Assembly: GCA_018716975.1 (NCBI GenBank)
Contig: DVJE01000044.1
Location: 1 to 64,000, forward strand
DNA: 64,000 nt
Reading direction: 5' to 3'
From: Candidatus Gallacutalibacter stercoravium
GTDB taxonomy: Bacteria; Bacillota; Clostridia; Oscillospirales; Acutalibacteraceae
This document shows, piece after piece, positions 1-64,000 of this stretch; the stretch's first letter is position 1; every line of letters starts with the position of its first letter. The notes beneath the pieces were generated by a model that searched no databases, was not told the origin of the DNA, and was given only the letters and a program-made list of their open reading frames with translations. Both the position numbers and the translations under genes were made by a program.

Positions 1-1
1 G

Positions 2-859
2 ATAGGCGTAGGCCCCACTGTGCGAAATATTTGGCTACGGGCCGGTAAGCGGCTGGGATGGTTTTTGTCGTGCGTTTTGTTGGGTTACATGCTGCTGCAT
101 GGAGGGAACTTTTACCGGCAATCCGCCGCGCAGCTCTTGCAGCTGGATACCGGCGCGAAATCGCCGGAATATTTGCTGGAGGTAACTGTGGATTTGGCGC
201 AAAAGGCGTCGGCGGCTAGGGAGCAGCTGCCGCAGGATGAGCAAGGTTGCACCACGCTTTCCTCCACGTTGGACGATGTGCTCAACCAGGCGGGGGACGG
301 CTATCAGGCGCTGGGAGGGCGCTATCCCTTTTTATGGGGAGCGGTAAACGGCGGCAAGCCGGTGCTTCTTTCCCACTGGTGGTCGTATACGCAAATCAGC
401 GGCATGTATTTTCCGTTTTTTGTAGAGGCGAATATCAACGTGGATATGCCGGATTCTGAGATACCGGCTACAGCGGCCCATGAGCTGGCCCACACCCGTG
501 GCTTTGCCCGGGAGGACGAATGCAACTTTTTTGCTTGTCTGTCGTGCTTTGCAAGCCCTTCGGCCGACTACCGGTATTCCGGCTATCTGATGGCCTACAT
601 ATATTGCTCCAACGCTTTGTATGAGTATGATAAAGAGTTGTGGGCCCAGGCGCGGGCCTATTGTTCTGATGGGGTAGTGGCTGATTTAAACCAGCGCAAC
701 CAATATTGGGATCAATTTGAGGGGCAAATGCAAGAGGTCTCCTCGTCGGTGAACAGCGCCTTTTTGCAAATGCAGGGCGAAGAAGACGGGGTGTTTAGCT
801 ATAATAGGGTAGTGGAGCTGTTGATGGCCTATTATGAAAAAGAAGGGTTGTTGGAATAA
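2..859 (+). CDS. DUF3810-like membrane metallopeptidase-like protein, 5' truncated
   Basis: The reading frame is open to the left edge of the window, so the GTG at 20 is probably internal and the true N-terminus is missing. The visible part begins with a hydrophobic segment, consistent with the membrane helices that precede the catalytic-type domain in DUF3810 proteins. An HELAH sequence (nt 479-493) fits the HExxH zinc-metallopeptidase signature, and an acidic stretch just after it (REDECNF) could supply a third zinc ligand. DUF3810 proteins carry this motif but have no established substrate. No partner gene is visible on the left. A membrane-bound zinc peptidase is an inference from the motif only. 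Confidence 0.75.
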   Translation: MGVGPTVRNIWLRAGKRLGWFLSCVLLGYMLLHGGNFYRQSAAQLLQLDTGAKSPEYLLEVTVDLAQKASAAREQLPQDEQGCTTLSSTLDDVLNQAGDGYQALGGRYPFLWGAVNGGKPVLLSHWWSYTQISGMYFPFFVEANINVDMPDSEIPATAAHELAHTRGFAREDECNFFACLSCFASPSADYRYSGYLMAYIYCSNALYEYDKELWAQARAYCSDGVVADLNQRNQYWDQFEGQMQEVSSSVNSAFLQMQGEEDGVFSYNRVVELLMAYYEKEGLLE

Positions 860-1140
860 AGGGGGTACCAGCCGGCTTCTCTCTGGTTTAGTAAATGTGC
901 TTTCGCGTCCTCAGATTTTATTTCAGAATTTAGGGGCTTACAGCGAAGAAAAAAGAGCAGTTCTGTTTGTGGGCATACCAGCGGGCATCTGTATGCGGTG
1001 TACCGCCTGAATACCAGCACGTCGGCTTAGGCAAGAAAGCTTTATGGCGCGATCATATAGGCTTAACTTGCGTAAAAAAAGACGCAAACCCTGCGTCTGA
1101 AATATGCGCAATTTTAACCTATAACAAATTCAGGAAAAAC
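860..1140. other. non-coding gap with one short hairpin
   Basis: I see no credible gene here. The only clear structure is the GACGCA/TGCGTC hairpin at 1081-1097. Short open frames on both strands have no recognisable content and no ribosome site. Confidence 0.5.
1074..1097 (-). terminator. small intrinsic terminator reading leftward
   Basis: GACGCA and TGCGTC (1081-1097) form a 6-bp stem. Read on the minus strand it is followed by seven T residues (A-run at 1074-1080). No minus-strand gene ends here, so it may end antisense transcription or be a remnant. Confidence 0.45.
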
Positions 1141-1171
1141 AGATGAAATCATCTAAATTTAGATGTATAAT
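1141..1171 (+). promoter_or_regulatory. overlapping palindromes next to a TATAAT box
   Basis: AGATGA-AA-TCATCT (1141-1154) overlaps a perfect 16-bp palindrome, CATCTAAATTTAGATG (1150-1165), which abuts a consensus -10 box TATAAT (1166-1171). No good -35 box is present at the right distance. The arrangement looks like a repressor operator over a promoter for the lipoprotein gene at 1385. Confidence 0.5.
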
Positions 1172-1384
1172 TATAGAAAAATGGATAACCGGCAAATTCG
1201 TGCGGTTTGGGATGTGGGAGAAAGGCTCCTACAAAAACAGCGGATGTGGAGGAGACGCCGCTGTTTAGTCACATACCGGCGCGGCTTTTCAGGTTGCTAT
1301 CAACCAATAAAAGGAAGAACGTTTTGCGCAGGCGGCGGCCAAGGCGTATTGCCGGCAGGATCGGATTGAAAGGAAGGATTTTGT
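1172..1384 (+). other. long leader of the cysteine-rich lipoprotein gene
   Basis: About 210 nt separate the -10 box at 1166-1171 from the start at 1385. AAACAGCGG (1235-1243) pairs with CCGCTGTTT (1258-1266) to give a 9-bp stem. Short frames starting at 1163 and 1207 are arginine-rich and have no recognisable domain, so I do not call them genes. A recognised riboswitch is not evident. Confidence 0.35.
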
Positions 1385-1717
1385 ATGCTCCGTATGCTCC
1401 GTAGGGAAAAGAAAGCAAAAGGCGTTGTAAAGGCCGTTGCCGCAAAAAGGCTGTGCGCCCTGTTTTTAACACTGCTGGCTTTTGTTCCGCTAGGAATGGC
1501 CGGTTGTTCCGAGCCCGAGGTTGACGAGCCGTGTTACTACTGCCACAGCAGCCCGTCGCGTTCTTATCGTTCGGCGGCTGGCAAGCTGATTTACGTTTGT
1601 TCCTCTTGCAGCAGCATGTGCTCCTATTGCGGCGGGCAGGCCACCAGAGAATGTTCCACCGATTATGAGGTCTTCTTTGTTTGCGATAGCTGCTATGATT
1701 TGTATGTGGCAGGTTAA
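1385..1717 (+). CDS. cysteine-rich zinc-ribbon-like lipoprotein (copy 1)
   Basis: A 110-residue exported protein with a basic N-terminus, a hydrophobic core and a lipobox ending MAGC, so Cys41 is the likely lipidated residue. The mature part carries four CxxC pairs: CYYC, then C-x2-C-x3-C-x2-C (the CSSC and CSYC pairs), then CDSC. Eight regularly spaced cysteines suggest bound metal, probably zinc. The start is set by AGGAAGG at 1371-1377, seven bases before the ATG. It is homologous along its whole mature length to the lipoprotein at 2659-2939, and a Crp/Fnr gene lies between the two copies. I recognise no named family. A redox or metal-sensing surface protein is possible but only inferred. 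Confidence 0.75.
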   Translation: MLRMLRREKKAKGVVKAVAAKRLCALFLTLLAFVPLGMAGCSEPEVDEPCYYCHSSPSRSYRSAAGKLIYVCSSCSSMCSYCGGQATRECSTDYEVFFVCDSCYDLYVAG

Positions 1718-1782
1718 ACTGTGCCGTGTTCAAAATTTAGCCCCTTAGGTTCGCAGTGCGAATAGCGCCGGAAATAGGAACG

Positions 1783-1840
1783 AAAAATCCCTTGTGAGAG
1801 CTGTGAAATAGTTGGTGCACAGCCCGCAAGGGATTTTTTT
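1783..1840. terminator. bidirectional intrinsic terminator
   Basis: AAAAATCCCTTG (from 1783) pairs with CAAGGGATTTTT (to about 1838). An inner GCTGTG/CACAGC stem extends the hairpin and T residues follow. It lies between lipoprotein copy 1 and the Crp-like gene, separating their transcripts. Confidence 0.8.
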
Positions 1841-1872
1841 ATATCAGGACCCGTCTGGTTCATACATGCAAA

Positions 1873-1915
1873 ATTAACATAGGTTAATGAAATCGACTCC
1901 GTATTATTTTATAAT
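1873..1915 (+). promoter_or_regulatory. Crp/Fnr/PrfA-type operator at about -41.5 with consensus -10
   Basis: ATTAAC-ATAG-GTTAAT (1873-1888) is a perfect 6-bp inverted repeat. Its core TTAACATAGGTTAA differs at one position from the PrfA-box pattern TTAACAnnTGTTAA. A perfect TATAAT lies at 1910-1915 but no -35 hexamer is evident. With a start site about 7 nt after the -10 box, the repeat centres near -41.5, the usual class II activator position of Crp/Fnr proteins. Since the next gene encodes such a protein, positive autoregulation is likely. Confidence 0.6.
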
Positions 1916-1937
1916 GGCTGATAAGTAAGGGGGCGGC

Positions 1938-2618
1938 TTGGCTTTGGTGATACGTGATTTTTATACAGAAGTGCTACATATATCAGACGAAGAGCTGATT
2001 GAAAAGCTGTTGGCGAAAACCAGTATCCGGCATATTCCCAAAGGGGAGCTCTTGGTGCGAGAGGGCGAACGGGTTAAGAATATCGACTTTCTTTGGGATG
2101 GGATTTTACGGGGTTTTTTTGTTGATGCCAACGGGAAGGAAATTACCGATTGTATCGGCGTTCAGCGCGGAAGTCCGGCCGTATCCTGGTTTCGAGAGGA
2201 CGCAGTTTCCACCATCAATATTGAAGCGCTGGAAGACAGCACGGTTATCAGCATACCGCTTGGCGAGGCCATGGAGATGGTGAACCAAAATGTCAGCCTG
2301 CTGTATGTGTATAACCGCCTTTTACAATTTGCGTTGGAATTTCATTGGGAGCTAAAGGCGGTAATCCATCAGTATAGCGCGCAACAGAAATATCTTTGGT
2401 TTCTTAGCCGTTACCCCGGGTTAATCACAAGGGTTAAGAAAAAATATGTGGCCTCCTTCCTGGGTATGTCTCCGGTAACACTTAGCCGGGTGCGCAAAGA
2501 GTTGCTAGAAACCGGCCGTTTAGAAGGCGATGCAGATAGCATACCCTATTCCCTTATGCAAGATGGGCGAGATGGTGGGATAAATAAAAGCAGTAACCGG
2601 CATATATTTACTTGGTAA
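1938..2618 (+). CDS. Crp/Fnr family transcriptional regulator
   Basis: A 226-residue regulator with an N-terminal cyclic-nucleotide-binding-like beta-roll (about residues 20-115), a long dimerisation helix (about 120-150) and a C-terminal helix-turn-helix (about 168-190, around VASFLGMSPVTLSRV). The beta-roll lacks the cysteine cluster expected of an oxygen-sensing Fnr, so the signal is unknown. The start is TTG at 1938; TTG 1944 or GTG 1947 are alternatives, with AAGGGGG at 1927-1933 as the ribosome site. The stop is 40 bases before lipoprotein copy 2, suggesting co-transcription. The palindrome at 1873-1888 suggests it controls its own promoter and perhaps both lipoproteins. Confidence 0.88.
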   Translation: MALVIRDFYTEVLHISDEELIEKLLAKTSIRHIPKGELLVREGERVKNIDFLWDGILRGFFVDANGKEITDCIGVQRGSPAVSWFREDAVSTINIEALEDSTVISIPLGEAMEMVNQNVSLLYVYNRLLQFALEFHWELKAVIHQYSAQQKYLWFLSRYPGLITRVKKKYVASFLGMSPVTLSRVRKELLETGRLEGDADSIPYSLMQDGRDGGINKSSNRHIFTW

Positions 2619-2658
2619 GCCGAATGGATATCGTAAATTGAGAAAAAGGGGTATTAGA

Positions 2659-2939
2659 ATGAAAAACGAAAGATTTGCGGCGTTTTGGCAGCGGCAATGG
2701 TAGGGCTGTCGCTTTTGGCGGGCTGTTCTTCCCAGGCTGAGGTGGATGAGCCCTGCATGTATTGCAGTTCGAGCCCATCGGTTGCTTATCAAAAGGCCAG
2801 TGGCGAAACAGTGTATGTTTGCAAGGAGTGCAGCAGCGAATGCATGATTTGCGGCGCGCCGGCAACCAAGCATTACGACACCTTGCTGGGCGTGGCCTTT
2901 GCCTGCGATGAATGCTACGCAGACGCCACCGGCGAATAA
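2659..2939 (+). pseudogene. cysteine-rich lipoprotein (copy 2), apparent 1-base frameshift near start
   Basis: The protein ends with a perfect lipobox (LLAGC) and a mature domain with the same four CxxC pairs as copy 1: CMYC, CKEC, then a cysteine pair ending CMIC, and CDEC. The ATG at 2659 has a good ribosome site (AAGGGG near 2645) but reads out of frame after the five A residues at 2662-2666. A sixth A would give MKKRKICGVLAAAMVGLSLL running straight into the lipobox, a typical signal peptide. As written, the only in-frame start is a TTG at 2685 (84 residues, no clear ribosome site, shortened signal peptide). Either the run lost one A, by mutation, slippage or sequencing error, or the TTG is used. 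Confidence 0.7.
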
Positions 2940-3068
2940 ATGATAGATTCTTTTACACTGGCACAGCTTCACTGTTGTAACAGAACGGTTGGGAAACGGC
3001 CGTTTCTTGCAGGGGACGCATGTAGACCGCTTTTTCTATTCCAATTCAAGTAAAAAGGAGAGAATCAA

Positions 3069-3443
3069 ATGGCCCGATCGTTTTACAATATTTCCTTTAC
3101 GCAGGATCCGAGTGCGGTGGATAATCTGGTGCGCAGTATCCTGATTGGCGATGACTACCACGAAATTAACTATAACACCGAAGTGGTGTGGAAAAAGGGC
3201 ACCGGCTTAATGACCGCCATGCACTATATTAAGTTGGAGTATTATCCCAACGTTTTGCGGGTTGCGGGTTGGGTTCAGGTAGGCGTCGGTTCCATCGGCG
3301 GCAAAGAGCGGGATCTGACCGGGTTTACCTGTGCGATCCCCAAACAATCGGTCAAAAAGACCATTGAGAAAATCCAGCTCGCCGTGGCGCAGATGGCGTC
3401 TATTCCCTATGGCAATCCCAATACGCCCAACATGCCGCGGTAA
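3069..3443 (+). CDS. hypothetical protein, 124 residues
   Basis: The start is well supported by AAGGAG about ten bases upstream. The product is soluble, with no signal peptide or membrane segment. It alternates hydrophobic and polar residues through a predicted beta-rich region (about residues 35-85), then has one amphipathic helix (about 92-112) and a Pro/Asn-rich tail. It may be co-transcribed with lipoprotein copy 2 (129 bases upstream) and is followed by a strong terminator. I do not recognise the family. Confidence 0.7.
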   Translation: MARSFYNISFTQDPSAVDNLVRSILIGDDYHEINYNTEVVWKKGTGLMTAMHYIKLEYYPNVLRVAGWVQVGVGSIGGKERDLTGFTCAIPKQSVKKTIEKIQLAVAQMASIPYGNPNTPNMPR

Positions 3444-3491
3444 CTGCCACGGCTTTGCTGGTAAGCTTGGTTTTATAACGCTATTATTTTC

Positions 3492-3530
3492 ACAGCGCAG
3501 TAGCTTGATTCAGCTGCTGCGCTGTTTTTA
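3492..3530 (+). terminator. intrinsic terminator
   Basis: ACAGCGCAGtAGC and GCTGCTGCGCTGT form a long stem followed by TTTTT. It ends the transcript of the hypothetical gene at 3069. Confidence 0.8.
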
Positions 3531-3581
3531 TGTGCTGATATAGCCGGTAGCGGCACGACTGAACCACCGTATGTTTTATTG

Positions 3582-4559
3582 TTATATCGCTTTACTTTTT
3601 TGTAACAAACGATGGTACGAGGGAGAGTCCCTTTCCTGAGGAACTTTCCTACCGGCAACAAAGAGACGCCCTTCTTCTATCATTTGTTCAACGCGCAAGG
3701 CCACCCAGCCGTCGCTAATGCCCAACTGGTATTTGCTAAGGATATTGCCGATAAGGGCAGCCTCTTGAAAAACATTTTCTTGCAAGTCGATTTCGCGTAG
3801 GATAAAGCTATCGTAAAAATCTTCGGGCACGCTGTGCAACCCGCCGTTTATCACGGCGCGTAAGGGCGCATTTTCCCGTTTTAGCTCTTGCCACCGGGCC
3901 GCGCAGCTTTGCACGTGTTTCGGTGAAACAAACCTTTGTAGACCAAGGTAGCGGTGCCATTCCTCCGGCCCGATGTCGCCCCAACCGGCCGGCAAACGTT
4001 TATCTCCCGGCTCTTGCGCCAACCAATGTGGAAACGGCACAACCGTAATACGGCCGGAAAAGTTTTTCCACTGGTTTATCTTATCCATCAGCCAAAACAG
4101 CCCACACATCTCGTCCGGCTGGCTGCTATACCAAATCCTGAGGTCTTCCCCTTCTTCCGCCCGGCTGCGCACCGCAGCCAGATCTGCATTGGCCCTGTGA
4201 ACCAATTCCTGCGCCGCAAGGTTGCCGGTATCGCCCGGATAGCAACGAAATAGATTGCGCAACGCTTGTAGCCGCTGTTCGCCTGCGGCAACCTCCTCAA
4301 TGGCTCCCACGCTTAGGGCCAGCGAAAAGCCGAACACGTCGCTATTTTTGCCCCCTAAGGGAACGGCGCTCTCCCAGGCCTGCCGGGCTTTCTGCTCCGC
4401 CTGGCGCTGGGCCGCTTTTTTCTCTGCCCGGGTGGGTTTGCTGCCGTCGGTATGGCTGATAATCACGCCTATACAGCCGCCGGGGTAGGGCCCTTGTCCG
4501 TAGGTTTGTGCAATTTTTAGGCTGGCGCAGGCATTTTCACCGAATACTATGTCTACCAT
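3582..4559 (-). CDS. DUF1835/DUF3658-type protein
   Basis: A 325-residue soluble protein. The N-terminus (MVDIVFGENACASLKIAQ) fits the start of DUF1835, where a beta strand is followed by a conserved S-L-K-x-A helix. The C-terminal third, around the SPSYHRLLQ end, fits the companion DUF3658. Residues 60-80 are charged and lysine/alanine-rich, typical of a linker. The role of these domains is unknown; they are common single-copy proteins in Firmicutes. GGGAGG lies upstream of the ATG at 4559. It stands alone between divergent and convergent neighbours. Confidence 0.75.
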   Translation of the reverse strand: MVDIVFGENACASLKIAQTYGQGPYPGGCIGVIISHTDGSKPTRAEKKAAQRQAEQKARQAWESAVPLGGKNSDVFGFSLALSVGAIEEVAAGEQRLQALRNLFRCYPGDTGNLAAQELVHRANADLAAVRSRAEEGEDLRIWYSSQPDEMCGLFWLMDKINQWKNFSGRITVVPFPHWLAQEPGDKRLPAGWGDIGPEEWHRYLGLQRFVSPKHVQSCAARWQELKRENAPLRAVINGGLHSVPEDFYDSFILREIDLQENVFQEAALIGNILSKYQLGISDGWVALRVEQMIEEGRLFVAGRKVPQERDSPSYHRLLQKSKAI

Positions 4560-4948
4560 AACAGTTCTTTCGCCTCCCTTTTCTATTTCGCCTTCTCTTT
4601 CTATTCACCGGCAACTTCTGTCCTGTCATTGTGGTAACCAGTATAGCATAACCGAACCCCCAAAAACACCGCTGCTTTCTAGACGCTTCAATACGGGATA
4701 CTGCTTGGTTGCTAACCTGTTCATCAACGATTTTTGGATGATAAGCCCGGTGATGCGTACTTTGCGTCTTTTGGTGGGAAAAAAGCAGGGTGCAGAGAGA
4801 ATCATTCACTGTTTCTTTTTTGGAATTATAATTTAGCCTATTATTTTATACTATAAATAGAAATTTATGTTATTATAACGAAAAAGAGCGCCGCTTTGGG
4901 GTGATAAGTCTTACTAGAAGAAAGATGAAAAAAGAAGGGGGCAAAACG
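4560..4948. other. divergent intergenic region, AT-rich
   Basis: It separates the leftward DUF1835 gene from the rightward lipoprotein. Positions 4830-4880 are strongly AT-rich with several TATA-like boxes (TATACT, TATAAA), none with a convincing -35 partner. No gene is seen. A GTG at 4901 and an ATG at 4925 are in frame with the lipoprotein but have poorer ribosome sites than the TTG at 4949. Confidence 0.45.
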
Positions 4949-5884
4949 TTGAAACAGGTTGTTTGTTTTCCGCTCCTTAGGGAAACCTGCTTAACACAGT
5001 GTAGCGTTTTGAGGCCGCCGGAACTATTGAAACGGCTCAATCGGTTCGGGCAGCTGGCATTGTTCACAGCGATTCTTGCGCTGGTAGCCCTTTCGGGCTG
5101 CTCTTCTCAACCCACCGGTTCTCCGCAGGCGCAGGGGTACGACTTTCGCCAGGTGCGCCTGCCCGGCACAGCGGATTATGAAGAAATCCACGAAACCCAG
5201 CCTAATTTGCTGCAAATGCTCTCGCAGGAGGCGGGCATGCAGCAGATATCCGCTTTGGAATCCGCGGCAGAACCCACAGCTAACTTGGTGCTGGACGAAG
5301 GCGTAAAGTTGTATTGCTACCCTTACCGGGAGCTGCTTTGGCTGATACAGGAGGGGGAGCTGGCGGAGGATATCCGTACCGCTGGGCGCTATGTTTGGAA
5401 TTTTCCCGTGGAGTGCAACCGCAACAACGGCAATCTGGTGCAGGTGGAATACCGCCTGTGCCTGCCCGGGGAATTTGGATACGGTGTCTACGGCAGCCCG
5501 CCGGGTTCGCAGGAGGGCGTATTTCCGGTTACCGTTGCGCAGAGGGGAAGCGCGGAGGAAAGCTACACCTACCGCTATGCTTCGGTAGCGGAGGATGCAG
5601 ACGGGACGCTGGGCTTCCTGTTTGATCCGGCGGGGCTGGAAACGCTGCTACAAGAAAACGGGCTGGAGCAGGCTGAATATCTGATTCCTGTGCAGGTTTC
5701 CAACAGCCCCGGCGGGGAGTTTACCCTGCTGTATATCGCCCCAGGGCGGGGTTCCGCCGACGATTATGTGGTCTTATACGGTGCGGATCTGACGGGGTGG
5801 GAGAACGGCAGGCTGTACCCCGCAAAGGATTTCTGCGCGCAGGCCCTAGCCCAGCTGCCGGCGCCCGGCGCGCCGGAGGAATGA
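4949..5884 (+). CDS. lipoprotein, member 1 of a four-copy anchored family
   Basis: The likely start is TTG 4949 with AAGAAGGGGG seven bases upstream, giving 311 residues. A hydrophobic segment ends in the lipobox LSGC (Cys51), predicting surface attachment. The mature protein shares an ordered set of blocks with the proteins at 5932, 62747 and the partial 63624: an acidic opening around YDFRQVRLPG; a block like ANLVLDEGVKLYCYPYREL; a W/Y-x-FPV block (YVWNFPVEC); a block like GTLGFLFDPAGLETLLQENG followed by LIPV; then a late strand and a TYR/PAKDF-like end. I know no named family. The next gene starts 47 bases downstream, so the two form an operon. Confidence 0.75.
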   Translation: MKQVVCFPLLRETCLTQCSVLRPPELLKRLNRFGQLALFTAILALVALSGCSSQPTGSPQAQGYDFRQVRLPGTADYEEIHETQPNLLQMLSQEAGMQQISALESAAEPTANLVLDEGVKLYCYPYRELLWLIQEGELAEDIRTAGRYVWNFPVECNRNNGNLVQVEYRLCLPGEFGYGVYGSPPGSQEGVFPVTVAQRGSAEESYTYRYASVAEDADGTLGFLFDPAGLETLLQENGLEQAEYLIPVQVSNSPGGEFTLLYIAPGRGSADDYVVLYGADLTGWENGRLYPAKDFCAQALAQLPAPGAPEE

Positions 5885-5931
5885 GAGGGGCCGCTGCGCC
5901 TAAAACGTGCAGAAAGGAAAGGGGTGCGCAG

Positions 5932-6687
5932 ATGAACGCCGAGAACAAGCAAAAGCATATGGGCAAAAGCGCGGGCCTTTGGTGGGGCCTGGGCGTGTTG
6001 CTGGCGGCGGCGCTGGGCCTAATTGCCTGGGGCACAGTTACCCTGCTGACCGCACCAAGTGCCGGCCAAAGAGAAATACGCTATGATTACCGCACCGCAG
6101 CCGTGGGGGATTCGGCAGACGCTGATGAAATTCACCCGCAGCAATGGCGCCTGCGGCAGTTTTTGACGGAACAGGACGACGCCGATACACTGCTAAACCG
6201 GGGGGTTAAAATCTGGCAGTACAGCGGCAATGCGCTTATCAGCCAGCTGCAAAGCGGAACGCTGGCGCAGCAAGCGGCGGATCACCCGGATTATGTGTGG
6301 AACTTTTTGTTACCGCGCGACGGCTGGCATCAAGGTGTCCGGGTCATCCACGGCCGTGTAGAAGGGGCCCGCGGCGCGCCGGATGGGGACTACTACCGGT
6401 ATGAATGGGTGCAGTCCATGGATTTTCGCATCGCCGGGGGCAGCAACGGGCAGTATCAAAAGGACGGATATAACGTCGTTTTGCAGAAGGCGGGCATTGC
6501 CGACGCCCAGGTGCTCCTACCGATAGAGGCCTATTTTAACAGCGGAAAGCAGCTGCTGCTTTATGCCGAGCGTCAAGGAGAAAAATATGTTTTTCTTTGC
6601 CCGGTTGGGGAGGCCCCCACCCAGGAGCAGATACAGGCCGGCCTTTATACGGTAGAGGAGTTTCTTGCCTACGCGCAAAGCCTGTAA
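5932..6687 (+). CDS. membrane-anchored protein, member 2 of the four-copy family
   Basis: The start is ATG 5932 with AGGAAAGGGG just upstream; an open frame reaching back to 5797 overlaps the previous gene and is not used. The 251-residue product has one membrane segment (about 15-38) and no lipobox, so it is anchored by a helix with the rest outside. It keeps the family blocks: YDYR opening, LLNRGVKIWQYSGNALI, YVWNFLLPR, GYNVVLQKAG with VLLPI, then LLLYAE and a final YTVEEFLAY. It is about 20% shorter than member 1. Being co-transcribed with a lipidated paralogue suggests the two act together. Function unknown. Confidence 0.75.
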   Translation: MNAENKQKHMGKSAGLWWGLGVLLAAALGLIAWGTVTLLTAPSAGQREIRYDYRTAAVGDSADADEIHPQQWRLRQFLTEQDDADTLLNRGVKIWQYSGNALISQLQSGTLAQQAADHPDYVWNFLLPRDGWHQGVRVIHGRVEGARGAPDGDYYRYEWVQSMDFRIAGGSNGQYQKDGYNVVLQKAGIADAQVLLPIEAYFNSGKQLLLYAERQGEKYVFLCPVGEAPTQEQIQAGLYTVEEFLAYAQSL

Positions 6688-6831
6688 GCGCGCAGTTGGG
6701 CTTTTACCGGAACGAATAAAAGACGCATATCGGTATAAGAGGGCTTAATTTGAAAGATTTTCGGCTCTTTTACTTCCTATCGCTTTTATGGATAGCCGGT
6801 GAACGGAAAAGATTCTTTGATAACTGGATGT

Positions 6832-6867
6832 AAAAAGGGATGCAGCAAGACAGCCGCATCCCTTTTT
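6832..6867. terminator. bidirectional intrinsic terminator
   Basis: AAAAAGGGATGC (6832-6843) and GCATCCCTTTTT (6856-6867) form a perfect 12-bp stem usable from both sides. It separates the anchored-protein operon from the convergent fucO-like gene. Confidence 0.9.
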
Positions 6868-6905
6868 GATTTTTGTATATGCTGTAGTTGCACGCTTTTT
6901 GCTTC

Positions 6906-8051
6906 TTACATCACCTTGCGGAACAGCTCTTTCAGATCCTCCACGCTGGTATCCCGCGGGTTGCCAGGGCAGCAGGCGTCGGCATAGGCCGACTCGGCCA
7001 AAAAGTGCAGATCCTCTTCCTTAATGGCCTCCAGCTTGGTGGGGATGCCCACATCTACCGACAGCTGGCGTACCGCGTCCACAGCCGCGCGGCGGTACAC
7101 CGCAACCGGCATATCGTCCACATTGGCAACGCCCATGGCGCGGGCTATTTCTTTATACTTTTCGCCGGTGTATTCGGCATTATACTCCATTACAATGGGC
7201 AACATCATGGCGCAGGCCACGCCGTGGGGGGTGTCATACACGGCGCCCAGGGTGTGGGCCATAGAATGAGCGATGCCCAGTCCCACGTTGGAGAAGCCCA
7301 TACCGGCAATATATTGAGCCAGGGCCATGCCCTCGCGGCCTTCTTGGGTGTTGGCCACCGCGCCGCGCAGGTTTTTAGAAATGAGGGAGATGGCTTTCAG
7401 GTGGAACATATCGGTCATTTCCCAAGCAGCCTTGGTGGTGTAACCCTCAATGGCGTGGGTCAATGCGTCCATACCGGTGGATGCGGTCAGCTTAGCAGGC
7501 ATAGATGCCATCATCTCGGGATCCACAACCGCCACAACGGGCATATCGTGGGGATCCACGCACACAAATTTGCGCTTGCGCTCTACGTCGGTGATCACGT
7601 AGTTAATGGTAACCTCTGCCGCGGTACCCGCTGTGGTGGGAACGGCGATGATGGGCACGCAGGGCTTTTTCGTAGCCGCGGTGCCTTCTAGGCTACGCAC
7701 GTCGGCAAACTCCGGGTTAGCCACAATAATACCGATGGCCTTGGCGGTATCCATAGAGGAACCGCCGCCGATGGCTACGATGTAATCAGCACCGGATGCC
7801 TTTAGAGCCTCAACGCCGTGCTGCACGTTTTCTATGGTGGGGTTGGCCTTTATGTCGGAATACATTTCATAGGGGATGCCCGCTTCTTCCAATACGGCGG
7901 TTACCTTCCCCGTAACCCCAAATTTTATCAGATCCGGGTCGGAGCACACAAACGCCTTGCGGTAGCCCCGGGCCGCCGACTCTGTGGCAATCTCTTTGAT
8001 AGCCCCTGCGCCATGATAAGACGTTTCATTGAGCATAATGCGATTAGCCAT
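6906..8051 (-). CDS. fucO: iron-dependent alcohol dehydrogenase, lactaldehyde reductase type
   Basis: A 381-residue NAD-linked group III alcohol dehydrogenase with close residue-level resemblance to E. coli FucO: the MANRI/LNET start, IGGGS nucleotide loop, VPTTAGTAAEVTINYV, KFVCVDPHDMP, and the metal-site segments GMDALTHAIEGY and IAHSMAHTLGAVYDTPHG, whose Asp and three His match the iron ligands. FucO reduces L-lactaldehyde to 1,2-propanediol. No fucose or rhamnose genes are adjacent, so a broader fermentative aldehyde reductase is also possible. The start at 8051 follows AAAAGGAGTG; a longer frame to 8174 is rejected. A palindrome lies at the promoter. Confidence 0.9.
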   Translation of the reverse strand: MANRIMLNETSYHGAGAIKEIATESAARGYRKAFVCSDPDLIKFGVTGKVTAVLEEAGIPYEMYSDIKANPTIENVQHGVEALKASGADYIVAIGGGSSMDTAKAIGIIVANPEFADVRSLEGTAATKKPCVPIIAVPTTAGTAAEVTINYVITDVERKRKFVCVDPHDMPVVAVVDPEMMASMPAKLTASTGMDALTHAIEGYTTKAAWEMTDMFHLKAISLISKNLRGAVANTQEGREGMALAQYIAGMGFSNVGLGIAHSMAHTLGAVYDTPHGVACAMMLPIVMEYNAEYTGEKYKEIARAMGVANVDDMPVAVYRRAAVDAVRQLSVDVGIPTKLEAIKEEDLHFLAESAYADACCPGNPRDTSVEDLKELFRKVM

Positions 8052-8160
8052 GATTGAACACTCCTTTTTCTTCATTACAATTTGATGGGATCGCCGCCGG
8101 ACAGCCAGACAACCGGCACGAACCCAATCGGGAAACGCTGCGCGTCCCCTGCTAAGAGGT

Positions 8161-8206
8161 ATTATAGCACACATTACGGTGCGGTTTATAACGAAATCGT
8201 TACAAA
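8161..8206 (-). promoter_or_regulatory. fucO promoter with palindromic operator near -41.5
   Basis: On the minus strand a perfect TATAAT (8166-8161) has no recognisable -35 box. Upstream is TTTATAACGA-AA-TCGTTACAAA (8185-8206), a 10-bp inverted repeat with one mismatch and a perfect TAACGA/TCGTTA core (8189-8202). With the start site near 8154 its centre falls at about -41.5, pointing to an activator site. The regulator is unknown. Confidence 0.5.
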
Positions 8207-8369
8207 ATGAAAAAACTTTTTGCTTTTTTCATGCGAAAGGTGCAAAAGCGCCAAACACAACACGATTGCGCCGCTCCTTTGTTTTTTAAAGCGCGCCATG
8301 GTATAGCATCTCTTGCTAGTATTAAAATAAAGATTTTGTTAAATTTAACCGGGAGTTTATGCCAGGCAA

Positions 8370-8398
8370 TTGTCATTTGTTTTTAAACCACGTATAAT
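8370..8398 (+). promoter_or_regulatory. sigma-A-type promoter of the glycosyltransferase gene
   Basis: TTGTCA (8370-8375), a 17-base spacer and TATAAT (8393-8398) lie about 70 bases before the start at 8468. Confidence 0.7.
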
Positions 8399-8467
8399 AA
8401 AAGCTGGCACACCGCGCACTTTGGCGGCGACGCGGTTGCGAATTTTTAAAAGAAAGGCGGGCCCCCA

Positions 8468-9994
8468 GTGGAGCAAGCGAATCCGGCCCAACCTCGCGGC
8501 GGATCCTTTGATCGGTTCCTTAACCGTTTTGTAAGCGGCGGCCTGCGGCCTTACCTGTGGTTGGGGCTGCTGTTTTTCGCCTGTGCACTGCTGCAGCCCC
8601 TTACTGGGCTGCTTAGCGCGCGGGAGATTCAAATTTATCTAGCCCTGCTGGTGGGGGGCGCTCTGGCTTGGGGCGGCTGCGCTTTGTATTACCGCAGGCT
8701 TACCTATCGTCAGGCGGTTTGTTTGATTGTGCTGTTGGGGTTGCTTATGCGCCTGGGATATGTGATGTACAGTCCTGCCCAGCTGCGCCAGCACGACTTT
8801 TACGACTCCAACGGGCATTTAAGCTATATCATGAACTTTGTAAACGGGGGCGGTTTGCCCGATTCCAACGAGTGGCAGTATTACCATCCCCCGCTGCATC
8901 ACTTCATCTTTTCGTTGTTTGTGCGGTTCTTCCATTTGTTGGGGCGCACCGAAACCACGGCGCTATGTGAATCGCTGCAATACATATCGGGCTTTTATTC
9001 GGCGGCTATGATGGTGGTTGTCTGGCGCTTTTTGTGCATCAGCGGCATCGGCCGGCGGGCTACCCTAGCCGCTATGGCGGTGTTTTGCCTGCACCCCACA
9101 TTTTATGTGATGGGCGGCAGCATGAACAACGACGATCTCATGTTGCTGCTGTTTTTCTCTTCTCTGCTGTATTTGCTGCGCTGGTATCAAAATCCCGGCT
9201 GGAAAAATTCCTTGCTGTTGGGGGTATGTATCGGTTGCGCTATGATGGCCAAAACCTCTGCGGCCCTGTTGGCCCCCGTGGCCGCTGTGGTATTTTTGAT
9301 AAAGCTATGCCAGTTGTGGCGGCAGCGCGGCGGGTTGCGGGGCGTGCTGCCTATTGTGGGCCGGTTGGCTGCCTTTGGGGCGGTGAGCCTGCCGTTGGGG
9401 CTGTGGTACCCGATACGCAATCTGATAGCCTTTGGCCAACCGCTGGGCTATGTGGCCAAAATCGGGGAGGACGCCGCCATCTACTGCGGCCGGGTGCCTT
9501 TGCTTTACCGGTTGCTGCCTTTTGTAAGCGACGCCTGGCAGGGCCAACTTTACTGCGATCCCTTTGAGGATTACAACATTGCGGCCTATTTGGCGCGCTG
9601 CTCGGTATTCGGCGAGTCGGGCTACCAGGGCGTGGACGTACAAGCCGCGCTGTTGCTGTCGGCCAATGTGTGCCTTATTCTGATTTCTTTGGCGGCCATG
9701 ATCTATGTGTTGCTGCGCCAGCGGGGAGAAAAAACTTTTGCTGTGCGCCTCATTATGGCCCTCACCTGGGCTACCCAAGTGGGATCCCACCTGATTATGA
9801 ACTTACAGTATCCCTACGGCTGCACCATGGACTTTCGCTATCTGGTGCCCACCGTGCTAACCGGCGCGGTATTCTTGGGCATGGCGGGTGCACGCCTGCG
9901 GTCAAAGGGAAAATTATTACCCTATTACGCCATCAATTGCTTTATCGCCTTGTTTTGCCTGGCGGGCATATGGATGTATCTATTTGCTGCATAA
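8468..9994 (+). CDS. membrane glycosyltransferase, GT39/PMT-like
   Basis: A 508-residue polytopic protein with about ten to twelve membrane segments. The first large extracytoplasmic loop carries acidic and His motifs ([11 protein letters not shown] and YYHPPLHH), as in polyprenyl-phosphate-sugar-dependent GT-C enzymes of the GT39/ArnT type, where the loop acid is catalytic. The GGSMNNDD segment also fits this group. Such enzymes move a sugar from a lipid carrier to a protein, lipid or polysaccharide outside the membrane. The acceptor cannot be told from sequence. The start is GTG 8468. An FAD enzyme starts 74 bases downstream, probably in the same transcript. Confidence 0.8.
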
Positions 9995-10068
9995 CCGGCA
10001 GCTGGGCACTTTGCAACGCAACAAAACTCTCAGCGCGGCGGTATCCCGCGTGGAAAGGCGGCGTTTTT

Positions 10069-11634
10069 ATGGAATCCAACAAGCAAACAGATAGTCAAGC
10101 GGCTGTTCAAACAGCTGTTCAAACGGCCATTATTATCGGCGCGGGCCCGGCCGGGCTAACGGCGGCCTACGAGCTGCTGAAAAAAACGAAAATCCGGCCG
10201 GTCATTTATGAAGCGGATGAAGAGATCGGCGGCATCTCCCGCACCAAGGAATACAAGGGCAACCGCATGGATATCGGCGGCCACCGTTTTTTCTCTAAAT
10301 CCGACAGGGTCACCAACTTTTGGAATGAAATTATGCCAACGGAAAACCCCGCCGCCGGGATTTCGCCCAACAGCACCGATCTATTGTTTCTGGTGCGCCA
10401 CCGCCTATCGCGCATTTTATACCTGCGCCGCTTTTTTGATTATCCCGTATCGCTCAATGGCGACACCATCCGCGGCCTTGGATTGAAACGTTTAATGAAA
10501 ATCGGTTTCAGCTACCTGGGTGTGTGTCTGCGCCCGGTAAAAAATGTGGATTCATTAGAGCAGTTTTTTATCAGCCGCTTTGGCAAAGAGCTTTATGAAA
10601 CCTTTTTTAAAGATTACACCGAAAAGGTGTGGGGGGTGCCCTGCTCCCAAATCAGCCCCGACTGGGGCGCTCAGCGGGTAAAGGGGCTTTCGGTGTCTAA
10701 GGCGCTGCTGCATGCTTTGGCCAAACCCTTTACCGCCAAAAGCCAAGTAAACGGCAAAAAGGTGGAAACCAGCCTGATTGAGCGCTTTTCTTATCCCAAA
10801 TACGGCCCAGGCCAGCTTTGGGAAGAGGTTGCCCGGCGCGTGGTGGAGATGGGCGGCGAAATCCACTTGGGCTGCCGGGTGACCGGCGTGGCGTGCCAAG
10901 AGGGCCGGATAAACGCCGTCACGGTGACCGATAAGCAGGGGCAATCCCGCCAGGTGTGCGGAGACTATTTCTTTTCCACCATGCCGGTGGCGGATTTGGT
11001 GGCTGCCATGGGCCCGGCTGTGCCCGGCAATGTGCGGCAGGTAGCTAGCGGCTTGGTTTACCGCGACTTTATGACGGTGGGGCTGCTGCTAAAAAGCTTG
11101 GCCCTCACCGATCCACGCGCCCCGGATGGGCGGGTGTTGGACGATTGGATTTATGTGCAAGAAAAGGATGTGAAGGTGGGCCGGTTGCAAATCTTTAACA
11201 ACTGGAGTCCCTACATGGTTCAGGATCCCAACACCGTCTTTTTAGGACTGGAATATTTCTGCAACGAGGGCGACGAAATGTGGACTATGGCGGACGGCGA
11301 TTTTATCGCCATGGCCCAGGCCGAGCTGGAAAAACTGGGGGTTATACGGCGGGATCAGGTGCTGGACGCCACCCTCATCCGCATGCCAAAGGCCTACCCA
11401 GCCTACTTTGGCAGCTACGGCCGCTTTGACGAGATTCGACGTTTTACCGATGGTTTTGCCAACCTGTTTTTGATTGGGCGCAACGGCCAGCACCGCTACA
11501 ACAATATGGATCACTCTATGCTCACCGCCATGGAGGCGGTGGACGCCGTCGCCGCCGGCCGCCCGCAGGATAAAGCGGCGGTTTGGGCTGTGAACACCGA
11601 AAAAGATTACCACGAGGAAGGCAAGAATGCCTGA
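10069..11634 (+). CDS. FAD/NAD(P)-dependent oxidoreductase, UDP-galactopyranose mutase-like
   Basis: The start is ATG 10069 (GAAAGGCGG upstream), giving 521 residues; the frame extends back to 9670 but overlaps the previous gene. [15 protein letters not shown] dinucleotide-binding loop near the N-terminus is followed by [16 protein letters not shown], a segment typical of the protoporphyrinogen-oxidase/UDP-galactopyranose-mutase-like branch of the amine oxidase superfamily. The C-terminal [19 protein letters not shown] is the second FAD-contact region. The family often sits in surface-polysaccharide loci, and pairing with a GT39-like transferase fits that. The substrate is not predictable. 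A short Gln/Ala-Val repeat (AVQTAVQTA) precedes the FAD loop. Confidence 0.82.
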
Positions 11635-11717
11635 TGGCTTTTTGTTTATCCTCTTATCCTTCCAATTTTAAATGCCGAACAGGCATTTCGTAGGTATTAC
11701 CATAAGGAGGCTTAGCC

Positions 11718-12890
11718 TTGAACCCCGATCAAAACCCCAATACACAGGAAAAGCGCGAAATTTATTTAGACAACAGCGCCACCACCCGGGTATGCCCCGA
11801 GGCGGTGGCAAAAATAACCGAAATGCTCACCGAAAATTACGGCAACCCCTCTTCGCTGCACGCCAAAGGATTGCAGGCCCAGCGGGAGCTGGAATCCGCC
11901 CGCCAGGCGGTGGCCGGCGCGTTGGACGTTATGCCCAAAGAAATCTATTTTACCTCCGGTGGAACTGAGGCCAACAACCTGGCTTTGTTTGGCGCGGCCA
12001 AAGCGGGGAGCCGGCGGGGTAAGCGCATTGTTTCCACCGCCATTGAGCACCCCTCCGTGCTGGAGCCCTTGGCCCGGCTGGAAAAGGAGGGCTTTGAGGT
12101 GGTGCTGCTTCAGCCCGACAGCGGCGGCTTTATCCCTGAAGAAAGCATTTATCAGGCGGTCAATGAGCAAACCGTGCTGGTGAGCCTGATGGCTGTAAAC
12201 AATGAGGTGGGCTCCATCCAGCCATGGAAGGCGGCGCGGCGGGCCATCGATCGGGTGCACGCCCCAGCTCTGCTGCATGTAGACGCGGTGCAGGCCTTTG
12301 GCAAGCTGCCCCTCTTTCCGGGGCGCGACGGGGTAGATCTGATGACGGTGAGCGCCCACAAGATCCACGGCCCCAAGGGGGCGGGGGCGCTGTATGTATC
12401 ACAAAAGACCCATCTGCAGCCCCGCGTTTTTGGAGGAGGACAAGAGCGCAATCTGCGTTCCGGCACCGAGGCTCTGCCCGCCATCGCGGGTTTTGGGGCC
12501 GCTGTGCGCGCCCTGCCCGGCATTCGCCAAACCGAAGAGCAAGTCGCTTCTCTTTGCGCGCTTTGCAAAGAGAAGCTGCTGGCCATTCCCGGCGTGGAGC
12601 TCAATTCCCCCGCGCAGGGCGGGTTGCCCTATTTGGTGAATTTCTCTGCCCGTGGGCTGCGCAGCGAAACCCTGCTGCACTTTTTAGAAAACCTGGGGGT
12701 GTATGTATCCAGCGGGTCGGCCTGCGCCAAAGGCAAGCAAAGCCATGTGCTCACAGCTATGGGCCTGCCGCGTGAGCGGGTGCAATCGGCCATACGGGTA
12801 AGCTTTAGCCGTTATAACACCCCGCAAGATGTGGACGCCCTGGCCCAGGGGGTGGCCCAGGGAATGGCCACCCTTGCCCGCAGCAGATAA
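11718..12890 (+). CDS. cysteine desulfurase, NifS/IscS type, dedicated to ThiI
   Basis: A 390-residue PLP enzyme that takes sulfur from cysteine as a protein persulfide. Visible hallmarks are IYLDNSATT at the start, the TSGGTEANN phosphate-binding loop, HVDAVQAFGKL, the PLP-lysine motif SAHKIHGPKG and the catalytic cysteine in SSGSACAKGK. The start is TTG 11718, seven bases after AAGGAGG. thiI follows 53 bases downstream, the usual arrangement of a desulfurase that feeds tRNA 4-thiouridine synthesis rather than iron-sulfur assembly. No scaffold gene (iscU/sufU) is nearby, which supports that view. Confidence 0.93.
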   Translation: MNPDQNPNTQEKREIYLDNSATTRVCPEAVAKITEMLTENYGNPSSLHAKGLQAQRELESARQAVAGALDVMPKEIYFTSGGTEANNLALFGAAKAGSRRGKRIVSTAIEHPSVLEPLARLEKEGFEVVLLQPDSGGFIPEESIYQAVNEQTVLVSLMAVNNEVGSIQPWKAARRAIDRVHAPALLHVDAVQAFGKLPLFPGRDGVDLMTVSAHKIHGPKGAGALYVSQKTHLQPRVFGGGQERNLRSGTEALPAIAGFGAAVRALPGIRQTEEQVASLCALCKEKLLAIPGVELNSPAQGGLPYLVNFSARGLRSETLLHFLENLGVYVSSGSACAKGKQSHVLTAMGLPRERVQSAIRVSFSRYNTPQDVDALAQGVAQGMATLARSR

Positions 12891-12943
12891 CAGCGGCCGC
12901 AACGAAATGGATAGAACATTGGGAAAGGTATGATAGAAACACT

Positions 12944-14161
12944 ATGATGGATAGAATCAATCCGGCGGCCCAAGCGGCCCAGAAAGAATTAATTTTAATC
13001 AAGGTGGGGGAGCTGGCCTTAAAGGGGCTCAACCGCCGTACTTTTGAAGATGTGTTGATGAAAAACCTGCGCCGCCGGTTGGCGCCTTTGGGCCGGTTTG
13101 AGGTGCGCGCCGCCCAGTCCACCATCACTGTAACCCCGTTGGACGCCGATGCAGATTTGCACAAGGCTGCCCAGCGCGTGGCCCAGGTGTTTGGTATTGC
13201 TGCTTTCAGCCGGGCGGGGATGTGTGAAAAGGACTTGGAGGATATTCAGCGCACAGCGGCGGAATATCTGGCCCCTCAGTTGGAACAGGTGTCTAGCTTT
13301 AAAGTGGAGGCCAAGCGGTCAGACAAAAGCTTTCCCTTAAAATCCCCCGCCATCTGCGAACAGGTGGGCGGTTATCTGCTGGATCGCTTCCCCCATCTGC
13401 ACGTGGATGTGCACCAGCCCGAATTAACGGTGATGGTAGAGGTACGGGATTTTGGCGCCTACGTGCATGGCCAGGCCTTGCGGGGTGCAGGCGGCATTCC
13501 GGTGGGCACAGGCGGCAAGGCCGCTGTGCTGATTTCCGGCGGCATCGACAGCCCCGTGGCCGCCTGGATGATGGCCAAGCGGGGTCTGGAACTGCACGCC
13601 GTGCACTTTGCCAGCCCTCCCTATACCAGCGAACGAGCAGAAGACAAGGTGCACCGCCTGCTGCGCCAGGTGGCGGCCTATAGCGGACGCATTGCCCTGC
13701 ACACGGTGCCTTTTACCCATATTCAGGAAGAAATCCGCAACCGGTGCCCCGAGGAGCTGTTTACCATCCTCATGCGCCGTATGATGATGCGCCTGGCGCA
13801 ACGGGTGGCCGGGCAAACCGGTTGCTCTGCTCTGATTACCGGTGAAAGCCTGGGCCAGGTGGCCAGCCAGACGGTGCAGGCCGTCGCCTGCACCGACGCG
13901 GTGTGCACTATGCCGGTGTTGCGGCCCCTGATAGGCATGGATAAAGAAGAAATTATCGCCATCGCCCGCAAAATTAACACCTTTGATATTTCCATCGAGC
14001 CCTATGAGGATTGCTGCACGGTATTTACGCCCCGGCATCCCCGCACCCGGCCGGTGCTCAAATTTGTGGAGCTGGCCGAGCAGGCGCTTGACATCCCCGC
14101 GCTGGAGGAAGAAGCCCTTGCCGGGGTGCGCAGCCTGCGCCTGAGTTACGAGGAGGGCTAA
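12944..14161 (+). CDS. thiI: tRNA 4-thiouridine synthase ThiI
   Basis: A 405-residue ThiI. It has an N-terminal ferredoxin-like/THUMP region (about 1-165), then the PP-loop LISGGIDSPVAAWMM and the ITGESLGQVASQT segment of the adenylation domain. It ends without a C-terminal rhodanese domain, as in Bacillus-type short ThiI, so the persulfide must come directly from the partner desulfurase. That enzyme is the upstream gene. It makes s4U at position 8 of tRNA and may also supply thiamine sulfur. ATG 12944 and ATG 12947 are both possible starts; the ribosome site (GGGAAAGG) is unusually far away. Confidence 0.95.
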   Translation: MMDRINPAAQAAQKELILIKVGELALKGLNRRTFEDVLMKNLRRRLAPLGRFEVRAAQSTITVTPLDADADLHKAAQRVAQVFGIAAFSRAGMCEKDLEDIQRTAAEYLAPQLEQVSSFKVEAKRSDKSFPLKSPAICEQVGGYLLDRFPHLHVDVHQPELTVMVEVRDFGAYVHGQALRGAGGIPVGTGGKAAVLISGGIDSPVAAWMMAKRGLELHAVHFASPPYTSERAEDKVHRLLRQVAAYSGRIALHTVPFTHIQEEIRNRCPEELFTILMRRMMMRLAQRVAGQTGCSALITGESLGQVASQTVQAVACTDAVCTMPVLRPLIGMDKEEIIAIARKINTFDISIEPYEDCCTVFTPRHPRTRPVLKFVELAEQALDIPALEEEALAGVRSLRLSYEEG

Positions 14162-14227
14162 CTTTTTCGGTTCTTTTGCATTCGGCCGTTCCGGCCCAAT
14201 GCCGCCGGAGCAGAACAGGAGGTTTCC

Positions 14228-15310
14228 ATGGCAAAGCATTATCAAGACAAAAACCGCCGGATCGAGGGGGCACCCCTTGAAAGCGCCGCCGCTGTGGCCG
14301 ATGGGCAGCGCGCCGGCAAAAAGAAGAGGAAAAAAAGCTTTTGGCAGCGCACTTTCCCTTGCAAAGGGGACAGCGCCGGCCAAGTAATCCTCAAGCTGCT
14401 CACCATTATCGCTTTTTTGGTGTTTCTTATTTCGGCGGGGGTGCTGCTGTATCAGGGGGTGCTGCTGCCCGGCCTGAACGAAAAAAAGGCGCAAGAGCTG
14501 CGCAGTATATACACCCAGGCCCAAGAGGAAACCGTTTCACAGGAACCCGGAGAAGACGGCGTGCTGCCTAAATTTGAGCCGCTGCTGGAGGTTAATGCCG
14601 ATATCAAAGGCTGGCTTACCATCCCCAACACAGTGATTGATTACCCGGTGCTGCAACCCGCGCCGGGCGTGGATCCGGAATATTACCTATACCGGGATTA
14701 TACCGGGCAAGACAACAACCACGGCAGTATTTTTATCGACGCCGCCAGCTCCGAGGGCACCGAATCGAAAAATATTATTTTGCACGGCCACCATATGCGG
14801 GACGGGCAGATGTTTAACAACATCATGAAATACTGCGATTACGACTTTTACCGCACCACGCCGGTTTTCACCTTCGATAGCCTGCATGAAGAGGCGCAGT
14901 GGAAGGTGGTTGCCGTGTTTAAAGCCAATGTGCTGGCCAGCCAGGGGGAACCCTTCGCTTACCTGCGGGGCAGCTTTGCTGACGATTCCGATTTCTTAAA
15001 TTATGTCTATCAGGTGCGGGAGCGCTCCATCATCGATACCGGCGTTACCGTCAATGAAGACGACCAGCTGATCACCCTCTCCACCTGCTCTTATGAGTTT
15101 GACGACTTCCGCACCGTGGTAGTGGCCCGCAAGGTGCGCCCCGGGGAAGACGCCCAGGTGGATACCTCCGGGGCCGCTTATAACCCCAATCCGCTGTACC
15201 CCGACATTTGGTACGAAACTTATGGCGGCACGGCGCCGGAACTCACCAGCTTTGAAGAGGCCCTAGCAGCTGGGCAAATCAGCTGGTACGACGGCGCGCT
15301 GGCCCCTTGA
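14228..15310 (+). CDS. srtB: class B sortase
   Basis: A 360-residue transpeptidase. It has a Lys-rich cytoplasmic N-terminus, one membrane helix (about 57-78) and an extracellular catalytic domain. The catalytic triad is visible: His in ILHGHHMRDG, Cys in TLSTCSYEF and Arg in DDFRTVVVAR. The TLSTC form and the insert between His and Cys are class B features. SrtB enzymes fix haem-uptake proteins or pilins to peptidoglycan. No substrate with a sorting signal lies in this window. A 55-base gap to the membrane-anchored CinA-like gene suggests a shared transcript. The symbol reflects class, not proven function. Confidence 0.9.
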   Translation: MAKHYQDKNRRIEGAPLESAAAVADGQRAGKKKRKKSFWQRTFPCKGDSAGQVILKLLTIIAFLVFLISAGVLLYQGVLLPGLNEKKAQELRSIYTQAQEETVSQEPGEDGVLPKFEPLLEVNADIKGWLTIPNTVIDYPVLQPAPGVDPEYYLYRDYTGQDNNHGSIFIDAASSEGTESKNIILHGHHMRDGQMFNNIMKYCDYDFYRTTPVFTFDSLHEEAQWKVVAVFKANVLASQGEPFAYLRGSFADDSDFLNYVYQVRERSIIDTGVTVNEDDQLITLSTCSYEFDDFRTVVVARKVRPGEDAQVDTSGAAYNPNPLYPDIWYETYGGTAPELTSFEEALAAGQISWYDGALAP

Positions 15311-15365
15311 GCCGGCGCCGCCTTGAGGAATGACGGCTAATCGCCAAAGAAGGGAGAACAAGGGC

Positions 15366-16073
15366 TTGGAGTATGAGCTGATTTTTTACTTAGCCCGCAA
15401 AACCGCCGCTTGCCAAGATCGGCTGGCGGCAATACTTACAGCCGCTGGGCTGACCCCAGGCACAGCTGCCGCTGCCACCGGTGCGCGGGAGCTGGGCTAC
15501 GCTTTGGCCTCGGCGGTGCAACGAGGCAATCTGGTGCTGCTGGTGGGCGGCCTTTCCCGCGCGGATGGGCAAAACGTACTGCGGGTATTGGCGGGCGCGC
15601 TGGGGTTGGATCTGGTGTTGCACAGGGGCCAGCTGACTTTGCGGGGCGCTCACCGCTTGGATCCCCCGCAGCAGACCGATCTGCCGCCGGGCTGTATTGT
15701 GGAAAGCGGACGGCAAAGCATTGTGCTGCTGCCCGATGACCCCGACATGATCGCCTATATGATGGAAAACAGCGGCTTAGCCTACTTGCGGCGTAAATAT
15801 GGGTTGCTTCCCGCGCCCTCCCCTGTGCAGCAGGAGCAACAAGCCCTGCGCCGCCTTGGGCGGGAGGTGCCCGCCCATCTTCCCTTAGAGCTTGCTGCCC
15901 GCAGCGGCCAGGGAAATGAAAAGCGGCGCATACGTCCCTCCGGCCGGCGGCGCCTTGGGTGGGCTTTGGGCATATTGGCCGCCGTGCTGGTTTTGTCTTT
16001 CTTGGCAGGATTGTACTTATGGCAGCAGGGATTGTTGCCTTCATGGCTGCGGGCTTTACTGCCCCCTCGTTAA
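15366..16073 (+). CDS. membrane-anchored CinA/MoCF-like protein
   Basis: The best start is TTG 15366 with AGGGAG nine bases upstream; ATG 15330 is in frame but crowded by its ribosome site. The first 140 residues fit the molybdopterin-binding (MoCF/CinA N-terminal) fold: a TGARELGYAL helix, the LVLLVGGLSRADG strand-loop matching CinA's GGLGPT loop, and later LPPGCIVESGRQSIVLLP-type and YLRRKYGL segments equivalent to the end of that domain. A basic linker (EKRRIRPSGRRR) leads to one C-terminal membrane helix (about 25 residues), leaving the domain in the cytoplasm. CinA C-terminal deamidase is absent. The role is unknown. Confidence 0.65.
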   Translation: MEYELIFYLARKTAACQDRLAAILTAAGLTPGTAAAATGARELGYALASAVQRGNLVLLVGGLSRADGQNVLRVLAGALGLDLVLHRGQLTLRGAHRLDPPQQTDLPPGCIVESGRQSIVLLPDDPDMIAYMMENSGLAYLRRKYGLLPAPSPVQQEQQALRRLGREVPAHLPLELAARSGQGNEKRRIRPSGRRRLGWALGILAAVLVLSFLAGLYLWQQGLLPSWLRALLPPR

Positions 16074-16214
16074 GCGCGTTATGCACCGAGTTTTCCACCA
16101 TTTACACACGAGTTGTTGAAAATATGCGGGGTTGCAATAGATTTTGCATCGCTACCGGCAATCCCTATTCGATTTATCGGCTTACCGGCTAAAACGGCAA
16201 AAGGAGCGTACCTT

Positions 16215-16790
16215 ATGACAAGCGAGTCCACCACCCCAACGAAACCGCAACAAACCGAACAATGGCTGCTCAACCGGATGCAGCAGGCTATTGTAACTAT
16301 GTTGAAAAGCTATGCGATTACCGAACCTGTGTATGGCGTTATTCTTACCTATGGCACAGGTTTGGGCGAAGATCTGCCCCCTTGGGTGGCTGTTGGCACC
16401 CAGCGGGAGCGCCAGGCCTTTTTAAAAGACGCCCCTCAAGAGGCGATGGATCTCATGTGGGACGGCGAAGTGCTGGAAATATACGATCCCATTGAGGCGT
16501 TGGAAGACGACGGGGAGTTTATGGATACTTGCGCCGAATGGAGCATAGACGCCCACCGATCCCGTCGGGTAGACGGTTCTGCCGCCGCGAGCGATAAGCT
16601 GGCCGCCCTGATGCTGCGGCTATGCTTTTCTCTAAATGATATCGACTGGAGCAAGATATTCCCCACCACTGCGGATTTTGTGGTTACCGTTTGCACCACC
16701 GAAGGGGACGGGCTGTGGGAAAACATGGCCATGTTGTTGCCCCCGGAGCGTTACGACGAAATGGCGGCCAAGGGCTACTTGCCCGAGTGA
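16215..16790 (+). CDS. hypothetical acidic protein, 191 residues
   Basis: The start is ATG 16215 with AAAAGGAG eight bases upstream; the frame extends to 16113 without a ribosome site. The protein is soluble and acidic, with no signal peptide. It has an N-terminal helix (QTEQWLLNRMQQAIVTMLKS), a beta-rich middle with YGVILTYGTG and PPWVAVGTQ, and an acidic IYDPIEALEDDGEF stretch. Its shape recalls small cytoplasmic immunity/SMI1-like or DUF4303-like proteins, but I cannot assign it. No toxin gene is next to it. Confidence 0.65.
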   Translation: MTSESTTPTKPQQTEQWLLNRMQQAIVTMLKSYAITEPVYGVILTYGTGLGEDLPPWVAVGTQRERQAFLKDAPQEAMDLMWDGEVLEIYDPIEALEDDGEFMDTCAEWSIDAHRSRRVDGSAAASDKLAALMLRLCFSLNDIDWSKIFPTTADFVVTVCTTEGDGLWENMAMLLPPERYDEMAAKGYLPE

Positions 16791-16889
16791 GCCGATGAAC
16801 CCGCCGCACAGTGGCAAGGGAGCGCATCCTGGCCGCATGTGTAAAAACAAAAGCAAATGCCGAGGTTCGCACGTTAGGGGGGCTTTTTT

Positions 16890-17351
16890 ATGCGATTAAG
16901 AAAATATATCCCGGAGGATTTGCCGCAAATCGCCCGGCTGTTTTATGATACCATCCACCAAGTGAACTGCCGTGACTACGCCCCGGAACAAATAGAAGTG
17001 TGGGCCGGTAGCCGGGATCGCCTGTTGGCGCAAAACGATTTTTTTGAATCCCTTTACACCCTGGTTGCCCTGGACGGGCAAACTGTCGCCGGTTACGGCA
17101 ACATCGGCAGCGACGGCTATTTGGATCACCTGTATGTGCACAAAGATTACCAGGGCAAGGGTGTGGCCACCGCCTTGTGCGACGCGCTGGAACAGTATGC
17201 CGCAAGCCAAGGGGCAACGTGCATCACGGTGCATGCCTCCATTACCGCGCAGCCCTTTTTTCTCCATAGGGGCTACCGCACGATGCACAGCCAGCAGGTG
17301 CTGCGGCAAGGGGTGGCGCTCACCAATTACCTGATGCAAAAGGAGCTGTGA
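16890..17351 (+). CDS. GNAT family N-acetyltransferase
   Basis: A 153-residue single-domain acetyltransferase. The acetyl-CoA-binding segment is clear: a DHLYVHKDYQGKGVATALC strand-loop-helix with the Q/R-x-x-G-x-G/A pattern (YQGKGVAT), then the C-terminal HASITAQPFFLHRGY, which fits the usual A-x-x-FY-x-x-GY substrate-side motif. The start is ATG 16890. The substrate cannot be told from sequence; relatives of this type are often annotated PhnO- or YafP-like. Confidence 0.88.
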   Translation: MRLRKYIPEDLPQIARLFYDTIHQVNCRDYAPEQIEVWAGSRDRLLAQNDFFESLYTLVALDGQTVAGYGNIGSDGYLDHLYVHKDYQGKGVATALCDALEQYAASQGATCITVHASITAQPFFLHRGYRTMHSQQVLRQGVALTNYLMQKEL

Positions 17352-17516
17352 CGTAAAAAAGGGAACGCTGCCCGGATACGGGAAGAAAACGGGCTGGCAC
17401 AGAAAGCCCAACGCTTTTAGCGGGGGCATTATCTTTTTTCTACCGGCAGCTTGCTTCTCTGTTGCGCTCCCCCCGCCTACCTGGGGTCATTGTTTCGGCA
17501 AAGCATCATAACGGCG

Positions 17517-17547
17517 AAGGGCTTCCCTCAAGTTGAGGGAAGCCCTT
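17517..17547. terminator. strong bidirectional terminator
   Basis: AAGGGCTTCCCTCAA and TTGAGGGAAGCCCTT form a perfect 15-bp stem with a one-base centre at 17532. T-rich sequence follows on the plus strand. It lies between the convergent GNAT and fabV genes. Confidence 0.9.
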
Positions 17548-17595
17548 GCTATATTTTCGTTTTCATTTTTGTTTTGCTACCATGAGTTGCAGGCA

Positions 17596-18789
17596 TTACT
17601 GCTGCGGGCAAACTAAGCTGGGGATATCCACCACAATATCCACGTCTTGTTCATAGTCTACGCCCGCAAGATGGAAGCCGAACATCTGGTAAAAGTCTTG
17701 CCAGTAGCCGTCTACATCAGCCAGGTGTTTCACATTGTCAGAGTCGATTTGCTCCCACAGAGCCGCAACCTCTTGCTGCACGTCGGCGCGCATCTCCCAA
17801 TCGTCCAGGCGCACAAAGCCCTCTTCGTCGGTAACCGCGCCATTTTCTCCATACAGCTTCTCGCCAAACAGACGGCACATCTGCTCAATGCAGCCCTCAT
17901 GCAGCCCTTTTTGCTTCATGACCCGGTACAGCAAAGAGATATACAGCGGTACAACGGGAATAGCGGCGCTGGATTGGGTTACCAGGGCTTTGTTTACCGA
18001 AATGAATCCCTGTATGCCGGGAAGTTCCTCTCCAATGCGGCGGGCAGTGCGGTGCAAATGTTGCTTGGCCATGCCGATGGAGCCGTCTTTATAAATGGCG
18101 TGGGTCAGCTCTGGGCCGATATAAGAATAGGCCACTGTCTGAGCGCCGGGGGCCAGCACACCGCCGCGCTGCAGGGCGTGCATCCAGTCCAGCCAATCCT
18201 CACCGCCCATTACTTTAACGGTGGCGTCAATTTCCTCTTGGGTGGCGGGGGTAACGGTAACCTCTTCCACCCGGCCGGTTTTCAGATCCACCGTTTTGTT
18301 GGTGTAAGGCTCGCCCACGGTTTTCAGCACAGAAGAATAAGTGGTGCCGTCTGCTGTGGTGCGGCGGGGGGCCGCCAGGCTGTAAATCACCAGATCCACC
18401 TGGCCCAGATCCCGGCGGATTAGGGCTATGGCCTCTTCCTTTACCTGGGTAGAAAAGGCGTCGCCGTTGATGGTTTTGGCATATAGCCCCGCCTGGGCGG
18501 CATAGTCCTCAAAGGCGGCGGTATTGTACCAGCCAGCGGAGGCGGTGCGGGATCCCGACGCGGGCTTATCAAAAATAACGCCCAAGGTGGAAGCCCCCCA
18601 GCCAAAGGCCGCCGCAATACGGGAGCTTAACCCGTAGCCTGTGGAAGCGCCCAGCACCAGCACCCGTTTGGGGCCGTGGGCCGCACAGTGCTCTTTGGCA
18701 TACTCCGCTTGCCGGCGAACATTTTCCCGGCAGCCCACAGGATGGGCGGTGGTGCAAATAAATCCCCTAGTTTTTGGCGTAACGATCAT
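17596..18789 (-). CDS. fabV: trans-2-enoyl-ACP/CoA reductase, FabV/Ter family
   Basis: A 397-residue NADH-dependent enoyl reductase, exactly the length usual for FabV/Ter. Visible marks are the N-terminal MIVTPKTRGFICTTAHP, the VLVLGASTGYGLSSRIA dinucleotide loop, the SLAAPRRT segment and the active-site Tyr-x8-Lys in IYKDGSIGMAK, which separates this family from FabI (x6). It reduces the enoyl double bond in fatty acid synthesis, or crotonyl-CoA in butyrate-type fermentation (Ter). No fab cluster or butyrate genes are adjacent, so the physiological choice is open. It is downstream of a methionine aminopeptidase gene with a 112-base gap. Confidence 0.93.
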   Translation of the reverse strand: MIVTPKTRGFICTTAHPVGCRENVRRQAEYAKEHCAAHGPKRVLVLGASTGYGLSSRIAAAFGWGASTLGVIFDKPASGSRTASAGWYNTAAFEDYAAQAGLYAKTINGDAFSTQVKEEAIALIRRDLGQVDLVIYSLAAPRRTTADGTTYSSVLKTVGEPYTNKTVDLKTGRVEEVTVTPATQEEIDATVKVMGGEDWLDWMHALQRGGVLAPGAQTVAYSYIGPELTHAIYKDGSIGMAKQHLHRTARRIGEELPGIQGFISVNKALVTQSSAAIPVVPLYISLLYRVMKQKGLHEGCIEQMCRLFGEKLYGENGAVTDEEGFVRLDDWEMRADVQQEVAALWEQIDSDNVKHLADVDGYWQDFYQMFGFHLAGVDYEQDVDIVVDIPSLVCPQQ

Positions 18790-18901
18790 ATAAATTCCTC
18801 GCTTTCCGTGCTTTTCATGCTTTCCAGTTCCGGCGGCGAACCGCTTGGTATTCCCTGTATTTTTACTTGTTATTATGCCGCTTCAGAAGAGATAACGGCG
18901 G

Positions 18902-19789
18902 TTACCGGGCTAATATTTCCACCCCGGTTTCGGTTACAGCCACCGTGTGTTCCCATTGAGCAGAAAGGCTGCCATCCTCGGTATAAATGGTCCAGCCGTT
19001 GTCCTCATCCACATAAACGTCAGAGCCCCCTGCGTTTATCATGGGCTCCACTGTGAGCACCATGCCGGGCACCAGCACCATACCTGTGCCGCCTTTGGCA
19101 GCGTGGTTGACAAAGGGCTCCTCGTGAAAGGCCTTGCCCACCCCATGGCCGCCTAAAGCGGTTACCACTGAGTAGCCGTGCTCCCGGGCGCACCGGTTGA
19201 CCGCTTCGCCGATGTCTCCAACCGTCCCCCAGGGGCGGATGGCCTCAATGCCCAAGCGCATGCACTCTAAGGTTACATCCACCAGCTGTTGGGCTTGCTG
19301 GCTTACCCGGCCAATGCAAAACATGCGGGAGGCATCGGCAAAGTAGCCGCCCAATATGGTTGTGCAATCCACGTTGACGATATCGCCTTCTTGCAACACG
19401 CGGCCATCGTCGGGAATGCCATGGCACACCTCGTTGTTGACGCTGATGCAAATGCCCTTGGGAAAGCCGTTATAGTTTAAACAGGCCGGCACGGCGTGGT
19501 GATCGGTGATATACGTGCATGCCAACCGATCCAGCTCCCCGGTGGTAACTCCCGGCGCGATGTGCCGGGCCACCAGATCCAACGCGCCTGCATTGATACG
19601 GGCGCTGGCACGGATCCCAGCCAGATCTCCTGCGTTTTTAATCAAAGAATGCGGGGGAACCTGCCGCCCCGCCAGGCGCAGCTCCTCCAGCCGTTCATCA
19701 AAAGATAGGTGGCATTTTTTATATTTTAGGCCGCTGCCGCACCAGCAGGGGTCATTGCGCCCGGGCTGATCCGATGGGCAACTTGACAT
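18902..19789 (-). CDS. map: type I methionine aminopeptidase with N-terminal SEC-C zinc motif
   Basis: A 295-residue enzyme. The start at 19789 follows AAAGGAAG. The first 30 residues carry a SEC-C metal-binding motif (GRNDPCWCGSGLKYKKCH), then a linker and the pita-bread catalytic domain. The metal ligands appear in order: the NVDCTTILGGYFADASR Asp pair, the GGHGVGKAFHEEP His, the VEPMI Glu and the QWEHTVAVTE Glu. The enzyme removes the initiator methionine from nascent proteins. The SEC-C extension, also found in SecA, may help contact the ribosome. It is outside the usual ribosomal-protein operon and is probably an extra copy; that is inference. Confidence 0.93.
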   Translation of the reverse strand: MSSCPSDQPGRNDPCWCGSGLKYKKCHLSFDERLEELRLAGRQVPPHSLIKNAGDLAGIRASARINAGALDLVARHIAPGVTTGELDRLACTYITDHHAVPACLNYNGFPKGICISVNNEVCHGIPDDGRVLQEGDIVNVDCTTILGGYFADASRMFCIGRVSQQAQQLVDVTLECMRLGIEAIRPWGTVGDIGEAVNRCAREHGYSVVTALGGHGVGKAFHEEPFVNHAAKGGTGMVLVPGMVLTVEPMINAGGSDVYVDEDNGWTIYTEDGSLSAQWEHTVAVTETGVEILAR

Positions 19790-19862
19790 AAGGCAAAACT
19801 TCCTTTCCCGCTCTTTTGCGCGCCGCCGTTTACGCCGCGCGGCTATGTTTTTCTGCCATTCT

Positions 19863-19890
19863 ATTATACACAAAAATAGGCGGAATGCAA
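19863..19890 (-). promoter_or_regulatory. promoter of the methionine aminopeptidase gene
   Basis: On the minus strand TTGCAT (19890-19885), a 16-base spacer and TATAAT (19868-19863) lie about 75 bases before the start at 19789. Confidence 0.65.
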
Positions 19891-20044
19891 AATAGCAACA
19901 CTAGCGATAGCGCCGCCAAAATTTTTATGCTACAATGCAACCAGGTATAACCCCAATACCCCTGGCCGGAACAAATAAAAACAAATTGCTATTTGCGGCG
20001 GGGGATTGCCGGAAGACGTAAGGTTTTAGAATGGAGGATGTGTG

Positions 20045-21016
20045 ATGGATCCCCAGCAGTATCATTTAACCGATCCCCAAGGCTGGCGCCGGGCGCTGGA
20101 GGCGTTCCCGGTTTTGCCGGAGGAAAAACGGGTGGCCCGTCTTGCCCCGCCCCTGCCCGGCAAACGCCTTTCTATGGTGCTGGATACCGACGCTTACAAC
20201 GAAATTGACGATCAGTTCGCCATCGCTTATGCGCTCAGTTCCCCGGATCGGCTGGACGTGCAGGCTGTTTACGCCGCACCCTTTTTCAACGAGCGTTCGG
20301 TTTCTTTTGGCGACGGTATGGAAAAAAGCTATGAAGAAATAGGCCGCGTGCTGCAGCGGCTTGGCAAAACAGGGCAAGTGCCGGTGCTGCGCGGCTCTAC
20401 CGGTCATTTGGCAGAGGGCCTCCAATCCAGCGAAGCCGCCCAAGATCTGGTGCGCCGGGCTATGATGGCGCAAGATACCCTATATGTGGTATCCATCGGG
20501 GCCATCACCAATGTGGCGTCGGCGCTGCTGCTAGAGCCCCGCATTGCAGAAAAAATTGTGGTGGTATGGCTGGGCGGCCATGCGCACAACTGGAGCGACA
20601 CCTGCGAATTTAACCTGGATCAAGATAGGCTGGCGGCCCGATTGGTGTTGGATTGCGGCGTGCCTCTGGTGCAAATGCCCTGCCTAAATGTAGTGGATCA
20701 TTTAACCACCACGGTGGCCGAGCTGGAACGCTTTTTAGAGCCCAAAAGCGCCATCGGCGCCTTTTTAACAGAAAACGTGCGCAGCGAAGTGGCCAAATAT
20801 GCTCCGGCGGACTATCCCGCCTCCCGTGTGATTTGGGATCTGGTTCCCGTAGCATGGCTGGTGGATCCCAGCCGGGTGGATACCCGGCTCACCCACACGC
20901 CCCGCCTGACTGGGGAGGGAACCTGGAGCTTGGATACCCGCCGCCCCCTGATGCGGGTTGGCGCTTCCCTAAACCGGGACGCCATCTTCGCCGATGTTTT
21001 TCAAAAACTGGGATGA
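20045..21016 (+). CDS. nucleoside hydrolase family protein
   Basis: A 323-residue protein starting at ATG 20045, six bases after GGAGG. The inosine-uridine nucleoside hydrolase calcium-binding signature is clear: VLDTDAYNEIDDQFAIAYAL. Later GAITNVASAL, the VVWLGGHA strand and EFNLDQD match the second ribose/calcium contact region, whose usual form is E-x-N-x-x-x-D. Family members split the N-glycosidic bond of ribonucleosides to free base and ribose. The 40-residue N-terminal extension before the first strand is longer than in standard enzymes. A UroD-like gene follows by 104 bases, so a shared pathway of unknown nature is likely. Confidence 0.85.
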   Translation: MDPQQYHLTDPQGWRRALEAFPVLPEEKRVARLAPPLPGKRLSMVLDTDAYNEIDDQFAIAYALSSPDRLDVQAVYAAPFFNERSVSFGDGMEKSYEEIGRVLQRLGKTGQVPVLRGSTGHLAEGLQSSEAAQDLVRRAMMAQDTLYVVSIGAITNVASALLLEPRIAEKIVVVWLGGHAHNWSDTCEFNLDQDRLAARLVLDCGVPLVQMPCLNVVDHLTTTVAELERFLEPKSAIGAFLTENVRSEVAKYAPADYPASRVIWDLVPVAWLVDPSRVDTRLTHTPRLTGEGTWSLDTRRPLMRVGASLNRDAIFADVFQKLG

Positions 21017-21120
21017 GGGCTTGCCGGCGAAAGGATCGCTTTGCCCAGGCAAATGATTTTACCGGCCGAACCACGCAACTTAGACATTTATAAAATAAGG
21101 TATGGAAAGGGAAAGGAAAC

Positions 21121-22140
21121 ATGCAGATGAACGCAAGACAACGTGTGCTAGATATTTTTAACCACGGCGGCGCGGGCACAGGCTCCGCTATGTGGACGGG
21201 GCACCCCAACGATGCCACTGTTCCGATTTTTGCTAAAGCTTGGGGCATCGAACCCACCAGGGAGGCAATTTTTAATTACCTCAACGACGATTGCCGGTGG
21301 ATCAGCGCCGACGGCGGCTACCACCACCCCGAAGGGCGGCCGGCCTTTGACCCCTCGTGGAATGTCAAACGCGATACCCTCAGCGCGGCGGGCTGCTTTG
21401 CCGAAGCCGAAACAGTGTCCGACCTGGATGGCTATCCTTGGCCGGATCCCAGCTATTGCGATTTTACCGACGTGTATGCCGAAATTGACAAGTTTCAGGA
21501 TAAAATGGTTTTTACCGGTTTGTGGAGCCCCTTCTTCCATTTGATTGCCGATTTCTTCGGCATGGAAAACTATTTTATCAAAATGTATGATTGCCCCGAC
21601 GTGGTGCTGGCCGCCACCGAACGCATTACCGACTTTTATGTAGAAGCCAACGACAAATTCTTTGCCGGACTGGGAGACAGGGCCGACGTCATGTTCTTCG
21701 GCAACGATTTCGGCACCCAGCGGGATCTTTTTATCTCTCCAGATAACTTTCGCAAGTTTGTGCTGCCCTCTTTTAAACGCTTGATAGCCGTGGGCAAAAA
21801 ATACAACAAAAAGATTATGCTGCACTCCTGCGGCTCCATTTACCGCATCATCCCCGATCTGATCGACGCGGGGGTAGATATTCTGCATCCCATCCAGGCC
21901 CAGGCGGCGGGGATGAGCGCCCAGGAGCTGCGCCAATACAAAAACGATCTGGCTTTTGTGGGCGGTATTGATGCCCAGACCTTTTTTGTTAACGCCACGC
22001 CTGAACAGATTAAAGACGAGGTGCACCGCGTGCGGGATATTCTGGGCCCCAGCATTGTGATTTCGCCCAGCCACGAAGAGATTTTGCCCAACGTTCCCGC
22101 CGAAAATGTGCTGGCCATGGCCCAGGCCGCCCGAGATTAG
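21121..22140 (+). CDS. uroporphyrinogen decarboxylase-like protein (MtaA/CmuA branch)
   Basis: A 339-residue TIM-barrel protein of the URO-D superfamily. The C-terminal half carries the diagnostic pattern: KKYNKKIMLHSCGSI (His and Cys of the zinc site), IIPDLIDAGVDILHPIQ, AFVGGIDAQTFF and the late SPSHEEILPNVPAENV. True UroD has neither this HxCG motif nor these spacings; the pattern is that of methylcobamide:CoM methyltransferase-like and other uncharacterised URO-D paralogues. No haem genes or corrinoid protein lie nearby, so porphyrin decarboxylation is unlikely. The partner is a nucleoside hydrolase-like gene just upstream. ATG 21121 or ATG 21127 may start it. Confidence 0.85.
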   Translation: MQMNARQRVLDIFNHGGAGTGSAMWTGHPNDATVPIFAKAWGIEPTREAIFNYLNDDCRWISADGGYHHPEGRPAFDPSWNVKRDTLSAAGCFAEAETVSDLDGYPWPDPSYCDFTDVYAEIDKFQDKMVFTGLWSPFFHLIADFFGMENYFIKMYDCPDVVLAATERITDFYVEANDKFFAGLGDRADVMFFGNDFGTQRDLFISPDNFRKFVLPSFKRLIAVGKKYNKKIMLHSCGSIYRIIPDLIDAGVDILHPIQAQAAGMSAQELRQYKNDLAFVGGIDAQTFFVNATPEQIKDEVHRVRDILGPSIVISPSHEEILPNVPAENVLAMAQAARD

Positions 22141-22157
22141 TCCAATCCCTGCAGGCC

Positions 22158-22197
22158 AGCTGTTAAGCTGTTAAGCGGCTAGACGGCTAAACGGCTC
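22158..22197. repeat. degenerate 8-bp tandem repeat, five units
   Basis: AGCTGTTA, AGCTGTTA, AGCGGCTA, GACGGCTA and AACGGCTC follow each other without gaps. The first two are identical and the rest drift. It lies between the UroD-like gene and its terminator. Confidence 0.6.
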
Positions 22198-22228
22198 GCA
22201 TATAACAACCGAACAGCAACCTATTTTC

Positions 22229-22259
22229 GAGCGTCAAGGTTACCCCTTGGCGCTCTTTT
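22229..22259 (+). terminator. intrinsic terminator
   Basis: GAGCGTCAAGG and CCTTGGCGCTC form an 11-bp stem with one G-U pair, followed by TTTT. It ends the nucleoside hydrolase/UroD-like transcript. Confidence 0.8.
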
Positions 22260-22353
22260 GCTGCCACGGCCAAACCTACACAAACCTACACCAAGAAAAA
22301 TTTTACCGGTTGCGGAGCATCTCTTGCGTTTGATGCATAAATATGATACCATA

Positions 22354-22378
22354 ATTGTACTACTGTAACTAGTACAAT
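22354..22378 (+). promoter_or_regulatory. perfect palindromic operator of the GntR/ABC operon
   Basis: ATTGTACTA-CTGTAAC-TAGTACAAT is a perfect 9-bp inverted repeat with a 7-base spacer, 35 bases before the GntR start. TATGAT (22342-22347) just upstream is a possible -10 box. The position and symmetry fit an autorepressor site for the YtrA-type regulator encoded next. Confidence 0.7.
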
Positions 22379-22412
22379 ATCTTTTGGATACAACAGAAAG
22401 GGGGCCAGAGGA

Positions 22413-22805
22413 ATGCCGCTGTTTTCGTTGGATTTTCAAAGCAGGTTGCCCATTTATGAGCAGCTGTATCAAAACGTGGTGCGCATGGCGTCGTTGGGCG
22501 TGCTTCAGCCGGGCGAGCAGCTGCCCACTGTGCGTTCCCTGGCGCGCGAGCTTGGGGTCAACCCCAACACCGTGCAAAAAGCGTACCAAATGCTTGAGCG
22601 GGACGGCATCCTGAATTCGGTAACCGGCCGGGGCTCTTACATCGCTGAAAATCTGTCGGCTGTGGAGCAACGGCGCAAAGACGCTTGCCAGCGCCTTTGC
22701 CAAGCGGTGGATGAAGCGGTTAACGCCGGGGTGGATAAGCAACAAATTTTGTCTTTGGTGCAATCCCGGTTATCTGAAGAAAACGCCGCCAACCATGGCG
22801 GTTAA
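22413..22805 (+). CDS. GntR family regulator, YtrA subfamily
   Basis: A 130-residue repressor with the short two-part layout of the YtrA subgroup: a winged helix-turn-helix in the first 75 residues (PIYEQLYQNVV, LPTVRSLARELGVNPNTVQKAY and DGILNSVTGRGSYI) and a small helical dimerisation tail of about 50 residues with no effector domain. YtrA regulators usually repress their own operon with an ABC transporter and respond to envelope stress or cell-wall antibiotics. Here the ATPase and permease follow in order. The palindrome at 22354-22378 is its probable target. Confidence 0.92.
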   Translation: MPLFSLDFQSRLPIYEQLYQNVVRMASLGVLQPGEQLPTVRSLARELGVNPNTVQKAYQMLERDGILNSVTGRGSYIAENLSAVEQRRKDACQRLCQAVDEAVNAGVDKQQILSLVQSRLSEENAANHGG

Positions 22806-22910
22806 CCGCTTTGCCAGTTTTTTATCCGATTTTCACCAGACATTTTGGTTCTAGTAGAGGGGGAGAGGCATTTTAAAAGCCTCTGAGCCTCATAGAAAGG
22901 GTGGCAGCTT

Positions 22911-23810
22911 ATGATTGAAATTAAGGGGTTAACCAAGAGGTTCGGGCGGGTTACCGCCCTGGATAGGATGAACTGCACCATAGAAGAAGGCTCTGTTTTT
23001 GGGCTGGTGGGTTCCAACGGGGCGGGAAAATCCACACTGCTGCGTATATTGGCGGGCATTTACCTGCCCGACGGGGGCGAGGTTCATATTGACAATATGC
23101 CGGTTTTTGAAAACCCCGTGGTAAAAGGCCGGGTATTTTTCGTGCCCGATTTTCCTTATTTCTTTCCCCAATCCACACTGGCCGATATGGCAAAGCTTTA
23201 CCGCAGGCTGTATCCCAGTTGGGACGAAGCAGAGTACGCCCGTTTGTGCGGCGTGTTCCCGCTGGATATCTCCGCCCGCATTGCCAATATGAGCAAAGGC
23301 ATGCAGCGGCAGGCGGCGTTGATACTGGCCCTTGCCACCCGGCCGCGCTATTTACTGCTAGACGAAGTCTTCGATGGGCTGGATCCGGTTATTCGCCAAC
23401 TGCTTAAACGCATCTTGTCAGAGGCGGTGGGCGGCCAAGGGATGACCATTGTCATCGCCTCCCACAACCTGCGGGAATTGGAGGATCTGTGCGACCACGT
23501 GGGGCTGATGCACAAAGGCGGCGTGCTGCTGGAACAAGAGCTGGACGCGCTCAAGTTGGGCATTCATAAGGTGCAGGCCGCCTATATGCCCATGCCGCCT
23601 TTAGAGGCTTTTAAAGAGCTGGATATCGTGAAAATGGATACCCGGGGTTCTTTGGTAAGTTTGGTGGTGCGCGGCGAACGAGAGGAAATTTTGCAAAAGC
23701 TCAGCGGCATGGGGCCGGTATTTTTAGAGGCGCTTCCCTTAACGCTAGAGGAAGTATTTATTAGTGAAATGGAGGCAGCGGGTTATGATCTCGACAACAT
23801 CCTCAAATAG
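22911..23810 (+). CDS. ABC transporter ATP-binding protein
   Basis: A 299-residue ATPase. Walker A is GSNGAGKST, the signature motif is the variant NMSKGMQRQ, Walker B is YLLLDEVFDGLDP with the catalytic Glu, and the H-loop His is in IASHNLRELE. About 80 residues follow the nucleotide-binding domain, as in YtrB/BcrA-type subunits. It is 105 bases after the GntR gene and its end overlaps the permease start by 26 bases, which implies translational coupling. Together they form a YtrA-controlled exporter or envelope-stress transporter. Confidence 0.93.
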   Translation: MIEIKGLTKRFGRVTALDRMNCTIEEGSVFGLVGSNGAGKSTLLRILAGIYLPDGGEVHIDNMPVFENPVVKGRVFFVPDFPYFFPQSTLADMAKLYRRLYPSWDEAEYARLCGVFPLDISARIANMSKGMQRQAALILALATRPRYLLLDEVFDGLDPVIRQLLKRILSEAVGGQGMTIVIASHNLRELEDLCDHVGLMHKGGVLLEQELDALKLGIHKVQAAYMPMPPLEAFKELDIVKMDTRGSLVSLVVRGEREEILQKLSGMGPVFLEALPLTLEEVFISEMEAAGYDLDNILK

Positions 23811-25644
23811 CACCTCCCGGCAATTTTGGGAGATATACCGCTGGTCCCTGCTGCGCCATCGCGGCCTGGGCATTTTATATGCGGTGCTGCTGTTTTTATG
23901 TTTTCCACTATGGGGTATTGTGATGCGCCTGGGCGGCGATCCCAACCTCAGCCGGGATATTGCCGGAACGCTGGGCGGGTTGCTCATTTTACTAGTAATG
24001 CCCCTGGCTATGTTGTTTACCCTAATTCTTTCGGGAATGCTGTTTGACTTCATGCTGAAAAAGAGAGTCAGCGATCTGTATTACTCTCTGCCCGTTACCC
24101 GCACCGCTTTGCTGCTGGGGCGTTATTGCGCGGGGCTGACGTTGATTATTGCCCCGGTGCTGCTCAACAGCCTGATTGCCCTTGCGCTGGCCCCCGACTT
24201 GGCTTGGCGGGAATTTCACGGCGCCACATTGGGCAACGCTTTGCTTTTCTTTGTGGCGGGCGTGGTGCTTGCCTTTAGCTTCTCGATGTTTATCGCGGTG
24301 TGCAGCGGCACCCTGCTTGATATGATGATATCTATCTTTGCCATTAATGTCGCCTGCCCTGTTACCCTCATGTTGGCAACCTGGATGGCCTCTCAGCTGT
24401 TGCTGGGCTTTTACGGTTTTCCTTCGGTTGAAGCGCTGCTGGTGATAACCCCTTACGCCTCGCCTTGGCTTTGTGTGCTGGAGCAGAGGTGGCAGGCGCT
24501 TTTTTGGCTTGTGCTTTACGCCGTAGCCTTATTGGTGGCGGCGCTGCTGCTGCACAGGCGGCGGCCTAGTGAAAGCGCTGGGGGCGGCTTTGCCTTTACG
24601 GCTCCGCCGGTGGTTATTCGCGCCGTGGTCACGGTAGCCGCTGGGCTGGGGTTGGGACTATTGTTCCAAGCGGCTTTTTCGGGTAAGTTGTTTTACTTTC
24701 TTCTTGGTATGTTGGTTGGCTCCCTGGCCGCCCACATTGTGTTGGAGGCTATCTACAGCCGGGGCTTTAAAAAGATGAAAAAAAGCCTAATCCCCTATGC
24801 CGCTACGTTTGGAGTCATGCTGATAGGCGTGTTTTGCCTGGCGACAGGTTTATTCGGCTACAGCGCGCGGGTTCCTACCGTAGACGAAGTGCAGAGCGTG
24901 CAGGTAACCGGTGAGCTGTACCAATATTATGGTTTTTATTATGGCTTTGCCGATAACGGGCTGGGAGGTTTTGTGCGGGAGAATGGGCAGGAAAAAGAGC
25001 TGGTGCCCACCCTGCAAAACCCAGAAGGTGTGCAAAAGGTAATCAATTTGCACCAGCAGCTGATTCAAAGTAATCCCTTTGACCTGATGGGGCACCAATC
25101 CGAAATAAGCAGCCCGGCGCTTACCCTACGCTATCAACTCAAAGACGGCTCCTCTTTCAGCCGCACCTACCGCTTTAGCGAAACAGACGCGCCTGCGGTG
25201 CAGCAATGTGCAGCCGCAGTGTGGGATGACGAAGAGTTTAAAACCACCGGCAGTGTGCTCTTTTTTATTACGCCGGAGGATATCGACTCTTTATATGTTG
25301 AAATCTATTGGTACGGCCAATATGAAGGTTCCGACGAGCCGCCCGTGTATGACCCGGTTAACCTCGCCGGTATTACCGACGCGCAAAAAACAGCCCTGTT
25401 GCAAGCGCTTCAGGCGGATCTGCTGGCCGATAGCGCTCAACGGCGGTATGCGTACTTTGAGCAAGGCTACGAAGACGGCATGGAGGAAACCTTTATCCGA
25501 ATTTGGCCGCGAGATCCGGCGCCTCCAGGTCAAGGGCCCATGCCCGCCTTTAGCAACTGTTCCTTCGCCGTAATGCCCTATTACGCCAATACACGAACCC
25601 TTTTGCAGGAAAATGATTGGCTTCCCAAGTTGCTGGAAGAATAG
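23785..25644 (+). CDS. ABC transporter permease with large extracytoplasmic region
   Basis: The start is ATG 23785, nine bases after GGAGG, giving 619 residues. Membrane segments occupy the first 290 residues or so (ABC-2-like set: LGILYAVLLFLCFPLWG, then several pairs), with a further segment near 335. About 270 residues then run to the end with no membrane helix; this part is polar and beta-rich (YQYYGFYYGFADNGLGGF, LTLRYQLKDGSSF), so it is probably outside. This large C-terminal domain is seen in Clostridia permeases of YtrA-type operons and may sense a ligand. The substrate is unknown. Confidence 0.88.
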   Translation: MISTTSSNSTSRQFWEIYRWSLLRHRGLGILYAVLLFLCFPLWGIVMRLGGDPNLSRDIAGTLGGLLILLVMPLAMLFTLILSGMLFDFMLKKRVSDLYYSLPVTRTALLLGRYCAGLTLIIAPVLLNSLIALALAPDLAWREFHGATLGNALLFFVAGVVLAFSFSMFIAVCSGTLLDMMISIFAINVACPVTLMLATWMASQLLLGFYGFPSVEALLVITPYASPWLCVLEQRWQALFWLVLYAVALLVAALLLHRRRPSESAGGGFAFTAPPVVIRAVVTVAAGLGLGLLFQAAFSGKLFYFLLGMLVGSLAAHIVLEAIYSRGFKKMKKSLIPYAATFGVMLIGVFCLATGLFGYSARVPTVDEVQSVQVTGELYQYYGFYYGFADNGLGGFVRENGQEKELVPTLQNPEGVQKVINLHQQLIQSNPFDLMGHQSEISSPALTLRYQLKDGSSFSRTYRFSETDAPAVQQCAAAVWDDEEFKTTGSVLFFITPEDIDSLYVEIYWYGQYEGSDEPPVYDPVNLAGITDAQKTALLQALQADLLADSAQRRYAYFEQGYEDGMEETFIRIWPRDPAPPGQGPMPAFSNCSFAVMPYYANTRTLLQENDWLPKLLEE

Positions 25645-25785
25645 CCGGAGCAGCGCAGGGATGAAAGCAACCGGCGCAAAGGGCAAAATGCTGGAAGTTC
25701 TTATAAAGAATTATAAAACCTTCTGGTGTTGCTATACTTTGCTTACGCTGAAGGCTATGCCTGCGGCGCTATAGGAGGGAACGAT

Positions 25786-26091
25786 ATGTCTAAGTTGTTG
25801 CGCATCGCCGGCATGTTGTCGCTGGCCTGCGCCGTTGTAGCCTTTTTTACCATGACCAACGCGGCGGCTGCTTTCTTCTTTTGCCTACTCGGCTTAGCCT
25901 TGGGTGCTGCGCTGCTAGAAATTTCTGAACTGCACGAGCGTGTGCGCACGTTAGAGGAGTTGGTGCGGCAAGGGCAAAGCGATCCGAATAACCATAAGCC
26001 CACAGAGGCCAACAAAAAGCAAACAGAAGCGGTACAAAGCACGGTTACTGAACTATCAAATGCGCAAAACATAAACCGAATCGATGGCTGA
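25786..26091 (+). CDS. small membrane protein, 101 residues
   Basis: The start is ATG 25786 with AGGAGGG six bases upstream. Two membrane helices (about 5-25 and 28-46) leave both ends on the same side. A helical, possibly coiled segment follows (about 46-65, ISELHERVRTLEELVRQ), then a polar Asn/Thr/Lys-rich tail. It lies 141 bases after the ABC permease and before tandem terminators, so it may belong to that transcript or have its own promoter. I do not recognise the family. Confidence 0.7.
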   Translation: MSKLLRIAGMLSLACAVVAFFTMTNAAAAFFFCLLGLALGAALLEISELHERVRTLEELVRQGQSDPNNHKPTEANKKQTEAVQSTVTELSNAQNINRIDG

Positions 26092-26180
26092 GCGGATGGG
26101 ACGCTTTGGTACGATTGATACATCATATTTTTAACCTTTTGCAGTGAATGCGGCAACGCTGTTGCCAAAACATAAACTGA

Positions 26181-26242
26181 AACCGGGCGCTTATCGCCCG
26201 GTTAACGGCTCGCCCTGTAATACCAGGGCGAGCCGCTTTTTC
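26181..26242 (+). terminator. two tandem hairpins, the second an intrinsic terminator
   Basis: AACCGGGCG/CGCCCGGTT (26181-26203) is followed by CGGCTCGCCCTG/CAGGGCGAGCCG (26206-26235) and then CTTTTTC. They end the transcript of the small membrane protein. Confidence 0.85.
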
Positions 26243-26290
26243 TTTGCGCTGATTTTGGGTAAATTTACAAAGTTATTTTGTAAATTCTTC

Positions 26291-26361
26291 TTGCAATTTT
26301 TGTTTTCCTCCTGTACAATATTTTACTAGTTTAAACCATCAATACATAAATGCTTTAAACT
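26291..26361 (+). promoter_or_regulatory. symporter promoter with downstream inverted repeat
   Basis: TTGCAA (26291-26296), a 17-base spacer and TACAAT (26314-26319) form a good promoter. Just after the expected start site is AGTTTAAA (26328-26335), repeated inverted as TTTAAACT (26354-26361) with an 18-base gap. It could be an operator or a leader hairpin. Confidence 0.6.
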
Positions 26362-26386
26362 GATAAAGTATTAGGAGGGTTATGGT

Positions 26387-27931
26387 ATGGGTAAGGAAGC
26401 GACGATTTGGCTTGTGATAGCGGTATACGTTGTATTCATGTTGCTGGTGGGCATTCTCAACTCCAAAAGCAGCAAAGGCATGGCAGCCTTTACCGTTGGC
26501 GGACGCAACGCCGGGGCGTGGATTTCGGCGCTGTCATACGGCACGGCATATTTTTCTGCGGTTATGTTCATCGGCTATTCCGGCGGTTCCGGCTGGGATT
26601 TTGGGCTTTGGTCGGTGTTGGTGGGCATAGGCAACGCTATTTTCGGCTCGTTGCTGGCCTGGCTGGTGCTGGCTAGGCGCACCAGGGAGTGCACCCGGCG
26701 GCTAAAAATTAAATCGATGCCCCAGCTGTTTGAAATGCGGTACAACAGCCAGGGGATGAAAATTTTCTCTTGCCTGGTGATTTTTATCTTTTTGCTGCCT
26801 TATTCGGCTTCTGTTTACAAAGGGCTTACCAGCGTATGCTCTATTCTTTTGGGGATTGACGAGCAGGTTTGCATGATCATTATTGCCATCGGCTCCGCCC
26901 TGGTGGTGGTGCTTGGCGGCTACATCGCCACCCTAAAAGCCGACTTTGTGCAAGGTATCATTATGATGTTCGGCGTGGCGGTGCTTTTGGTGATGGTTAT
27001 CTGCAGCCCCAAGGTGGGCGGCCTTTCGGCAGGCTTTTCCAATATGGCCCAATACATGCGTGGGCACGATATGTTGCCTCTGCCGGGCAATGCCGCCATA
27101 TCGTTGGTGGCAACTATATTAATGACCAGCTTCGGCACCTGGGGATTGCCCCAGATGGTGCACAAATACTACGGCATCCGGGATGACAAAGAGGTAAAGC
27201 GAGGCATCATCATCTCAACCTTTTTTGCCCTGTTGGTATCGGGCGGCGGCTATTTAATAGGGTCCTTTTCCCATTTGTTCTTCGGCGATACATTGCCCGA
27301 CGGTGGAAAGGATTACATTGTTCCCAATATGCTCAATCAATCGGCTCTGCCCGATATTTTAATCGGTGTTGTGCTGGTGCTGCTGATTTCTGCCTCTGTT
27401 TCCACCCTTTCTAGCATTACGCTGACCGCCTGCTCCACCTTGTCTATGGATTTGGTAAAGAGCAAGCTGAAAAGGAATATGCGCGATGAAAGCGTTGCCA
27501 TTCTTACCCGGGTGTTGTGCCTGGTGTTTGTGGTGCTCAGCTACGTGATTGCCAATTCCGACACTCCAATTTTAGAAATGATGTCTTATTCCTGGGGAAT
27601 TATCTCTGGCTCCTTCCTGGCCCCCTACGCTATTGCACTGTATTGGAAAGGCATCAACCGGGCAGGGGCCTGGGCCGGCATGGTGGGAGGCTTCGCCCTG
27701 GCGTCGCTGCCGGTTATTGCCAAGCTGTTTATCAACAGTTGGCAGGCTCCCTTTGGCCTGGGCGCTATGATGAACCAGGGGCCCCTATTTGCCTGCCTGG
27801 CAATGGTGCTTTCTTTCCTTTTGTGCGTAGTGGTGAGCCTCATTGCCCGCCGTGCCGGATGGAAGAGCGGGCAGCAAAGCGGCTTTTTCTACACCGGCAC
27901 CGCCGAGCAGTGGCGCAAGGAGCATGCCTAA
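26387..27931 (+). CDS. sodium:solute symporter family protein
   Basis: A 514-residue transporter with about 13 membrane helices, the size and pattern of the SSS family. The first helix is followed by KSSKGMAAFTVGGRNAG, the usual G-x-R-x-hinge of the family. The later STLSSITLTACSTLSMDL helix matches the conserved Na2-site region around the eighth core helix. Such proteins bring in sugars, amino acids, short organic acids or nucleosides with sodium. The substrate is not evident from neighbours. The ribosome site AGGAGGG is before the ATG at 26387, and the gene has its own promoter. Confidence 0.92.
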   Translation: MGKEATIWLVIAVYVVFMLLVGILNSKSSKGMAAFTVGGRNAGAWISALSYGTAYFSAVMFIGYSGGSGWDFGLWSVLVGIGNAIFGSLLAWLVLARRTRECTRRLKIKSMPQLFEMRYNSQGMKIFSCLVIFIFLLPYSASVYKGLTSVCSILLGIDEQVCMIIIAIGSALVVVLGGYIATLKADFVQGIIMMFGVAVLLVMVICSPKVGGLSAGFSNMAQYMRGHDMLPLPGNAAISLVATILMTSFGTWGLPQMVHKYYGIRDDKEVKRGIIISTFFALLVSGGGYLIGSFSHLFFGDTLPDGGKDYIVPNMLNQSALPDILIGVVLVLLISASVSTLSSITLTACSTLSMDLVKSKLKRNMRDESVAILTRVLCLVFVVLSYVIANSDTPILEMMSYSWGIISGSFLAPYAIALYWKGINRAGAWAGMVGGFALASLPVIAKLFINSWQAPFGLGAMMNQGPLFACLAMVLSFLLCVVVSLIARRAGWKSGQQSGFFYTGTAEQWRKEHA

Positions 27932-28030
27932 GTTTTTTGATGGATACTGGGGGTTGTACCCTGCGGCAAAATGCGGTAAGATAAGTAGGAATTCGCGCTA
28001 AACGGCGTGAGAAAGGGGATGGGCTTATCG

Positions 28031-28555
28031 ATGAAACGCAAATTTGAAGTGGAGGAATTCTACAGCAAAGAGGCGTACCGCAAATTCTGTCAGTACCGCT
28101 ATTGGCGGGGCCGCTGGGGGATGAAAATCATCTGGTTGGTGTTTATTGTGGTGTGCGTTTACGAAATTGTGCGCAATATTGTGAACGGCGCCGCTTCAGG
28201 CAGCGTAAATATCCTGTTGATTGTTGTGCTGTGCATTCCGCTGGCAGTGGCGGTGTATTTGTTGCTGTTTGGCTATGTGCCCGCCATGCGCAGGGTGCTC
28301 AAAAACAGTAAGGACTTTTTTGCCAAACGCCGCATCACTTTTTATGACGATTATGTTACCAGTTCCACCGACACCGGTTCTCACGAGGTGAGCTACCGCA
28401 ACATTGCCAAGGTTTACGAAACCGCCGACAGCTTCTATTTTGTGATTAACAAAGGCGCGGCCATGATGGTGTTTAAAGATAGCTTTACATACGGCACGCC
28501 GGAAGAGCTGCGGGAATTTTTAAATCAAAAAATGAACGTGGAGCAGGGGGCATAA
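28031..28555 (+). CDS. YcxB-like membrane protein
   Basis: The start is probably ATG 28031 (GTG 28007 and ATG 28019 are in frame), giving 174 residues. Two close membrane helices lie in the first half (about 33-50 and 60-85). The cytoplasmic second half has beta strands with RRITFYDDYV and HEVSYRNIAKVYETADSFYF, which matches the C-terminal YcxB-like domain: a conserved Y/Y-x-x-I then a hydrophobic ILV-rich strand and a final phenylalanine-rich end. The function of YcxB-like proteins is unknown. It is six bases from the adenylyltransferase gene, so the two are co-transcribed. Confidence 0.75.
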   Translation: MKRKFEVEEFYSKEAYRKFCQYRYWRGRWGMKIIWLVFIVVCVYEIVRNIVNGAASGSVNILLIVVLCIPLAVAVYLLLFGYVPAMRRVLKNSKDFFAKRRITFYDDYVTSSTDTGSHEVSYRNIAKVYETADSFYFVINKGAAMMVFKDSFTYGTPEELREFLNQKMNVEQGA

Positions 28556-28561
28556 TCCGCT

Positions 28562-29440
28562 GTGAGAAGCGAACGGGAGATGTTTGATCTGATCCTCCGC
28601 GTGGCGCGGGAGGACGAGCGGATACGGGCAGCTTACTTGAACGGCTCCCGGGCCAATCCCAGCGCCCCGCGGGATTGCTTTCAGGATTACGACGTGGTAT
28701 ATGTGGTGCAAAACATCGCCCCTTACCGGGAAACCCCCAAGTGGATCGATGTGTTCGGGCCGCGGCTGATGCTACAAGAACCCGAGCGGATGGATGCTGA
28801 GGCCGGCGATCTGGCGGCGCTAAACGGCTTAAACAGCTGCTACGGCTATTTAATGTTGTTTGCCGACGGCAACCGCATTGATTTACACCTGATGACGCCC
28901 AAGGCGGCTTTAGCCGAATATGGGCAAGACAGCCAGACGGTGCCCCTGTTGGATAAAGACGGCCTTTTGCCCGCTCTGCCGCCCCCCAGCGACCGCAGCT
29001 ATTGGGTGCGTAAACCGGAGCAAGCACTGTTTGCACAGTGCTGCAATAACTTTTGGTGGTGCATGCAAAACGTGGCCAAGGGTATTTGCCGGGGAGAGTT
29101 GCCCTATGCCAAAGCTATGCTGGAACAAGTGGAACGCCCTGAGCTGGATTGTATGGTGAACTGGTGGATCGGATTGCAACACGGCTTTGCGGTATCGCCG
29201 GGCAAGCTGGGCAAATATTTTTCCCTCTATCTGCCCGCAGGCTTGTGGGCGCAGTATGAGCAAACCTATCAAGGCGCCGGCTGCGCGGAGCAGTGGAAAG
29301 CGGTGTTTGCCGCCTGCAATCTGTTCGGCTGCCTGGGCCGAGAGGTGGGGGCCGCCCTGGGTTACCCTTACCCGCAGCAGGACGAAGACGCTATGACAGC
29401 GTATTTACGCCGGTTGCACAACGGCGACACTGCTGTTTGA
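28562..29440 (+). CDS. ANT(6)/AadK-like aminoglycoside 6-adenylyltransferase homologue
   Basis: A 292-residue nucleotidyltransferase. The N-terminus MRSEREMFDLIL, then LNGSRANPSAP and QDYDVVYVV, closely follow ANT(6)-type enzymes, with the G-S catalytic turn and the two Asp of the metal site (DYD, plus a later Asp in RIDLHLM). The C-terminal half is the helical aminoglycoside-binding region (FWWCMQNVAKGICRGELPYAKAM). These proteins are often chromosomal and may or may not give streptomycin resistance; homology alone does not show it. Start GTG 28562 is chosen because it restores the usual family N-terminus. Confidence 0.88.
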   Translation: MRSEREMFDLILRVAREDERIRAAYLNGSRANPSAPRDCFQDYDVVYVVQNIAPYRETPKWIDVFGPRLMLQEPERMDAEAGDLAALNGLNSCYGYLMLFADGNRIDLHLMTPKAALAEYGQDSQTVPLLDKDGLLPALPPPSDRSYWVRKPEQALFAQCCNNFWWCMQNVAKGICRGELPYAKAMLEQVERPELDCMVNWWIGLQHGFAVSPGKLGKYFSLYLPAGLWAQYEQTYQGAGCAEQWKAVFAACNLFGCLGREVGAALGYPYPQQDEDAMTAYLRRLHNGDTAV

Positions 29441-29483
29441 TAACAACTGATAAAATTACGGTATATCATTTATAGCGATAATA

Positions 29484-29522
29484 GCAGCCGGTGGTGTTGT
29501 TTCCCACTGGCTGTTTTTTTAT
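29484..29522 (+). terminator. intrinsic terminator
   Basis: CAGCCGGTGG and CCCACTGGCTG pair with a G-U and are followed by seven or more T residues. It ends the YcxB-like/adenylyltransferase transcript. Confidence 0.8.
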
Positions 29523-29631
29523 TTTCTCCAATTTCTTTGTCCTCATCGGTTTGCCGCTGTTTATATATATAAGGGGCGGAATGTAGGGCAGATAAAATTT
29601 TCTGTGGTCTTCGTCATTTTTGCTATTTTCG

Positions 29632-29660
29632 TTGACAGTTCACCCAATTCCTTTTATAAT
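29632..29660 (+). promoter_or_regulatory. full-consensus promoter of the beta-galactosidase gene
   Basis: TTGACA (29632-29637), a 17-base spacer and TATAAT (29655-29660) form a perfect sigma-A-type promoter, 127 bases before the likely start. I see no palindrome over it that would identify a repressor site. Confidence 0.85.
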
Positions 29661-29672
29661 GTGGGCGGATGA

Positions 29673-32792
<3,120 letters not shown>

Positions 32793-32821
32793 CGCGGGTA
32801 CGGCCCGCTGATGCACAACGG

Positions 32822-32857
32822 CAAGGGAGCCGGCATTGATATGCCGGCTCCCTTGTT
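32822..32857 (+). terminator. intrinsic terminator
   Basis: CAAGGGAGCCGGCAT (32822-32836) and ATGCCGGCTCCCTTG (32841-32855) form a perfect 15-bp stem with a TGAT loop after lacZ. Confidence 0.88.
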
Positions 32858-33116
32858 CTACGTCTAGGCTGCCTGTATTTTCAATTTGAAAGGTTTATGC
32901 TTCGACATTTCTCTTATGGCACTCGTCCTTTTATTTAGTAGTATGCGGATGAAAGAATTCTTTGCCAAGCTGCCAAAGATATTGATCCAATTGGTTTAAA
33001 TCATATGCCTTTTACCCTTACAAAATGGTTGCATACTTCGGGTGGACGTTAAAAGTATGATCTAATTGTAGTGGGTTCATGAAAAAATGCAATGTTATAA
33101 GTCTGTTATAGTATGA
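32858..33116. other. AT-rich gap with a short possible gene remnant
   Basis: This gap is clearly more AT-rich than the flanking lacZ and lepA. In one plus frame, between stops at about 32940 and 33050, it reads as 35 residues including IGLNHMPFTLTKWLHTSG, which has the look of a helix-turn-helix/transposase fragment (P-x-GL...PF...W), with no start or continuation. The minus-strand frame at 33018-33224 has no recognisable content and overlaps a terminator. Confidence 0.3.
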
Positions 33117-33158
33117 AAAACTGCCGCTTTTCAAACAAGATGGAAAAGCGGCAGTTTT
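33117..33158 (-). terminator. bidirectional terminator downstream of lepA
   Basis: AAAACTGCCGCTTTTC (33117-33132) and GAAAAGCGGCAGTTTT (33143-33158) form a perfect 16-bp stem. It ends lepA on the minus strand. Confidence 0.88.
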
Positions 33159-33233
33159 GAACAATTTCATATATCGGAGGCAATACACCACATCTGAAAT
33201 TTTACTAAGCAGTACAAAGCGCAATATGATCGT

Positions 33234-35051
33234 TTAATTGTCGTCCAGCTTCAGCACCGACATAAAGGCTTCTTGGGGCACTTCTACGCTGCCCAGTTGG
33301 CGCATGCGTTTTTTGCCCTCCTTCTGTTTTTCCAGCAGCTTCTTTTTACGGGTGATATCGCCGCCGTAGCACTTGGCCAGCACGTCTTTGCGCAGGGCCT
33401 TTACCGTTTCGCGGGCGATGATCTTGCCGCCCACGCAGGCTTGAATGGGGATTTCAAACAGCTGGCGCGGGATTTTCTCTTTGAGTTTTTCCGCCATACG
33501 CCGGGCGCGGGGGTAGGCTTTATCGGCGTGCAAGATAAATGAGAGGGCGTCCACCACTTCGCCGTTTAACATAATATCCAGCTTGACCAGATTGGACTTT
33601 TGATACCCCTTTAGCTCATAATCGAAGGAAGCATACCCTCGGGTGCGGGACTTTAGAGCGTCAAAAAAGTCGTAGATAATCTCGTTTAAGGGCAGTGTGT
33701 AGTGGATGTCCACCCGGTCGGTATCCAGATAATCCATCCCTTGGAATACGCCGCGCCGGTCTTGGCAAAGTTCCATGATATTGCCTACATATTCGCTGGG
33801 TGAATAGATGTGGGCGTCGGCCACGGGTTCCTCTGCCATGGCAATGAGGGAGGGATCCGGGTAATTGGTGGGGTTATCAATAAAAACAACCTCGCCGTCG
33901 GTTTTGGTGATGCGGTAAATAACGCTGGGGGCTGTAGTGATAAGATCCAGTGCGTACTCCCGTTCCAATCGCTCCTGGATGATCTCCATGTGAAGCAGCC
34001 CCAAAAAGCCGCAGCGAAAACCAAAGCCCAAAGCCACCGAGGTTTCGGGCTCAAAGGATAAGGAGGCGTCGTTAAGCTGCAGCTTTTCCAGCGCTTCGCG
34101 CAAATCGGCATAGTGAGCTCCATCGGCTGGGTAAATGCCGCAAAACACCATGGGGTTTACCGCCCGGTAGCCGGGCAGGGGTTGCTCCGCCGGTCGGGTG
34201 GCCAAGGTTACCGTGTCGCCCACCCGAGCGTCGCTTACCGACTTGATGGAGGCGGCGATGTAGCCCACCTCGCCGGCAGAAAGCGTGTCGCAGGGCTCCA
34301 ACCGCTCGGCACGCAAAAAGCCGCATTCCACCACGTTGAAATCGGCGCCGGTGGCCATCAGGCGGATCACGTCGCCGGGGTGTAGGCAGCCCTCCATTAA
34401 GCGCACATAGATGATAACCCCTTTATAGGCATCATAATACGAGTCAAAGATAAGAGCCTGCAGCGGGGCGTTCTCATCGCCGCCCGGCGGCGGAACAGCG
34501 GCCACCACCTGCTCCATGACGGCACGAATGTTGGTGCCCAGCTTGGCCGAAATGCAGGGCGCGTCGTCGGCCGGGATGCCGATGATATCTTCAATTTCTG
34601 CCCGCACCCGTTCGGGATCAGCGCTGGGCAGATCGATTTTATTGATAACCGGCACGATTTCCAGCCCGGCATCCACCGCCAGATAGGTGTTGGCCAGGGT
34701 TTGGGCCTCAATGCCCTGCGATGCATCCACCACCAAAACGGCCCCTTCACAGGCGGCCAAAGAACGGGATACCTCATAGTTAAAGTCTACGTGGCCGGGG
34801 GTATCGATCAGATTAAACAGATAGGTTTCTCCGTTGTCGGCCTGATAATTTAAGGTTACCGCATGGGCCTTAATGGTAATGCCGCGCTCCCGTTCCAGAT
34901 CCATATTGTCCAGCAGCTGATCTTCCATGTCGCGCAGGGCCACCGACTGGGTTTGTTCCAGGATACGATCGGCCAGGGTAGATTTACCGTGGTCGATGTG
35001 GGCGATAATGCTGAAATTGCGGATATGATCGCGGGGAAAAGACAAATTCAT
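33234..35051 (-). CDS. lepA: elongation factor 4 (LepA)
   Basis: A 605-residue translational GTPase. The G1 motif is [11 protein letters not shown]3 is DTPGHVDF and G4 is NKIDL. Domains II to V follow, ending with the LepA-specific C-terminal domain around [22 protein letters not shown]. The length is standard (about 600). LepA acts on ribosomes in initiation/elongation quality control, chiefly under stress. The ATG at 35051 follows GAGGTG. In many Firmicutes lepA precedes hemN and hrcA; that order is absent here, since the next gene on the left is lacZ on the other strand. Confidence 0.97.
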
Positions 35052-35138
35052 TCACCTCTTTGCAGTTAGGGGCCCTTTAGGGCCAAAAAACAGCACTTCC
35101 GGCGCATGCACAAAGAAGCCGGATTCATTCTATAACGG

Positions 35139-35178
35139 AAAAACGGGCAAAGCCATTCAACAGGGGATGGCTTTGCCC
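35139..35178 (-). terminator. intrinsic terminator of the lipoprotein gene
   Basis: GGGCAAAGCCAT (35145-35156) and ATGGCTTTGCCC (35167-35178) form a 12-bp stem. Read on the minus strand it is followed by GTTTTTCC. Confidence 0.85.
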
Positions 35179-35197
35179 GGCAAGCGCAACAACGGGC

Positions 35198-35764
35198 TTA
35201 TTCGTAGGTTTTTACAACCTCTTCCACCTTAGCCTTATATTGCAGGTTTTCTTCGTCGGTGGATCCGTCGCTATAGATAAGCAAATACTTGCCGTTATCA
35301 GACAGCATGGCGGAGATGGAATCAAAGTTTTCCAGCACGGTAATTTTGCCGGTGCTCTTTACTTCGTCTAGGTATCGTTGGGCGGTTTCATTTAAGTTAT
35401 TGGGATCATACTGGTAAAGCTCGATGTTAAACACAGAGGAACCCACCCGCACGCCGGAATAGCGCACGCCGTCTATGGCGCCGATAAAGTCGTACTTAGG
35501 GGTTTTTACATTGGCGTCGTTCTCGCCGCGGGAGACATAACCCAGGTATTCCAACCGAGCTGCCAAACCGGCCAAATCCGGAGTGCGCTCCGGCTCAGAG
35601 GCGGCGGTTGAAGCTGTGGATTCCGGCTGAGAAGCCTCGCTGCTGCTGGGAACTGTGCCGTCGGTAACATCACCTGCGCCGCAGCCCGAAAGCCCAGCCG
35701 CGCAGAAAAGGCAAATGGCAAGCACCAATGCTGTAAACACCGTAAAGTTGCGTTTTTTCTTCAT
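35198..35764 (-). CDS. lipoprotein of unknown function
   Basis: A 188-residue exported protein. The start at 35764 is the ATG before KKKRN, with GAGGGC upstream; the frame reaching 35899 has no support. The hydrophobic segment ends in the lipobox LSGC (Cys28). A Ser/Thr/Glu-rich linker (about 35-60) leads to a compact alpha/beta domain with two strands flanking a helix (FNIELYQYDPN and KYLLIYSDGS). The domain may fit DUF4358-like or similar small lipoproteins, but I cannot assign it firmly. It has its own promoter and terminator. Confidence 0.75.
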   Translation of the reverse strand: MKKKRNFTVFTALVLAICLFCAAGLSGCGAGDVTDGTVPSSSEASQPESTASTAASEPERTPDLAGLAARLEYLGYVSRGENDANVKTPKYDFIGAIDGVRYSGVRVGSSVFNIELYQYDPNNLNETAQRYLDEVKSTGKITVLENFDSISAMLSDNGKYLLIYSDGSTDEENLQYKAKVEEVVKTYE

Positions 35765-35845
35765 ATTAATATTGCCCTCACTTTTTATGCCGGCCGATAC
35801 CAAACGCCGCGCTACCGCTGCGCCCGGTATCATACCCGTTTTTTC

Positions 35846-35874
35846 ATTATACCCGATCCCATGCGTCAATTCAA
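35846..35874 (-). promoter_or_regulatory. promoter of the lipoprotein gene
   Basis: On the minus strand TTGAAT (35874-35869), a 17-base spacer and TATAAT (35851-35846) lie about 82 bases before the start at 35764. Confidence 0.7.
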
Positions 35875-35930
35875 GATCCATTTCGATTAGGCGCCGCATA
35901 GCGCAAAGCGACCGTCTTCTGCGGTATTGG

Positions 35931-37022
35931 TTATTTTTGAGAAGTATCTTCCCTGCGCACCAACACCAAGGTGCGCAGTTCTTCGCCGGCCCCGGCGGCG
36001 CGGCGCAGCAGGGGAACCAGACGGCGGGCCAGGGCGCGCAGGTATTTTTGCGGTAGTTCTTGCTCTAGGTGCAGCAGCGTTAAGGTGTGCTCCACAACCT
36101 GTTTTTCCCGGCCGGAGGCATCGGAGGCATCCCCCGGCTCTGCGCGCAGCAGCCGGTTTTTGAGCGCTTGGTATTGTGGCTCGTTTAGCAGCAGATCCTC
36201 GGCGGGCAAGCCCAGAAGGCCGCGGCACAGCAGTTGCCGGTAGCCCAAAGCGCACAAGTTTTCATCCACCCAACCGGCCGCCGCGTGATTTTGCCGCCGC
36301 CAGGCTTGCTCTAAGCTTTCCACCGCAACGGGGAAGGCGGCGCAGATTTCATTTTCTAAACACAGGCGGCGCAAATAGGTTTGCAGGGCAAGCGCTCCCC
36401 GGTTGTTGTTTAGCGGGGCGGCAAGGGGATACTCGGGCACAAAGGGCAACGCGGCACAAAACAAGGTTTTATAGTCATGCAGATAGGCGGGAATTTGTTT
36501 TTGCAGGCAGCTATGATATGCGTCGTGCCCGGTAGCAGGCGCCGTTTGCACCGCTTGCTGCAACAGCTGTTTACAATGAAGAACAGCCTGCTCTACCAGG
36601 CGCACTCCTTTGCGGTATACGGCCTGCGGCTGTTGGCACAGGGCGGCCAGGGCTTGTTCCGGGGTAGAAAAATGTTTTAGGCAGGCGTCGGTGCAATACA
36701 GCAAGGCTTCTGAAAGAGCAGCAGCGGTTTCTTCGGGCACCGAGCTGCTTTTACCGTTTGTATAATCGGATATGCGTTCCCCCAACTGGCCCACCAAAAA
36801 CAGCTGCACAGCTTGCTCTTGTTGGGCGGTGGCAAGCCCTGCCGCAACACCTTGTTGCAGCAGCGAGAGCGTATAGTTTTGCGCATCCAGCCGGGCGGGA
36901 TCTAACCCTGGGGAGGCAACCCTGTTTTGCGGGGATGAAGCCGGCTCTTGCACTTTTGGCAGTTGCCGCGCTGCGGGATCCGTTGCAGAATCCGGCTGCG
37001 GCCTTGACGGATTTTGGGGCAT
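35931..37022 (-). CDS. DUF6179-like conserved clostridial protein
   Basis: A 363-residue soluble, mainly helical protein. A low-complexity Pro/Ser/Gln-rich N-terminus (about residues 1-40) precedes the domain, which begins with ARLDAQNYTLSLLQQG and ends LVPLLRRAAGAGEELRTLVLV. It contains several cysteines (CTDACLKHF, LHCKQLLQQ, CGLYR-like stretches) but no paired CxxC. I think it belongs to DUF6179, recognised mainly in Clostridia with no known role. It follows the DUF6323-like gene by 96 bases on the same strand; the two are usually neighbours, suggesting they work as a pair. I know no catalytic motif in it. Confidence 0.65.
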   Translation of the reverse strand: MPQNPSRPQPDSATDPAARQLPKVQEPASSPQNRVASPGLDPARLDAQNYTLSLLQQGVAAGLATAQQEQAVQLFLVGQLGERISDYTNGKSSSVPEETAAALSEALLYCTDACLKHFSTPEQALAALCQQPQAVYRKGVRLVEQAVLHCKQLLQQAVQTAPATGHDAYHSCLQKQIPAYLHDYKTLFCAALPFVPEYPLAAPLNNNRGALALQTYLRRLCLENEICAAFPVAVESLEQAWRRQNHAAAGWVDENLCALGYRQLLCRGLLGLPAEDLLLNEPQYQALKNRLLRAEPGDASDASGREKQVVEHTLTLLHLEQELPQKYLRALARRLVPLLRRAAGAGEELRTLVLVRREDTSQK

Positions 37023-37118
37023 AACAGCGCCTCCTTTGTTGGTAATGCTGCGGCGGTGGAAGTTGTTTCGACAAATTGCCCCGCGAATGGGGGCTATGAT
37101 GACGATAAAAATACGAAT

Positions 37119-37652
37119 TTATTCATCCGTATCTTGGCCGCCGTTCATTCGCTCGTTTTCTTCTTCCTGTTCTTGGCGGGCAACCTGCTCGCGATCCTGC
37201 TGATCCAACCCTTCCACGGTGGCCCCGCGCATACTGCGCGCCGTCAAATACAGCACAGAGGCCAAGTATTCGGTGGAGCCGCCGCACGGACCGTCAAACA
37301 GCTCTTTCATCAAGGCCAGCAGATCATCGTCGCCTAGGCTGTCTTGCGCCTCGTTTTTGATGGCGTAAAAAACCGCCAGCAGCTCATTGAGGGTTTGAGC
37401 GTAGTTGCCTTGCCAAAGATAAGGGGAGTCCACAAACCGATCGATCAGCCGCCGCACGGATCCGCCTCCGATTTCTACGCGGCCGGTGGCGGCGAGCAAG
37501 CGGCGGCGGTTTTCCAGCAGATCGGCAGCGTCGCGTTCCGAAAGGGTCATGGCGTATTGGGCCGATTGATCGTTGGTGGCTAGAATGTCCCGCACGGCCA
37601 ACTGGGTGGCGGCGATACTGTTTGCAGAGAGAAAGCCCAGCTCGTGAGCCAT
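37119..37652 (-). CDS. DUF6323-like conserved clostridial protein
   Basis: The start at 37652 follows GGGAGTGAT and gives 177 residues; a frame back to 37727 is not used. The protein is helical. Central blocks are LSERDAADLLENRRRLLAATGR, the NELLAVFYAIKNEAQDSLGDD segment and ALMKELFDGPCGGSTEYLA, which match what I recall of DUF6323. The last 30 residues are charged (EQVARQEQEEENERM). Followed by the DUF6179-like gene in the same direction. No enzymatic motif is evident. The function is unknown; pairing suggests a two-component complex. Confidence 0.65.
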   Translation of the reverse strand: MAHELGFLSANSIAATQLAVRDILATNDQSAQYAMTLSERDAADLLENRRRLLAATGRVEIGGGSVRRLIDRFVDSPYLWQGNYAQTLNELLAVFYAIKNEAQDSLGDDDLLALMKELFDGPCGGSTEYLASVLYLTARSMRGATVEGLDQQDREQVARQEQEEENERMNGGQDTDE

Positions 37653-37710
37653 GTTATCACTCCCTACCTTTCTTAGAAGTAAAGTACGGTGTCCGGTGCA
37701 CAAAAGGGCA

Positions 37711-37742
37711 AAAGACCGGCCCCACAAGGTGCGGGACCGGCC
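37711..37742 (-). terminator. intrinsic terminator of the zinc-ribbon membrane gene
   Basis: GACCGGCCCCACA and TGCGGGACCGGCC form a GC-rich stem (37714-37742). On the minus strand it is followed by TTTTG. It separates the zinc-ribbon gene from the DUF6323/DUF6179 pair. Confidence 0.75.
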
Positions 37743-37793
37743 TGTAAATGGAAAGAAACTTGTTTTCTATGGCCAAGGGCCGAGGCCGAACAG

Positions 37794-39023
37794 TTACTTA
37801 AGCCGTGCGCCGCACTGGGTGCACACGTTATCCTCGGGGTTCACCGGATTGCCGCACATGGGGCAGGTGAGTTTATCCTCTTGGGCTTGCAGTTCTTGCT
37901 GGGCCTGTTGCGCCTCCTGTGAGTAAGGCAGCGGCTGAGTATACTGGGTTTGGTCGGCATAGGGGTTGGAAAAATCTTGCCCATAGGTTTGCTGTGTTTG
38001 TTGCGTTTGTTGAGGCTGTTGATATGGCTGGTTTTGTTGAGACTGATAATAGTTTTGCTCAGATGTATACGGCTGCTGCTGATAACCTTGCCCATAGGTT
38101 TGCTGATAGGGTTGTTGATAAGGCTGTTGGTAATTCTGTTGGTAACCCTGCCCATAGGGCTGTTGGTAAGGTGCGCCGTAAGGGGTCTGGGCAGCGGCCG
38201 CTTGCGCGTTTTTACCGTCGGCATAGCTCTTAAAGCCAAAGGCCAGCACCGCCATACAGATGTTGAGCCCCAGGTTCAACAAATTCGTAATAATGCTAAC
38301 CGGATCAGGGCCCTGTGAAAACACGCTGTCGCTGGATTCCGTCAGGGAACTTATTAGCGAAATTAACATACAAGCGGCGATAATGATGGCCATTACGCCG
38401 AATAGAATGCAGCCGTGGTTATAAAGCACCGGGCTGGCGGCGCTTTTGCGCATAGCGGAAGAAGCCCGCAGGCCGCCGATAAGATAAAGCAACAGCACAA
38501 CCAGCACCAAAAGGATGACAACAATCATAAATGTCATCAGGGCGCCGGCGTTCATGCCGCTTATGTAATAACTAATGCCGAACATGCGCAAAAAATCGGG
38601 ATCGCTGGCCAACACACTAAAAGCAAGAAGGAACAGCAGGCCGACCAAAGAAACCACCACAATGCCCACAATGCACAAAGTAAACAATATTGTAAAACCC
38701 GCTCTGGGGGTAACGGTGGGGTTGTCGTCACGAGATTTTAAATAGATAAGCCACAGCGCACCGGTTAATAATGCGGAGAGCAGCAGACCAAGGATGCCGC
38801 CCAAGACGAGGCCGAATTGGCTGCTGGTGTCTATGTCGTAGGCGCCCAGCTGGCTTGTAGTGGTTAGAAGCGAAATAAGATCAATCACACTGAAAACGGT
38901 TAGTACCGAAGCAATAGCCGCGGTAACGGCGGCGATCGGCTTACGGAAATACTCCTTTACCTGCTGTAAGGAGCGGGCATATGGATTGGGAGCGGCCCCA
39001 TCCGGGTAATTGTAGGAATACAT
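37794..39023 (-). CDS. membrane protein with Tyr/Gln-rich repeats and C-terminal zinc ribbon
   Basis: A 409-residue protein. Residues 1-270 hold about six membrane helices (around IAAVTAAIASVLTVFSVIDL, FGLVLGGILGLLLSALLTG, then LCIVGIVVVSLVGLLFLLAF, and later pairs). Residues about 285-370 are low-complexity and repetitive, built on YQQPYGQGYQQ-type units rich in Tyr, Gln, Pro and Gly. The last 30 residues form a zinc ribbon, CPMCG...CTQCGARLK. The ribbon places the tail in the cytoplasm. The helices resemble DUF4064/DUF973-like proteins. A role in scaffolding at the membrane is only a guess; the repeat tail is unusual for bacteria. Confidence 0.8.
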   Translation of the reverse strand: MYSYNYPDGAAPNPYARSLQQVKEYFRKPIAAVTAAIASVLTVFSVIDLISLLTTTSQLGAYDIDTSSQFGLVLGGILGLLLSALLTGALWLIYLKSRDDNPTVTPRAGFTILFTLCIVGIVVVSLVGLLFLLAFSVLASDPDFLRMFGISYYISGMNAGALMTFMIVVILLVLVVLLLYLIGGLRASSAMRKSAASPVLYNHGCILFGVMAIIIAACMLISLISSLTESSDSVFSQGPDPVSIITNLLNLGLNICMAVLAFGFKSYADGKNAQAAAAQTPYGAPYQQPYGQGYQQNYQQPYQQPYQQTYGQGYQQQPYTSEQNYYQSQQNQPYQQPQQTQQTQQTYGQDFSNPYADQTQYTQPLPYSQEAQQAQQELQAQEDKLTCPMCGNPVNPEDNVCTQCGARLK

Positions 39024-39077
39024 AACAACAAGACACCTCCGCGATCTGAATAAATAGGATATGCCTAAACTAGTTCT

Positions 39078-39106
39078 ATTGTAACGGAGGCGGGCTCAAA
39101 ACACAA
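39078..39106 (-). promoter_or_regulatory. promoter of the zinc-ribbon membrane gene
   Basis: On the minus strand TTGTGT (39106-39101), a 17-base spacer and TACAAT (39083-39078) lie 55 bases before the start at 39023. Confidence 0.6.
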
Positions 39107-39233
39107 GAGAGTAACACAGGCAAATTTTAAGAAATAAACATAAAAAATAACAGGCCAAGGCTTATATGGCCGTATAAAAATAGAAAATTCTCCCCATACT
39201 CCCCCAAAAGATACAGCAAAGGGGCGGATCAGG

Positions 39234-40454
39234 ATGGCACAGATAGCACAACGTTACCAAGCATACCGGGCGGTGCCTTTATGGACAGCGGCGGGAAGGC
39301 CCCCAAAGATATACCCATGGTTGGCCAGGGAAGAATCTTGCCAAGTGTGCGTTGTAGGCGGTGGGCTGACAGGAGCGCTGTGCGCCCTGCGTTTTGCACA
39401 GGCGGGTGTGGATACAGTGCTGGTAGCGGCTGGTCCTGTGGGTTATGGGGCCACCTCCCGGTTTACCGGGGTCATGCAGGCCGACGCCCTGGGTGGGCTG
39501 CGCGCTTTGAGCGCACGCATTGGCGCAGATAAAGCGGCAGCGATTTACCGCCAATGCCGCCAAGCAGCAGACAACCTAGAGATACTAACCGAAAGCGCGC
39601 CGGAAAAATGCGGCTTTGCGCGGGTAAACAGCTTTTTATATACAGAGCTGGAAACCAATATGGCCGCTATGCGGGAGGAATATTGGATGAAAAAGCGCGC
39701 TGGGTTTCGGGTTCGCCCTGTGGGAGGCGCGCAGGCCAGGGAGCAATTCTCGTTTGATCTGGAAAACGGCGTAATCACCGAGGATGTTGCGGTAACGGTG
39801 GATCCGTACCGGTTGACCCATTTGTTAGTGCAGCAGGCTGTGGCGGCGGGGGCGCGCGTTTATGAAAACAGCCCTGTGGAACACATCGCCGATGGGGACG
39901 GAGGACGCCGGTTGGAATGCGCGACCCGCCGCAATATTAAGGCGCATACGGTTGTTTTGGCCACCGGTGTAGACTGTGAAGGATTTTTAAAGGGGTGCGG
40001 CGCCCGTTACACACACTTTGCTGTGGCAACTGCCCCACAAGATGCTGTTCCCGGTTTGCCAGCGGGGGTAATCGCCACACGTACGGATCACCCGATGGTT
40101 ACGATCTCACGTTCGCCTGATGGGCGTATTTTGGCAGAAGGGGTGGATTCACGCCATTCGCCTTTGGGGCTGGGTAAGAGCAGCCGGTTTATCCGATTGG
40201 AAGAAACCATCTCAGACTGCTTTCCACAGCTGCACAATACACGAGCGGCATACGCCTTCTTTTGTGAATACTTATGCACAAAAGATAGGCTGCCTGTTAT
40301 TGGAGAGCATGCGGATTACCCCGGTTGCCTGTTTGCCCTATGCGGCGGCCCGGCGGGTGGCTTGTTTGCAGAAATCGCATCTCGCCTGTTATTGGCGCAT
40401 TATCAGGGAGATTCATTTTCGGGCGAGGAATGGTTTTCTCCACGCCGCTTGTAA
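39234..40454 (+). CDS. FAD-dependent oxidoreductase (DAO family)
   Basis: A 406-residue soluble flavoprotein. The FAD loop VCVVGGGLTGALCALRFAQAG begins at about residue 37, after a short N-terminal extension. The region GYGATSRFTGVMQADAL is the second FAD contact, equivalent to the ASR-x-x-G segment of the family, and the C-terminal DRLPVIGEHADYPGCLFALCGGPAGG matches the usual end. These are the hallmarks of the glycine/D-amino-acid oxidase superfamily. In anaerobes such enzymes act as dehydrogenases; the substrate is not known. No 2Fe-2S or Rieske partner domain is present at the C-terminus. The gene stands alone. Confidence 0.85.
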   Translation: MAQIAQRYQAYRAVPLWTAAGRPPKIYPWLAREESCQVCVVGGGLTGALCALRFAQAGVDTVLVAAGPVGYGATSRFTGVMQADALGGLRALSARIGADKAAAIYRQCRQAADNLEILTESAPEKCGFARVNSFLYTELETNMAAMREEYWMKKRAGFRVRPVGGAQAREQFSFDLENGVITEDVAVTVDPYRLTHLLVQQAVAAGARVYENSPVEHIADGDGGRRLECATRRNIKAHTVVLATGVDCEGFLKGCGARYTHFAVATAPQDAVPGLPAGVIATRTDHPMVTISRSPDGRILAEGVDSRHSPLGLGKSSRFIRLEETISDCFPQLHNTRAAYAFFCEYLCTKDRLPVIGEHADYPGCLFALCGGPAGGLFAEIASRLLLAHYQGDSFSGEEWFSPRRL

Positions 40455-40596
40455 AATATTGCAACCAAAAATTTTTTAAAGGCAGAGTGAAATATAAGTA
40501 TTGGTGAAAAAATAATGCTATATGTGTGTGAAAGATGTGCATTGTGGAAAAACAGACATTTTAAAGGAAAAAATGTTAAATAATTCCAGAAAAGGC

Positions 40597-40625
40597 TTGC
40601 TTTACTTCCTTAACCGTATTATAAT
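40597..40625 (+). promoter_or_regulatory. promoter of the 98-residue protein gene
   Basis: TTGCTT (40597-40602), a 17-base spacer and TATAAT (40620-40625) lie 55 bases before the start at 40680, in an AT-rich stretch. Confidence 0.72.
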
Positions 40626-40679
40626 TTATTAACGGAACAGTGGTTTAGATTCACTGAATACATTTGGGAGGCGGATAGA

Positions 40680-40976
40680 ATGCGAGACTTTGTTGGTGAA
40701 GTCGGAATAAAGGATCCAGAATCAAAAAGAGCGTTTCAGTTAGACTACTATCTGTTAAAAAGCGGTACGCAGTACGGGTTAGAGGCGCAGCTGTTTGAAG
40801 AAGGCAAGCTGATAGACAGCGCGACCATATTGGGGATTACGGAGAAGGCTTCTGAAATTGAACTGTTGGCAAGGTACTATTTACAGCATGAAGTCATGCC
40901 GGTTACTTTGGCTTATATGATAAGGGACTATCTTGCCGATCCGGGCGTTGATAAGCTGCAATGTGTAATGCTTTAA
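40680..40976 (+). CDS. small conserved protein, possibly DUF6514-like
   Basis: A 98-residue soluble protein. A beta-hairpin-like start (FQLDYYLLKSGTQYGLEAQLFEEGKLIDSA, quoted as its ends only: FQLDYYLL and YGLEAQLF) is followed by EKASEIELLARYYLQHEVMP and then a terminal helix. A strand pair, a short helix and a V-x-P-x-T/L motif before the last helix fit DUF6514 proteins of Clostridia, whose role is unknown. The assignment is tentative. AGGCGG precedes the ATG. It has its own promoter. Confidence 0.6.
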   Translation: MRDFVGEVGIKDPESKRAFQLDYYLLKSGTQYGLEAQLFEEGKLIDSATILGITEKASEIELLARYYLQHEVMPVTLAYMIRDYLADPGVDKLQCVML

Positions 40977-41253
40977 TATATAGCTTTTGTCCTAACTTGC
41001 TTAGCTGCGGTGGTTGTTAAATTGGGCAAAAGAAAACCGCCGGCACAAAATTGTGCGGCGGTCTAGCAATAAAGCGATGGGCGCCATGGAACCATAGCTT
41101 TTTTCTGAGGCGGTTGCCAGCTGTTGTGAACAACATGGCGCACCTATTTTATATTTTTGATCATATCAGTATGCCGGTGATGAATTTCAGCACCGGCTGT
41201 TTTTCTGCCCAACCGACTTTGGGGCAAAGCAAGAAGCTTAGCAAAAACAACAA
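40977..41253. other. non-coding gap with a hairpin
   Basis: It holds ACCGCC-GGCACAA/TTGTGCGGCGGT (41033-41063), a hairpin followed on the minus strand by TTTTCTTTT, so it could act as a leftward terminator. Open frames in the gap are antisense to, or run into, the fructokinase gene and show no recognisable content. Confidence 0.4.
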
Positions 41254-41284
41254 GGGCAACACGGTAAAACCCCGTGTTGCCCCT
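41245..41284 (-). terminator. intrinsic terminator of the fructokinase gene
   Basis: GGGCAACACGG (41254-41264) and CCGTGTTGCCC (41272-41282) form an 11-bp stem followed on the minus strand by TTGTTGTTTTTGC. Confidence 0.8.
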
Positions 41285-41311
41285 TATCTGACAAAGACAC
41301 TGTGCATTTGC

Positions 41312-42280
41312 TTACCGATGGGCGTTTTCTACCACAAAGGCCTCTACCTCCAGCTTGCTGGGAATACTGGGGATGCCGCCGTGCCGGGTGGTGGAAAGGG
41401 AAGCGGCAGCATTGGCAAACGTAACAATATCGCGCAGTTGGTATTCATTTAGATTTTCAGGCAACTGCTCCAGCTCCATCACTTTGTAAACCGCTGATCC
41501 GCCGAAAATATCGCCTGCGCCGGTGGTGTCTATGGTGGGCACGCTGCAAAAGGTGGGAACTTGCCCGCTGGCATTGCGGTTGACAAAATAGCAACCGTCC
41601 CGCCCCATGGTGGCAAATACCAGCTTGACACCATACTCTGCAACCAGCCGATCAGCCTGGGCGCGAAAATCCCCTTCAAACAAAAATTCCAATTCCTCGC
41701 GGCTGATTTTTACAATGTCCGCATGCCGCAATCCCCACAACATCTGCTCCTTGGCAAGCTCCAAATTGCTCCACAAAGACTGGCGAAGATTGGGATCAAA
41801 GGTAATAATCGCTCCCGCTGCTTTTGCACGGGCCACTGCCTCTTGTGTGGCGGCACGGGCCGGTTCGTGGGTCATAGATAGGGATCCAAAGTGGAAAAAC
41901 CGGGTGTTTTCTATAATATCCATGGGCAGCTCGCTGGCGGTAAGCATGGTATCGGCGCCGGGCTTGCGGGCAAAGGAAAAAGCTCGGTCACCGTTTTCGT
42001 CCAGCGTGACAAAGGCCAGGGTGGTAAATACATTGGGATCAGAAATAACCCCGCGCACGTCGATGCCGCTCTCTTTCAACGTGCGTTTGAGCATCAGGCC
42101 AAATCCATCGTCGCCAACTTTGCCGATAAAAGCGGCCCGGGCGCCGAACAATGAAGCTGTGCTCAAAAAGTTGCCCGGCGCGCCGCCCGGATTGGCCTGC
42201 ATAACCGGATAGCCCGCCTTTGTTGTCTCTTTGTGCACAAAATCAATTAATAGTTCCCCCAACGCAACAACGTCATACAC
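41312..42280 (-). CDS. PfkB family fructokinase
   Basis: A 322-residue ribokinase-fold sugar kinase. The N-terminal GGAPGN (NPGGAPGNFLS) substrate-site motif and the C-terminal DTTGAGDIFGGSAVY motif with the catalytic Asp are both intact. Length and the ALGELLIDFV start fit the ScrK-like fructokinase group, which phosphorylates fructose at O-6. Sugar specificity cannot be proved from sequence. No sucrose or fructose transporter is adjacent. The gene has a promoter at 42395-42423 and its own terminator, so it is monocistronic. Confidence 0.88.
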   Translation of the reverse strand: MYDVVALGELLIDFVHKETTKAGYPVMQANPGGAPGNFLSTASLFGARAAFIGKVGDDGFGLMLKRTLKESGIDVRGVISDPNVFTTLAFVTLDENGDRAFSFARKPGADTMLTASELPMDIIENTRFFHFGSLSMTHEPARAATQEAVARAKAAGAIITFDPNLRQSLWSNLELAKEQMLWGLRHADIVKISREELEFLFEGDFRAQADRLVAEYGVKLVFATMGRDGCYFVNRNASGQVPTFCSVPTIDTTGAGDIFGGSAVYKVMELEQLPENLNEYQLRDIVTFANAAASLSTTRHGGIPSIPSKLEVEAFVVENAHR

Positions 42281-42394
42281 AGCGCATTCTTCCTCTCCTC
42301 AATTTTTTAAGCTTGGAACCGCTTTCACAACTTTAATAGAACGGCAATAGCGGCGCCGCCGAACAAGGCTGCACCGTACCACATCTATGCCCGT

Positions 42395-42423
42395 ATTGTA
42401 GCATAGCAGCCGCCTATGGACAA
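42395..42423 (-). promoter_or_regulatory. promoter of the fructokinase gene
   Basis: On the minus strand TTGTCC (42423-42418), a 17-base spacer and TACAAT (42400-42395), with TGC before the -10 box as an extended element, lie about 115 bases before the start at 42280. Confidence 0.7.
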
Positions 42424-42620
42424 GGAGCAGTTTTCCCTCACAGGCAAAAAAGTAAAATTTTATTCTCTTTTTGTGTAGTATTTTCTTTATGGGTTATACC
42501 CGAATCTTCCTCTTGGCAGTTGCTTGGCGCGGGTTTTGCCGGCACACCGGGGAAATTCACCGAAAGTGTAGCAAAAATATGGATTTTTCTTTAAATTTAA
42601 CCTGGAATCATAATTTTCAG

Positions 42621-42649
42621 TTGAGAAATTCCTGAGAGGCGGTTATAAT
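42621..42649 (+). promoter_or_regulatory. promoter of the mre operon
   Basis: TTGAGA (42621-42626), a 17-base spacer and TATAAT (42644-42649) drive mreB. The start site would leave a leader of about 200 nt. Confidence 0.8.
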
Positions 42650-42655
42650 AAGGGT

Positions 42656-43865
<1,210 letters not shown>

Positions 43866-43999
43866 GCAGTGGGGAATCCTATTTGAGGGTGCAATTGTAA
43901 ATGGTTTTATTGCGGCGCGCGGGGGGAGATCTGCCTCTCGCACGCCATTTTATTTTGGCTGCGCCGTTTTGCTCCGGCGGGCCGTGGAAGGGGATGCGC

Positions 44000-44956
44000 A
44001 TGAAAGAGTTTATTAAGGGGCGCAGCTTTAAAATCCTTTTGGCCAGTGTGCTTATTCTAATGGGGCTGCTGCTTTTTACCGCCGCTTCGGGCAATAACTG
44101 GCTGGCGTCGTTGTTCGGCTTTGTTACCACTCCTATGCAGCAGCTTTCCTCCGGTGCGGTGGAAGGGGCCACCCAGCCCACCTATGAAGAGCTTCAGGCG
44201 CAGAACGAGGAGTACCGCCAACAGCTAGAAACCATGATAAACCGCACCATTGATTATTACGATATTAAAAAGACCAGTGAGCAGTACCGCCAGTATTTGG
44301 GGATTAAAGAGCAAAACCCGGATTTGGAGTTTGTGGCGGGCTCGGTGATCCAGCGTGATCCCTCCGATCCCTTCTACGGGTTTACCTTGGATCAAGGCAG
44401 CCAGGCAGGGGTTGAAGTGAACGATCCGGTTATTACGAACTTAGGCGTTATTGGATGGGTCAGCGAGGTGGGTTCCACCTATTGTAAGGTGCGCACCGTT
44501 CTTTCTCCAGATACCAATATCGGCGTGGTAGATACCCGCACCAACGACGGCGGCGTGGTAACCGGCGACGCGGCTTTGGCGCAAGAGGGAAAGATGAAGA
44601 TGGTGATGCTGGCCGCGAAAAACGACATACAAAAAGATGATATTGTGGTTACCACCGGGGTAGGCGGCATGTATCCCAAGGGCTTGGCCCTAGGCGTGGT
44701 AGAGGAGGTGCGCCAGGATGAGGGCAGCACCTCACAGTATGCGGTTATTAAGCCTTATGATGACATTGCCGAGTTGCGCGACGTGCTCATTGTGGTGGGC
44801 TTTTCAGGGCAATATGATATTTTGGATCCCCGCCAGTCCGGCGAAGACTTGACCCAAGACGACGCTTCCAGCCAGGAGAGCAGCTCTTCTGAGGCGGCGC
44901 CGGACGCCTCTTCCAGCGCGGCGGAAAGTCAGCCCTCCAGCGCTGCCCAAGAGTAA
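44000..44956 (+). CDS. mreC: rod shape-determining protein MreC
   Basis: The start is ATG 44000, six bases after GGAAGGGG, giving 318 residues. A short cytoplasmic segment and one membrane helix (about 13-33) precede a coiled coil (about 58-105, EELQAQNEEYRQQLETM) and the paired beta-barrel domain, which includes FTLDQGSQAGVEVNDPVI, LGVIGWVSEVGSTYCKV and DDIVVTTGVGGMYPKGL. The last 30 residues are a Ser/Ala/Glu-rich tail. MreC links MreB to the periplasmic or outer-face side and activates PBP2. Confidence 0.95.
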   Translation: MKEFIKGRSFKILLASVLILMGLLLFTAASGNNWLASLFGFVTTPMQQLSSGAVEGATQPTYEELQAQNEEYRQQLETMINRTIDYYDIKKTSEQYRQYLGIKEQNPDLEFVAGSVIQRDPSDPFYGFTLDQGSQAGVEVNDPVITNLGVIGWVSEVGSTYCKVRTVLSPDTNIGVVDTRTNDGGVVTGDAALAQEGKMKMVMLAAKNDIQKDDIVVTTGVGGMYPKGLALGVVEEVRQDEGSTSQYAVIKPYDDIAELRDVLIVVGFSGQYDILDPRQSGEDLTQDDASSQESSSSEAAPDASSSAAESQPSSAAQE

Positions 44957-45033
44957 TATACGGCTTAAGTTGGGTTTAGCGCTTAGGCGATGATTCGTGA
45001 TGCCAAAAGATAAAGGGCGGGGGAGGTACGGTT

Positions 45034-45546
45034 TTGCAACTAAAATATAAGCTTTTACGTTTGCTGGCCTACGGTATTGAAATTGTGCTGCTGTATGTGG
45101 CGCAAAATACGCCTGGTTTGTTGCCGCCGCTTTTGGGTGTGCGCCCGGTGCTGGTTTTGTGTGCGTTGATAACGCTTGCCATGATGGAAGATGAGAAAAC
45201 CGGCTTGGGGTTTGGTATTTTTACCGGGCTGCTGCTGGATCTTTCGGCAGGCAACGCGATTGGGCTGTATGCGGCGGTGCTGGGGATTATTGGCTTTTTC
45301 TGCGGCTTGCTGGCGGCCAATTTAATTAAAACCAATTTACTTACGGCGTTGGCGCTATGCGCAGCGGGGGTGTTTGTATTTTTGGGGCTTCAATTTGTGT
45401 TTACCTTTTTGCTGCACAACTATGATTATGCCAGCCAGACGTTTGTGAACTTTTACTTGCCTTTAATGCTTTACAGCTTTATACCTGCACCGGTGCTTTA
45501 TTTTATCAACCGTGCAGTGGCTGCGTTAATTCGGGAACGGACATGA
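45034..45546 (+). CDS. mreD: rod shape-determining protein MreD
   Basis: A 170-residue integral membrane protein with five or six helices. The start is TTG 45034, nine bases after GGGGGAGG. Position and the LGFGIFTGLLLDLSAGNAIGLYA segment match MreD (the conserved G-x-x-x-G-L-L-x-D). It stabilises the MreC/PBP2/RodA complex in the membrane. It is 37 bases from the PBP2 start. Confidence 0.9.
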   Translation: MQLKYKLLRLLAYGIEIVLLYVAQNTPGLLPPLLGVRPVLVLCALITLAMMEDEKTGLGFGIFTGLLLDLSAGNAIGLYAAVLGIIGFFCGLLAANLIKTNLLTALALCAAGVFVFLGLQFVFTFLLHNYDYASQTFVNFYLPLMLYSFIPAPVLYFINRAVAALIRERT

Positions 45547-45583
45547 GGCTTTGCCCGCAGGGCGGGAGAAAGGAGACGGCGCG

Positions 45584-47662
45584 ATGGAAAGAAGAGGCGT
45601 GGGGCGGTACATAACGTGTATCGCAATTTTGTTGGTGGTTTTTTCGCTGTTTGGCCTGCAACTGATCAACTGGCAGATTGTAAACGGCGCCGCCTACCGG
45701 GAGGTTGCCGACAAGAGTAGCAGTTATACGATTACCACCGAGCCTGCCCGCGGAGAAATATTGGATGTAAACGGCGTGGATTTGGCCATCAACATCACCG
45801 GCTATAAAATTGTTTTCGATATGCTGTATATGCCCGCAGAATCTCAAAACGATATTATTGTAAAAATGGTGGGCCTTATGGATCGGTTGGAACAGGAGTG
45901 GGTAGACGAGCTGCCCATTGTTGTTACCGAAGATGGGGGCTATGCCTTTGTAGAAGGGCAGGAGGACGAAATTGAGGCGTTGCGCTCTACGGCGCGGTTG
46001 CAGTCTTATGCCACAGCGGAGGATTGCATCAACCGTTTGGCCGCTGAGGATAATTACGACTGCGCGGAGTATTCCGTGCAGGAGAAACGGGATATCATCA
46101 GCGTGCGCTACAATATGGTGAAAACCGGTTATAACTACGAAACGCCCTATACCTTTGCTGAAAGCATTACCCAAGAGGCCGCTACCATTGTGATGGAAAA
46201 TAGTCAAAAGTTGCCCGGCGTTTCGGTGGAGGACGTGCCCACCCGCAAATATGTCAACGGCGCCATAGCTCCCAATATTGTGGGGTATATTGGTGCCATT
46301 GATGAAGATGAATATAACCAGAAGAAAGAAGAGGGCAAAGAATATGCGTTGAATGCCAAAATTGGCAAAAGCGGTATTGAACTGGCCTATGAAGATCAGC
46401 TGCGGGGAACAGAAGGTTCCCGCACAGTGGAGCGAAGCCCCGACGGCAGCGTTATCAGTGAAACCGAGAATACCCCTGCGGTGGCAGGGAATACCGTTTA
46501 TCTTACGATAGACGCCCGTTTGCAGCAGGTGGCCTCTGAGGCGCTGCGGGCCAGTGTAGAGGCCGCGCGCAAAACCAACCCCGACAACACGATATCGGGT
46601 GCGGTTGTGGCTTTAAACGTAAAGGATTTTTCGGTGCTATGCGCCCAAAGCTACCCATCGTATGATATGGGTTTGTTTATGGAAGACGACGACTATAGGC
46701 AGCAGATTCTTTCGGATGACGTTAATTCCCCCATGTATGACCGCGTTTTTATGGGCGGTTACGCGCCCGGCTCTATTATGAAGCCGGCGGTGGCGTTGGC
46801 AGCGCTGCAAGAGGGCGCCATAAACGCCAACACCACTTTTAACTGCACCGGCGCCCTTACCGATTTTGGCCCCCAATATGTAACCCGCTGTATGCACGTG
46901 CACGGCAATGTAAGCTTGCTGGAAGCGATGGCGGGCTCGTGCAACGTGTATTTTATGCGCACCGGCCTCGCTACAGGCATCACCAACCTAAACAATTACC
47001 AGCGCCGCCTGGGCTTTGGGGTGCCTACCGGCGTAGAGATTGCGGAATACACCGGCATTCTGGCCGGGCCCGACGAGCGGGATCCCTGGCTGGACGGTAA
47101 CACAGTGCAGGCGTCAATCGGCCAGTCGGACGATGCGCTTACCCCCATACAGATGGCTACCTATTGCGCCACCATCGCCAACGACGGTGTGCGCTTGCGC
47201 ACCCATTTGGTGAGCAAGGTTACTGACTACAGCCGCCAGAATGTGCTGGAGGAATACAATGCCGATAATATTGAAGTAATGGCGGATGCCGGAATATCCC
47301 CTGAAAATATGCAGCTGGTGCAAGAGAGCATGCGCAATGTTATCACCAGCCCTTCGGGTACTGCTTATTCTTATTTTCAGAATTACGGCGTAGCGGTGGC
47401 GGCAAAAACCGGTACGGCAGAAAATACCGGTGGCGACCACACTACCTTTATGGCCTACGCGCCCTATGACGATCCAGAAATCGCCGTGGCGGTTATTATT
47501 GAGCACGGTGAGCGGGGCACTTATTCCTCGTCGGTGGCAAAAGCGATTTTTGACGCCTATTTTGGCTTTACAGAAATGCCCGAGATACCCGAAACCAACC
47601 CGGATGGAACCGTAGGCGGCGACGCCTCTTCCGCTGCTGCAGACAGCAGCGCAGCGCAATAA
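45584..47662 (+). CDS. mrdA: penicillin-binding protein 2 (class B transpeptidase)
   Basis: The start is ATG 45584, eight bases after AAGGAG, giving 692 residues. A membrane helix (about 10-30) is followed by the pedestal domain with its EPARGEILDVNGVDLA motif, then the transpeptidase. Catalytic motifs are Ser397-IMK (APGSIMKP), Ser452-Cys-Asn and Lys608-Thr-Gly (AAKTGTAE). This is the elongation-specific transpeptidase that crosslinks new peptidoglycan, and with SEDS partner RodA forms the elongasome. rodA is not in the window. The C-terminus ends in a Ser/Ala-rich tail similar to MreC's, which is unusual but shared between neighbours. Confidence 0.95.
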   Translation: MERRGVGRYITCIAILLVVFSLFGLQLINWQIVNGAAYREVADKSSSYTITTEPARGEILDVNGVDLAINITGYKIVFDMLYMPAESQNDIIVKMVGLMDRLEQEWVDELPIVVTEDGGYAFVEGQEDEIEALRSTARLQSYATAEDCINRLAAEDNYDCAEYSVQEKRDIISVRYNMVKTGYNYETPYTFAESITQEAATIVMENSQKLPGVSVEDVPTRKYVNGAIAPNIVGYIGAIDEDEYNQKKEEGKEYALNAKIGKSGIELAYEDQLRGTEGSRTVERSPDGSVISETENTPAVAGNTVYLTIDARLQQVASEALRASVEAARKTNPDNTISGAVVALNVKDFSVLCAQSYPSYDMGLFMEDDDYRQQILSDDVNSPMYDRVFMGGYAPGSIMKPAVALAALQEGAINANTTFNCTGALTDFGPQYVTRCMHVHGNVSLLEAMAGSCNVYFMRTGLATGITNLNNYQRRLGFGVPTGVEIAEYTGILAGPDERDPWLDGNTVQASIGQSDDALTPIQMATYCATIANDGVRLRTHLVSKVTDYSRQNVLEEYNADNIEVMADAGISPENMQLVQESMRNVITSPSGTAYSYFQNYGVAVAAKTGTAENTGGDHTTFMAYAPYDDPEIAVAVIIEHGERGTYSSSVAKAIFDAYFGFTEMPEIPETNPDGTVGGDASSAAADSSAAQ

Positions 47663-47757
47663 AACAGCTGCAAAGCGGGCAAAGTGACAAAAACCGGCTG
47701 GTTTTGCATAGCGTGGAAAATATTTGGGATAATATTCTAAAAAAATCAAAAAACATT

Positions 47758-47786
47758 TTGACTATTGTGGACTCTTATGGTAGTAT
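47758..47786 (+). promoter_or_regulatory. promoter of the minD-mgsA unit
   Basis: TTGACT (47758-47763), a 17-base spacer and TAGTAT (47781-47786) lie 20 bases before the start at 47807. It gives minD-mgsA an initiation point separate from the mre promoter. Confidence 0.72.
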
Positions 47787-47806
47787 GAGAAGTGAGGTAG
47801 CAGAAC

Positions 47807-48550
47807 ATGGGGCAAACAGCCGTTATCGTATCAGGAAAAGGCGGCGTGGGTAAATCTACTGTTTCGGTAGGGTTAGCCGCTGCGCTGTGCCGCCGCGGGC
47901 GGCGCGTATTGCTGGTGGATGGCGACGCCGGGTTACGCGGCCTGGATTATTTGCTGGGCGTGACGCAAGATTTGGTGTTTGATTTGGCCGATGCTGTTAG
48001 CGGTGCTTGCGAACCCATGAAAGCGGTTTATCCGTGCCCTGCACCCGGCGGAGAAAGGCTGTTCCTTTTGCCTGCACCCGCGCAAGAAGAGGATTGTGTT
48101 AGCCCCCAGGTGATGTGCCAACTGGTGGGGGCGCTGCAAAAACTGTTTGACTTTGTGCTTATCGATGGGCCCGCTGGTTTGGGTAGGGCTTTTCGGGCGG
48201 CCGTGGCGCCTGCTGGGCAGGCCTTGGTGGTGGTTACCCCCGAGGGTTTGTCGGTAAGAGGGGGCGAACGAGCCAGCCAGGCACTGCGTCAAGCTGGCGT
48301 TGAGAAGCAGAGGCTTATCATCAATCAGTTCGATAAAGCGTTGTTTCGCCGTCAGGGCCAGTTCCCTGATTTAGACGCGGTTATTGATGCCTGTGGCGTT
48401 CAGCTGGGGGCGGTCATACCGCAGGATGGGCAGATGGTGGCTGGCATGGCACAAGGGCGGCTGCCGGCGGGTAGATCCCCGGCGGTGCAGGCGTTTGATC
48501 GTTTGGCTGCCCGCATGGAAGGGGAACGGGTTGCGTTACCCCAATTTTAA
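47807..48550 (+). CDS. minD: MinD/ParA-like septum-site ATPase
   Basis: A 247-residue P-loop ATPase with the deviant Walker A GKGGVGKSTVS, the VLLVDGDAGLRGLDYLLG switch region and FDFVLIDGPAG as Walker B. The fit to MinD is good in the first 150 residues. The usual C-terminal amphipathic membrane-targeting helix is not evident: the end is VQAFDRLAARMEGERVALPQF. No minC or minE is nearby, so the division role is inferred from the position beside the mre genes. Downstream is mgsA, the arrangement common in clostridia. The symbol is by family. Confidence 0.8.
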   Translation: MGQTAVIVSGKGGVGKSTVSVGLAAALCRRGRRVLLVDGDAGLRGLDYLLGVTQDLVFDLADAVSGACEPMKAVYPCPAPGGERLFLLPAPAQEEDCVSPQVMCQLVGALQKLFDFVLIDGPAGLGRAFRAAVAPAGQALVVVTPEGLSVRGGERASQALRQAGVEKQRLIINQFDKALFRRQGQFPDLDAVIDACGVQLGAVIPQDGQMVAGMAQGRLPAGRSPAVQAFDRLAARMEGERVALPQF

Positions 48551-48656
48551 TCGTCGTTCCAGTCCGGTTTCAACATATACGCATACGTCTTGCTAAACGG
48601 AACCTGTATCAATATGGCATACGATGAGCCACGTACAAATCATAGGAGGGAAGTAT

Positions 48657-49061
48657 ATGAACATCGCCTTGATAGCACACGACGCAAAAAAAGAATTGAT
48701 GGTGCAGTTCTGCATTGCATATTGCGGAATTTTGAGCCGCCATACCCTCTGCTCCACCGGGACCACGGGCAAGATGGTTTCGGAAGCTACCGGATTGGAA
48801 ATACAAAAGTTCTTAAGCGGCTCTCAAGGGGGCGATCAGCAAATTGCGGCCCGTATCGCCTGCAATGAAGTGGATTTGCTCATCTTCTTCCGCGATCCCC
48901 TAAGCCCCAAACCTCATGAGCCCAACGACATGAATTTGCTGCGCCTGTGCGATATGCACAACATCCCGGTGGCTACCAATATGGCCACAGGCGAGGTGCT
49001 GATCCACGGATTGGAGCGCGGCGATTTGGATTGGAGAAACATATTAAACCCTAAGGGTTGA
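48657..49061 (+). CDS. mgsA: methylglyoxal synthase
   Basis: A 134-residue enzyme starting at ATG 48657, six bases after AGGAGGG. Visible are ALIAHDAKK with the active-site His, the STGTTG phosphate loop, [10 protein letters not shown] with the catalytic Asp, FFRDPL and PHEPND, each a conserved catalytic or substrate residue set. It makes methylglyoxal and phosphate from dihydroxyacetone phosphate, a bypass of lower glycolysis. In the same unit as minD. A product-side lactaldehyde reductase (fucO-like) also lies in this window but far away. Confidence 0.95.
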
Positions 49062-49109
49062 CCCCTTGCCGTTGTGCGGTAGGGCGTTGGTATTAACCAG
49101 GGGTTGAAT

Positions 49110-49360
49110 GATAAAAAGCGTTGATCGGGAAGAGTATGCTGTGACCCGCCCAGAGAGGGGGCGCGGGGCCGACGCCTCGCTGTAAGCGCCCCTGCATAAG
49201 GCCGCAGGCAGAAGACACCCGTGAGCAAAGGCCGCCTATTTTTAGGAAGGCTCTTCGGTTTGCCTCCGTTATCGGGTGTAAAGAGGGGAGCGTATGCTCC
49301 CAAAAAGGGTGGCACCGCGAGGATCTCCCTCGTCCCTTTGTGGGACGGGGGAGTTTTTTT
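49110..49360 (+). promoter_or_regulatory. T-box leader, aligned specifier GAC (Asp)
   Basis: Classic T-box elements appear in order: AGAGTA (49131-49136), a stem I whose distal arm has AGAGAG and a GGGGC/GCCCC stem, then AGAAGACACCCGTGAGCAA, whose alignment to the usual GAA-codon-x6-GAGCAA places GAC at 49214-49216. The T-box GGGTGGCACCGCG (49307-49319) leads to the terminator CTCCCTCGTCCC/GGGACGGGGGAG (49325-49353) and seven T residues. GAC would make tRNA-Asp the ligand, so uncharged tRNA-Asp would open transcription of hisS, two serine hydrolases and aspS. Confidence 0.9.
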
Positions 49361-49469
49361 GTTTTGCTGTTTTGTGCCAATCGCTTTTTATGCCTAGTGC
49401 GCCCTATAAACGGTGCAGTTTTTTGCATTATAGAAATAAAACAGAGAGTGAATAGAAAGGATGAATCAC

Positions 49470-50771
49470 ATGGCGTTGATTGTAAAATCGCCCCGAGGGA
49501 CCCAGGATATGCTGCCCAAGGAGGCTTACCGCTGGCACTTGGTAGAGGAGGTTATGCGCCGGGCGGCCAAGTCTTATGGTTTTCGCGAGATACGCACCCC
49601 GGTGTTTGAAGATACCCGCCTGTTCCAGCGTTCCGTGGGAGAAACCACCGACGTAGTGCAAAAGGAGATGTATACCTTTGACACCAAGGGGGGCGATAGC
49701 ATCACCCTGCGCCCTGAAGGTACGGCCGGCGCGGCCCGGGCCATGCTGGAGCACGGCCTTTATAACGACGGGTTGCCGGTAAAGGCCTACTATTTCACCT
49801 CCTGCTACCGCTATGAAAAACCCCAGGCGGGCAGACTACGGGAGTTTCATCAGTTTGGCGTTGAAACCTTCGGCGCCCCCCAGCCCGCCGCCGACGCGGA
49901 GATCATCGCCCTGGCGAAGTCGGTGTTCGACAGCCTGGGCCTAACCGGCATTTCGTTGGAGATAAACTCCATCGGTTGCCCTGCTTGCCGTGCCAAATAC
50001 CACGAGGCGCTCAAAGCTTATTTTGAAGCTTACCGGGATCAGCTGTGCGAAACCTGCCTGGGACGGCTGGAGCGCAACCCCATGCGTATTCTTGACTGTA
50101 AAAGTCCTGTTTGCTCCCAAATTGCCCAAGGCGCTCCGGTTATGCTGGATTATCTATGTGATGACTGCCGCGCGCACTTTGAGGCGGTCAAGGGGTACCT
50201 GCAAGCTGCCGGCATTGATTATACCGTGAATCCCCACATTGTGCGCGGTTTGGATTATTACACCCGCACGGTGTTTGAGTTTGTTTCCAATCAAATAGGC
50301 GCCCAGGGCACTGTGTGCGGCGGCGGCCGGTACGATGGTTTAATCAAAGAGCTGGGCGGCCCCGATATGCCATCGCTGGGCTTTGGCCTGGGGATTGAAC
50401 GCCTGCTTTTGCTGCTGGATGCGCAAGACGGCTTTGCCTCCTGCACGCCGCCCACCTGCGATATCTATGTGGCCGGGTTGGGAGAAAAAGCGCAAACCGA
50501 GGCGTTTCGCCTGATTGAACAGTTGCGCAGCTATTCCATCGCCGCTGAGGGGGATTTGGCAGGCCGCAGCTTGAAAGCGCAGATGAAGTATGCCGATAAG
50601 ATCGGCGCCAAATTCACTTTGGTGTTGGGCGATAGCGAGTTGGAGGCCCAGCAAGCCAAAATCAAAAATATGGCCACCGGCGAGCAGACGGATATTACTT
50701 TAGGCGAGGGATTCGCCCAGCAGGCGGCGGATTTGCTGCTGACACATACCTGTGCTCCTGCCGGGCTGTAA
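49470..50771 (+). CDS. hisS: histidyl-tRNA synthetase
   Basis: The start ATG 49470 is nine bases after AGAAAGG; ATG 49461 is in frame but crowded. The product has 433 residues. It is a class II synthetase with motif 1 in the first 80 residues, motif 2 CYRYEKPQAGRLREFHQFG, the His-specific RGLDYYTRTVFE, motif 3 GLGIERLLLLL and the C-terminal anticodon-binding alpha/beta domain ending GFAQQAADLLL. It charges tRNA-His. It is the first gene after the T-box. Confidence 0.97.
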   Translation: MALIVKSPRGTQDMLPKEAYRWHLVEEVMRRAAKSYGFREIRTPVFEDTRLFQRSVGETTDVVQKEMYTFDTKGGDSITLRPEGTAGAARAMLEHGLYNDGLPVKAYYFTSCYRYEKPQAGRLREFHQFGVETFGAPQPAADAEIIALAKSVFDSLGLTGISLEINSIGCPACRAKYHEALKAYFEAYRDQLCETCLGRLERNPMRILDCKSPVCSQIAQGAPVMLDYLCDDCRAHFEAVKGYLQAAGIDYTVNPHIVRGLDYYTRTVFEFVSNQIGAQGTVCGGGRYDGLIKELGGPDMPSLGFGLGIERLLLLLDAQDGFASCTPPTCDIYVAGLGEKAQTEAFRLIEQLRSYSIAAEGDLAGRSLKAQMKYADKIGAKFTLVLGDSELEAQQAKIKNMATGEQTDITLGEGFAQQAADLLLTHTCAPAGL

Positions 50772-50807
50772 TAGAGCGATAGATAGACGATAGAAAGGGG
50801 AATAGCC

Positions 50808-51731
50808 ATGCTCAACGAATCGTTATTCAACCGCTTTCGTGAAACCGTAGCCCAGCAACAGCTGGGAGTTTACGGGGTGCATGTATACCAGGAGGGGCGG
50901 GGCACAGTGGCCCACCGCTGGCGTAGCGACGACAGAACCTGCCTGTACTCAGCCTCCAAAACCTTTGCCGCGCTGGCGGTGGGGATTTGCCAGGAGGAAG
51001 GGCGGCTGTCGATTGAGGATAAGGCGCTGGATTTCTTTCCGCAATATCGGGATATTGCCTCTGCGGGCAGTGAAGATATTACTTTGCGGGATTTGCTGCA
51101 CATGTGTTCCGGCAAGCTTTTTTCTATGTTTGATGTGCCTTGGGATTCGCCGGTGCTGCGGCAAACCGACTGGGCTGAGCTGTTCTTCCGCCTGCATGTA
51201 ACCGCCAAACCCGGCACCCATTTTTGGTATTCCAACCCCAGTACTTATCTATTGGGCCGGGTGGTGGAATGCGTAACAGGGCAAAATTTACGGGATTACG
51301 CCAAACCCCGGCTGTTTGATAAGTTGAATATTTTTAATCCTCAGTGGCACACCTGCCCCCAGGGCCACACCCTGAGCTATAGCGGACTGTATCTCACCAC
51401 CGAGGAGCTTTCGCGCCTGGGGAGGCTGCTGCTGGATGGCGGCGTGTACGAGGGCAAACAAGTGGTAAACGCGGCGTTTGTACAGGCGCTGCACGAGGAT
51501 ATTGTAGACAGCAACCCCGATAACGGCTCTGATCCCGAGGGTGCCGTGGGTTATGGCTATCAAGTTTGGCGCTGCCGCCGGGAGGGATCCTACCGGGCAG
51601 ACGGCTCTTATGGCCAATACAGCATTGTGGTGCCCGACAAGCGGGCGGTGGTTACCATTACGGGCCATCGGAATTCCCTGTGGCTGGATACGGTGCGGGC
51701 GGCCTTTTCCGACATTGTGGAGCTGCTGTAA
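50808..51731 (+). CDS. serine hydrolase, beta-lactamase/CubicO type (copy 1)
   Basis: A 307-residue serine beta-lactamase-like hydrolase. The nucleophile motif SASK (YSASKTF) fits S-x-x-K and Y-S-N at FWYSNP fits Y-x-N. Near the C-terminus GSYGQYSIVV and the following VV-rich strand occupy the HxG/KTG place without a clear KTG. It has no signal peptide, so it is cytoplasmic, unlike most relatives. It lies 36 bases after hisS, and a second copy follows at 51788. Substrate unknown; a role in hydrolysing a tRNA-linked, D-amino-acid or peptide ester is conceivable but not shown. Confidence 0.85.
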   Translation: MLNESLFNRFRETVAQQQLGVYGVHVYQEGRGTVAHRWRSDDRTCLYSASKTFAALAVGICQEEGRLSIEDKALDFFPQYRDIASAGSEDITLRDLLHMCSGKLFSMFDVPWDSPVLRQTDWAELFFRLHVTAKPGTHFWYSNPSTYLLGRVVECVTGQNLRDYAKPRLFDKLNIFNPQWHTCPQGHTLSYSGLYLTTEELSRLGRLLLDGGVYEGKQVVNAAFVQALHEDIVDSNPDNGSDPEGAVGYGYQVWRCRREGSYRADGSYGQYSIVVPDKRAVVTITGHRNSLWLDTVRAAFSDIVELL

Positions 51732-51787
51732 GGGGCGTTTCTTGTAAACACAGACGCAAAAATAAAAGAATATAGGAGGGTATCTTG

Positions 51788-52714
51788 ATGCTTACCAATT
51801 CTTTGTTTGACCGGTTCCGTCTCACCGTGGCGGAAAAGAACCTGCATATTTACGGCATACACGTCTATCAAGAAGGGCAGGGCACAGTAACCCACCGCTG
51901 GCGCACCGATGACCCGGTGAACCTGTATTCGGCCTCCAAGGCCTTTACCTCTATGGCGGTGGGCATCTGCCAAGACGAGGGGCGCTTGCAGCTCAGCGAC
52001 AAGGTGCTGGACTTCTTTCCCGAGTATAAAGATGTGGCGGCCTATGGTAGTGAAGAGGCCACCATCCGCGACGTGCTGCACATGGCCCCCGGCAAGGTAT
52101 TCGATATGTTCGAGTACGAGGGGATCTCAAAGGAAGACATCCTCAACAAAGACTGGGCGGAACTTTACTTCCGCTTGCCGGTCACAAAAAAACCGGGCGA
52201 ATATTTTTATTACTGCAACCCCTGCACCTATGTGCTGGGCCGCATTGTGGAAAAGGTAAGCGGTGAAAAGCTGCGGGATTACCTGGTGCCCCGCCTGTTT
52301 ACTCCCTTTGAAATTTATAATCCCCAGTGGCACACCTGCCCCCAAGGCCATACCGAGGGCTACAGCGGGCTATATCTGCGCACCGAGGAGCTGGCGCGCC
52401 TGGGCCGCATGATGCTGGACGGCGGTATTTACAATGGCAAGCGCATTGTCAGCGCGGAATATATCAAGGCCGCCTCCACCGATATGATCTCCACCCACGG
52501 GTGGAACAACGCCGATCCGGAAAACAACTCGGGTTACGGCTATCAGCTGTGGGGCTGCTCCCGCGAGGGGGTCTATCGGGCCGACGGGGCCTACGGTCAA
52601 TACACCATTGTGGTGCCCGACAAAAAAGCCGTGGTCACCCTTAACTGCCACCAGGAAACCAACGGCATGGATGTGATCCGCGCCGTGCTGGGCGATATTG
52701 TGGCACTACTATAA
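51788..52714 (+). CDS. serine hydrolase, beta-lactamase/CubicO type (copy 2)
   Basis: A 308-residue paralogue of the preceding gene, starting at ATG 51788 seven bases after AGGAGGG. S-x-x-K is again YSASKAF; the Y-x-N site is YYCNP, with Cys in the middle where copy 1 has Ser. The GAYGQYTIVV block matches GSYGQYSIVV in copy 1. It is also without a signal peptide. The two proteins are clearly homologous from end to end, implying a tandem duplication followed by divergence. It lies 79 bases before aspS. Both sit inside the T-box-led operon, so all four genes are probably controlled together. Confidence 0.85.
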   Translation: MLTNSLFDRFRLTVAEKNLHIYGIHVYQEGQGTVTHRWRTDDPVNLYSASKAFTSMAVGICQDEGRLQLSDKVLDFFPEYKDVAAYGSEEATIRDVLHMAPGKVFDMFEYEGISKEDILNKDWAELYFRLPVTKKPGEYFYYCNPCTYVLGRIVEKVSGEKLRDYLVPRLFTPFEIYNPQWHTCPQGHTEGYSGLYLRTEELARLGRMMLDGGIYNGKRIVSAEYIKAASTDMISTHGWNNADPENNSGYGYQLWGCSREGVYRADGAYGQYTIVVPDKKAVVTLNCHQETNGMDVIRAVLGDIVALL

Positions 52715-52793
52715 GCTACTGTAAAAATATGAAAAGAGAATCCCGCGCCGGTTTTCCGGCAAGGGTAGGAATCTGGAAAGGATGAAATTCGTT

Positions 52794-54602
52794 ATGGCGG
52801 AAACCATGAAGGGCTTGCAGCGCACCCACTATTGCGGCGTGCTGCGGGCCGGTGACGAGGGCAAAGAGGTTGTTGTTTGCGGCTGGGTGCAGCGGCAACG
52901 GGATTTGGGGCAGCTTATCTTTATCGATCTGCGCGACCGCACCGGTATTGTGCAGCTGGCCTTTGACGACGGCACCGACCGCGAGGTATTTGACAAAGCT
53001 TTTGCCGCCCGGGCGGAATTTGTGTTGGCGGCCCGAGGCGTTGTGCGGGAGCGTTCCTCCAAAAACCCGGATCTGCCCACCGGCGATATTGAAATTGCGG
53101 TAAGCGAGCTGCGCGTGTTGGCAAAATCAGAAACGCCCCCCTTTGAGATCGTGGAGGATTCCAACGTAAAAGAAGATCTGCGCCTGAAATACCGCTATTT
53201 GGATTTGCGCCGGCCGGATTTGCAGGGCAGGCTGCTGGCGCGCCACCGCATTGTGAAAGCCACCCGAGACTATTTTGACAACAACAGCTTTATCGAAATA
53301 GAAACCCCCAACCTGATTAAATCCACGCCGGAGGGCGCGCGAGACTATTTGGTGCCCTCCCGTGTGTTCCCAGGCAGCTTTTTCGCGCTGCCCCAGTCGC
53401 CGCAGCTGTATAAGCAGCTGACGATGTTGGCGGGCTTTGACCGGTATATGCAAATCGCCCGTTGTTTCCGCGATGAAGACCTGCGGGCCGACCGGCAGCC
53501 GGAGTTTACCCAGATCGACTTTGAAATGTCCTTTGTGTCGCAAGAGGACGTCATGGCCATTGCCGAAGGTTTGGTTAAGCAGCTTTACCGCCAAGTGTTA
53601 AATGTTGAGATTGAAACCCCATTGCCCTGCATGACCTATGCGGAAGGTATGGAGCGGTTTGGCTCCGATAAGCCGGATCTGCGTTTCGGCATGGAGCTGC
53701 ACAATCTGGCAGAGGCTTTGCAGAATACCCAGTTTCGCGTATTCGCCGGCGCTTTGGCCCAAGGCGGCAGCGTGCGGGGCATCAATGTAAAAGGTGGGGC
53801 CGAAAAGACCCCTCGCAAGGAGATCGATAAGCTCACCGAATGGGTTAAGGCTTACGGCGCCAAGGGATTGGCATGGACGCGGCTCAACGCCGACGGAAGC
53901 GCCTCTTCTTCTTATGAAAAGTTCCTCTCTGAGGAGGAGTGCGCCGGTGTGCGCGCCGCGCTGGATGCCCAGCCGGGGGATCTGCTGCTGCTGGTAGCCG
54001 ACGCCGACGCCCAGGTGGTGTTCGATGCGCTGGGCGCCCTTCGCTGCGAAATGGCGGCCCGCATGGGCATTATCGACGAAAGCCGGCCCAACCTGCTGTG
54101 GATCACCGACTTCCCGCTGTTTGAGTACGACAAGGAGGAGCAACGCTATGTAGCCAAGCACCATCCTTTTACCAGCCCCAACCCAGAAGATGTGGATAAG
54201 CTGGAAAGCGATCCCGGCAGCGTGCGCGCCCAGGCCTACGATATGATCCTAAACGGCAACGAGGTAGGCGGCGGATCGGTTCGTATCAACGATCCCGCTT
54301 TGCAGCAGCGTATGTTTAAGGCGCTGGGCTTTACCCCTGAGCGGGCCCAAGCTCAGTTTGGCTTTTTGATCGACGCCTTCCGCTACGGTGCGCCGCCCCA
54401 TGCGGGCATGGCCTTTGGCTTGGATCGGTTGGTGATGTTGATGCTTGGCAGCGAAAGTATTCGGGATGTTATTGCCTTCCCCAAGGTGGCAAGCTCCGGA
54501 GAACTGATGACCAATTCTCCCGCGCCGGTGGATGAGAAACAGCTGCGCGAGCTGGGCATTGCCCTGGCCGCGCCGGAGGCTGAAAACACCGCCGACGAAT
54601 AA
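52794..54602 (+). CDS. aspS: aspartyl-tRNA synthetase, bacterial type
   Basis: The start is probably ATG 52794 (ATG 52782 overlaps the GGAAAGG ribosome site; ATG 52806 is a third option), giving 602 residues. The N-terminal OB-fold anticodon domain begins RTHYCGVLRAGDEGKEVVV. Motif 2 lies in CFRDEDLRADRQPEFTQID, the inserted GAD domain is in the middle third, and motif 3 is GMAFGLDRLVMLMLG. The GAD insertion and length are typical of bacterial AspRS. It charges tRNA-Asp, matching the GAC specifier of the leader. Confidence 0.97.
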   Translation: MAETMKGLQRTHYCGVLRAGDEGKEVVVCGWVQRQRDLGQLIFIDLRDRTGIVQLAFDDGTDREVFDKAFAARAEFVLAARGVVRERSSKNPDLPTGDIEIAVSELRVLAKSETPPFEIVEDSNVKEDLRLKYRYLDLRRPDLQGRLLARHRIVKATRDYFDNNSFIEIETPNLIKSTPEGARDYLVPSRVFPGSFFALPQSPQLYKQLTMLAGFDRYMQIARCFRDEDLRADRQPEFTQIDFEMSFVSQEDVMAIAEGLVKQLYRQVLNVEIETPLPCMTYAEGMERFGSDKPDLRFGMELHNLAEALQNTQFRVFAGALAQGGSVRGINVKGGAEKTPRKEIDKLTEWVKAYGAKGLAWTRLNADGSASSSYEKFLSEEECAGVRAALDAQPGDLLLLVADADAQVVFDALGALRCEMAARMGIIDESRPNLLWITDFPLFEYDKEEQRYVAKHHPFTSPNPEDVDKLESDPGSVRAQAYDMILNGNEVGGGSVRINDPALQQRMFKALGFTPERAQAQFGFLIDAFRYGAPPHAGMAFGLDRLVMLMLGSESIRDVIAFPKVASSGELMTNSPAPVDEKQLRELGIALAAPEAENTADE

Positions 54603-54616
54603 GGCCCTGTGCACCA

Positions 54617-54639
54617 AAGCCCCGCCTTGTGCGGGGCTT
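54617..54639 (+). terminator. short terminator-like hairpin
   Basis: AAGCCCCGC and GCGGGGCTT form a perfect 9-bp stem with a 5-base loop after aspS. The T tract is poor (GCTGTAT), so read-through is likely. Confidence 0.55.
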
Positions 54640-54694
54640 GCTGTATCGGGGTGTTATGTGTTATCATAGGCGGGTAAAGGGGGCATAGGGGCGT

Positions 54695-55315
54695 ATGGAA
54701 ACCGCGATTGACATCCGCCGAACGGGGGCACAATCCATTCCAGAAGTTTGCCGCCTGCGCCAGCTATGTTATTGGGAGGATTTTTATTTTCTGCCCCGCA
54801 ACGTCATGAGCCAATCCGCCGAGGCCCAAGCGCTGGCCAAATGGTTAGAGGAGGATCCCGGTTGTAACCGTTTGTACGGCGCGTTTGCAGGCGATAGATT
54901 GATAGGATATGCCAACGCGGGTTGGGGAGAAGAACCCCACGAAATAGAGGCCGGCGCGGCAAAAGCCGTGGAGCTGTGCAACCTGTTTGTGGCTAGGCAA
55001 TGGCGAGGGCAGGGGACGGGGCTTTTGCTGCTGCAAGCAGCGGCGCAAGACTTTGCCCGTTTGGGCGCCGAAATGCTTATCCTTTCCAACTGGCGCTCTG
55101 CTGCTTCCAATGGGTTTTACCGTGCCTTAGGGGGCCGGCTGGTAGGGCAGCAACGCAGAACCTATGCCAACGGGGAACAAGTGGTTGATTTTTTTGCTTG
55201 GCAGATGGATCAGCTGCTGCACACACTGGAGCAACGAGTTGCCCCTTACCTTTGCGGAAGCGCTGCTACGGATGGCCTTTGCAAGAATGGCCCCACAGAA
55301 AGCGGTTTGCGCTAA
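54695..55315 (+). CDS. GNAT family N-acetyltransferase
   Basis: A 206-residue acetyltransferase. Acetyl-CoA binding is seen in AVELCNLFVARQWRGQGTGLLLLQ, with the R-G-Q-G-x-G pattern in RGQGTG, and in the following ASNGFYRALGG, matching the usual N/A-x-x-x-FY-x-x-x-GF end. Length is slightly above a minimal GNAT, with a 30-residue C-terminal tail. The substrate is not predictable. It lies 93 bases after aspS, partly separated by the weak hairpin. The SDR gene follows in the same direction, 45 bases on. Confidence 0.85.
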   Translation: METAIDIRRTGAQSIPEVCRLRQLCYWEDFYFLPRNVMSQSAEAQALAKWLEEDPGCNRLYGAFAGDRLIGYANAGWGEEPHEIEAGAAKAVELCNLFVARQWRGQGTGLLLLQAAAQDFARLGAEMLILSNWRSAASNGFYRALGGRLVGQQRRTYANGEQVVDFFAWQMDQLLHTLEQRVAPYLCGSAATDGLCKNGPTESGLR

Positions 55316-55360
55316 GGCCCAGAATGCCGGCGGAAGTGGTGGAAGACAGGAGGATTTGGT

Positions 55361-56131
55361 GTGGAACTGGCCTTTCAGGACAAAACAGTGGCAATAACCG
55401 GCGGCGCTAACGGCATCGGCCGGTGTATTGCCGAGGAGTTTGCCGCCCGGGGCGCCTGGGTATTTGTGCTGGATGTAGACAAGAATGCCGGCGAAGAGCT
55501 GGCTTCCCGTCTGAAGCAAGTGCGTTTTGTTCCGGGCGACGCCGCCAAGCAGGAGGATTTAGAGCATTTTGCAGCGCAGATACAGGCCCACGGCTCTTTG
55601 CATTATCTGATTAACAACGCCTGCGTCAGCCACGGCGGCATTCTTTCCGGCTGCGGCTACGAGGACTTTGTGAAAACCTTGCGCCTAGGGGTGGCGGCGC
55701 CCTATTGGCTGTGCCGGTTGTTGTTGCCCAGCTTTGCGCCGGGGGCTGCTGTGGTTAATATTTCCTCTACCAGGGCGCATATGTCTCAGGCGGATACCGA
55801 AAGCTACACAGCAGCCAAAGGAGGAATCAGCGCATTAACCCATGGGCTGGCCGCCAGCCTGGCGGGCCGGGCGCGGGTAAACGCCGTGAGTCCGGGCTGG
55901 ATTGACACCTGGGCCTACCATCAGGGCACGCCAAAGCCCCGGTATGCCCCGGGCGACGAAGCGCAGCACGCCGTAGGGCGGGTGGGAACCCCGCAGGATA
56001 TTGCCGCCGCTGTGTTGTTTTTGTGCAGTGACCAGGCGGGCTTTATCACGGGCCAAGAGATTGTGGTGGACGGCGGTATGACCAAACGCATGATCTACAG
56101 CGGCGACGAAGGCTGGCAATACCGGCCCTAG
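55361..56131 (+). CDS. short-chain dehydrogenase/reductase
   Basis: A 256-residue classical SDR starting at GTG 55361, seven bases after CAGGAGG. The NAD(P) loop is VAITGGANGIGRCIAEEF, then LINNACVSHGG with the N-N-A signature, the catalytic Ser in VVNISSTRA, Tyr and Lys in YTAAKGG and SPGWIDTWAY. The Asp in LDVDKNAG after strand 2 favours NAD over NADP. It ends in GFITGQEIVVDGGMT, typical of the family. The substrate is not known. Confidence 0.9.
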   Translation: MELAFQDKTVAITGGANGIGRCIAEEFAARGAWVFVLDVDKNAGEELASRLKQVRFVPGDAAKQEDLEHFAAQIQAHGSLHYLINNACVSHGGILSGCGYEDFVKTLRLGVAAPYWLCRLLLPSFAPGAAVVNISSTRAHMSQADTESYTAAKGGISALTHGLAASLAGRARVNAVSPGWIDTWAYHQGTPKPRYAPGDEAQHAVGRVGTPQDIAAAVLFLCSDQAGFITGQEIVVDGGMTKRMIYSGDEGWQYRP

Positions 56132-56287
56132 CGTTTCGCTTTGGCGGGCATTTGTGAACCCGACCTCTATAACGACCAATGACTCAATGAAAAACAACGC
56201 AAGCATGAAGCAGAACTTGCAGCCGGTCAATTGGTTTTGATAAACCGGCTTGCAAGCAGTTTGCAGACAGAAAGGAATGCCGTTTTT

Positions 56288-57187
56288 ATGCCAATCCAGT
56301 TATTTAGCATCGGCCCCTTTACCGTGCAGGGCTATGGGCTTATGATAGCCCTGGGCATTATCGCCGCGGTACTGGTGGCGGAGTTTCGGGCCAAAAAGCA
56401 GGGCCTGGATCAGGATAAGCTTTTTACCATGGTGCTGTGGGGGGTGCTGTGTGGCTTTGTGGGGGCAAAGCTGCTGTATTACCTGACACGGCTACAGGAT
56501 ATTATCGCCGATCCGTCTCTGTTGCTGGATTTTGCCGACGGCTTTGTGGTATACGGCGGCATTATCACCGGCTTTCTGGCTCCCCTTATTTATGCTAAGA
56601 TTAAAAAAATACCCTTTTTGCGTTATTTGGATGTGGCGGTGCCGTCGCTGGCATTGGCCCAGGGTTTTGGGCGCATCGGCTGCGCCATTGCCGGCTGCTG
56701 CTACGGGTTGCCCACGGATGGACCTTTTGCTGTGGTAGCCGCTAACGGGGAGCGGCTGTTCCCCATCCAACTGGTTTCCAGCGGGCTAAACTTTTTGCAC
56801 TTTTTGGTGTTGATTCTCATCGCCCGGCACTGGCGTAAAGAGGGTGTAACCTCGGCGTGTTATTTGATTTTTTACAGTGTGGGCCGGTTTATCATTGAAT
56901 TCTTCCGGGGAGATCTCATCCGCGGCAGTGTGGGGGAACTTTCTACCTCGCAATTTATCTCGCTTTTCATGTTTGTGTTCGGCGTGGGCATGTTGGTGTG
57001 GGTAGCCCGGCGCAAAGCGCCGCAACTGACTGAGCCCTCGGCAGAGCCGCAAGAGGCAAGTGCGGCGGCAAGCAGCACGCCGGTGTCAACACAGGAAGAA
57101 GTAGATCCGCAGGCGGCACAACCCGCCGCCGAGCAAGAGGAAAAGGATGGAGAAGACGGGGCGGATAACGGCGAAGACGAGCAGTAA
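56288..57187 (+). CDS. lgt: Lgt-like prolipoprotein diacylglyceryl transferase with altered key residues
   Basis: The start is ATG 56288 (AAAGGAATG upstream), giving 299 residues. Seven membrane helices carry the Lgt pattern: YGLMIALGI near the start, DGFVVYGGIITGFL, QGFGRIGCAIAGCCYG and the late GRFIIEFFRGD, whose Arg matches essential Arg239 of E. coli. Yet two essential E. coli residues differ: His103 of the FHGG motif corresponds to Tyr (VYGG), and Asn146 of GRIGN to Cys (GRIGC). Such GCxxAGCCYG forms occur in clostridia and are annotated Lgt. The last 60 residues form a long acidic, Ala/Glu-rich cytoplasmic tail. Function as Lgt is probable, not certain. Confidence 0.8.
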   Translation: MPIQLFSIGPFTVQGYGLMIALGIIAAVLVAEFRAKKQGLDQDKLFTMVLWGVLCGFVGAKLLYYLTRLQDIIADPSLLLDFADGFVVYGGIITGFLAPLIYAKIKKIPFLRYLDVAVPSLALAQGFGRIGCAIAGCCYGLPTDGPFAVVAANGERLFPIQLVSSGLNFLHFLVLILIARHWRKEGVTSACYLIFYSVGRFIIEFFRGDLIRGSVGELSTSQFISLFMFVFGVGMLVWVARRKAPQLTEPSAEPQEASAAASSTPVSTQEEVDPQAAQPAAEQEEKDGEDGADNGEDEQ

Positions 57188-57236
57188 CCCGCACGTGCTG
57201 CTGTTTGCGCTGTTATAGACTGCTAGTAAGACGACA

Positions 57237-57265
57237 AGGGGCGCCTGGTTTGGCCGGGCGCCCCT
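57237..57265 (+). terminator. intrinsic terminator-like hairpin
   Basis: GGGGCGCC (57238-57245) and GGCGCCCC (57257-57264) form an 8-bp GC stem after lgt. The following tract is only modestly T-rich. Confidence 0.6.
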
Positions 57266-57629
57266 GAGTTTATCAAAAACGTTTTTGCGCTATCAGGTTT
57301 TTTTCTATGCAGCACAGGCAGCACAGCGGTTATAGCGAAATTTTTATTCTTCTGCCGTGCTTGTGCCGCGATATATCAACGTGTTTTACTTTTCGGACCG
57401 GCACTTGGTGTTTTTAAGCGGCGGGTAGAAGTTTTTGTTTTTTACCATCCCTCTTGCTTGCCCAACCGGGCCATGACCATCTGCTGGCTTTTATGTTTCC
57501 GTACAAACGGCAAAGACCGGTGTTTTTTACATGCAATACATGCAATCTGAGAGAAACAGCAATTTGGGAAAAGCGGCGCGCGTGTATCCCGGCTATAATA
57601 AAACCACCGCGCGGGGAAAGAAGCTGTCA
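57266..57629. other. gap before the AraC/GyrI gene
   Basis: No convincing gene. TATAAT at 57594-57599 is a possible -10 box for the regulator at 57630, but no -35 box stands at the right distance. An in-frame extension to ATG 57531 has no ribosome site. Confidence 0.45.
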
Positions 57630-58589
57630 ATGAACTATCATCAAACGTTGCAAAAGGTGCTGGATTATATCGATCAGCACATAACAGATGAGATCAGCGC
57701 CGCCCAACTGGCCCAGCAGGCCGGGTATTCGGTCTATCATTTCAGCCGCATTTTTACCGGTGTGATTGGGATCTCCGCCTTATCCTATGTCACATGGCGC
57801 AAACTGCAATATGGGCTCTATGATCTGTGCCAGGGTGAAAAGGTGATCAATGTGGCCATGAAATACGGCTTTGAAACCCACGCCGGTTTTACCAAGGCCT
57901 TTACCCATTGGTTTGGGTTTCCACCCTCCATGTGCCGGTTGCGCTTACGTGTTGGCCCCCCGGCGGCACCCGACCCGGCCCTTTTGGCGAATAAATTTTA
58001 CGGAGGTAACGTCATGACGCCCCATATTATTGAATTAACGCCTTTTTCGGTGGTGGGCTACCCCAGCCGCCATACAAAACCCGGCATGCACAGCACCGCC
58101 GACGCTCCTACCTTTTGGAATACCATTCAGATGGATTACGGTCCGATTCTTTCCAAGCTGTACGATACCTTTCCCGATACCTACCCCCATTCAAAGCACT
58201 GCGAAATCAGCATGTGCTACGATGTGGATGAAAACACCGGGGCATTCACCTACCTGCTGGGTAGGGGGATCGATAACCCGGCGGATCTGCAAAATATCCT
58301 GCCCGACATGACGCGAGTGGATATCACCGGCGGACTGTATGCGATTTTCTCCACCCCGCCGGCGGAGGGTTCCTACATTCAGGCAGCGCAAGATACCTGG
58401 AACGAGGCCTTTTTGCACTGGCTGCCTCAATCCGAGTTTGAGTTTGACGAAACGCGCCACGAATTTGAATACCACGATCACCGGGATCACGGCTGGTATT
58501 TCGGCGGTAAACTGCAAATCGATATCTGCATCCCCATTCGCCAAAAAGAAGAGGAGTTGCGCAAAGCACAACTGCGCGGGATCTATTAA
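57630..58589 (+). CDS. AraC family regulator with GyrI-like effector domain
   Basis: The start is ATG 57630 with GGGGAAAG nine bases before it, giving 319 residues. Two AraC helix-turn-helix units lie in the first 105 residues (EISAAQLAQQAGYSVYHFSRIF and VAMKYGFETHAGFTKAF). After a linker with GPPAAPDPALLA, the C-terminal domain (about 130-319, starting MTPHIIELTPFSVVGYPSR) is the GyrI/AraC-E effector-binding fold, as in BmrR/SoxS-Rob-like sensors. Such proteins bind small, often amphipathic or toxic compounds. It may regulate itself or the kinase gene 39 bases downstream. Confidence 0.92.
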   Translation: MNYHQTLQKVLDYIDQHITDEISAAQLAQQAGYSVYHFSRIFTGVIGISALSYVTWRKLQYGLYDLCQGEKVINVAMKYGFETHAGFTKAFTHWFGFPPSMCRLRLRVGPPAAPDPALLANKFYGGNVMTPHIIELTPFSVVGYPSRHTKPGMHSTADAPTFWNTIQMDYGPILSKLYDTFPDTYPHSKHCEISMCYDVDENTGAFTYLLGRGIDNPADLQNILPDMTRVDITGGLYAIFSTPPAEGSYIQAAQDTWNEAFLHWLPQSEFEFDETRHEFEYHDHRDHGWYFGGKLQIDICIPIRQKEEELRKAQLRGIY

Positions 58590-58628
58590 GCCTTATAAAG
58601 TAATTTTGCCACACAAGGAGCAAGAAGC

Positions 58629-59129
58629 ATGAAAAAGTTATTGTTTTTATGCGGACCGAATGGAATCGGAAAGACATCCATATCGAAAAAGCTGGTCAAT
58701 ATGTTGCCGCATTCGGCCTATGTGGATTCGGATCCTTGCAGAATTATGAATCCGTTTGTGCTAAATGATGATACCATCCCAACCATCTCAAAGAATATCA
58801 GCGACTTAATTTCCAATTATTTTAATTGCCCGGCGGTTGAGATTGTCATCTTTTCTTATGGCTTTCACGGCAGAAGAAAGGAAGTTTTTGCCAGAGTAAT
58901 AGAGAGCATTTCTTCTTTTCAGTATGATTTTGTTCCGTGTCTTCTCTGGTGCGGCAAAGAGGAAAATATAAAACGAATGAATGCCGACAGCAGAAGCGAG
59001 GATCGTATCGCAAGAGCGCTGGAGGAATCGAGAAAGGCATTTGACGGAATATCTTATCCCAAAATCGACATTACCCATTTATCCATTGAGCAAGCCGCGT
59101 CGGCTATCCTTGCACAGGCCAATTTATAA
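58629..59129 (+). CDS. small P-loop kinase-like protein
   Basis: A 166-residue protein, AT-richer than most genes here. The Walker A is GPNGIGKTS (LFLCGPNGIGKTSISKKL). An LSDPCRI segment (YVDSDPCRI) follows strand 2, as in nucleoside or gluconate kinases, and ARALEESRKAF near the end fits a lid or C-terminal helix. The size and layout resemble predicted adenylate/shikimate-kinase-like ATPases with no known substrate. AAGGAGC precedes ATG 58629. Lower GC content suggests horizontal acquisition. Confidence 0.75.
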   Translation: MKKLLFLCGPNGIGKTSISKKLVNMLPHSAYVDSDPCRIMNPFVLNDDTIPTISKNISDLISNYFNCPAVEIVIFSYGFHGRRKEVFARVIESISSFQYDFVPCLLWCGKEENIKRMNADSRSEDRIARALEESRKAFDGISYPKIDITHLSIEQAASAILAQANL

Positions 59130-59189
59130 AAACACAGAGAAACCGCGCAGTGAAACCGAACGACATTTCCAATAAATATCTTGTAAAGC

Positions 59190-59242
59190 AAAAATCCGCC
59201 CATGGGGCGCCCACGTAAGGAGGCCCCTTGGCCGGATTTTTT
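59190..59242. terminator. bidirectional terminator with a long stem
   Basis: AAAATCCG (59191-59198) and CGGATTTT (59233-59240) are joined by inner GCC/GGC and GGGGC/GCCCC pairs. A T tract follows on the plus strand. It serves the kinase gene and may stop leftward read-through. Confidence 0.75.
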
Positions 59243-59434
59243 CGCCGGTTCACATTTCTTAATTGGCGGATTCGCTCACCTATAGATGCAGCAGGTGGTT
59301 TTTAAATATAGCAACGCCTGTTTTTCCGGATCGCATCATTCATACCGTTTTAAATCTTATCCCAACGCTTGCGCATTCGTTTTCAGCGAAAAGCCGCCCC
59401 AGTTTTGCCGGGAGCTGACGATATCTGACTGATT

Positions 59435-60301
59435 CTATACCTCAATTTCACTTTCAAAATATTGTTCCTGAAAATGAACCGCTTCTGATATTTGCTTTTG
59501 ATCAAAAGAGAATCCTTCAGGTGCAGCAACAAGTTTATCTTCCACATCGTTATGGCGGTGCACGATTCCGATAATGCGAGCCGTGTATTCTTTGACCGGA
59601 ATATCTACACCAAGCAAATACACATCAAGTTCTTTGCCGTCGCCGCCCAATACATGCGGTATGTATCCGTAATTGACAGGATAGATAAGGCCGGGGTGTT
59701 TGGGATGGTTGCTTCCAATTGGTCTGTCTATTTTTATATCAACTGTTTTTCCAAGAAAGGATTTTACAAGCGCCTTTCTCAAGGTATAGACGATAAAATC
59801 GTGTTTTCCTTTGAGATACTGTTCTCTACCCCTATCAGTGGGTACTTGCAGAGCAAGGGATACCTTTAGCTCTTCATACGCTTTTGCAACCGACGGCGTA
59901 CTGTTTAGATAATCTCTAAAATTTATATAATTTATCCAATCCATACTGTTGGTCAGAACAACATGGATAAAATGCGTTTGCAAATCTCCCGTACCGTCAT
60001 AAACGCTTCCGGCCGCAAATAGCAACTGTTCTCCAAGATCTGAATTGGGCCTATAATAAAAGCCGGCGTCTTTGAGTTCTTTTTCAAAGGCAAGAATATC
60101 ATCAAAACGATCGACCGCCACCGCAATGTCAATGATAGGCTTTGCCTTTATGGAAGGAATGGAGGTGCTTCCCACGTGCTGAATATCTTTAATAACATTA
60201 CCCAAGATTGTTTTCAAACGGCAAATTGTATTCTGAGCTTCAATCTCCCACTCTTTTTCGTGTTCGCACAGCTTTACTGCTCCTCGTTTTAAACCAAGCA
60301 T
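59435..60301 (-). CDS. GrpB-pyrophosphatase-like fusion protein
   Basis: A 288-residue fusion. Residues 1-178 are a GrpB (UPF0157) nucleotidyltransferase-like domain, with HVGSTSIPSIKAKPIIDI (42-59) and DLQTHFIHVV. Residues 184-288 match short Firmicutes inorganic-pyrophosphatase-like proteins: DRPIGSNHPKHPGLIYPVNYGYIPH and GGDGKELDVYLLG, with the Asp pair 221/226 and Asp255 of E. coli PPase (Asp65, Asp70, Asp102) kept. The N-terminal Glu/Lys/Arg residues of E. coli PPase are not evident. The short PPase-like proteins usually start with M-LGKTV, which is found at the join. The gene is AT-richer than its surroundings. Confidence 0.85.
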   Translation of the reverse strand: MLGLKRGAVKLCEHEKEWEIEAQNTICRLKTILGNVIKDIQHVGSTSIPSIKAKPIIDIAVAVDRFDDILAFEKELKDAGFYYRPNSDLGEQLLFAAGSVYDGTGDLQTHFIHVVLTNSMDWINYINFRDYLNSTPSVAKAYEELKVSLALQVPTDRGREQYLKGKHDFIVYTLRKALVKSFLGKTVDIKIDRPIGSNHPKHPGLIYPVNYGYIPHVLGGDGKELDVYLLGVDIPVKEYTARIIGIVHRHNDVEDKLVAAPEGFSFDQKQISEAVHFQEQYFESEIEV

Positions 60302-60499
60302 CCCTTAACCTCCAAACGACAATTCGATTCCTAAAGAGCCGTCAATGATTTGACATGGTTTTGCAAAAATTTGCAGGGGTGATTTCATACGCTTCCGAAA
60401 GGGAATCAACCCTTTATAGTGATTTTATCACAGGAAGGAAATTCTTGCTACCATTTTTAATCAATGGTTATCCTCCCATATCATTGATTACAGAAAGTT

Positions 60500-60544
60500 A
60501 AAGGGAAACCCCTCTTGATGAAGTGTTTCCCTTTGGCGTATTTT
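60500..60544. terminator. bidirectional intrinsic terminator
   Basis: AAAGGGAAAC (60500-60509) and GTTTCCCTTT (60535-60544) form a 10-bp stem, ending the DUF4321/dut transcript on the minus strand. The plus side is followed by a T-rich stretch. Confidence 0.75.
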
Positions 60545-60590
60545 TACTTTGCAATATTTGCAATAAGAGATTCGTTTGCGGCGGTTATGA

Positions 60591-60857
60591 TTACTCCCGG
60601 ATGCGGATACGGGTATAAACAAAGATGGCCACTACCATCAAAATGATCTGGGCCAAATTGATGCTCATGGTAAAGCCCAATGTTAGCTGAATAACTGTTA
60701 AATCCACCGTAACGGGGGAAAAACCAAAGCTAGCCCCCAGCGCCAGCCAAGACAGGTAGCTGACATCGACGCAAGCGTCGCCAATAACCTTGCCCAGCAC
60801 CACGGCCAACAACAAAAGAATAACGCACAGCAGTGTTTTTAAAAAGCTTTTTTTCAT
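60591..60857 (-). CDS. DUF4321 family small membrane protein
   Basis: An 88-residue protein with two or three membrane helices: a Lys-rich start then LLCVILLLLAVVLGKVIG, a middle hydrophobic stretch (LALGASFGFSPVTVDL) and a final NLAQIILMVVAIFVYTRIR. The order and length match DUF4321, a common clostridial family of unknown role. It lies 69 bases downstream of dut on the same strand, so it is co-transcribed. Confidence 0.85.
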   Translation of the reverse strand: MKKSFLKTLLCVILLLLAVVLGKVIGDACVDVSYLSWLALGASFGFSPVTVDLTVIQLTLGFTMSINLAQIILMVVAIFVYTRIRIRE

Positions 60858-60926
60858 AGAACGACCCCGTTTCTCATAGATTGAAGAAAGGCGGCAGATT
60901 TTTTTATTCGCATGGGGCTATTGTTG

Positions 60927-61388
60927 TTATTGCCTTCCGGTGGAGCCAAAGCCCCCTTCTCCCCGAGCGGTTTGGGTAAGATTCTCTACCACCTGCACCG
61001 GCAAGGGGCAAACCGGCATAACCACCAGCTGGGCAATCCGATCGCCGGGGTTTACCGTGTAGGGTTCGTCCCCCATATTACAGAGGCCCACCTGGATTTC
61101 GCCGCGATAATCGCTATCTATAACGCCTACGCCGTTAGAAAGGCATACCCCGTGTTTCACACCTAAGCCGCTGCGGGCGAACACCAGGGCTACATATCCC
61201 GGCCCTGGCAGGCCGATGGCAATACCCGATGGAATCAAAGCCCGGCCGCCTGGCGGCAGAAGCACCGGCTCATCCACACAAGCGCACAAATCCAGCCCCG
61301 CTGATCCCGCGGTGGCCCGCTGAGGAATACGGGCATTTTCTCTTTTTTTTAAAATTTCTAGAGTGAAACCAGGTTCAGGATTTTGCAT
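60927..61388 (-). CDS. dut: deoxyuridine 5'-triphosphate nucleotidohydrolase (dUTPase)
   Basis: A 153-residue trimeric dUTPase. Motif 1 is ATAGSAGLDLCA, motif 2 FARSGLGVKHGV, motif 3 NGVGVIDSDYRGEIQV, motif 4 PGDRIAQLVVMP and the C-terminal motif 5 GEGGFGSTG. All five are present in the standard order. It hydrolyses dUTP to dUMP, keeping uracil out of DNA and feeding thymidylate synthesis. It is transcribed from the promoter at 61496-61524. Confidence 0.97.
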   Translation of the reverse strand: MQNPEPGFTLEILKKRENARIPQRATAGSAGLDLCACVDEPVLLPPGGRALIPSGIAIGLPGPGYVALVFARSGLGVKHGVCLSNGVGVIDSDYRGEIQVGLCNMGDEPYTVNPGDRIAQLVVMPVCPLPVQVVENLTQTARGEGGFGSTGRQ

Positions 61389-61709
61389 AAGGTGCCTCCT
61401 TTATTTATGGCGACTGGAAGTGTTTTCTTTCAAAAAATGCGTGCCGCTGCACGTTTATGGCCGGCAGTAAGCGGAATAATCATCGACCGCCCTTTATTCT
61501 AGCATGTTTTCTTACTATGGGCAAGAGAAGAAGGCGGCGGAACGTTGGGGCCGCGCCAAACCATTTTCATGATTTTTTAGCAGAAATCTCGGCTTTGCAG
61601 CCTTTACGGCCAGTTCATAAATATCGGGTAAACTATTGCTATTAAATGTTATTAACCCTGTGGGCCGTCCGCCGCACAGGCAAACAGCATAATAAAAGGA
61701 GGGCTTATA
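61389..61709. other. divergent region between dut and the phosphoesterase
   Basis: It holds the leftward dut promoter (61496-61524). For the rightward gene no promoter is convincing, although the stretch before 61700 is AT-rich. A 62-residue open frame at 61457 has no ribosome site or recognisable content. Confidence 0.45.
61496..61524 (-). promoter_or_regulatory. promoter of dut
   Basis: On the minus strand TTGCCC (61524-61519), a 17-base spacer and TAGAAT (61501-61496) lie about 108 bases before the dut start. Confidence 0.68.
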
Positions 61710-62597
61710 ATGCCCCTTTCGATTGGATGGATTCTATGGGCTGTGGCCGCTTTGGCGGCGGTGGCGCTCGTGGTATTATTTTGCTGGATACAAAACAACC
61801 TGTTGCAAGTCACCCGGCTGTCGGCGCCTGCGCCGGTAGAACAGCCGCTGCGGGTGGTGCATTTATCTGATCTGCACGGCAAGCAGTTTGGCCGGGGGAA
61901 CCGGAGGCTTATTCGCATGGTAGAGGGGTTGTGCCCGGATCTGGTGGTGTTTACCGGTGATTTGGTTAATGACGATACCGACGACTTAGAAGCGGCGGTG
62001 GATCTGCTGCGCCGCCTAACCGCTTTTTGCCCGGTGGTATATGTGCTGGGCAACCATGAGCACCGGTACCATTTGGAAGAACGGGTGCTTGCCCGTTTGC
62101 AGGCTGCCGGGGTAATCGCTTTGCGCGACAGTTTTTGCACCCTTGCAGTGAAGGGAAGCCGGCTGCAAATTTTGGGGATGGATGAAAACCAAGGTTCCCA
62201 CGAGGCATACAGGCAGATCCGCCGGGGGGAATACACCTACCGAGACAGCGGCCCACTCTTGCGCCAGCTGGAAGCCAAGAATGGGGTACGGCTGGTGTTA
62301 TCGCATTACCCGGAAAATTTTGCGCTGATTGGGGAGAAATCCTACAACCGGTATCATTTTGATGTGATGTTTTGCGGCCATGCCCACGGCGGGCAGTTTA
62401 TCCTGCCCTTTTTCGGCGGCGTGTTTGCCCCGGGCCAGGGGATCCGCCCCCGCTACTACCGCGGTAGGTATGGCGACGGCCCCTATTTGGTGGTGAGCCG
62501 TGGATTGGGCAACAGCGGCTTTCCATTGCGATTGTTTAACCGGCCTAATGTGGTGCTTGTTACCCTGACCCCGTCCTCCAGCGACGGAAATGCCTGA
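61710..62597 (+). CDS. membrane-anchored metallophosphoesterase, YkuE/YaeI-like
   Basis: A 295-residue protein. One membrane helix (about 8-30) is followed by the two-metal phosphoesterase domain: HLSDLHGKQFG, VVFTGDLVNDD, LGNHEHRY, then LSHYPENF and FCGHAHGGQF. These supply the expected Asp, His and Asn metal ligands. Relatives act on lipid A precursors or membrane phospholipid head groups; in Gram-positives the substrate is not known. AAAGGAGGGC is before the ATG. It is followed by a strong terminator. Confidence 0.92.
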   Translation: MPLSIGWILWAVAALAAVALVVLFCWIQNNLLQVTRLSAPAPVEQPLRVVHLSDLHGKQFGRGNRRLIRMVEGLCPDLVVFTGDLVNDDTDDLEAAVDLLRRLTAFCPVVYVLGNHEHRYHLEERVLARLQAAGVIALRDSFCTLAVKGSRLQILGMDENQGSHEAYRQIRRGEYTYRDSGPLLRQLEAKNGVRLVLSHYPENFALIGEKSYNRYHFDVMFCGHAHGGQFILPFFGGVFAPGQGIRPRYYRGRYGDGPYLVVSRGLGNSGFPLRLFNRPNVVLVTLTPSSSDGNA

Positions 62598-62625
62598 GCC
62601 TAAATGTGAGTTTCATTCATAAAGC

Positions 62626-62655
62626 AAGGCCCTGCCGGCACGGCAGGGCCTTTGT
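62626..62655. terminator. intrinsic terminator
   Basis: AAGGCCCTGCCG (62626-62637) and CGGCAGGGCCTT (62641-62652) form a perfect 12-bp stem, followed by TTTGTTG, after the phosphoesterase gene. Confidence 0.85.
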
Positions 62656-62746
62656 TGCGCAATATTTTGTGGTGCCTTTCAGGCATCCGACCGGCGGAAA
62701 AACAAGGGCGGCAGGGCGGCGCTAGGGGCCTTTCTTCTTTTCTACT

Positions 62747-63559
62747 CTACCATGCGGTAGGCTGCAAGGCGTCTTTCTCCTTCATCATGCGCAAGAATTC
62801 TTCCCCTGAATATACGCGTATGTTATCGACATCCGAAAAGAAAAGGCCATAGGGAATTACGTAACATTGGTCGCGGCAGGCGATGTAAATCAGTTCTGCT
62901 TGGTACCCCCGGTTTTGATACCGGTAGGTGTAACAGACGGGCACCAAAGCCTGATAATCCCATATGCCGGATGTTTCTAGTAAAACTTGCACTACTTCCG
63001 GGTGAAAGGCATAACCGCCCAACCAGTCGTAACTGCTATAGATAAATTTGTCTTCCCAATAATACCGGGCGGCCTGGTGTTGCTGCGGATCAGCGCCGGT
63101 ATGGGTGAAAGCCAGGAGATGATATAAAGACTCGGAACGCCGCACGGGAAAATACCAGCTGTAGTATTCACTGTTTAAAAGTTCATACGGCACGCCCCCT
63201 TGCGACAGTAGATCGGCCACTTGGAGGGCATCGCAGTTATAAACCTTCACGCCGTTCTCTATAATCAGATTGGCCTCGGGGGCCTCTGCCTCTTCTGTTT
63301 GCGCCAACAGAGGCGCTCCATCTAAAGTGGGGCGCAGCAGATCCAGCATTTGCTCTTGGGTATGGGTAAAATTCTCATAGTCTTCAGCGCTGTCAGAAAT
63401 GGAAAACCGGCGATAATCATATTCAGGTGTTTGGGCCAAAAAACGGGGCGCCAATGCCGCCAAGGTGCCGGTGATACCCCCAACCGCCAGCACACAAGCC
63501 AAACATAGGCCCACTGTTCGCCGCTTTAATTTACGAAAGAACGAAGCAAACCGTTTCAT
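62747..63559 (-). CDS. membrane-anchored protein, member 3 of the four-copy family
   Basis: The start at 63559 follows AAGGGCGG, giving 270 residues; the longer frame to 63700 overlaps its neighbour. One membrane helix (about 15-36) has no lipobox. It keeps the family blocks: YDYRRFSISDSAEDYE opening, ANLIIENGVKVYNCDALQVADLL, YYSWYFPVRR, GGYAFHPEVVQVLLETSGI followed by LVPV, IYIACRDQCYVIPYG and a final VYSGEEFLRMM. It lies 64 bases after member 4 on the same strand. The four proteins share block order but little overall identity, so they must have diverged considerably. Function unknown. Confidence 0.75.
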   Translation of the reverse strand: MKRFASFFRKLKRRTVGLCLACVLAVGGITGTLAALAPRFLAQTPEYDYRRFSISDSAEDYENFTHTQEQMLDLLRPTLDGAPLLAQTEEAEAPEANLIIENGVKVYNCDALQVADLLSQGGVPYELLNSEYYSWYFPVRRSESLYHLLAFTHTGADPQQHQAARYYWEDKFIYSSYDWLGGYAFHPEVVQVLLETSGIWDYQALVPVCYTYRYQNRGYQAELIYIACRDQCYVIPYGLFFSDVDNIRVYSGEEFLRMMKEKDALQPTAW

Positions 63560-63623
63560 AACAACACCGCCCTTTTCACCGGTTGAGATTTGAAAGAAAA
63601 GCATTTTGACGCCGCCGGCTACC

Positions 63624-64000
63624 CTACTTCGGCCAAGATTCCCATGGGATCGGCTCTGCCGGATCCAATTCTGATACATGAAAGGCCAGAATTTCTTCAA
63701 ATTCTTCTTTGGTATACAGATGCAGCCTCTTGAAATACATGCCGTCGTTTCTCCAGTTACCGCTATAGGGGATAAAATAAACGCCCTGATCGCTTTCTAT
63801 ATAGATAGCCTGTACGCCAAAAGTTTCGCCGTCCTTATTGATGCCGGCACTGTCAAAGGGCAGCAGAATACGCGCACCGGTGATGCCTTTTTCGTCCAGC
63901 AGTTCCTGCACGCGCTCCGGATGAAAAGCGTAACCGCCGGTGCCGTCGTCGTTTTCCAAAGTCAGCTGGTGTGAAATATTATACGATTCCTGCAAATCTA
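63624..64000 (-). CDS. member 4 of the four-copy family, N-terminus beyond the window
   Basis: The frame is open to the right edge; a TTG at 63995 is probably internal. The C-terminal 120 residues visible match the second half of member 1 (ESYNISHQ against ESYTYRYA; GTGGYAFHPERVQELLDEKGI against GTLGFLFDPAGLETLLQENG; RILLPFDSAG; AIYIESDQGVYFIPYSG) and of member 3, with a shared LYTKEEFEEIL end. The distal half thus belongs to the same family. The first half, anchor and start are not visible. Confidence 0.7.
   Translation of the reverse strand, partial: DLQESYNISHQLTLENDDGTGGYAFHPERVQELLDEKGITGARILLPFDSAGINKDGETFGVQAIYIESDQGVYFIPYSGNWRNDGMYFKRLHLYTKEEFEEILAFHVSELDPAEPIPWESWPK

Follow-up and report, generated by a model that had tools for sequence, protein, structure and literature searches.

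Anchored partner proteins of secreted papain-like proteases, multiplied in a Candidatus Gallacutalibacter stercoravium genome, as candidate extracytoplasmic inhibitor/immunity proteins

We found that an unnamed family of membrane-anchored proteins supplies, in many Gram-positive bacteria, the partner encoded downstream of secreted papain-like cysteine proteases of the C39/C70 type. The window, which is the whole stretch of 64,000 nucleotides analysed here (the beginning of contig C21 of a Candidatus Gallacutalibacter stercoravium genome of 2.98 Mb that is 98% complete), contains two adjacent members near its left end and further members at its right edge, and a profile search of the genome found 17 members on six contigs (Table 1). 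We judge it slightly more probable than otherwise that these proteins are extracytoplasmic inhibitor or immunity proteins for secreted papain-like proteases that have expanded into orphan poly-immunity arrays. This is the best-supported reading, and it rests on the operon link to the protease, the predicted export and anchoring, the excess of partners over proteases, the mosaic sequences and the precedent of TipC, TilA and Cpi1.

The initial annotation described members 1 and 2 as a lipidated and a helix-anchored paralogue in one operon. Both statements agree with what was found, as the genes lie on the same strand with a 47-bp gap and no terminator-like site between them, the first has a lipobox (LVALSGCSS), and the second has an N-terminal membrane helix that is preceded by positive residues, which predicts that its C-terminal domain faces out. 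The start codon of member 1 is ambiguous (TTG 4949, ATG 4925 or TTG 5027), and the promoter-like site upstream of it is one of 2 such sites in the region, with 1.5 expected by chance. The proposed blocks align in order in members 1 and 2: a GVK strand block (GVKLYCY/GVKIWQY), a W/Y-x-F block (YVWNFPV/YVWNFLL), a third block (LLQENGLEQAEYLIPV/VLQKAGIADAQVLLPI) and an end block (LYPAKDF/LYTVEEF). Common descent with the genes at the right edge was likewise confirmed using a homology profile built with both proteins left out, which matched P0001 with E 3.1e-36 and P0002 with E 1.1e-23; as a control for chance, the best E of 2000 shuffles was 0.69. No C39_2/C70-type protease is near the pair in the neighbourhood read, and thus the pair represents an orphan branch of the family. 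Elsewhere in the window there are two small paralogous lipoproteins (1385-1717 and 2685-2939, both on the + strand) with a cysteine-rich, zinc-ribbon-like C-terminal part containing CxxC repeats ('EVDEPCxYCxSSPS').

Table 1. Family members and the promoter-like site in the window, and family members by contig of the same genome.
Feature	Position	Strand	Description
Promoter-like site TTCACT-16-TATAAT, 10/12	4805..4832	+	Upstream of member 1; weak
Member 1 (P0001)	4949..5884	+	Predicted lipoprotein, lipobox LSGC, extracytoplasmic family domain
Member 2 (P0002)	5932..6687	+	N-terminal membrane helix, domain as in member 1
Member 3 (P0003)	62747..63562	-	Helix anchor at the N-terminus; final gene of the tandem array of five
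Member 4, C-terminal 124 residues	63624..63998	-	Full gene C21:63624-64463 crosses window edge
Family members on C21	4949-6687; 62747-67217		Window pair; array of five
Family members on C20	83121-83942; 97362-99009		One gene; pair
Family members on C4	18152-21582		Four genes
Family members on C25, C29, C35			One gene each

At least four copies in 64 kb had been claimed. Three members in the window are complete, and the fourth is present only as its C-terminal part. What had been taken for a second pair is the start of the five-gene array on C21, which has three further members beyond member 4. Pairwise identity among the 17 members has a median near 21%. Five of them sit with the two proteases of this type in the genome and the other 12 are orphans, most of which are anchored by a lipid or by an N-terminal helix; the array of five, the window pair and the pair on C20 are all tandem paralogues without an adjacent protease. 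Members were found in only 2 of 59 relatives with the first profile, in at least 8 of 394 genomes of the order with a wider profile and in at least 13 of 391 genomes of the class with a third one; the order and class tallies include the genome itself and a few partial matches and come from different samples, which leaves the true frequencies uncertain. The P0010 protein used as a query gave no match in the named genomes, which indicates that the orphans are strongly diverged. Beside the five-gene array and divergent from it are an ABC transporter ATPase and an FtsX-type permease (L013:7545-10383, corresponding to C21:67544-70382) that resemble antimicrobial-peptide resistance (Bce-like) exporters.

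In the same genome but outside the window, a member is found directly 3′ of a secreted papain-like cysteine protease on contig C4 (Pfam PF13529 1.4e-7, PF12385 1.7e-6) and on contig C35 (PF13529 1.8e-12). The family profile found the same arrangement in other Clostridia (two copies in G504, and in G533 and G740), and the reverse search led by the protease yielded new loci with an adjoining family member (L093 and L094) as well as, at the start of a contig, a family locus whose protease match is interrupted (L098). We also scanned the named genomes with the protease alone, which gave 54 loci, 50 of them with a readable next gene. The product of this gene looked exported by hydropathy in 45 of the 50 loci, and a C-terminal helix was also present in 30 of those 45 proteins. 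At 30 loci outside the training set, spread across Clostridia and Bacilli, the gene directly downstream matched the family profile with E<1e-3; at L121 the order is reversed and the partner precedes the protease. The only clear match away from a protease among the 593 ORFs scanned is a second member (L116:9328). The protease-linked partners combine a signal peptide with a membrane helix at the C-terminus, unlike the window genes with their lipid or N-terminal helix anchor. When the orphans were compared with the protease-linked partners of other genomes, with no sequences shared between the two sets, hhalign gave a probability of 97.5 and an E of 8e-12 over 207 columns, and the comparison with five C-terminal-helix forms, three of them from this genome, gave a probability of 99.7 and an E of 2e-25.

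Several other genes were seen around such proteases. At the end of the C35 contig, a transposase-like ORF (L038:5553-6452) lies directly 3′ of the protease-partner pair. Small secreted proteins of varied kinds are encoded directly 5′ of several of the proteases (L111:5239-5676, L114:382-837, L116:5660-5974 and L094:2152-2625); by Pfam they are not one family, and a third component or a substrate is a possible role. In Amycolatopsis, the gene that begins 4 bp after the protease encodes a product of similar size with export signals, which is a look-alike only, since homology to the family is not detectable. More widely in Amycolatopsis and relatives (L140, L143-L151), the gene for a similar protease is followed at a distance of a few bases by one for an exported-looking protein of ~250 aa, which may be a highly diverged or a non-homologous partner.

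The protease has a signal peptide. Its Gln, Cys, His and Asp/Asn residues (Q-x5-W-C-W, H and D/N-P) are conserved in 8 of 8 aligned proteases, as would be expected for an active papain-like enzyme. Two proteases of the partner-linked type are present in the genome, and the profile for that type does not match three other C39_2 proteins (C39, C8 and C36). The protease-partner loci showed no dedicated toxin-delivery system. A plasmid or viral origin was rejected, as the protease gave no plasmid match and a search for the fold in BFVD yielded nothing below an E of 0.001.

AlphaFold models of P0003 (pLDDT 84.9, pTM 0.80) and of the P0012 ectodomain (pLDDT 92.1, pTM 0.89) show one order of elements (helices, strand, helical stretch, three strands, helix, three strands, helix), which gives a confidently predicted seven-stranded alpha/beta domain. 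Neither model had a significant match in the PDB. The best row covering the ectodomain in both models was YpmB (2gu3, Z 4.5, rmsd 4.9, 114 aligned for P0003; 9a5z_A, Z 4.3, rmsd 4.8, 124 aligned for P0012), a weak resemblance with Z well short of the values that establish a fold and possibly only a common arrangement. Since the ectodomain has no confident structural match, the fold names no function. The PepSY profile matched none of the 48 members, and a sequence search found no known structure (1y88_A, E 0.083, was disregarded). An internal duplication of the ectodomain is unsupported by hhalign, which found no internal sequence repeat, although the order of the strands seems repetitive. A cystatin fold was rejected because the stefin B and affimer rows have a Z of only about 2-2.6, and a PUR domain (Foldseek E 7.8e-3) because the TM-score is low and a second aligner sees only part of it. 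The C-terminal-helix forms mostly end in a cytoplasmic tail of a few basic residues and thus lack a signalling domain.

The tandem copies are mosaics in which one DNA block is near-identical and the remainder is strongly diverged. Three tandem copies on C4 share 78-98% nucleotide identity over residues 1-120 and 39-62% beyond them. P0006 and P0007 of the C21 array have 84-93% nucleotide identity over about residues 61-120 and 31-50% in most segments outside this block, with 66% just after it. Block gene conversion and a faster change of the remainder would look alike in such tandem copies. An independent duplication is found in Paenibacillus massiliensis (L118), where two near-identical tandem partners lie behind one protease. 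Of 190 pairs of loci compared, 185 show a faster divergence of the partner than of the protease (median identity 16.4% for partners and 24.6% for proteases), which could reflect relaxed constraint, and the divergence of the two is correlated (r=0.87). Block-wise recombination has been documented for tandem esaG and tipC genes (PMC9484751) and for tandem tilA genes (PMC10730906), and the mosaic tandem copies found here resemble the tandem immunity genes esaG and tipC.

In the mechanism that we propose, the ancestral module would be a two-gene operon. Its first gene would encode a protease of ~190 aa that carries a signal peptide, and its second, which begins a few bases after the first, a partner of about 260-320 aa that consists of a signal peptide, the seven-stranded alpha/beta domain and a membrane helix at the C-terminus. 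This partner would most likely bind and inhibit the protease on the surface of the cell, which would protect the producer and its kin. The partner gene would have multiplied to 17 copies, with most orphans switching their anchor to a lipid or an N-terminal helix, and we infer that the orphans, including the window pair, may neutralise variant proteases from neighbours as a poly-immunity repertoire.

A partner that is obligate might just as well serve as a chaperone, an anchor or a substrate. The close linkage of the two genes in a conserved order, side by side in most readable loci, the correlated divergence of the two proteins and the fact that the best remote fold resemblance is to YpmB, together with the stabilisation of a partner enzyme by the PepSY-type YpeB (PMC10653890), would suit an activator, chaperone or surface anchor that holds or matures the protease at the membrane, with the orphans as alternative docking proteins. 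We regard this as rather unlikely, because 12 of the 17 copies have no adjacent protease in a genome with only two such proteases, and because tandem mosaic diversification is hard to explain in this way. A general surface or adhesin family that is functionally unrelated to the proteases, with an adjacency that is merely historical in some lineages, appears very improbable: most copies in this genome and those in G006, G056 and G098 have no protease neighbour, but the protease-only scan still finds the family next door at the 30 untrained loci in Clostridia and Bacilli.

Signalling genes are found near some of the loci. In Ruminococcus sp. SIG547 (L138), an AgrB gene (L138:5215-5781; PF04647 E 1.5e-39) lies 45 bp upstream of the protease, AgrB genes are near both G504 copies (L075:4585-5148 and L074:8751-9260), where GHKL histidine kinases are also nearby, and a protease-free member in L040 adjoins a sensor kinase/response regulator pair. 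The agr genes beside the module are a hint of density-dependent control, which is compatible with each reading. AgrB at L138 and G504 and the kinase/regulator pair at L040 would favour a partner that is a substrate or receptor of the protease, whose ectodomain would be cleaved to free a signal or to signal via the helix, perhaps in quorum sensing. However, the short basic tail without a signalling domain, the lipidated members, which cannot signal across the membrane in that way, and the small number of agr-linked loci make such a role distinctly improbable. If the inhibitor/immunity reading is followed further, the module may represent an undescribed form of Gram-positive extracellular antagonism, which we propose tentatively and with somewhat less than even confidence: a papain-like protease toxin secreted by its signal peptide and a membrane-anchored immunity protein, sometimes beside agr genes, would need no dedicated injection machinery, and some Clostridia would carry large recombining arrays of orphan immunity genes.

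The suggestion that no named family has this arrangement stands, as Pfam, NCBIfam and PADLOC contain no entry for the domain. At the curated cut-off, none of the 48 members had a Pfam or NCBIfam match over the conserved domain, and the matches obtained were sporadic and sub-threshold or to an unrelated fused domain (SLH); the sub-threshold ones (MamD, T2SSM, PsV_CP_C and TypeIII_RM_meth) fall on anchor regions or short stretches and are taken as chance. A role in anti-phage defence was rejected, as PADLOC gave no match. In the open PMC literature, which is itself incomplete, we found no published description of the protease-partner module. The family had also been read as an actively expanding surface or sensor system. 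Expansion at the surface agrees with the mixed anchors, the 17 copies and the signs of recombination; the sensor part is not retained, as there is no signalling domain, and the link to envelope stress finds no support, as stress-gene context is absent. A sensor or envelope-stress family was rejected on these grounds. Given the family's pairing with secreted proteases, a sensor system is not the best reading, and a protease inhibitor/immunity role fits better.

These results give an unnamed family a testable function, that of a regular companion of a secreted papain-like protease in Clostridia and Bacilli; arrangements that look similar occur in Actinobacteria. Should the partner confer immunity, simple secreted proteases would serve as weapons between Gram-positive bacteria, and the arrays would record conflict in a manner comparable with the esaG, tipC and tilA arrays but not tied to type VII secretion. 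Should it act only as an inhibitor or regulator, it would still be a new family of exported protease inhibitors.

Among known systems, TipC, which acts against the streptococcal T7SS toxin TelC, is an immunity protein that is anchored by its N-terminus, faces outward and has tandem paralogues downstream of the toxin gene (PMC6193138), and homology blocks in tipC allow recombination (PMC9484751). The family shares with TipC the outward-facing domain and the tandem non-identical paralogues, with an N-terminal membrane helix or a lipobox as its anchor. TipC2 has seven beta-strands and three helices and the family model seven strands and several helices, a comparison by element count; TipC is not among the structure matches listed for the P0003 and P0012 models, but the two may still share a fold. 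The neighbour of TipC is an LXG lipid II phosphatase, whereas that of the family is a papain-like protease with a signal peptide. TilA and the other tandem lipoproteins (DUF576) that act on the staphylococcal T7SS lipase TslA are extracytoplasmic immunity lipoproteins in variable tandem arrays, which are shuffled by recombination across a conserved stretch (PMC10730906); the enzyme class and the delivery differ, and the family matches no Pfam family. Cpe1-Cpi1 combines a papain-like cysteine protease toxin with a co-encoded neutralising immunity protein (PMC12136450), but it is Gram-negative, is delivered by T6SS/CDI and targets cytoplasmic GyrB/ParE, whereas both products here carry export signals and the partner is predicted to stay outside the membrane. 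YpmB/TseB, a PepSY-type two-domain membrane protein, is similar in that it is single-pass and faces outward, and it acts with cell-wall synthesis proteins (PMC10653890); the family, in contrast, has no PepSY Pfam match. Polyimmunity loci of polymorphic toxin systems are homogeneous one-family tandem arrays without a toxin, in which nearly all surveyed immunity proteins are cytoplasmic (PMC3482391), while export and anchoring are predicted for this family. Orphan immunity genes that have diverged can still protect (PMC12247911). Taken together, the family and its pairing with the protease are new as far as tested, and the apparent mode, toxin-immunity or protease-inhibitor, is one already known.
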